A stretch of DNA of 23,228 nucleotides from a virus. Where the stretch lies: IMG/VR virus record IMGVR_UViG_3300023179_000532, positions 1 through 23,228 of that record. The stretch is one strand, 5' to 3'. A program made the position numbers and the translations under genes. Shown here one piece after another: positions 1 through 23,228 of the stretch (position 1 is its first letter; each line of letters starts with the position of its first letter). Under the pieces are notes generated by a model. That model saw only the letters and a list, made by a program, of their open reading frames with translations, did no database searches and had not been told where the DNA came from.

Positions 1-715
1 GTTTGAGTTTTTTCATTGCCACAACAATACTACTAGCGTAGATAAATCCCTGACCACCTGAAATATTAGGGTCCGGATTGTAAGGATCTTGACTGGCATA
101 GGTATGGTTAGTGGCAACTAGTCCAATATTCAAACTACCAAACATATTCACACAGTTACGAACTAGAGCTGTCAATGCTTTGGGCTTACGTCCTAGATCA
201 CCTTTAAGGTCGCCGCCTTCAAATTGATTGACATCTGTGGGCGTTAACAGCATACCTAAACTATCCAATACGAATAAGACTTTGGGCCTTTGATCCTCGG
301 GAATAGTTTTGTATTCTTTAACAAACTCTGAAATCATTTTGGCCACGTCATCGATCATGGCCATGTTCAATTTTAGCAATTGTCCTTCACTAGTATCTAC
401 CCCTAGTGCTTTAAGCCAATCTTCGTCTAAGGCATTTTCTGTGTCAATTAAAATAGGATAGATACCCTGTTGTTGTGCCTGTCGAATTAAGTTACCCGAA
501 CAGATGTAACTCTTACCTGAACCTGATTCTCCGGCAAATACCACAACCTTACCCAGTGGTACTCCCCTGTCAAAATCACCAGAAATTAGGTAGTTTAAGG
601 CATAATTTCCTGTGCTAATCCAGTCTGTAGGGTCGTTAAATCCAATGCTAACACCTTCGATGCTCTTTGTTATGCTTCGACGAAATTTACTCAAGTCAAA
701 AGGTTTTTGCGCCAT
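1..715 (-). CDS. uvsX: UvsX recombinase (RecA/Rad51 family), C-terminus cut by window edge
   Basis: RecA-like strand-exchange ATPase that coats ssDNA and drives recombination-dependent replication and repair in T4-like phages, working with gp32. About 238 residues are inside the window; T4 UvsX is about 390, so the C-terminal part lies beyond position 1. Visible: N-terminal MAQKPFDLSKF, Walker A GESGSGKS at residues 62-69, a Walker B-type strand (VLFVLDSLG, roughly residue 145-155), then the NHTYAS segment and the SGGQGF loop expected of the RecA core. The start ATG (715-713) overlaps the stop of the upstream 70-aa gene by one base (TAATG), and AAAGGA lies 8 nt ahead, so translation is probably coupled. 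Family assignment is firm; the missing 3' end cannot be assessed. Confidence 0.95.
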   Translation of the reverse strand, partial: MAQKPFDLSKFRRSITKSIEGVSIGFNDPTDWISTGNYALNYLISGDFDRGVPLGKVVVFAGESGSGKSYICSGNLIRQAQQQGIYPILIDTENALDEDWLKALGVDTSEGQLLKLNMAMIDDVAKMISEFVKEYKTIPEDQRPKVLFVLDSLGMLLTPTDVNQFEGGDLKGDLGRKPKALTALVRNCVNMFGSLNIGLVATNHTYASQDPYNPDPNISGGQGFIYASSIVVAMKKLK

Positions 716-927
716 TATTTGGTTCCTTTTGGATATGATATTGGTTCTACAACAATTTCAGTACGCCCGATTGCCTGTAGCCAAGTATTCAATCTATGAA
801 TTACTACACTGTCGTCTCGTGGGTTTTCAAAGTTTATTGTACAGTCCATGACAGTTTCGCCTGAACCATCTTCACGACTATTGTAAGAGAGCGTGAAACT
901 CTCGTTGATCTTTACAAGTTTTGCCAT
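715..927 (-). CDS. Small hypothetical protein (70 aa) between gp32 and uvsX
   Basis: I do not recognise this protein. It is 70 residues, mixed charge, with no membrane segment or cysteine motif; it reads as a small soluble alpha/beta protein (MAKLVKINESFTLSYNSRED at the start, ending SYPKGTK). I chose the ATG at 927 rather than the in-frame ATG at 954 because AGGAGA sits 8 nt before it, and the longer form would run into the strong hairpin at 949-971. Its stop overlaps the uvsX start (TAATG). Its position between two ssDNA-handling genes suggests a recombination or replication accessory, but that is context only. Confidence 0.75.
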   Translation of the reverse strand: MAKLVKINESFTLSYNSREDGSGETVMDCTINFENPRDDSVVIHRLNTWLQAIGRTEIVVEPISYPKGTK

Positions 928-948
928 TATATTCTCCTGGTGTTCGGT

Positions 949-971
949 GGACAAGAGCTAAGCTCTTGTCC
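949..971 (-). other. Strong hairpin between gp32 and the 70-aa gene
   Basis: A perfect inverted repeat with 11-nt arms (949-959 and 961-971; arm GGACAAGAGCT) around one central base; as RNA this is a 9-10 bp stem with a 3-5 nt loop. It begins 10 nt after the gp32 stop and ends about 12 nt before the Shine-Dalgarno of the next gene. Neither side has a T-tract, so it is not a classic Rho-independent terminator. It may protect the gp32 mRNA 3' end, act as an RNase processing site, or modulate read-through into the 70-aa gene and uvsX. Confidence 0.8.
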
Positions 972-980
972 CGTACTACA

Positions 981-1973
981 TTACTTTTGACGATTACGAA
1001 TCATTGCCAAAATATCTTCTGCTCGCTGGCTAGAAGTTTTACCTGTTGTCTCAGGTGTTTTTACCGGGGCAGTGGGTGCCACGTCATCTTCCATGTCCTC
1101 CTGCTCAGTGACATGAGCAGTGACAACAGTTGTCTGAGTTACAGGGGATGATTCGGTATTAGTACTTGCAGAGCCGACATCGATACCAGGAGGCTTGTAG
1201 TATTGACCCCAACGCTGTACATCATATTCTTCTCCATTTACTGAAGCTTCAAACATCTCTTTGATAACACGCAACTCTACTTCTGTGGGTTTCTTAGGTA
1301 GAAACTCAGATAAATTGAACAATCCATACTTGTCGATAGCTGCTCTGTCATCTGCGCTAAGTGACGTCTCACGACGTGCCCATTTACTTGTGCTATAATC
1401 AGCATACCCACCTTTGCTGGTTTTACTAATAGTAAAATCCAAACCATTATCATAATCAGTGGGAAGATTTTCTAACTCAGGATCCATCAAGCTACCTTTA
1501 ATAAGGTTAAAAATCTGCGGGCTAATGATAAACCTGCGAATGGGATTTTCTGGAGTCCTGTCCTCTTTTAACGGATTCTCACGTACAAAACCTTGAAACA
1601 AATAAGACTTTTTCTTCCAATATTTACGACCCATTTCCTCAAGATTTGGATCCTTAAACCAAGTACGTACTTCGGCCAGGAGTGGACAAGGAGTGTCCTT
1701 GCCATACATTTCCATACAAGGTACTTGTACAACGACTGGACGGCTGTCAGCTTGGCCTTTAATGCCAGCAAACGGCAATTTAATCATTGCTCGCTCAACC
1801 CAGAAAAATGTGTTCTTGGGGTCTGCGTCGGGGAGGAATCTTACTTTGGCGTTGGTACCTTCTTCAATGTTCCAGTGTGGATAAATTCCACCGTCGCCAT
1901 TTATTGAACCGGATGAGCCACGGTTCTCGGCTGCTGCTAGTTTTGCACGAATTTCTGCTAATGTGGTTGCCAT
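981..1973 (-). CDS. 32: gp32 single-stranded DNA-binding protein
   Basis: Cooperative ssDNA-binding protein that coats single strands at the phage replication fork and during recombination; partner of UvsX. At 330 aa it is close to T4 gp32 (301). Layout: basic N-terminal arm (AEIRAKLAAAENR), core domain about 30-260 with the WNIEEGTNAKVRFLPDAD segment and the aromatic KKSYLFQGFVRENP region, then a flexible tail rich in Thr/Pro, an acidic patch (EQEDMEDD, about 290-298) and a short basic end (IRNRQK). Cys86 and Cys96 match the spacing of T4 Cys77/Cys87, but the position of T4 Cys90 is Leu99, so the T4 zinc site is not intact. AAAGGA lies 9 nt before the ATG. A sigma70-type promoter at 2039-2066 gives it a roughly 60-nt leader. 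Confidence 0.93.
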   Translation of the reverse strand: MATTLAEIRAKLAAAENRGSSGSINGDGGIYPHWNIEEGTNAKVRFLPDADPKNTFFWVERAMIKLPFAGIKGQADSRPVVVQVPCMEMYGKDTPCPLLAEVRTWFKDPNLEEMGRKYWKKKSYLFQGFVRENPLKEDRTPENPIRRFIISPQIFNLIKGSLMDPELENLPTDYDNGLDFTISKTSKGGYADYSTSKWARRETSLSADDRAAIDKYGLFNLSEFLPKKPTEVELRVIKEMFEASVNGEEYDVQRWGQYYKPPGIDVGSASTNTESSPVTQTTVVTAHVTEQEDMEDDVAPTAPVKTPETTGKTSSQRAEDILAMIRNRQK

Positions 1974-2038
1974 GATGAATATTCCTTTAAATTAAGATGG
2001 TCTTATAAAAGTGCTTAGATATACACTGCACAAAGCAG

Positions 2039-2066
2039 AGTATAACATGATTATTTAGCTTGTCAA
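2039..2066 (-). promoter_or_regulatory. Sigma70-type (early) promoter for gp32
   Basis: On the minus strand, TTGACA (2066-2061), a 16-nt spacer, then TATACT (2044-2039). The -35 hexamer is consensus and the -10 differs by one base. Transcription would start near 2032, giving a leader of about 58 nt to the gp32 ATG. The -35 box sits inside an 11-bp interrupted palindrome, GCTTG-T-CAAGC (2058-2068), a possible protein-binding site. Confidence 0.8.
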
Positions 2067-2108
2067 GCAAATTATATCTAATAATCTGCCGGTTATAACC
2101 TATAGAGT

Positions 2109-3485
2109 TTACCGTAATCCGGCTAGTCTACGAATAGATTCTATACTTTCTGTTGGTTGACTTTGTTGACTACGTGGATTGTTTATTGACTGATCGGGTA
2201 CAGGACTCATGGCTACTTGTGCTTCCATACCAGTGTATTCTGGATAATTTTCTAAAAACCAGTTATCGATTATCATACGCATGTCCGATTCTGGTCCTTG
2301 TGTGGCTGCTGCCTGTGCAATAAGATCATTCAACTCATCATTATCAATTATTTGTCCTATAGCATTTTGAGCATCAAGTCCGTCAACTCCAGCTTTAATC
2401 GGCTTTTGTAACAATTCTTTTAACTTATCAAAGTCAGGATCAGTGTCCGATTCCTCAATCTTATCTGTCCAATCTTCAAACTCGTTAACAAACTTCCCTT
2501 CACCAACTTGCCTTTGCTGATAAGCTCTATACACATAGGGTAGAGCACCGGTCAAACGATCATCAAACATCTTTTTAACAAAACGTTCTTTAAGAGCATC
2601 AATGTCATAATCTTCTTCTATACTACGCTCAGGAATGAAAGATTCTGCAAACTGATGATATCCTTTGGTCCTTCCCATACGGTTTAAACTGCTTCGTAAA
2701 AGTTTATACCGTTCTACCGCACTTTCTACCATGCCAGCAGTCTCTGTATCTTCAAATTGACGATTTCTAGTACTACGAACAAAAAAAGCAAGGTTATTCA
2801 TTTCTTCGGCCATGCCCTGTATGTGCTGTCCAGGTTCATCGTAGATTTTACCACCATGAGCTAGATGTTGCGCCATAGCCCTACCTAATCCCAGCTTGTT
2901 ATACGGCATTCTAAATCTTTCGCCTTCGGCTGTTTCTACAAACATGCTTTCTATTTTACGACTACGAGCACCCGGCTGTTCCTCGTTTACCGCTTCACTG
3001 TGACGAACTATTAAACGAGTAGGACCAAATTCCTGTATACTGGTTCTTGTGGTACCATGCCATTGTATACTTTCTGATACCGGTGACTCGTGAGTCTTAT
3101 AGGCTTTAGTTGTTTTAGCTATCTGCTCGGTGTCACGTTTTTTAAGATTAGAACGATTTATATCTCTAACATCAAAGGCTAACATATTACGTTTAGCAAA
3201 TTGACGCATACTTCTCAAAAAGCCTTCCCATTCTTGCTCTTGTTCTGGACTAAACTCTTGATCTAAATCTCTATTGTAGGTTACTTTCAATGATTTATTA
3301 TCAACAATAGATATATTAATTTCTCCATGTTTGATTCCGTCGCTAGTAGAATATTTAAAATTAAAAAATCTTGCTTGTTGCGGATCATCGGTTGGCTTGG
3401 CTTCTTCGTCACCAATGGTGATAGGATCAAAACGACTGCGTACTTTGTTAAACAGCTCGTCGGCAATTTTTTCAATATTTTTCAT
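2109..3485 (-). CDS. Conserved marine T4-like phage protein, function unknown (458 aa)
   Basis: I recognise this as a type often seen in marine T4-like phages but know of no demonstrated function. The N-terminal part (about 20-110) has an alpha/beta pattern ending FAKRNMLAFDVRDINRSNL. A middle segment (about 140-225) carries WHGTTRTS, RLIVRHSEAVN and FVETAEGERFRMPYNKLGLGRAMAQHL. The rest is helical and charged, and a Gln/Pro/Ser-rich linker leads to a C-terminal ESIRRLAGLR peptide resembling LQRLAGV in the 90-aa protein at 5080. It starts 10 nt after the gp17 stop, with no clear Shine-Dalgarno and a GCTAAATA octamer 7 nt upstream. The position beside terminase suggests a virion or packaging role; this is inference. 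Confidence 0.8.
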   Translation of the reverse strand: MKNIEKIADELFNKVRSRFDPITIGDEEAKPTDDPQQARFFNFKYSTSDGIKHGEINISIVDNKSLKVTYNRDLDQEFSPEQEQEWEGFLRSMRQFAKRNMLAFDVRDINRSNLKKRDTEQIAKTTKAYKTHESPVSESIQWHGTTRTSIQEFGPTRLIVRHSEAVNEEQPGARSRKIESMFVETAEGERFRMPYNKLGLGRAMAQHLAHGGKIYDEPGQHIQGMAEEMNNLAFFVRSTRNRQFEDTETAGMVESAVERYKLLRSSLNRMGRTKGYHQFAESFIPERSIEEDYDIDALKERFVKKMFDDRLTGALPYVYRAYQQRQVGEGKFVNEFEDWTDKIEESDTDPDFDKLKELLQKPIKAGVDGLDAQNAIGQIIDNDELNDLIAQAAATQGPESDMRMIIDNWFLENYPEYTGMEAQVAMSPVPDQSINNPRSQQSQPTESIESIRRLAGLR

Positions 3486-3495
3486 GATACTATAT

Positions 3496-5064
3496 TTAGC
3501 TGACCATTATGAATGGCATTGGTTCAATTATCTCGTCAAATCTATCTTTAAATTTACTATCAATCTCAGGATCAAAACTTTGTAAAACCTGCGTTATTCT
3601 TATTGTTAATAACATACTTAAAACTAAATCGTCGGTTTCACCAATCTTGGCTGCAAAACTACCTGCACTAGCTACAAAGTTTTTTAATTCACTGATAAGA
3701 TTTCTACTATAGATTGTTAGTTTTTTACTTTCTATCATAGTTTTTAATTTGGCACAGGCAGCTAGTTTGCTTTTATTAGTCGTAGTAAAACCTTTACGAT
3801 ATCTACGACTTTGACCAATTTTATGAGGTTCGCTGATAAACATTCCACGAATATTTTCTTCGCCTAACTCATTTATACAAATTAAGGCAGCTTCACCTAA
3901 TGTATTATTTTCTACACTATAATAGATATTATTTTCTATTCCAGTTCTTTCATGAACATATGCACATATCTCTTTAAGCACATTAATCTGACCGGGTACC
4001 GGCGTTCGATTGTGCTGCCATTCAGCTACTTGTATACAATCAGGTAATTCTAATACCTGTATAGCAGCCGGATCACCCCCAGTACCCAAACTTGGATCTA
4101 AAGCCACTACATAGGTTTTATGTTTTTCTGGACGCTTATACCAACGTATCTGTCCTTGACGTTCAATGGGTTCTCTCCCTTCTAGATCGATCAACGTAGT
4201 CGATGCAATTAATGTTTCATCAAATATCAAAAACTCACAGTCCATTTCACGCCTAAAACGTTCTTCACCTAACTGTGACCTTTGTTCAGCTGCCCACCGT
4301 TCGTCCCTTTCGGGATGTTCGTCCCAGCGACTTTGATAGGATTTAAAACCATTTACGCCAAGTTCGGTAGTATTTCCATAATCATCTATACACTTATTAG
4401 CACCCTTCCATAGTTCTGCAAATTTATCTTCATCTGAATTGGGTGTAGATGTTATAATTGCCTTACCACCTGTAGCCAAAGTAGGAGATATAGATGTCCA
4501 GAATTCTTTGGCAATCGTTGGTCGAACATAAGCAAATTCATCGGCATATAGTAAAGATATTGACATACCACGACCGGTAGTTTCTGTGGTAGTTTGACTT
4601 ACTATACGCGATCCGTTGTCAAACTCTATACTGCCTTTGTTGTAACTAGTGGCGCCTGCACGAATATGGTCTGGACAAAATTCGTAGGCAAAGCGTACAC
4701 GAGTCATAATTTCGTAAGCACCTTGATATTTGTGAGCAGCTACTAAAATTGTACTATCGGGTATAAACATTGCGTACCATAGTAGATAACCAGCAGCACT
4801 AGTCGTTTTTCCAGACTGTCTGGGCATGAGACTGATACTAAATCTGTAATTATGATAGGTATGAATTAAACGTTTTTGATATTCATAAGGCTGATAAACC
4901 ATTCTTCCACGAGTAGGATGTTGGATGTAGAAAAAATTACTCATAAAGTATTCAGGCCCAGTCAATGAATCTGTACAGGCCACAAACTCACGAATTTGCT
5001 GTTCTGAAAAACTTTCAGCAGTGTGTGGTCTCTTAATGAGGGTATAATCTAGAGGCTTGCTCAT
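3496..5064 (-). CDS. 17: Terminase large subunit gp17 (packaging ATPase/nuclease)
   Basis: Motor that cuts concatemeric DNA and pumps it through the portal into the prohead. At 522 aa it is somewhat shorter than T4 gp17 (610). ATPase domain: Walker A PRQSGKTT at 81-88, Walker B LLYADE at 171-176 with the catalytic Glu following Asp, coupling motif TSTPN at 205-209. Nuclease domain (RNase H-like): acidic residues in VALDPS (D323), SVEN (E385) and ETDD (D478/D479), the expected metal-binding triad. All key residues are present, so it should be active. The start follows the 90-aa gene by 15 nt with only a weak ribosome site. Unlike T4, where gp16 and gp17 adjoin, three genes separate it from gp16 here. 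Confidence 0.95.
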   Translation of the reverse strand: MSKPLDYTLIKRPHTAESFSEQQIREFVACTDSLTGPEYFMSNFFYIQHPTRGRMVYQPYEYQKRLIHTYHNYRFSISLMPRQSGKTTSAAGYLLWYAMFIPDSTILVAAHKYQGAYEIMTRVRFAYEFCPDHIRAGATSYNKGSIEFDNGSRIVSQTTTETTGRGMSISLLYADEFAYVRPTIAKEFWTSISPTLATGGKAIITSTPNSDEDKFAELWKGANKCIDDYGNTTELGVNGFKSYQSRWDEHPERDERWAAEQRSQLGEERFRREMDCEFLIFDETLIASTTLIDLEGREPIERQGQIRWYKRPEKHKTYVVALDPSLGTGGDPAAIQVLELPDCIQVAEWQHNRTPVPGQINVLKEICAYVHERTGIENNIYYSVENNTLGEAALICINELGEENIRGMFISEPHKIGQSRRYRKGFTTTNKSKLAACAKLKTMIESKKLTIYSRNLISELKNFVASAGSFAAKIGETDDLVLSMLLTIRITQVLQSFDPEIDSKFKDRFDEIIEPMPFIMVS

Positions 5065-5079
5065 AGCTATACTTAGCGG

Positions 5080-5352
5080 TTATTTTTTATCTACAGGTTT
5101 TTCGCCAGTAAGATATGGTCTCGAGAACCAAAGTTTCATCCATTCAGGAGTGCCGGGCTTGATGTTATGTTCTCGTTCTAACCGTTGTTTTTCCATACCA
5201 GTTTTGCTGATGTTTATGCCTGTCATTGATTCTACTCTTGGTCCTACACCAGCAAGACGCTGTAACTCTTGTAGATCCTGATCACTTAAGAAGGCATCGG
5301 GGACCTGCTCTTTTGGAACAAAGTCCCCGCTATTGAAACGGTACTGTTTCAC
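5080..5352 (-). CDS. Hypothetical protein (90 aa) upstream of gp17
   Basis: Not recognised. It starts with GTG, directly abutting the TAA of the 516-aa gene (TAAGTG), so translation is probably coupled. Visible: a predicted helix DQDLQELQRLAGVGPRVES whose QRLAGV core resembles the C-terminal RRLAGL of the 458-aa protein, a basic helix (EKQRLEREHN), and a Trp-rich end (GTPEWMKLWFSRPYLTG). There are no cysteines and no membrane segment. Location immediately before the packaging motor makes a small packaging or head accessory plausible, but gp16 itself is better matched by the gene at 7506. Confidence 0.75.
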   Translation of the reverse strand: MKQYRFNSGDFVPKEQVPDAFLSDQDLQELQRLAGVGPRVESMTGINISKTGMEKQRLEREHNIKPGTPEWMKLWFSRPYLTGEKPVDKK

Positions 5353-6903
5353 TTATTTCTTTTCTTTAGACTTGCCTTTGTCGGCTAGAGCCTTTTTCAT
5401 TGGCTCTTTGCGATCACCGTCTTTGTCCATGTCTAGAAAGTCTGGCTTAGAACCTTTTTTAGCTTCCGCCACACCTTGCTCTGGCAAATTGGGCTTGCGA
5501 TGTTTTCCATGTGCATCTTTGATACTGCCTTTGAGGCTGGTGATTTGATCTCTTGACGGCAGACCTTTTCTCTTGCCAGCAAGATTGAGGCTGTGCTTGA
5601 TGCCGCTACGACCAATGCCCTGACCCTTTTTCAATGGATCATTGTGGTCAAATTCACTGCCTACACCACCCATTCTACGCTTCTGACCTGGGTCATTTTC
5701 TGGCCGTTCTGGAAAATCGTATCCATAGCCAATATTGTCATAGTCATCACTATCACCGGGTTCTTGTGTATAGAGTTTGTCTTTATACTTTGGATCACGC
5801 CATTTGGCCGCTTCCGCCACACCTCGGCTGATTTTAAACTCAGCTAGAGCTTCAGTTAATTGCTTTTCTAGTGCAGCCAACTCTTGTGCTTCACGCATGT
5901 TCATTGGATTGTCACCACCGGAGACCTTAGGGAAGCTGTTTTTTGGACGATTCAAATCTGTGCCTTGGCTCATCTGCACTTCCATACCTTGTATCTCAGG
6001 TTCCGGAGTATTAACATAGGCTTCTTCCATCTCAGCTTCACGACCAGAAGTATGTGCGCCACCGATACCACTTAGTTTTAATAGCTGTGCTAGTTGTTCA
6101 GCTGCTTCGCCTTGTGCGGTTACTGTAAGACTTTTGCTACCTGTGCGAGTATCTGTGCTGGCATTAATATTCATGCCAGACTCTTGTTCCGACTGCCCGC
6201 CCATCATGGCCTGATCATAGCATTCTTCAAGATTTTTACTTTCGTCTTTCTTTTTGCTACGCTTCCAGCTGGTAGCATAAAGTACTTCCATACCTTTCTT
6301 TTTACCATACTGTTTGATAAATTTTTCTTTATTGCTCTTAATCCAATCCTCTTGACCAGGGGCAGCCTTTTCTTTTAATTCGGCTTCTGAGATTTCTTCT
6401 TTGTCCTCGTCTTCACTCTCGTCGAGATCGTCATCTGTGCTCTTTTCATCATTGGCATCTTTAGATTCTTTGACTTTATACTTTTTACCGTCAACTTCAA
6501 ATTCTTCTTTTCCGGCGGCTTTGGCTTTGGCTAGCTCTCCGCTGAATTCGTTGCCTTCTTCAGTCTTTTCTTCGTCGACTTCTTTTTTACCTTCGGCAAT
6601 TGCAGTTAGGCTCTTGAGCATATCACTGATATCTTCGCTGGCTTTTTTCTTGGCTTTCTTTTCAGCAGCCTTGGTGTCTGCATCCTTGCTGGTATCTTGC
6701 CCAGGAAGATCTTTTTTAGTATACTGTGTACCTTTATCAGTTTTTTTGGCTATATGACCTGTGCCGGTTTCGCGCTCTTTGCTGGACCCGTCGGACTTTT
6801 TATCCTTGCCGAAGTAGTAATCCATGTCCTCTTTACTGCCTTCGTTTAATTGCTGTCTGCCTCCCAAGGAGTCAATCTTTTGTAGTAATTGTTTAAAATC
6901 CAT
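5353..6903 (-). CDS. Large, charged, modular protein; candidate prohead-core/internal head protein
   Basis: 516 residues, extremely rich in Lys, Glu, Asp and Ser and probably mostly disordered. Modules: an acidic/basic low-complexity half (about 25-185) including a run DDDLDESEDEDKEE; a short folded-looking segment WIKSNKEKFIKQYG...EVLYATSWK (187-213); a segment MNINASTDTRTGSKSLTVTA...LAQLLKLSGI (244-280); then a Gly/Pro/Asp-rich C-terminal region with DMDKDGDRKE (491-500), a DxDxDG calcium-loop-like motif. These segments recall ones common in marine phage proteins. It contains four T4-prohead-protease-like sites, LNE/G (19-22), IAE/G (102-105) and VAE/A twice (362-365, 478-481). AAGGAAG precedes the ATG, which lies one base after the stop of the 190-aa gene. 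Scaffold/internal-protein role is inferred, not shown. Confidence 0.8.
   Translation of the reverse strand: MDFKQLLQKIDSLGGRQQLNEGSKEDMDYYFGKDKKSDGSSKERETGTGHIAKKTDKGTQYTKKDLPGQDTSKDADTKAAEKKAKKKASEDISDMLKSLTAIAEGKKEVDEEKTEEGNEFSGELAKAKAAGKEEFEVDGKKYKVKESKDANDEKSTDDDLDESEDEDKEEISEAELKEKAAPGQEDWIKSNKEKFIKQYGKKKGMEVLYATSWKRSKKKDESKNLEECYDQAMMGGQSEQESGMNINASTDTRTGSKSLTVTAQGEAAEQLAQLLKLSGIGGAHTSGREAEMEEAYVNTPEPEIQGMEVQMSQGTDLNRPKNSFPKVSGGDNPMNMREAQELAALEKQLTEALAEFKISRGVAEAAKWRDPKYKDKLYTQEPGDSDDYDNIGYGYDFPERPENDPGQKRRMGGVGSEFDHNDPLKKGQGIGRSGIKHSLNLAGKRKGLPSRDQITSLKGSIKDAHGKHRKPNLPEQGVAEAKKGSKPDFLDMDKDGDRKEPMKKALADKGKSKEKK
5462..5476. repeat. Direct repeat copy 1 (encodes GVAEA region)
   Basis: Plus-strand GCTTCCGCCACACCT, identical to 5810-5824. 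On the coding strand it encodes the (Q/R)GVAEA peptide of the 516-aa protein. Confidence 0.85.
5810..5824. repeat. Direct repeat copy 2 (encodes GVAEA region)
   Basis: Same 15 bases as 5462-5476, 348 bp away in the same gene and reading frame. The surrounding protein sequence is not alike, so only the short tag is repeated. Confidence 0.85.
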
Positions 6904-6904
6904 T

Positions 6905-7477
6905 TTATCTTCCTTTGGGGCTTGTAATTTTATTTTGAGTACTGCCTACTGGACTCTTGACTCCTTGTGGCATATTGATTTCTTTAGGAACTTCGCCTCG
7001 AGCAGCGAAATCAAGTTTGATACTCTGCAACTCTTTCAGCATACTATCAACACGTTTGTTTCCTACTAACGCCTGATGGTTTTCAGTCTCTAAGTCAGGA
7101 TTTGTTAATACACTTCCATTCTTATCTTTTTTAGGAGCCGGTTGTGGTTCACGCATAGCTTCTTCGTTTTTGGTTCTAACCACAACGGTTTGACTGGGAA
7201 TGTTTAATTTTTCAGCAACAATTTGTCTAATTTGGTTTGTAATGGTTGGATATTTTAATGTTACTTCAACTATAGCAACTTCGCAAGGCCCTTGATGAGG
7301 GAAATCTGCGTGTTCCTGAATTGGTAATCTACGTGGAGTACCAATTGATTCTACCACGTACATGGCCAATGAGCTTTCTAACTTTGACTTGGTCTCTGCT
7401 AGATCACAATTTGCTATACGAATTACAAATTCGTATTTCGGTCTAGTTTCCATTAAAAATTCGGTGAATGGTTTCAT
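6905..7477 (-). CDS. Conserved marine-phage protein (190 aa), possible head/core protein
   Basis: Starts MKPFTEFLMETRPKYEF; this opening and the following alpha/beta domain (about 14-105, with YEFVIRIANCDL, VEVTLKYPTITNQIRQIVAEKL and VVVRTKNEEA) recall a protein family of marine T4-like phages that I think is virion-associated. The second half (105-190) is a disordered, Pro/Lys-rich tail. FLME/T at residues 7-11 resembles a prohead-protease site (LxE). The upstream region has an exact T4 late promoter (TATAAATA, 7496-7503) and AGGAC 6 nt before the ATG, so it is late-expressed and probably leads the operon 190 aa - 516 aa - 90 aa - gp17. Role is inferred from context. Confidence 0.8.
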   Translation of the reverse strand: MKPFTEFLMETRPKYEFVIRIANCDLAETKSKLESSLAMYVVESIGTPRRLPIQEHADFPHQGPCEVAIVEVTLKYPTITNQIRQIVAEKLNIPSQTVVVRTKNEEAMREPQPAPKKDKNGSVLTNPDLETENHQALVGNKRVDSMLKELQSIKLDFAARGEVPKEINMPQGVKSPVGSTQNKITSPKGR

Positions 7478-7495
7478 ATTAAAGTCCTATATCTA

Positions 7496-7503
7496 TATTT
7501 ATA
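7496..7503 (-). promoter_or_regulatory. T4-type late promoter TATAAATA
   Basis: Exact match to the T4 late-promoter octamer on the minus strand, 18 nt upstream of the 190-aa gene ATG, in the short gap after the gp16 stop. Best late promoter in the window. Confidence 0.75.
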
Positions 7504-7505
7504 AA

Positions 7506-8003
7506 TTACGAAGACTTTTTAGTTTCAAGGATTTGTTTTAACAAACTATTACGATCTAGTACAACTGCTTGTCCTTCTAACGGAGGCGATGTAGCACCGT
7601 CCCGATTGGCAGTTTGATCTAAACGCATCTTTTTTAATTGTAAATCAATCATTTTCAATTTTTTGTCAATTTTAGCTTGTTTGGCCGTAATAGCGTGTCC
7701 TAATAATACACCTGCTGTTTGTAGTATTTGGCCACTAAATCTGGCTTCTACGTTCATACCCAAATTCATTAAATCTTCAAATTTCTCTTTGGCCATATCA
7801 CTGAGTTCGTCTAATTCCTGATCAGCAGTATCAAGATCGCGAACCTGAGGCAGTGCCTGATCTATACGATCTATGATCGCTGATGCAGATTCTAGTTCTT
7901 GTTCTCCGATGCGAAAAAGTTCGCTAGCATCAACAATTTCCGGAGCCGGCTCGTTTGATGCTACATCGGGTAGATTAAATAATGTTTCTAATTTACGTGT
8001 CAT
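7506..8003 (-). CDS. 16: Terminase small subunit, gp16-like
   Basis: Regulates terminase cutting and stimulates the gp17 ATPase; forms rings in T4. At 165 aa it matches T4 gp16 (164). Pattern: acidic N-terminal segment with predicted short helix (ETLFNLPDV), a central pair of helices (about 35-70 and 75-130; GQILQTAGVLLGHAITAKQAKIDKKLKMIDLQLKKM) forming the coiled-coil core, then a short linker to the C-terminal peptide VLDRNSLLKQILE, similar to the gp17-binding tail of gp16. No recognisable Shine-Dalgarno; GCTAAATA overlaps the preceding gp4 stop 8 nt upstream. Assigned on length, helix pattern and location; moderately sure. Confidence 0.72.
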   Translation of the reverse strand: MTRKLETLFNLPDVASNEPAPEIVDASELFRIGEQELESASAIIDRIDQALPQVRDLDTADQELDELSDMAKEKFEDLMNLGMNVEARFSGQILQTAGVLLGHAITAKQAKIDKKLKMIDLQLKKMRLDQTANRDGATSPPLEGQAVVLDRNSLLKQILETKKSS

Positions 8004-8014
8004 AGTAAGGTTAT

Positions 8015-8452
8015 TTAGCGCCTACGAGCAGTGTTTTGGTAAATATCCTGTTCTGTCACTACTCGAAAACGCATACCATAATTTTTACAAAACTCTCTTG
8101 CAGCAGCCCATTTGGCCATGTTTAAAGCAACTGCTGCACGATCGCGTACACTGCGAGCGTTTTCCATACTGATTTCTTTTGTAGGCTTAACCTCTATAAC
8201 TTCTGCGTGTTTTACACCACTTTTATCTATATAGACCATCATAAAGTCTGGCACATATATTGTATTTTTACCTGTAAATGGATTGCGATATGGTACCATA
8301 AATGGCTCACTAGCCCATTGTAATACATTGGGATTGTTATCACAAAAGATCATAAAAGTAAATTCCCAACTACTACGATAGAAAGGAGTTTTACGTCCTA
8401 CGTACTTTTCTTTGTTTTTAACAATGTACGTACTTTGAGTATACTTACTCAT
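8015..8452 (-). CDS. 4: Head completion nuclease-fold protein, gp4
   Basis: T4 gp4 (also called gp50/65) finishes filled heads before tail joining and belongs to the TnsA/PD-(D/E)xK-like endonuclease fold. At 145 aa it matches the family. Visible: YRSSWEF (E30), YVPDF (D69), and IEVKP (E87, K89), the W-E / P-D / E-V-K set of that fold, followed by NMAKWAAAREFCKNYGMRFRVVTE, the typical C-terminal helix and strand. I chose the ATG at 8452 over the one at 8464 because it overlaps the upstream stop as TAATG, the arrangement used at two other junctions here. Confidence 0.9.
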   Translation of the reverse strand: MSKYTQSTYIVKNKEKYVGRKTPFYRSSWEFTFMIFCDNNPNVLQWASEPFMVPYRNPFTGKNTIYVPDFMMVYIDKSGVKHAEVIEVKPTKEISMENARSVRDRAAVALNMAKWAAAREFCKNYGMRFRVVTEQDIYQNTARRR

Positions 8453-9579
8453 TATCTCAACCAAATTCTATACTGTTGTATATTATTATATTCCACTGTG
8501 TTATCGGACTCATAATGATAGATAAAACGTCCATTGCTAATTTGATTGTCATATTGCCAAAAACTACCTGCAGACAAAGTAACAATTCCTACATATTGAT
8601 CAGGCCATTCGGTATTGTTTAATCTGCCTTTGTACAGTCTAGCTAGATTTTTGGGACCAGGGTAACCATTTCCTGCACTTACCCCAAAACAGGCCGCATT
8701 TGGACCCGTGTCCATAACAAAATTATTTTCAAAAAAATTAGTTACTTCTGAATCTGTAGGTCTTTGTCCGACCCAGTTAGGAATAGGCCCGTCTATACCA
8801 GCCCAACCATCTTGACCATTTACACAATCAAATTTATAAAGTTGAACTCTTATACCACTAAATTTTATATTAGGTCCCAAATCCCATCTTATACCTTTTA
8901 TAACACTATCTGATGCAGTAGTAACACTGTATGCTCCATTACCGGCATGAGCATAGCTTTTTAGTTTATCTAAGATAGCCGAGTTCCTGTAAGCACTCAC
9001 CAAGGGATGATCAAACCTAATCCAACCACCCAAGGAACTTTGTGCTTCTGTACCATTCATGTCGCAATACACAGACATTGGTATATCATTACAACCTCTT
9101 ATCCAGTAATTTCCGTTTACATTTGTACCTGTTAAATTTTTAATGTGTACGGCATTTGGTGCTGCTTTTTCCGGGGAGCTACCATCAAAATATTTTCCTG
9201 ATTCAGGACGCACCGAACGTTTGATATATTTGTTTACACCAGGATCTCTGCGAGATCCTAAATAGCTAGATCCTAATCTATTAAGATTCAGAAACATGCT
9301 TACATAGGTAGCAACTTCGTTGCTTTGCATTCCTTGCATTTTTTGGATAATTTCTATGGGATTTACTCTTTGTGCTACACTGGTGTAAATTACCGCGCTA
9401 GCCATTATTTCTGCACTGGCTTTATTTTCTGTGATTTTTTCAAAGTGGCTTATTAGCACATCGTTTAAATCGGCGCTGATAGTAAAACCAGATTTAATAT
9501 AATTATTAAAAAATATGCTGGCACTATCGTTTAAACGTGATGGTATAGTTATTTTTTTAAGATTAGCAGGATACGCCAT
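8452..9579 (-). CDS. Virion protein with N-terminal marine-phage domain and fibrinogen-like C-terminal domain
   Basis: Two parts. Residues 1-115 are helical (NDSASIFFNNYIKSGFTISA, VISHFEKITENKASAEIM, QSNEVATYVSMFLNLNRLGSSYLG) and recall a domain repeated among marine T4-like structural proteins. Residues about 130-375 look like a fibrinogen/fibrillar-collagen C-terminal-type domain: NGNYWIRGCNDIPMSVYCDM (156-174) then GGWIRFD (184-190), with Cys163, Cys172, Cys252 and Cys297 and a Gly/Trp/Asn-rich beta region to the end. Such domains bind glycans or proteins, so a receptor-binding or decoration role is plausible. It lies between the tube-fold gene and gp4, overlapping gp4 by one base. Start ATG has only a weak ribosome site. 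Confidence 0.75.
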   Translation of the reverse strand: MAYPANLKKITIPSRLNDSASIFFNNYIKSGFTISADLNDVLISHFEKITENKASAEIMASAVIYTSVAQRVNPIEIIQKMQGMQSNEVATYVSMFLNLNRLGSSYLGSRRDPGVNKYIKRSVRPESGKYFDGSSPEKAAPNAVHIKNLTGTNVNGNYWIRGCNDIPMSVYCDMNGTEAQSSLGGWIRFDHPLVSAYRNSAILDKLKSYAHAGNGAYSVTTASDSVIKGIRWDLGPNIKFSGIRVQLYKFDCVNGQDGWAGIDGPIPNWVGQRPTDSEVTNFFENNFVMDTGPNAACFGVSAGNGYPGPKNLARLYKGRLNNTEWPDQYVGIVTLSAGSFWQYDNQISNGRFIYHYESDNTVEYNNIQQYRIWLR

Positions 9580-9585
9580 ACTCTA

Positions 9586-11220
9586 TTAGGACCCTAATTT
9601 GTTTAACTGCCAATTATAGCCATCAAGCTCAGATTTAGAAACATTGATCTCATTCAATTTTCTCGCCACCGATAGCTGAGCCGCTGCATTCAGTTGCGAA
9701 GTTGTATTAATTTGTTCATTTAGATTAGCTATAACAGATTCTCTTTCGGCACTAGGCGGAGCACTTTGAGCTATACTCAATCTACTATTTAGATCGGTCA
9801 GTACCGAATCGGTGTTGGTTACTTGTGTTTGACTATTATCTAAGTCCATATATAAATTTTCGATTTCAGATCTTTTAACATCAATATTGTAATTTAAATC
9901 AATCTTGGCATTATTTTCATTGACTATTCCACCGGTGCTGGTCGGTCTTAATTCGTCTTGGTCATTTATAATTTGAAAATCAGCTTCTGCTATCTCGGGC
10001 CTAGGAGTTCCTGGATCAGAAGGAAACTGTGGATTGTAGTTACTCGGGGGATCACCATTACCTTGAGTAACTGGATTATAAACTGGATAATCGCCCTCGC
10101 CGATAGCATACGGAGCAAGATCAACTCCGGCTAGATCTGAAATACCCGACCTCACCGGAATTCCGGTATATTGATTGCTAATAAAAGCTTCGGTTGACGC
10201 CAGATTAGGAATGTTATATCCATTGTTACTTGTGGGCCTCATTGCTGAGCTTACGATGTTTTGAATTGTACCAGAAACTATTGTTCCTGCGACATTTGTT
10301 ATTTCGCCTAAGACCTGTTTTTTAATATTCATTCCTCTGAGAGTATTGGCTGTGCGTGCCGTTTTAAAAATTGCACTCAAATAATTTTGATTTTCTAAAT
10401 CTCTTAGTATATCAGATCCGCTATCCAACAGACCATTTGGACCAAAAATACTACGACTGCTGCCTGTAGCACGCAACGGACTAGGCGTTCTATCATAATA
10501 TAGTGTTGCAAAACCAGACGGATTTCCTTCGCTAGTTCTTCCATTGCTATAAAGAACATGTTCATATTCAATGACCATTTCATGTGTCATTGTACCTTCG
10601 GGACCGTTTTGATGTTGGCCATGCCTAAACGACTTTATAACAGGGTTAATTAAAATATATTCGGTAAATTTTTTCTGATGTAGACTGTATATTCTAATAC
10701 TTCTTAGATAATGAGTATGGCTTTCTTGTCTGCGTGTAAATCCAAAATTACCCGAATCTTGCGGTTCAAATTTATGATCTTCTCTATAATTTGACATGCC
10801 ATGATCACTATCTCTAAAATAATACCTGTAGTAATCATACCAAAAATTACGTACAATGTTGGCATTGTCGTCATGGAATACGATAGTTATTGGATCAAAT
10901 CTTATTTTACTCTGAACAACATTGGGTCTATTATAACTGTTATAAACTTTTGTCTCGACACTATATCGAGGCAGATCAGAATTTTTGACCATTAATCCTA
11001 GTTCAGTCAATGCCAACGTTTCTGCTACTGATCCAGTAGCCAAACTAGGATCTATGTCAAAAAATACATGGAATAAAAAAGTATTCTTAGGATTTAATCT
11101 AAAATGGTTACCAATGAAGATTTTGCTTGCATGAGCATAATCCCTTAGATTTTCTGCTGCTACACTATTTAGAAATGATCTAGCAGTAAATTTAGCAATG
11201 TCCCTGAAAATATCGGCCAT
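9586..11220 (-). CDS. Tail-tube/baseplate-tube fold protein with C-terminal coiled coil
   Basis: The N-terminal half (about 40-245) has the pattern of the gp19/gp54 tube family: FLFHVFFDIDP, KNSDLPRYSVETKVYNSYN, VVQSKIRFDPITIVFHDD, then MTHEMVIEYEHVLY. The middle (250-430) is Gly/Pro/Asn-rich, and residues about 425-540 form heptad-like helices (EIENLYMDLDNSQTQ, LTDLNSRLSIAQSA, VIANLNEQINT), a likely coiled coil. At 544 aa it is far longer than gp19 and also longer than T4 gp54 (320). It probably starts or caps the tube at the baseplate, but I cannot tell which. GATAAATA lies 19 nt before, and AGGAT 8 nt before, the ATG. Confidence 0.72.
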   Translation of the reverse strand: MADIFRDIAKFTARSFLNSVAAENLRDYAHASKIFIGNHFRLNPKNTFLFHVFFDIDPSLATGSVAETLALTELGLMVKNSDLPRYSVETKVYNSYNRPNVVQSKIRFDPITIVFHDDNANIVRNFWYDYYRYYFRDSDHGMSNYREDHKFEPQDSGNFGFTRRQESHTHYLRSIRIYSLHQKKFTEYILINPVIKSFRHGQHQNGPEGTMTHEMVIEYEHVLYSNGRTSEGNPSGFATLYYDRTPSPLRATGSSRSIFGPNGLLDSGSDILRDLENQNYLSAIFKTARTANTLRGMNIKKQVLGEITNVAGTIVSGTIQNIVSSAMRPTSNNGYNIPNLASTEAFISNQYTGIPVRSGISDLAGVDLAPYAIGEGDYPVYNPVTQGNGDPPSNYNPQFPSDPGTPRPEIAEADFQIINDQDELRPTSTGGIVNENNAKIDLNYNIDVKRSEIENLYMDLDNSQTQVTNTDSVLTDLNSRLSIAQSAPPSAERESVIANLNEQINTTSQLNAAAQLSVARKLNEINVSKSELDGYNWQLNKLGS

Positions 11221-11239
11221 TTAAGTATCCTATTTTTAA

Positions 11240-11247
11240 TATTTATC
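11240..11247 (-). promoter_or_regulatory. Late promoter GATAAATA
   Basis: NATAAATA octamer on the minus strand, just downstream of the terminator hairpin and 19 nt before the ATG of the 544-aa tube-fold gene. Confidence 0.65.
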
Positions 11248-11252
11248 AAAGA

Positions 11253-11276
11253 AAAAGGGACCCTAAAGTCCCTTTT
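11253..11276 (-). terminator. Rho-independent terminator after gp19
   Basis: 9-bp perfect stem (AAAAGGGAC at 11253-11261 with 11268-11276), 6-nt loop; on the minus strand the 3' arm runs into TTTTTC. It lies between the gp19 stop and the next promoter. It would also fold on the plus strand. Confidence 0.8.
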
Positions 11277-11295
11277 CAAATTAATATTAATTTGT

Positions 11296-11913
11296 TTAAG
11301 TAGTAATTTTAAAACCAGGCTTTCGAGGAATCAGGGCACCAACACCAACAGTTCCATCTGTTTGCACAGCATTATCAAAACGTATTGCTAATTGGATTGT
11401 AACAGGATCATTATTGGCATAGTTTAATTCTTGGTAATTGGCTTCTTTAATATATGCACCATATAAAGTCCATGTCTCAAGAATTCCCACATCTTGTTGT
11501 CCATTGCCACCATCTAAAATTTCACACTTTAGTTGAAATTTGTAGTCACCGCCTGCTGCTGCACTAGCTTGTTCCATAAAGTCAAATTGTTTTTGCAGTT
11601 GTTCACCGATTAAACGAGTGACATTACCTCTTGAGTCATCTCGTATTGTACAGCTAACATCACCCCACGTATGCTTGCCTGCAATTCTCACAACACTGTT
11701 ATAAACATGAACATCTGTATCGGCGAATGAAACCTGAGGACGATTAAAACTTACAACTTGTTTAGTTAACTCAATCGTATCAGGACTAGCACCGATACCA
11801 ATAAAACTAACTCGGAAACGATATTGTAATTTGGGCATCAGCAAACCTTGATAACCATTGGTTTGGTTAGTTGCTAATGGTACTGTAAATTTATTTAGAG
11901 AGGCTAATGCCAT
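11296..11913 (-). CDS. 19: Tail tube protein gp19
   Basis: Subunit of the inner tube through which DNA leaves the phage. 205 aa, slightly longer than T4 gp19 (163). Visible: LQYRFRVSFIGIG, ELTKQVVSFNRPQVSFADTD, VHVYNSVVRIAGKHTWGDVS, TIRDDSRGNVTRLIGEQLQKQFDF, and ETWTLYGAYIKEANYQELNY then VTIQLAIRFDNA, the expected order of strands and the single helix of the tube fold. AGGAGA is 5 nt before the ATG and a late promoter is at 11939-11946. It is followed by a clear terminator, so it forms its own high-output unit after gp18, as suits an abundant protein. Confidence 0.92.
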   Translation of the reverse strand: MALASLNKFTVPLATNQTNGYQGLLMPKLQYRFRVSFIGIGASPDTIELTKQVVSFNRPQVSFADTDVHVYNSVVRIAGKHTWGDVSCTIRDDSRGNVTRLIGEQLQKQFDFMEQASAAAGGDYKFQLKCEILDGGNGQQDVGILETWTLYGAYIKEANYQELNYANNDPVTIQLAIRFDNAVQTDGTVGVGALIPRKPGFKITT

Positions 11914-11938
11914 TGTAATCTCCTAAGTCTCTTTCTAA

Positions 11939-11946
11939 TATTTATC
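11939..11946 (-). promoter_or_regulatory. Late promoter GATAAATA for gp19
   Basis: NATAAATA octamer on the minus strand, 25 nt before the gp19 ATG, between the post-gp18 hairpin and the Shine-Dalgarno AGGAGA. Confidence 0.65.
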
Positions 11947-11973
11947 TTTTATTATCCGAATTTTTTCACCCCG

Positions 11974-11995
11974 GTAACAGGGTCTCCCCTGTTAC
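11974..11995 (-). other. Hairpin directly after the gp18 stop
   Basis: 9-bp perfect stem, GTAACAGGG (11974-11982) with 11987-11995, 4-nt loop, beginning 2 nt after the sheath-gene stop. On the minus strand it is followed by CGGGGTGAAAAAATT, with no T-tract, so termination is uncertain; mRNA 3'-end protection or processing between gp18 and gp19 is as likely. Confidence 0.7.
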
Positions 11996-11997
11996 TG

Positions 11998-14900
11998 TTA
12001 GGCTGTTTCAGCTGTATTAGCTCCCCCGGCTATAGTGCCCGGATTCTTTAAACGAATCGGAATGTAGATAAATTCTACTGCACGAACCGGTTCTACTGCA
12101 ACATCAACATACAACTCGTTTCTTGCGATACGATCGCTGGTGTTATTAGTTTCATCACAAACAACAATATAATCATATACACCACGCTTGGCAACTAGAT
12201 CGCTTAAAATTCCCTCTACAGCAGCCTTGACTTGATCACGAGTAATCTTATCATTAGGTTCAAACATAAACTGGTTACCAATACCTACAAAAATTGAACG
12301 TAAGTAGTTAACAAGTCTTGCCACATTAACTCTGTCCATTGATGTGGTGCTAGCTGCACGAGTCTTTTGACCATATGCTACTATGCCTGTTGTTGGTAAC
12401 AATGTGATAGGATTCATACGATTTTCATACAAAGTATCACGTAGATTGTTGTTCAAACTTGTTCTTACAAACAATCCTGTTCTAGAGTTCACATAACCAA
12501 TAGCGTTAGCATTATCAATTAAACCTCTACGAGTTCCTGCTGGTGCAAACCATTGATAAGCAACTTGATCATTGTACATGTAAGTACGTAACATCATGTG
12601 GCTTGGTGGCACTGCGATTTCGTTTCCGTTAAGATCATTTGTTAATGCGCTCGGATAATATACTGCCAAATACGGATTACTATTTGCCAGATAATTGTTA
12701 CTATAATCAATAAAATCTGCACTATTAGGTCTCAATGAGAATGAAGTATCTCCAATTATAAATCCTGTATTAGCACGATCATTGTTTAATGCTATCAAGT
12801 TCGGAATCAATTCAGGATAACCAGGAGCAGCCAATAGATTATAATTGTAAACATCTTCACGTAAGAAAGTGCTTGAATCAACCGCTGCCTTCATAGCTTT
12901 TACAACTTCATTGCGTTGAGCACGTGGGCCCATATATGGTCGACCAAATTCATTGTAAGCTATAGTGCTAACCCAGGTATTACGCATTGTTGGTAATGTT
13001 TGTCCCGGATAGGCATCCGCATTGAAATAGTTAAGTACAAATTTCTTAACTGTAAATCCACTGCGTCGTGTATTAAACAGTAACGTTCCACGTGCATACA
13101 ATTTAGGATTTGGTGCATCCAAGTCAACCCTGTCGTTCGACAACATGGTCTTTGTGCTAACTAAAGACCCTTTGATTGGATCAATAGTTCCTGTTGTGTC
13201 CCAACGAGCATCGGCGAATAATATACCATTTTGACTTACTCTATCTGAGTTATCAATTAATACCCATAATCTATTTGCAGCGTTATAGCGATATAATTTT
13301 GGATAATTAACCAAATCACTGGTATCTAGCCAAAGTTCGCCGTCTTTGAGATCTGTTACACCATCACTTTGGAATTTAGGCTCACTGGCAGTAACAAATA
13401 CTCCATTGGCATTGGTCATGGATAAATTATACCCTCGAGCATCTGAACTTACATTGCGATATCCTCTCCATGCTGGTAACCCAGTCACTGGATGTAGATC
13501 ATTTATCATTATATCAACTTCAGTTGCATCATCATAATACCAATAAGCACCGTCTGCTGGTGTAGCATATGGCTCTGTGCTGCTATACTGATAAGCTACT
13601 GCGCTAAAATTACTCAATACTACAGCATTTTGAGCGGCCGTTGCATTAACTAATCCTAATGTCGCACCAATTGTTCCGGTAACTCCTGTTGAAGGATTAA
13701 TAAAACCTGCATCATTTATAGCAGAACCTGTTCCTGGATTCAAGGCAATTATTCCACCCGTTCTATGAACCAATGTTATAGTGCCAGACGATTCAACTAA
13801 AGCTGTTAGATTTGGAATATTAGCTGCTGTGACCGCTGCGACAAAAGCTGCCGCATTGGTTCCTCCCACTGAAATAATAGGACTGGTTGCAAGCACATCA
13901 CTACCCGGTTGACTTGTTTGGATAGTAAAGGTATGTACGGCATTAAATGTAGGATTCGCAACTGTACCGGTTATTCTAGTCTCACCACGTAAACGTTGAG
14001 TAAAAATCTTATACCCTGCATGATTGGTAGCATCTGGTCTTGGGTTAGCTCTTACAAAAATACTACCTGCTGCAAGGTTCATTCCACTTCCGGCGCTATC
14101 GAGACCATTAATAGCTAAAATACCATCATTGTAAATCGGAGCACTAAGTGTGTTCCAAACTCTTGTAAACGAGTTATATCTTTTATAAACAAAGTTTGCT
14201 CCACCACCTTCTATGCTAGTTTTTAACCAAATACTGCCATCTGGCCTTCTAGTACTAGCATTTTTTCTCCAAGTAGGAGCAGTGTTAAAGTTACCACTAT
14301 GCACAGCAGCTCTACGGAAAGTAACTGCACTAGATTGCCAATAATCTGTTGATGCATCTGTCCAAGTCCATGTTATGCCTAAACTTGTTTCTGTTACAGT
14401 TGTACCAAAAGCTGATAAGTTGGCGGGAGCGGCAGGTGGTTCTGGGAAAATACCTATTTTACTTAAAACATTTTGCGGACCGTCAGTCAACACAATAGTA
14501 CCAACTGCGGCTGTAACATTAAATTCTATGTAATTGTTTACGCTAGATACAGTTACCCCACTGACATTAGCCAAAACTAAGGCATTTCCAAAATTAGCGA
14601 CAAAGTCGCTGTAACTGTTAATGGTAGCTGTTGATGTTACAACATTACCATTTACAGTAAATTGTGTTCCTAAAGCAATAGGAGTTGATGTTACACCACT
14701 GGCTGTTTCTGTTTTGCTGCCTGTGGCAGCGGCGATGTCATTGGCCCAAGTTGATGTTCCTAATCCGGTCCAGGTATTATCGCGCAATTTTTTATAAAAT
14801 AAAATATTATCCGATCCTAATACTACTGCATAGTCACCTATGCTACCAACACTACTGACCGGTACTGGTGGATTAGCGTTATTGACTAATGTAGCACCAT

Positions 14901-15414
14901 AGGCATCTTGTGTATCAATAATTAATGGCTTTTTTTCCACGAACGGAACGCCCGGAACAGCTACAGTGTTTGTAAATTCAAATAATCCCCATTTAGTTAA
15001 ACTTGTATCTAACCAATTTGAATTATTTACAATAGCGCCCACAGGACGAATACTACTACCGATCAAGGCATTAAGATCAACATCGGCACGTACCACCCAG
15101 GCACGATTGCCTAGACCTAATGCGCTATATGCTGCCATTAAACCATATTCATTTAACTCATCGCCGTGTAACGGTGTATCTGCTGCGCTACGACGGAATA
15201 CAGGCACTCCGAATGTAGATGCTAGCTCACGTTGACTGCTGATACCATATACTCTACCAGCATTAGCCTTAATAGTTCCCGGAGCAATAACTCCATTTAT
15301 GGTTTTGTTTTCGTTAGTAGCAATCACTACCATTGGTATGGTTGCAAGTGCTGATGGTAAATATTGACTCTCGTCAATGATTGTAATTTCTACTCCTGGT
15401 GATACTAGAGCCAT
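11998..15414 (-). CDS. 18: Tail sheath protein gp18, greatly enlarged
   Basis: Contractile sheath subunit that drives the tube into the host. At 1138 aa it is much longer than T4 gp18 (659). The N-terminus (MALVSPGVEITIIDESQYLPS, then NRAWVVRADVDLNAL near 102-116) and the C-terminal 300 residues (GRPYMGPRAQRNEVVKAM, TSFSLRP, FAPAGTRRG, NPITLLPTTGIVAYGQKT, DYIVVCDETNN, VAVEPVRAVEFIYIPIRL) are the conserved sheath parts that form the inner core. Between them, residues about 135-780 hold inserted Thr/Ala/Gly-rich beta domains likely to face outward, including two similar modules (about 240-322 and 493-575) and segments such as DGELWLDTSDLVNYPKLYRYN. AAGGAAGAG precedes the ATG; a late promoter lies at 15459-15466. 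Confidence 0.93.
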   Translation of the reverse strand: MALVSPGVEITIIDESQYLPSALATIPMVVIATNENKTINGVIAPGTIKANAGRVYGISSQRELASTFGVPVFRRSAADTPLHGDELNEYGLMAAYSALGLGNRAWVVRADVDLNALIGSSIRPVGAIVNNSNWLDTSLTKWGLFEFTNTVAVPGVPFVEKKPLIIDTQDAYGATLVNNANPPVPVSSVGSIGDYAVVLGSDNILFYKKLRDNTWTGLGTSTWANDIAAATGSKTETASGVTSTPIALGTQFTVNGNVVTSTATINSYSDFVANFGNALVLANVSGVTVSSVNNYIEFNVTAAVGTIVLTDGPQNVLSKIGIFPEPPAAPANLSAFGTTVTETSLGITWTWTDASTDYWQSSAVTFRRAAVHSGNFNTAPTWRKNASTRRPDGSIWLKTSIEGGGANFVYKRYNSFTRVWNTLSAPIYNDGILAINGLDSAGSGMNLAAGSIFVRANPRPDATNHAGYKIFTQRLRGETRITGTVANPTFNAVHTFTIQTSQPGSDVLATSPIISVGGTNAAAFVAAVTAANIPNLTALVESSGTITLVHRTGGIIALNPGTGSAINDAGFINPSTGVTGTIGATLGLVNATAAQNAVVLSNFSAVAYQYSSTEPYATPADGAYWYYDDATEVDIMINDLHPVTGLPAWRGYRNVSSDARGYNLSMTNANGVFVTASEPKFQSDGVTDLKDGELWLDTSDLVNYPKLYRYNAANRLWVLIDNSDRVSQNGILFADARWDTTGTIDPIKGSLVSTKTMLSNDRVDLDAPNPKLYARGTLLFNTRRSGFTVKKFVLNYFNADAYPGQTLPTMRNTWVSTIAYNEFGRPYMGPRAQRNEVVKAMKAAVDSSTFLREDVYNYNLLAAPGYPELIPNLIALNNDRANTGFIIGDTSFSLRPNSADFIDYSNNYLANSNPYLAVYYPSALTNDLNGNEIAVPPSHMMLRTYMYNDQVAYQWFAPAGTRRGLIDNANAIGYVNSRTGLFVRTSLNNNLRDTLYENRMNPITLLPTTGIVAYGQKTRAASTTSMDRVNVARLVNYLRSIFVGIGNQFMFEPNDKITRDQVKAAVEGILSDLVAKRGVYDYIVVCDETNNTSDRIARNELYVDVAVEPVRAVEFIYIPIRLKNPGTIAGGANTAETA

Positions 15415-15458
15415 GATCTCTTCCTTATAATAGTAGGTGTCTAAACTACCGTTAAAGT

Positions 15459-15466
15459 TATTTATT
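15459..15466 (-). promoter_or_regulatory. Late promoter AATAAATA for gp18
   Basis: NATAAATA octamer on the minus strand, 44 nt before the gp18 ATG, in the 115-bp divergent region shared with the HNH-like gene. Confidence 0.6.
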
Positions 15467-15492
15467 TTATGGACCCAAAAATCACCAGATTG

Positions 15493-15514
15493 ACTGGTCC
15501 TTTACTGGTCCTTT
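15493..15514. repeat. Perfect tandem repeat of ACTGGTCCTTT (2 copies)
   Basis: Two adjacent identical 11-bp units (15493-15503, 15504-15514) in the divergent promoter region, next to the plus-strand -10 element. With ACCAG at 15484-15488 and GGACC at 15471-15475 they form a cluster of direct and inverted GGTCC half-sites, a candidate operator. Confidence 0.85.
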
Positions 15515-15516
15515 AA

Positions 15517-15524
15517 AATAAATA
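15517..15524 (+). promoter_or_regulatory. Late-type promoter AATAAATA, start-proximal
   Basis: NATAAATA octamer ending 5 nt before the ATG at 15530, which would place transcription start on the A of the ATG. An alternative sigma70 reading is TTGACT (15490-15495), 18-nt spacer, TAAAAT (15514-15519), giving nearly the same start. Confidence 0.55.
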
Positions 15525-15529
15525 TTAGT

Positions 15530-15871
15530 ATGGAAAGAAATCAATGTCCGCAGTGCCAAAAACGTCTTGTGGCGATAAATTACTATAGAAACAATCGAAC
15601 GCATTATCGTAGCTTATGCACTCCCTGTATACACAAAAACAAACAAAAACAGGTTAAGGTACCATCGTGGGTACGATCGGGCTATAAGAAGGCCCTTAAA
15701 TGTGATCGTTGCGGATTTAAATTTAAACTAGCTGACCAAAGCTCAGTTTATTACGTGGATGGCAACATTGATAATAATAATTGGCTTAACTTAAAAACAA
15801 TTTGTGCTAACTGTCGAATCGAAGTAGCTAAATCTCGTTGGCGCCCATCTAATCTTACAGCAGATTTTTGA
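15530..15871 (+). CDS. Zinc-finger, degenerate HNH-like protein (113 aa)
   Basis: Four CxxC knuckles: C6/C9 with C30/C33, and C58/C61 with C92/C95, so two zinc sites are likely. The second half follows the HNH layout: CDRCGFKFK, then VYYVDGNIDNNNWLNL, then TICANC. In active HNH enzymes the middle is HH(I/V)DGN and the end is CxxCH; here both His are Tyr (Y74, Y75) and the final His is Arg (R96). The fold may be kept while cleavage is lost, leaving a DNA-binding protein. It recalls a small zinc protein common in marine T4-like phages. No Shine-Dalgarno; start-proximal promoter. Its 3' end overlaps the dNMP kinase gene by 17 bp, tail to tail. Confidence 0.85.
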   Translation: MERNQCPQCQKRLVAINYYRNNRTHYRSLCTPCIHKNKQKQVKVPSWVRSGYKKALKCDRCGFKFKLADQSSVYYVDGNIDNNNWLNLKTICANCRIEVAKSRWRPSNLTADF

Positions 15872-16457
15872 TCTGAGAATATAATTGCTCTATAGTGCCG
15901 TTGTTATCTATAACTAAATCAAATTTAGTGGTTACCCAACTATACTCACTTGGGTGTACACTAGGCCAATAAGTCTTCATTGTATCTACGCCATCTAGGG
16001 CATCTTCATACCATTTGGGTTTTGGACCTCTTTCTACACAGACTAAAAGTCCTTGGTTCGATCTTATTGCTTTTACTTCGTTTGGAAATCTAACATCGCT
16101 TATAACAATGTTGTCACTACTTTGTCGTAGTTTATTCTCTAAACTAGCTACCCAAATTTCATCATGAAAATAATTCCTACAAACATCAGTTCCCCAGTAT
16201 TGTAGAATCCATCTGGGAGTTAAGCCGGGAATACACAATCGTTGAGCCCACCATTGGTCAACTTGCTCACGCCATTCTCTGCTTTGGCGTGTTCTACCTT
16301 CTAGCATAGTTCTATCCCAACCAAAAACTGCTGCCACAGCATCTTTTAGAGTGCTTGCAAAACTTTCACGTCGAAATTCGTGATAATTTACTAGATAATC
16401 TGCTACGGTATCTTTGCCTGAGCCTATAAGTCCAGATATTCCAATAATTTTAGCCAT
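15855..16457 (-). CDS. 1: Deoxynucleoside monophosphate kinase (T4 gp1-like)
   Basis: Phosphorylates dNMPs to dNDPs to feed phage DNA synthesis from degraded host DNA. At 200 aa it is shorter than T4 gp1 (241). Visible: P-loop GLIGSGKDT at 9-17, FASTLKDAVAAVFGWDR (33-49), a Arg-rich substrate region (LEGRTRQSREWREQVDQ), LQYWGTDVCRNYFHDEIWV (130-to-90 region), and the Walker B-like strand NIVISDVRFPNEVKAI. A strong sigma70-type promoter (16464-16492) directly precedes the ATG with only 6 nt between -10 and ATG and no Shine-Dalgarno, so a leaderless mRNA is predicted. It is an early-type gene set inside structural genes. The gene end overlaps the convergent HNH-like gene. Confidence 0.9.
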   Translation of the reverse strand: MAKIIGISGLIGSGKDTVADYLVNYHEFRRESFASTLKDAVAAVFGWDRTMLEGRTRQSREWREQVDQWWAQRLCIPGLTPRWILQYWGTDVCRNYFHDEIWVASLENKLRQSSDNIVISDVRFPNEVKAIRSNQGLLVCVERGPKPKWYEDALDGVDTMKTYWPSVHPSEYSWVTTKFDLVIDNNGTIEQLYSQIKNLL

Positions 16458-16463
16458 GTAAAC

Positions 16464-16492
16464 AGTATAAAGGCGCAGACAGTGTCTGTCAA
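16464..16492 (-). promoter_or_regulatory. Sigma70-type promoter for dNMP kinase, with palindrome in spacer
   Basis: Minus strand: TTGACA (16492-16487), 17-nt spacer, TATACT (16469-16464), near-consensus. The spacer holds a perfect interrupted palindrome CAGACA-G-TGTCTG (16476-16488, plus strand), a likely operator. The -10 ends 6 nt before the ATG. The -35 box abuts the stop codon of the upstream 128-aa gene. Confidence 0.85.
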
Positions 16493-16493
16493 C

Positions 16494-16880
16494 CTAAACA
16501 CCATATTTGTTTTTCTTTATTTTACCAACTGGACTTACTCTGTTAACACTATCTGGTTCTAAGCTGCGATGATCTTTAACTACTTGATCTACATTTGTAT
16601 TAACTACATCAAAAGCCTGATGTAACATCCTATGCTCTAGTTCTGTAAAAGGCACTGCAACATTATTGGTATGAAACCACGTACGATCATCTATGTCTAA
16701 TTTTTTATCAGTTCCGTCGGCCATTGCAGAGGCCATGCCAACTCTATAAAAATTATAGGTACCATTGGTATGATAACCATCTCCAAATGCATGAGTTCTG
16801 TGCATGGCATTGGCTATGCTTTTTTTTAACTTACCTTTTTTACCCGGTTTACCTTCTATTACAAATTCATCTGCTCTCAT
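16494..16880 (-). CDS. Hypothetical protein (128 aa), N-terminal MRADEFVIEG
   Basis: Not recognised by function. It is basic at the start (GKKGKLKKS), then has a His-rich segment MHRTHAFGDGYHTNGTYNFYRVGMASAMADG and a mixed C-terminal half ending KIKKNKYGV. The opening MRADEFVIEG resembles MKPFTEFLMET of the 190-aa protein and contains VIE/G, similar to a prohead-protease site. I chose the ATG at 16880 because it overlaps the neck-gene stop as TAATG; the longer form from 16895 would overlap that gene by 16 bases. Coupling to the neck gene suggests a virion protein; inference only. Confidence 0.75.
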   Translation of the reverse strand: MRADEFVIEGKPGKKGKLKKSIANAMHRTHAFGDGYHTNGTYNFYRVGMASAMADGTDKKLDIDDRTWFHTNNVAVPFTELEHRMLHQAFDVVNTNVDQVVKDHRSLEPDSVNRVSPVGKIKKNKYGV

Positions 16881-18013
16881 TATCCTATCACCCAAGTCAA
16901 TGGCACACTACCGTCTATGTAAGTCTTGAGATCTTCCTCAAGTTTTTGCATTTCTTCTTTACTTTCTGCAATTAACGCAGTTCCATTTAACTGCGTACCG
17001 CCTTGCGGGCCAGCTAGACTAGCAAATTTGCTACGAGCCTCACCTAAAATTCCCTTAGCAAAACTGTATGCGTAATCCTGAATCCATGGATATATCATAT
17101 GATCATTTAACAACATAATATCTGGCTTGTAATTATATGTGTGGAGTAGAACAACTTCTGCCGGTTCATCTGAAACCGGACTGTATACTTCAGTTTTCCT
17201 TAAACCAAACAAACTTATTGTTGTATCTGCCAGTTGATTTGTAGCAATAATCGTAAATGTATTAGTAGCAACATTAGCAGTGGCTATAGTATAGCTACCG
17301 TTGTAACCAGTAACCGGACAATTTCTTATAGTTACACTATCCCCTACACCGACTTTCCATTCATCTTGTGTTACTAATGTAATTACACTACCAATAGCGG
17401 TCCCATTGGCTGACATACTTTGCAATCTTATATACTTTTTGCCTGTTTCAGGGATCTTTCTAACTAAAGTAAGTTTTCGTGTAGCAGGATTAAACGTAAA
17501 ATTAATGTGCCCACCGAACATTTTCATGGCTTGTTCCTGATACTGCACAAACATTTCATAGTTAGCCAGACCACCTACTCTACCAGCTACTAACATATAG
17601 GTGTTTAAATAACCAGAAGCAAAAGGTTCAAACTGACTAGCAGTTGTACCTGTAACAGATCCTATACCACGGCGGAACACTTGCCTAACTTGCGTAATTT
17701 CTCTAGGCAAAATGTATTCTTGTGTTTCTGGCAATAGCTCTAAAAAGCAATAACTTTCTTCTACACTATTATTGGCTCGCTGTCTGTATTTAATTAGAGC
17801 TTGACGTATGGCTAATTCGTAATGATCTTTATCCAACTCAACATCAACTAAACCATCTGCCAGTCTAAGACGAATATAGTCAATTATATCATTTTGTTTT
17901 GACACTAAAGAACTGTCAACTTGCGAATCTTCAAATTTAATAGGCCCAGGACCGCCTAAGCTCTGGGCTGCTATTGAACCTCTTGAATTTAGTCCTGGTT
18001 TAATTATTGGCAT
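16880..18013 (-). CDS. 13: Neck protein (gp13-type) with inserted beta domain
   Basis: Head-tail connector protein that closes the filled head. 377 aa versus 309 in T4 gp13. Conserved-looking parts: IIDYIRLRLADGLVDVELDK and HYELAIRQALIKYRQRANN (43-82), EYILPREITQVRQVFRRGIGS (99-119), and the C-terminal YNYKPDIMLLND, PWIQDYAYSFAKGILGEARSKF, LAGPQGGTQLNG block. These recall the marine-phage neck family. Residues about 195-280 interrupt this with an extra beta-rich segment (VGDSVTIRNCPVTGYNGSYTIATANVATNTFTI) of Ig-like or small barrel type, splitting strands that normally adjoin. AGGAT precedes the ATG, with a late-promoter variant at 18035-18042. gp13 versus another neck subunit is moderately sure. 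Confidence 0.75.
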   Translation of the reverse strand: MPIIKPGLNSRGSIAAQSLGGPGPIKFEDSQVDSSLVSKQNDIIDYIRLRLADGLVDVELDKDHYELAIRQALIKYRQRANNSVEESYCFLELLPETQEYILPREITQVRQVFRRGIGSVTGTTASQFEPFASGYLNTYMLVAGRVGGLANYEMFVQYQEQAMKMFGGHINFTFNPATRKLTLVRKIPETGKKYIRLQSMSANGTAIGSVITLVTQDEWKVGVGDSVTIRNCPVTGYNGSYTIATANVATNTFTIIATNQLADTTISLFGLRKTEVYSPVSDEPAEVVLLHTYNYKPDIMLLNDHMIYPWIQDYAYSFAKGILGEARSKFASLAGPQGGTQLNGTALIAESKEEMQKLEEDLKTYIDGSVPLTWVIG

Positions 18014-18034
18014 TATATGGATCCTGTGATATTG

Positions 18035-18042
18035 TATTTACC
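18035..18042 (-). promoter_or_regulatory. Late-promoter variant GGTAAATA for the neck gene
   Basis: One-base departure from NATAAATA on the minus strand, 21 nt before the ATG at 18013, the same spacing as the better late promoters in this window. Located in the 44-bp gap after the 393-aa gene. Confidence 0.4.
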
Positions 18043-18057
18043 GCAGGACCCCGAAGT

Positions 18058-19239
18058 TCATCCAACTCTTAGTAAGATGGTTTCCTCGTTTAATCTACCA
18101 TTAAGTACTACTTCAACCGCCTTAATATCTTTTAAGAAACTACGTAATGCAACCTTACCTGCTTTAGCAAAGTCTTTTAATTGTTCCTCAGGCTTTCTTA
18201 GCGTCTTAGCCACACTTTTTACTTCATCGTAGCCAACAATACTTGTACCTTTTATACCAAGTTGTCCCATGGCCTCTGCAACATAGCGTCCTAGCTTTCT
18301 AGTACGGGTGTTATAGATCCAAAGCTCTTGACTACCTATAATATCAACTGGGTTAATACTTACTAATCTAAGTTTAGCGTCCGATTTATTATACTTTAGT
18401 TTAGATACAACCTTTTCTTTACTAGGAGCCTTACGTACTCGAGCTTTTTTAACTGCTTTTTTAACACCACGATATTCTTGTATGGCGGCAAGTAAGTCAG
18501 CAACAAACCTGCCAATTCTAGAAAAGTCTGTTTTTTTGTAATGCTTATAAGCCTCGGTGAGCTGTACGTCCTTGCGCCCTTGTGCCTCAGCTAATTCTAG
18601 TACACGATTTTCGTAGACCTGTGCAATTTTGTTAAGTTGACTCTGTGGTACATTGTTTTTAGTAAGAAAATCATAGGGACGAAAGTCAACAGTTTGACCT
18701 TTAATAACTTGGTCATAATGGCCTTCTATTTCTCCTATTAGTTCGCTGGTCTTTTCTTGTAAACGATCTTGTATTGTTACTTTACGCTCTACTACTTTAC
18801 CAGCAGACAGCACAGCAGGTTCACCTGTATCGCCACTGTTAGCGGCCAAACGTAAACTATATTCAACTTGGTCATGTATATACTTGACATGCTTGTCTTT
18901 CAACGGCATACCTTTTCTATGAGCCATTATTAGGCTACAAGGAGTCATTATAATGTATCTGTCACCGATTCTTTCAAATCGGTTGATGGTATCTTTATCA
19001 AACTTACTATTACGTCTAAGCCAGTCAACTAGATATTTTCTGGTGTCTTTGGTGCTGTAATGATAATTGTAATACTGAAAACTTTTACGTAGATGATGGT
19101 CAAAAGCATCATCGTCGAATTCAAGTGCTCGCTCAGTGTCCCAATTTGGCTCGGGCCCTGTGGCTTTTTCGTCGGCTGCTAGAAGTCTGGCACTAGGTTC
19201 TTTTTTCCTAGGTACTTTAATTCCCTTAATTATAGCCAT
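18058..19239 (-). CDS. Conserved marine T4-like phage protein, unknown function (393 aa)
   Basis: I do not know its function; it resembles proteins found near neck genes in marine T4-like phages. Soluble, no membrane segment. Visible: Pro/Lys-rich N-terminus (IKVPRKKEPSARLL), a Tyr-rich helical segment FDHHLRKSFQYYNYHYSTKDTRKYL (47-71), FERIGDRYIIMTPCSLIMAH, long charged helices with coiled-coil character (about 155-260), a very basic linker (VKKAVKKARVRKAPSKEK) and a compact C-terminal alpha/beta domain (LRLVSINPVDIIGSQELWIYNTRTRKLG). AGGAG lies 6 nt before the ATG and overlaps the 84-aa gene stop, so the two are cotranscribed. The basic linker suggests nucleic-acid contact; inference. Confidence 0.8.
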   Translation of the reverse strand: MAIIKGIKVPRKKEPSARLLAADEKATGPEPNWDTERALEFDDDAFDHHLRKSFQYYNYHYSTKDTRKYLVDWLRRNSKFDKDTINRFERIGDRYIIMTPCSLIMAHRKGMPLKDKHVKYIHDQVEYSLRLAANSGDTGEPAVLSAGKVVERKVTIQDRLQEKTSELIGEIEGHYDQVIKGQTVDFRPYDFLTKNNVPQSQLNKIAQVYENRVLELAEAQGRKDVQLTEAYKHYKKTDFSRIGRFVADLLAAIQEYRGVKKAVKKARVRKAPSKEKVVSKLKYNKSDAKLRLVSINPVDIIGSQELWIYNTRTRKLGRYVAEAMGQLGIKGTSIVGYDEVKSVAKTLRKPEEQLKDFAKAGKVALRSFLKDIKAVEVVLNGRLNEETILLRVG

Positions 19240-19248
19240 TTGCTACTC

Positions 19249-19503
19249 CTAAATTGACAATAATGCAATTGTAACATATTGATCAAGGCTTGTCACTGAT
19301 TCTTCGAACTTGTTGCGTAGATCCAACAAATGTCTACTAGGACGTCCTGTACGCATAAAATTGACATTTTCCTTACTAATTTCTCTAAAAATGTTGTCGC
19401 AATTACGCAACATTCGTTTGAGATCTCGCTTGACTGACCAATTGTCGATTTTAATTATTCTGCTATCAAGTTCTTTGTATATTTGCAGTGTTTCTTCGTA
19501 CAT
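19249..19503 (-). CDS. Small conserved hypothetical protein (84 aa)
   Basis: All-helical small protein (YEETLQIYKELDSRIIKID, VKRDLKRMLRNCDNIFREI, LDLRNKFEESVTSLDQYVT), probably a helical bundle; it resembles a small family of marine T4-like phages without known function. It is the first gene of a minus-strand unit. Its sigma70-type promoter (19510-19538) ends 6 nt before this ATG, giving a leaderless transcript. The only Shine-Dalgarno, AAGGA, is 14 nt from this ATG and fits better an out-of-frame ATG at 19508 that opens a 17-codon frame. I keep 19503 because the frame is long and coherent. Confidence 0.75.
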   Translation of the reverse strand: MYEETLQIYKELDSRIIKIDNWSVKRDLKRMLRNCDNIFREISKENVNFMRTGRPSRHLLDLRNKFEESVTSLDQYVTIALLSI

Positions 19504-19509
19504 GGCATT

Positions 19510-19538
19510 ATTATATATCCTTTTTGTTGTCCCATCAA
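19510..19538 (-). promoter_or_regulatory. Sigma70-type promoter for the 84-aa gene
   Basis: Minus strand: TTGATG (19538-19533), 17-nt spacer, TATAAT (19515-19510, full consensus). Expected start at or within a base of the ATG at 19503. Confidence 0.7.
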
Positions 19539-19549
19539 CCTTAATTTAC

Positions 19550-19557
19550 CATAAATA
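19550..19557 (+). promoter_or_regulatory. Late promoter CATAAATA for the plus-strand unit
   Basis: NATAAATA octamer 23 nt before the GTG at 19581, back to back with the minus-strand promoter of the 84-aa gene in a 77-bp divergent region. Confidence 0.65.
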
Positions 19558-19580
19558 ACTTATACTAATAAGGATGAGTT

Positions 19581-20687
19581 GTGCCCAGATTAAGTCTTTG
19601 GAAAGATGGTGTTCGCGGTCGAGACTACCAATTTATAGACAGAAGAATTTCCGAAATGTTTACTATTTCGGGCACCGGCGTTCTAGTACACAAATACCTA
19701 GGACCCATTGATCAAGGTCAAAGTGACGATGTTACCCGTCCATCATATACCAATGACAGCGAAAGAAATATACAAGATTTACTATTTTTAGAAAATAGAG
19801 ATAGAAAATACGACACCGATGTATATAAATTACGAGGAATTTATCAAGTCACCGACAATGCTTTTGATCTTACACAGTTTGGATTGTTTTTGCAGACAGG
19901 TACACTTTTTATTACCTTTCATATCAACGACATGATCACTATTTTAGGTCGTAGGATTATGAATGGTGACGTTCTGGAATTGGAACATCTAATAGATTAT
20001 GATACTCTTGATCCAGATTTACCTATAGCTTTAAAAAGATTTTTTGTAGTTTCTGACTGTACAAGGGCGGCCGAAGGATACAGCCCAACTTGGTGGCCGC
20101 ATTTATGGCGTTGCAAGATCAATCCATTAGTTGACAGTCAAGAATATAAAGACATATTAGATAATTTAATTACCGTAGACACGCCCGAAGGTATTCCTGA
20201 AGAATCAACTGAATCTCTGCGAGATATATTAAGTACCTATAATCAATTGAACGATATAAACGATATTATTGTGGAACAGGCGGAGGTGGAGATTCCAACC
20301 AGTGGTTATAGTGTAAATGAATTTTATCATAAACCAACCGAAGAGGACGAAACTCCAAATTATAAAGTTAATGCATATCTAAGTGGTACAGGTGTTCCTC
20401 CCAATGGCATAATTGCTACGAGTGGTATCGCCTTTCCGTCTAATCCTGACGTTGGCGACTATTGCCTTAGATTAGACTACAAACCAAACAGACTTTTTAG
20501 ATATAATGGAACAAGATGGATAAAGATCGAAGATGCCGTGAGAACCAATATTACTAATAATAGTGTAGATAATAAAACTCTACGTAATAGTTTCCTTACT
20601 AATAGTACCACCTTTGTTGACAGACGTGGTAATACTCAACCAGAAAAACAAAGCCTACATGATTTATTAAAACCTAAAGTCGATTAA
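19581..20687 (+). CDS. Conserved marine-phage virion protein (368 aa), function unassigned
   Basis: Starts with GTG, with AAGGATGAG 3-7 nt before it. Resembles a structural protein family of marine T4-like phages that sits next to gp15; I cannot name a T4 equivalent with confidence (a neck or tail-completion part such as gp14 is possible by position). Visible: MPRLSLWKDGVRGRDYQFID, a core with QDLLFLENRDRKYDTDVYKLRGIYQV (about 65-90), FLQTGTLFITFHINDMITILGRRIMNGDVLEL (103-134), and TWWPHLWRCKINPLVDSQEYKDI. The C-terminal third is a linker plus a small module VGDYCLRLDYKPNRLFRYNGTRW (about 300-322), a Trp/Tyr-rich pattern seen in phage surface proteins. It ends 2 bp before gp15 starts. Confidence 0.8.
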   Translation: MPRLSLWKDGVRGRDYQFIDRRISEMFTISGTGVLVHKYLGPIDQGQSDDVTRPSYTNDSERNIQDLLFLENRDRKYDTDVYKLRGIYQVTDNAFDLTQFGLFLQTGTLFITFHINDMITILGRRIMNGDVLELEHLIDYDTLDPDLPIALKRFFVVSDCTRAAEGYSPTWWPHLWRCKINPLVDSQEYKDILDNLITVDTPEGIPEESTESLRDILSTYNQLNDINDIIVEQAEVEIPTSGYSVNEFYHKPTEEDETPNYKVNAYLSGTGVPPNGIIATSGIAFPSNPDVGDYCLRLDYKPNRLFRYNGTRWIKIEDAVRTNITNNSVDNKTLRNSFLTNSTTFVDRRGNTQPEKQSLHDLLKPKVD

Positions 20688-20689
20688 TA

Positions 20690-22123
20690 ATGAGTACATT
20701 TTTTTATTCAGGTCAAGTACGTAGATTTTTACAACAATTTATAAGATTAGTCAGTAATTTTGAAGTACAGCTTGGCAAAAACCGTCAAGGTGTTAGTACA
20801 TTGTTAAAGGTACCAGTCTATTACGGAGATAGTACCAGACAGGTAGCTAGCATACTTAATCTAAACAGTGAAAATAAATTGCATTCGGTACCAGCAATGA
20901 CTGTTACCATAAACCAAATCAAATATGATAGGTCTAGAGTGCAGGAACCTTATCATGTAAGTAAAGTACAGGTAAGACAAAGAGCCTATGACCCAGATAC
21001 CGGAGACTTTACACAATATCAAGGAGATATGTTTACTGTAGAGAGACTAATGCCTGTGCCTTACATGTTGACCCTAAAACTTGATGTATGGACAAGTAAT
21101 ACAGAACAAAAGTTACAATTATTTGAACAAATCAGTGTATTGTTTAATCCAAGTTTGGAAGTACAAAACAGTGACAGTTATGTTGATTGGACAAGTCTTA
21201 GCTATATTACTCTCACAGAGATAAATTGGACCAGCAGAAATATTCCAATGGGTGCCGAAGATGTCATTGATGTAATGACTTATAACTTTGAGTTACCAAT
21301 TTGGATTAGTGCCCCGGCCAAAGTTAAGAAGATGGGCGTTATACAAAAAATTATTGCCAGTATCTACGATCCAAACGACCCTATTGAAAATGGTGCAGAC
21401 ACATTTGATATAGAAGCTAGTATATTAACTGGTAGACGAATTTTTACTCCGTTGAATTCAAGTATATTATGGATAGGTAATTACCTAAAACTGTACTTGT
21501 CAGATAATCAAGTTCAATTTAGAGACACTATAGATCCCAAATTAGAGGTAGGAAATTGGTTTGTAGCAGTCAGACACTACGGTGAACTGGCAAATTATCC
21601 GCCCGATGCTGATTTATTAGTCAATGGAATAACACAAATTCGTATAGAAACTGATAGTGGTACAGTAGTAGGAACTGTGGCCTACCATCCCACCGACGAA
21701 AGTTTATTGATCTTCAATGTCGACGCAGATACTTTACCTGTCAACACTTTGGATCCTGTCAATGCTATAATTGATCCATTTAATCTTACAATAACAGCAA
21801 ATTTAGAATCTCCTTCAACAGGAGATAGATATCTTATACTTAATCCAATCGGTCATCCCGACAATGATGATGCAGATCCAACCGACATAGATGGTCCTGA
21901 ATTTTGGAATAGAGCAGGTCAGACACAATTAATTGCCCGTGCCAGTGACATAATTGAATGGGATGGTGTCAAATGGTTTGTAGCCTTTGACAGTGCTGGC
22001 ACCATCAGTATACAATATGTAACTAATTTAACTACAAGCATTCAATATAAATGGAAAGACTATCAATGGACCAAAAGCGTAGAAGGCCTTTATGGCGTAG
22101 GGACATGGAGCCTCGTAATATAA
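20690..22123 (+). CDS. 15: Tail sheath stabiliser/completion protein gp15
   Basis: In T4, gp15 caps the finished tail and joins it to the neck. The first 220 residues fit: FFYSGQVRRFLQQFIRLVSNFEVQLG, LLKVPVYYGDSTRQVASIL, PAMTVTINQIKYDRSRVQEP, PVPYMLTLKLDVWTSN then EQISVLFNPSLEVQNSD, and the closing MTYNFELPIWISAP. The remaining 250 residues are an extra Asp/Asn-rich beta region (GRRIFTPLNSS, VGNWFVAVRHYGE, DRYLILNPIG, YKWKDYQW) absent from T4 gp15 (272 aa). It follows the 368-aa gene by 2 bp, in the same unit. Its end overlaps the start of the Nudix gene. Confidence 0.85.
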   Translation: MSTFFYSGQVRRFLQQFIRLVSNFEVQLGKNRQGVSTLLKVPVYYGDSTRQVASILNLNSENKLHSVPAMTVTINQIKYDRSRVQEPYHVSKVQVRQRAYDPDTGDFTQYQGDMFTVERLMPVPYMLTLKLDVWTSNTEQKLQLFEQISVLFNPSLEVQNSDSYVDWTSLSYITLTEINWTSRNIPMGAEDVIDVMTYNFELPIWISAPAKVKKMGVIQKIIASIYDPNDPIENGADTFDIEASILTGRRIFTPLNSSILWIGNYLKLYLSDNQVQFRDTIDPKLEVGNWFVAVRHYGELANYPPDADLLVNGITQIRIETDSGTVVGTVAYHPTDESLLIFNVDADTLPVNTLDPVNAIIDPFNLTITANLESPSTGDRYLILNPIGHPDNDDADPTDIDGPEFWNRAGQTQLIARASDIIEWDGVKWFVAFDSAGTISIQYVTNLTTSIQYKWKDYQWTKSVEGLYGVGTWSLVI

Positions 22124-22533
22124 CACAGGGCGTAGGCGCATTAATCTATGCTAAAGATACTAAACGTTATTTGTTTCTGTTGCGTCAAGGGAGAAGTTGG
22201 TCCATGACCTGGGCCTTACCGGGCGGACGTGCGGAAGTCAATGAACGCATGGATAAGGCCTTGGCTCGTGAGATACAGGAAGAATTGGGAGGTACTATAC
22301 CCGATGCTGAACTTATTTTAATAGAAAGATTTGTCAGTACCAATGGTAAATTTGTTTATTATACTTACTTTATTTCAGTTGATTATGAATTTGTACCAGT
22401 GCTCAATCACGAACACATAGGCTATGCTTGGTTGCCAATTGAACATGCCCCAAAACCCTTGCACCCGGGATTAGCAAGAAGTTTTGCAAGTCGATCAGTG
22501 ACTAGTAAGCTCAACAGTGTTTGTGCAAAATAA
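22105..22533 (+). CDS. Nudix hydrolase
   Basis: Hydrolyses a nucleoside diphosphate linked to another moiety; substrate not readable from sequence. With the start used here it is 142 aa. Full Nudix box: G41-x5-E47-x7-R55-E56-x2-E59-E60-L-G62 (GGRAEVNERMDKALAREIQE plus ELGG). The domain begins at ITQGVGALIYA, so ATG 22105 gives a minimal N-terminus and a 19-bp overlap with gp15. In-frame ATGs at 22066 (GGAAAG about 8-10 nt upstream) and 22051 are possible and would add 13 or 18 basic residues. It may clean up modified nucleotides or sugar-nucleotides during infection. Its stop abuts the convergent LamG gene stop. Confidence 0.9.
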   Translation: MEPRNITQGVGALIYAKDTKRYLFLLRQGRSWSMTWALPGGRAEVNERMDKALAREIQEELGGTIPDAELILIERFVSTNGKFVYYTYFISVDYEFVPVLNHEHIGYAWLPIEHAPKPLHPGLARSFASRSVTSKLNSVCAK

Positions 22534-23228
22534 TTATTTTAGTCTGAATTGTGAGGTTGGCGATGTGAAGTTGCTGGTGTAGCGAGCGTAGCCTCGGGTG
22601 ATGCGGAGGTCTTGCATGTATCCTTGAAAAGTTTCTGCTCCGGAGGCACTGTGTGTTCCATCTTTACCCACATACCAGCCCACCTGTGAACTGATATCTG
22701 CTGTAAAACTTGTACTTGATCCAATTTGTGACCCATTTAAATATATTTTTAATGTGCCAGATGATCTTACATAAGCAACGTGCTGCCAAACATTTATAGT
22801 AGGTTGCACAGCAGAATTAAGTATAGCAGTTGAATATGTGTGTAAATAAATTCCATTGGAATTAGACCATAAACATCCCAATGTGGTATTAGCGGTATTA
22901 TCTGTTCTATTTGATACAATTGCTATGCCATTTGTAGTTGAGATTTTTGTTGGATAAATCCAAACCTCAATGGTAAAATCTCCAGTACCAAATGGTACTA
23001 AAGGTGTATTTGGAGAAAATAGATAATCCCCCGTCCCATCAAACGCCATACTGCTACCACCCCACCGGCTCTGCGCCGTACTTATCTTGGCATCCCCCAC
23101 CGTCTCCAGATCATTCCGGCTGGTGGCATCGTAGATACCGCCGTTGGTGAAGTTGAGTAGGAGGCTGGTATTGGCAATGTTGGTGACGGGTGCTGTGGGA
23201 GGAGTGAAGTTGGAGGTATAAACAGTAA
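22534..23228 (-). CDS. LamG-repeat adhesin/tail fibre, C-terminal end (N-terminus beyond window)
   Basis: The frame stays open through the right edge, so this is the last 231 or so codons of a larger gene; the ATG at 23100 is internal. It contains one complete concanavalin/LamG-type beta-sandwich: SMAFDGTGDYLFSP, GDFTIEVWIYPTKI, WQHVAYVRSSGTLKIYLNGSQIG, GWYVGKDG, FQGYMQDLRITRGYARYTSN. Upstream residues (VYTSNFTPPTAPVTN, then TSLLLNFTNGGIYDATSRND) are the end of a previous repeat and the linker, so repeats are tandem. Such domains bind glycans; the likely role is host attachment or virion decoration. Linkers are GC-rich compared with the domain centre. Confidence 0.85.
   Translation of the reverse strand, partial: TVYTSNFTPPTAPVTNIANTSLLLNFTNGGIYDATSRNDLETVGDAKISTAQSRWGGSSMAFDGTGDYLFSPNTPLVPFGTGDFTIEVWIYPTKISTTNGIAIVSNRTDNTANTTLGCLWSNSNGIYLHTYSTAILNSAVQPTINVWQHVAYVRSSGTLKIYLNGSQIGSSTSFTADISSQVGWYVGKDGTHSASGAETFQGYMQDLRITRGYARYTSNFTSPTSQFRLK

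Follow-up and report, generated by a model that had tools for sequence, protein, structure and literature searches.

Promoter boxes beside start codons

The 23.2-kb window analysed here, meaning the whole stretch of 23,228 nucleotides, is a fragment of an uncultured virus record and carries genes for a terminase, a tail sheath-like protein and a tail tube, together with those for a UvsX-like recombinase, a single-strand DNA-binding protein and a deoxynucleoside monophosphate (dNMP) kinase. The jumbo T4-related phages PA5oct, Phosso and Atu_ph07 provided the nearest cultured matches for its terminase, its tail tube and the protein starting at 19581, at identities of about 55% or less. No tRNA genes were detected in the window or in eight related contigs, and no gene for ribosomal protein S21, a candidate phage factor for translation without a Shine-Dalgarno (SD) sequence, in 15 contigs. 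A Nudix hydrolase frame (22051-22533) overlaps the end of the sheath-like gene, which ends at 22123. A 252-aa protein that clustering had grouped with the 18013 product was not called as such, since a direct ortholog search did not place it there.

Two genes on the minus strand are preceded by sigma70-type boxes. The dNMP kinase gene (15855-16457; phrog_139, E=8e-53) has the -10 box TATACT (16464-16469) 6 nt before its ATG, and the gene for an 84-aa protein of unknown function (19249-19503) has TATAAT (19510-19515) at the same distance; both boxes and gaps agree with the original prediction, which lacked the consensus -35 box of the kinase promoter, TTGACA (16487-16492), separated from the -10 by a 17-bp spacer. 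The -35-like element of the 19503 gene is TTGATG (19533-19538, spacer also 17); most of its relatives have TTGACA. These two genes and their relatives meet the criteria for sigma70-type promoters (TTGACA, a spacer of 16-18 bp and TATAAT). A palindrome, CAGACAcTGTCTG, lies within the kinase promoter (16476-16488), and in two relatives (L006 and L007) different palindromes overlap the -10 box of the kinase gene; these palindromes are possibly operators.

The remaining cases involve T4-type late boxes. On the plus strand, AATAAATA (15517-15524) stands 5 nt before the ATG of the 15530 gene (15530-15871), as had been described. The encoded 113-aa protein combines paired CxxC motifs with a degenerate HNH-like motif in which tyrosine often stands in for histidine; it is conserved within this phage group, with no match among cultured phages and no Pfam family. 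A direct repeat, ggtccttt (15496-15514, 11 nt from start to start), lies immediately 5′ of this late box and is retained in close relatives, others having an inverted repeat like CCTTTGCAAAGG instead; placed between two divergent late promoters, it resembles a binding site. On the minus strand, a virion structural protein gene (2109-3485; phrog_13484) is preceded by GCTAAATA (3493-3500) with a gap of 7 nt, and a gene of unknown function (7506-8003) by TAAATA (8012-8017) with a gap of 8 nt. Both had been listed as weaker cases with the same gaps; the latter is the weakest and can only be called a possible member. The gene for the terminase large subunit (3496-5064, minus strand; phrog_36964, E=4e-118) has a variant box, TAAGTA (5070-5075), in the arrangement GCTAAGTA-5-ATG, and probably belongs to the same class.

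A well-placed SD was absent from the 15530, 16457 and 19503 genes, the last of which has AAGGA only at 14 nt upstream. Genes that had been put forward as a contrast (11220, 11913, 15414, 18013 and 19581) do possess late boxes followed by leaders, and the AGGA-type ribosome site attributed to all of them was found in most only. Across the group, an AGGA, GGAG or GAGG motif occurred in 57 of 79 leadered genes and in none of 53 genes with a box beside the start codon (hereafter leaderless-type), which meets the expectation that leaderless genes lack an SD. This contrast is partly mechanical, as a box at -11 to -6 fills the SD position. The families of the tail tube (11913) and sheath (15414) were never leaderless-type and had an SD in all members; expression in these genomes thus appears mixed, with leaderless-type genes beside ordinary SD-led, leadered late genes.

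Conservation, register and excess over chance

The short spacing recurred in orthologues of each gene. In the 15530 family, TAAATA precedes the ATG by 4 or 5 nt in 52 of 57 sequences spanning 37-100% identity; the corresponding counts were 7/7 at 5-7 nt for the 3485 family and 5/6 at 4-5 nt for the terminase, and relatives of the 8003 gene had either form of the box, TAAATA or TAAGTA, with a gap of about 4-5 nt. The promoter criterion was met in six of seven members of the 19503 family; in the seventh (L007) TATAAT has the 6-nt gap and the -35 is weak. Among the dNMP kinases, nine close sequences have retained TTGAC-17-TA...T-(5-7)-ATG without an SD, although the rest of the sequence has diverged; in distant dNMP kinases the same promoter lies mostly about 12-25 nt farther upstream, often with an SD between. 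Loss of the spacing in close relatives, which would have refuted the idea, was not seen: orthologues keep it although the intervening sequence has diverged. The class is not confined to non-structural or unknown genes as first proposed, since its members in relatives include terminase, tail-tube-like, gp25-like baseplate and other virion proteins.

With cut-offs of 5-7 nt for sigma70-type and 4-8 nt for late-type gaps, five of the 21 genes in the window have the leaderless geometry against 0.26 expected from dinucleotide-preserving shuffles of the upstream regions, and none of 2000 shuffles reached five; two are sigma70-type (0.01 expected) and three late-type (0.25 expected). The window and eight related contigs together gave 69 of 555 genes against 5.0 expected (0/100 shuffles), and the control genomes T4, PA5oct, Phosso and Atu_ph07 gave 5 of 1433 against 12.5 expected. 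These genome-wide counts take the longest ATG frame as the start, which is sometimes wrong. Counting -10-to-ATG distances in relatives revealed the peak that had been predicted: TAAATA clusters 4-5 nt and TATAAT about 6 nt before the ATG, distinct from a leadered peak near 17-35 nt that was the only one in control genomes. The short-gap peak was missing from T4, PA5oct, Phosso, Atu_ph07, P-SSM2, HTVC008M, SCTP-2 and RM378 (50 kb examined for each of the last four), bearing out the view that this geometry is unusual for T4-like phages. Orthologues in PA5oct, Phosso and Atu_ph07 had no leaderless geometry, and several were plainly leadered.

In bacteria, leaderless genes are inferred from a TANNNT about 10-12 bp upstream of the start codon (Zheng et al. 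2011, PMC3160421). In T4, the first T of the 8-bp late box is at -13 (PMC2988020); +1 is therefore the sixth base after the box, and a 5-nt gap sets +1 on the A of the ATG. A -10 position that would put +1 at the start codon, as required of a leaderless gene, is found at a gap of 5 for late and 6 for sigma70-type boxes, with variants at 4 and 7. Among 31 gap-5 genes, a T at -1 occurred in 30, compared with 38% of leadered and 34% of other genes, and in the leadered promoters of T4 and Atu_ph07 the commonest base at the fifth position after TAAATA is T and at the sixth A, with a similar pattern in PA5oct. The T(-1)A(+1) pair resembles the signature of a transcription start located on the start codon, a putative signal separate from the SD argument. 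Apart from TAAATA, by which they were selected, the same 31 genes favour A just before the box and have nothing strongly conserved near -35; they thereby fulfil the criterion for a T4-type late promoter, a TATAAATA-like box spanning -13 to -6 and no conserved -35. The gap is 4 instead of 5 in the majority of 15530 relatives and 7 in the majority of 19581 relatives; in such families transcription may start one base off or leave a leader of 1-3 nt.

Start codons follow a related pattern. Each of the 33 leaderless-type members of the 19581 family has ATG as its start codon, and the 11 others comprise five GTG, three TTG and three ATG. Leaderless initiation favours AUG, so this pattern fits a leaderless reading and satisfies the criterion of an AUG start, although it is confounded by phylogeny: only two changes of state occur on the tree, and the contrast is not evidence of many independent events. 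Independent-contrast tests had too little power, with just one or two changes of state to draw on. At a gap of 5, frames were opened by 44 ATG sites against no GTG and three TTG, a comparison that is also phylogenetically confounded. Nothing out of the ordinary was found in RNA structure at the starts.

Inverted late boxes also serve 16 non-redundant divergent gene pairs of the group, whose start codons are separated by 24-47 nt, a spacing that leaves no room for leaders; no such pair occurred in the control genomes. When viral contigs were searched for the version whose spacer is 9 nt, 80 of 84 sites among the matches listed open frames on both sides, and for the fused two-way box TATTTATAAATA 21 of 41 did so, again among the matches listed. 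The fused box is found at L062:4401-4430, in L066 and at further loci, with divergent start codons 24 nt apart. A gp55-family late sigma factor (phrog_12791, E about 1e-78) is encoded by three larger related contigs (G002, G003 and G005), and a T4-type late system therefore exists in the group; that search covered the related contigs only, not the window, itself a fragment. The geometry, its conservation, its statistical excess and the late sigma gene of the relatives can all be read from the sequences themselves.

Probable leaderless transcription units and other readings

The best explanation, and in our judgement a very probable one, is that these genes form leaderless or nearly leaderless transcription units (leaders of at most about 3 nt), although both the start sites and translation from a 5′-AUG are inferred from the DNA. 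RNA polymerase would start on the A of the ATG. A host sigma70-type factor would read the TTGACA-17-TATAAT boxes of the dNMP kinase and 19503 genes, presumably early, and a phage gp55-type late sigma the T4-type TAAATA boxes of the 15530 and 3485 genes and probably those of 5064 and 8003. Ribosomes would then start on the 5′-terminal AUG without SD pairing. In the absence of mapped 5′ ends, leaderless initiation itself remains a sequence-based inference.

These boxes might alternatively be chance occurrences, nearby ones having been picked out of the many such hexamers in AT-rich DNA, and the GC content of 38-47% in the window and related contigs does make TAAATA and TATAAT frequent. For the class as a whole this is hardly credible, being excluded by the shuffles, by the controls, three of four of which have a GC content similar to or below that of the group, and by conservation across orthologues; single weak cases such as the 8003 gene could still be due to chance. 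Nor is it at all likely that the starts are misplaced, with true starts downstream behind an SD and the boxes serving as ordinary leadered promoters. Calling the longest ATG frame does sometimes err, as in the gap-1 calls of the 19581 family, but the kinase ATG coincides with the conserved N-terminus MAKIIGISG before the P-loop in close relatives, and that of the 15530 gene with the conserved N-terminus MERK.CP.C.

A somewhat less improbable, though still poorly supported, reading holds that the boxes are real but secondary, each giving an internal or minor start or else acting as an AU-rich region to which ribosomes bind, with the main promoters upstream. Read-in from upstream is possible at the kinase gene, 36 nt upstream of which a codirectional gene ends, and AU-rich leaders can support initiation without an SD. 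The 15530 and 19503 genes, however, have divergent neighbours (15414, minus strand, and 19581, plus strand), so that their transcripts must start within spacers of 115 and 77 nt, respectively, or inside the other gene, and divergent start codons elsewhere are as near as 24 nt. An AU-rich ribosome site would also not need the register, the T at -1 or the full TTGACA-17-TATAAT arrangement, all of which are kept.

Leaderless or nearly leaderless units thus being preferred, confirmation of the 5′ ends would reveal late promoters merged with start codons in a T4-related group of uncultured freshwater phages, numerous in viral metagenomes, in which the ribosome-binding leader has been dropped for a defined set of genes and kept for others such as the tail sheath and tail tube. 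Two-way late promoters whose start codons are separated by as few as 24 nt would make a highly compact arrangement. Some gene families occur in both states, which allows a direct comparison of one gene with and without a leader. Late leaderless messages, including those of terminase and virion genes, may conceivably act as a switch if altered late ribosomes, whether through the phage or through host stress, prefer a 5′-AUG; this is an unlikely extension which, if true, would place takeover at the translational as well as the transcriptional level. The geometry also bears on gene calling, as SD-based start finders may misplace such starts, and on host prediction, where it would point to hosts that translate leaderless messages well; the suggested tie to the host's translation system is conjectural. 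One contig fell in a Chitinophagaceae bin in a scan of a genome collection, a host assignment that we distrust, as the early promoters have the canonical form (TTGACA/TATAAT) and contigs may be binned wrongly. A survey of far-T4 phages, membership of which is not claimed for the present group, likewise found no reliable host (PMC4360716).

Comparison with known systems

Leaderless messages and T4-type late promoters are each known already. Transcripts of the Thermus phages phiYS40 and P23-45 are often leaderless, and these phages resemble the present group in being lytic with many leaderless messages; they differ in host and in promoter systems, which are not T4-type late promoters. The leaderless mRNAs of lambda cI and of TA-led genes (PMC3160421) share the lack of an SD and a -10-like box some 10-12 bp upstream of the start codon, whereas in the phage group part of the class has a T4-type late box, which a phage sigma factor presumably recognises, and the class extends to virion genes. 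With the T4-type late promoters that depend on gp55, gp33 and gp45 (PMC2988020), the group shares a TATAAATA-like box, no conserved -35, a matching start-site distance and the gp55-family sigma of the three related contigs. In T4 and the other controls, however, the late box is mostly separated from the gene by about 20-35 nt, a stretch that usually contains an SD, whereas in the phage group it abuts the ATG and sometimes stands back to back with a second box serving a divergent gene. No report of leaderless starts in T4-type phages was found in the open-licence literature, and within the literature searched the fusion of leaderless starts with late promoters across many genes of a T4-related group, two-way promoters included, appears to be new.
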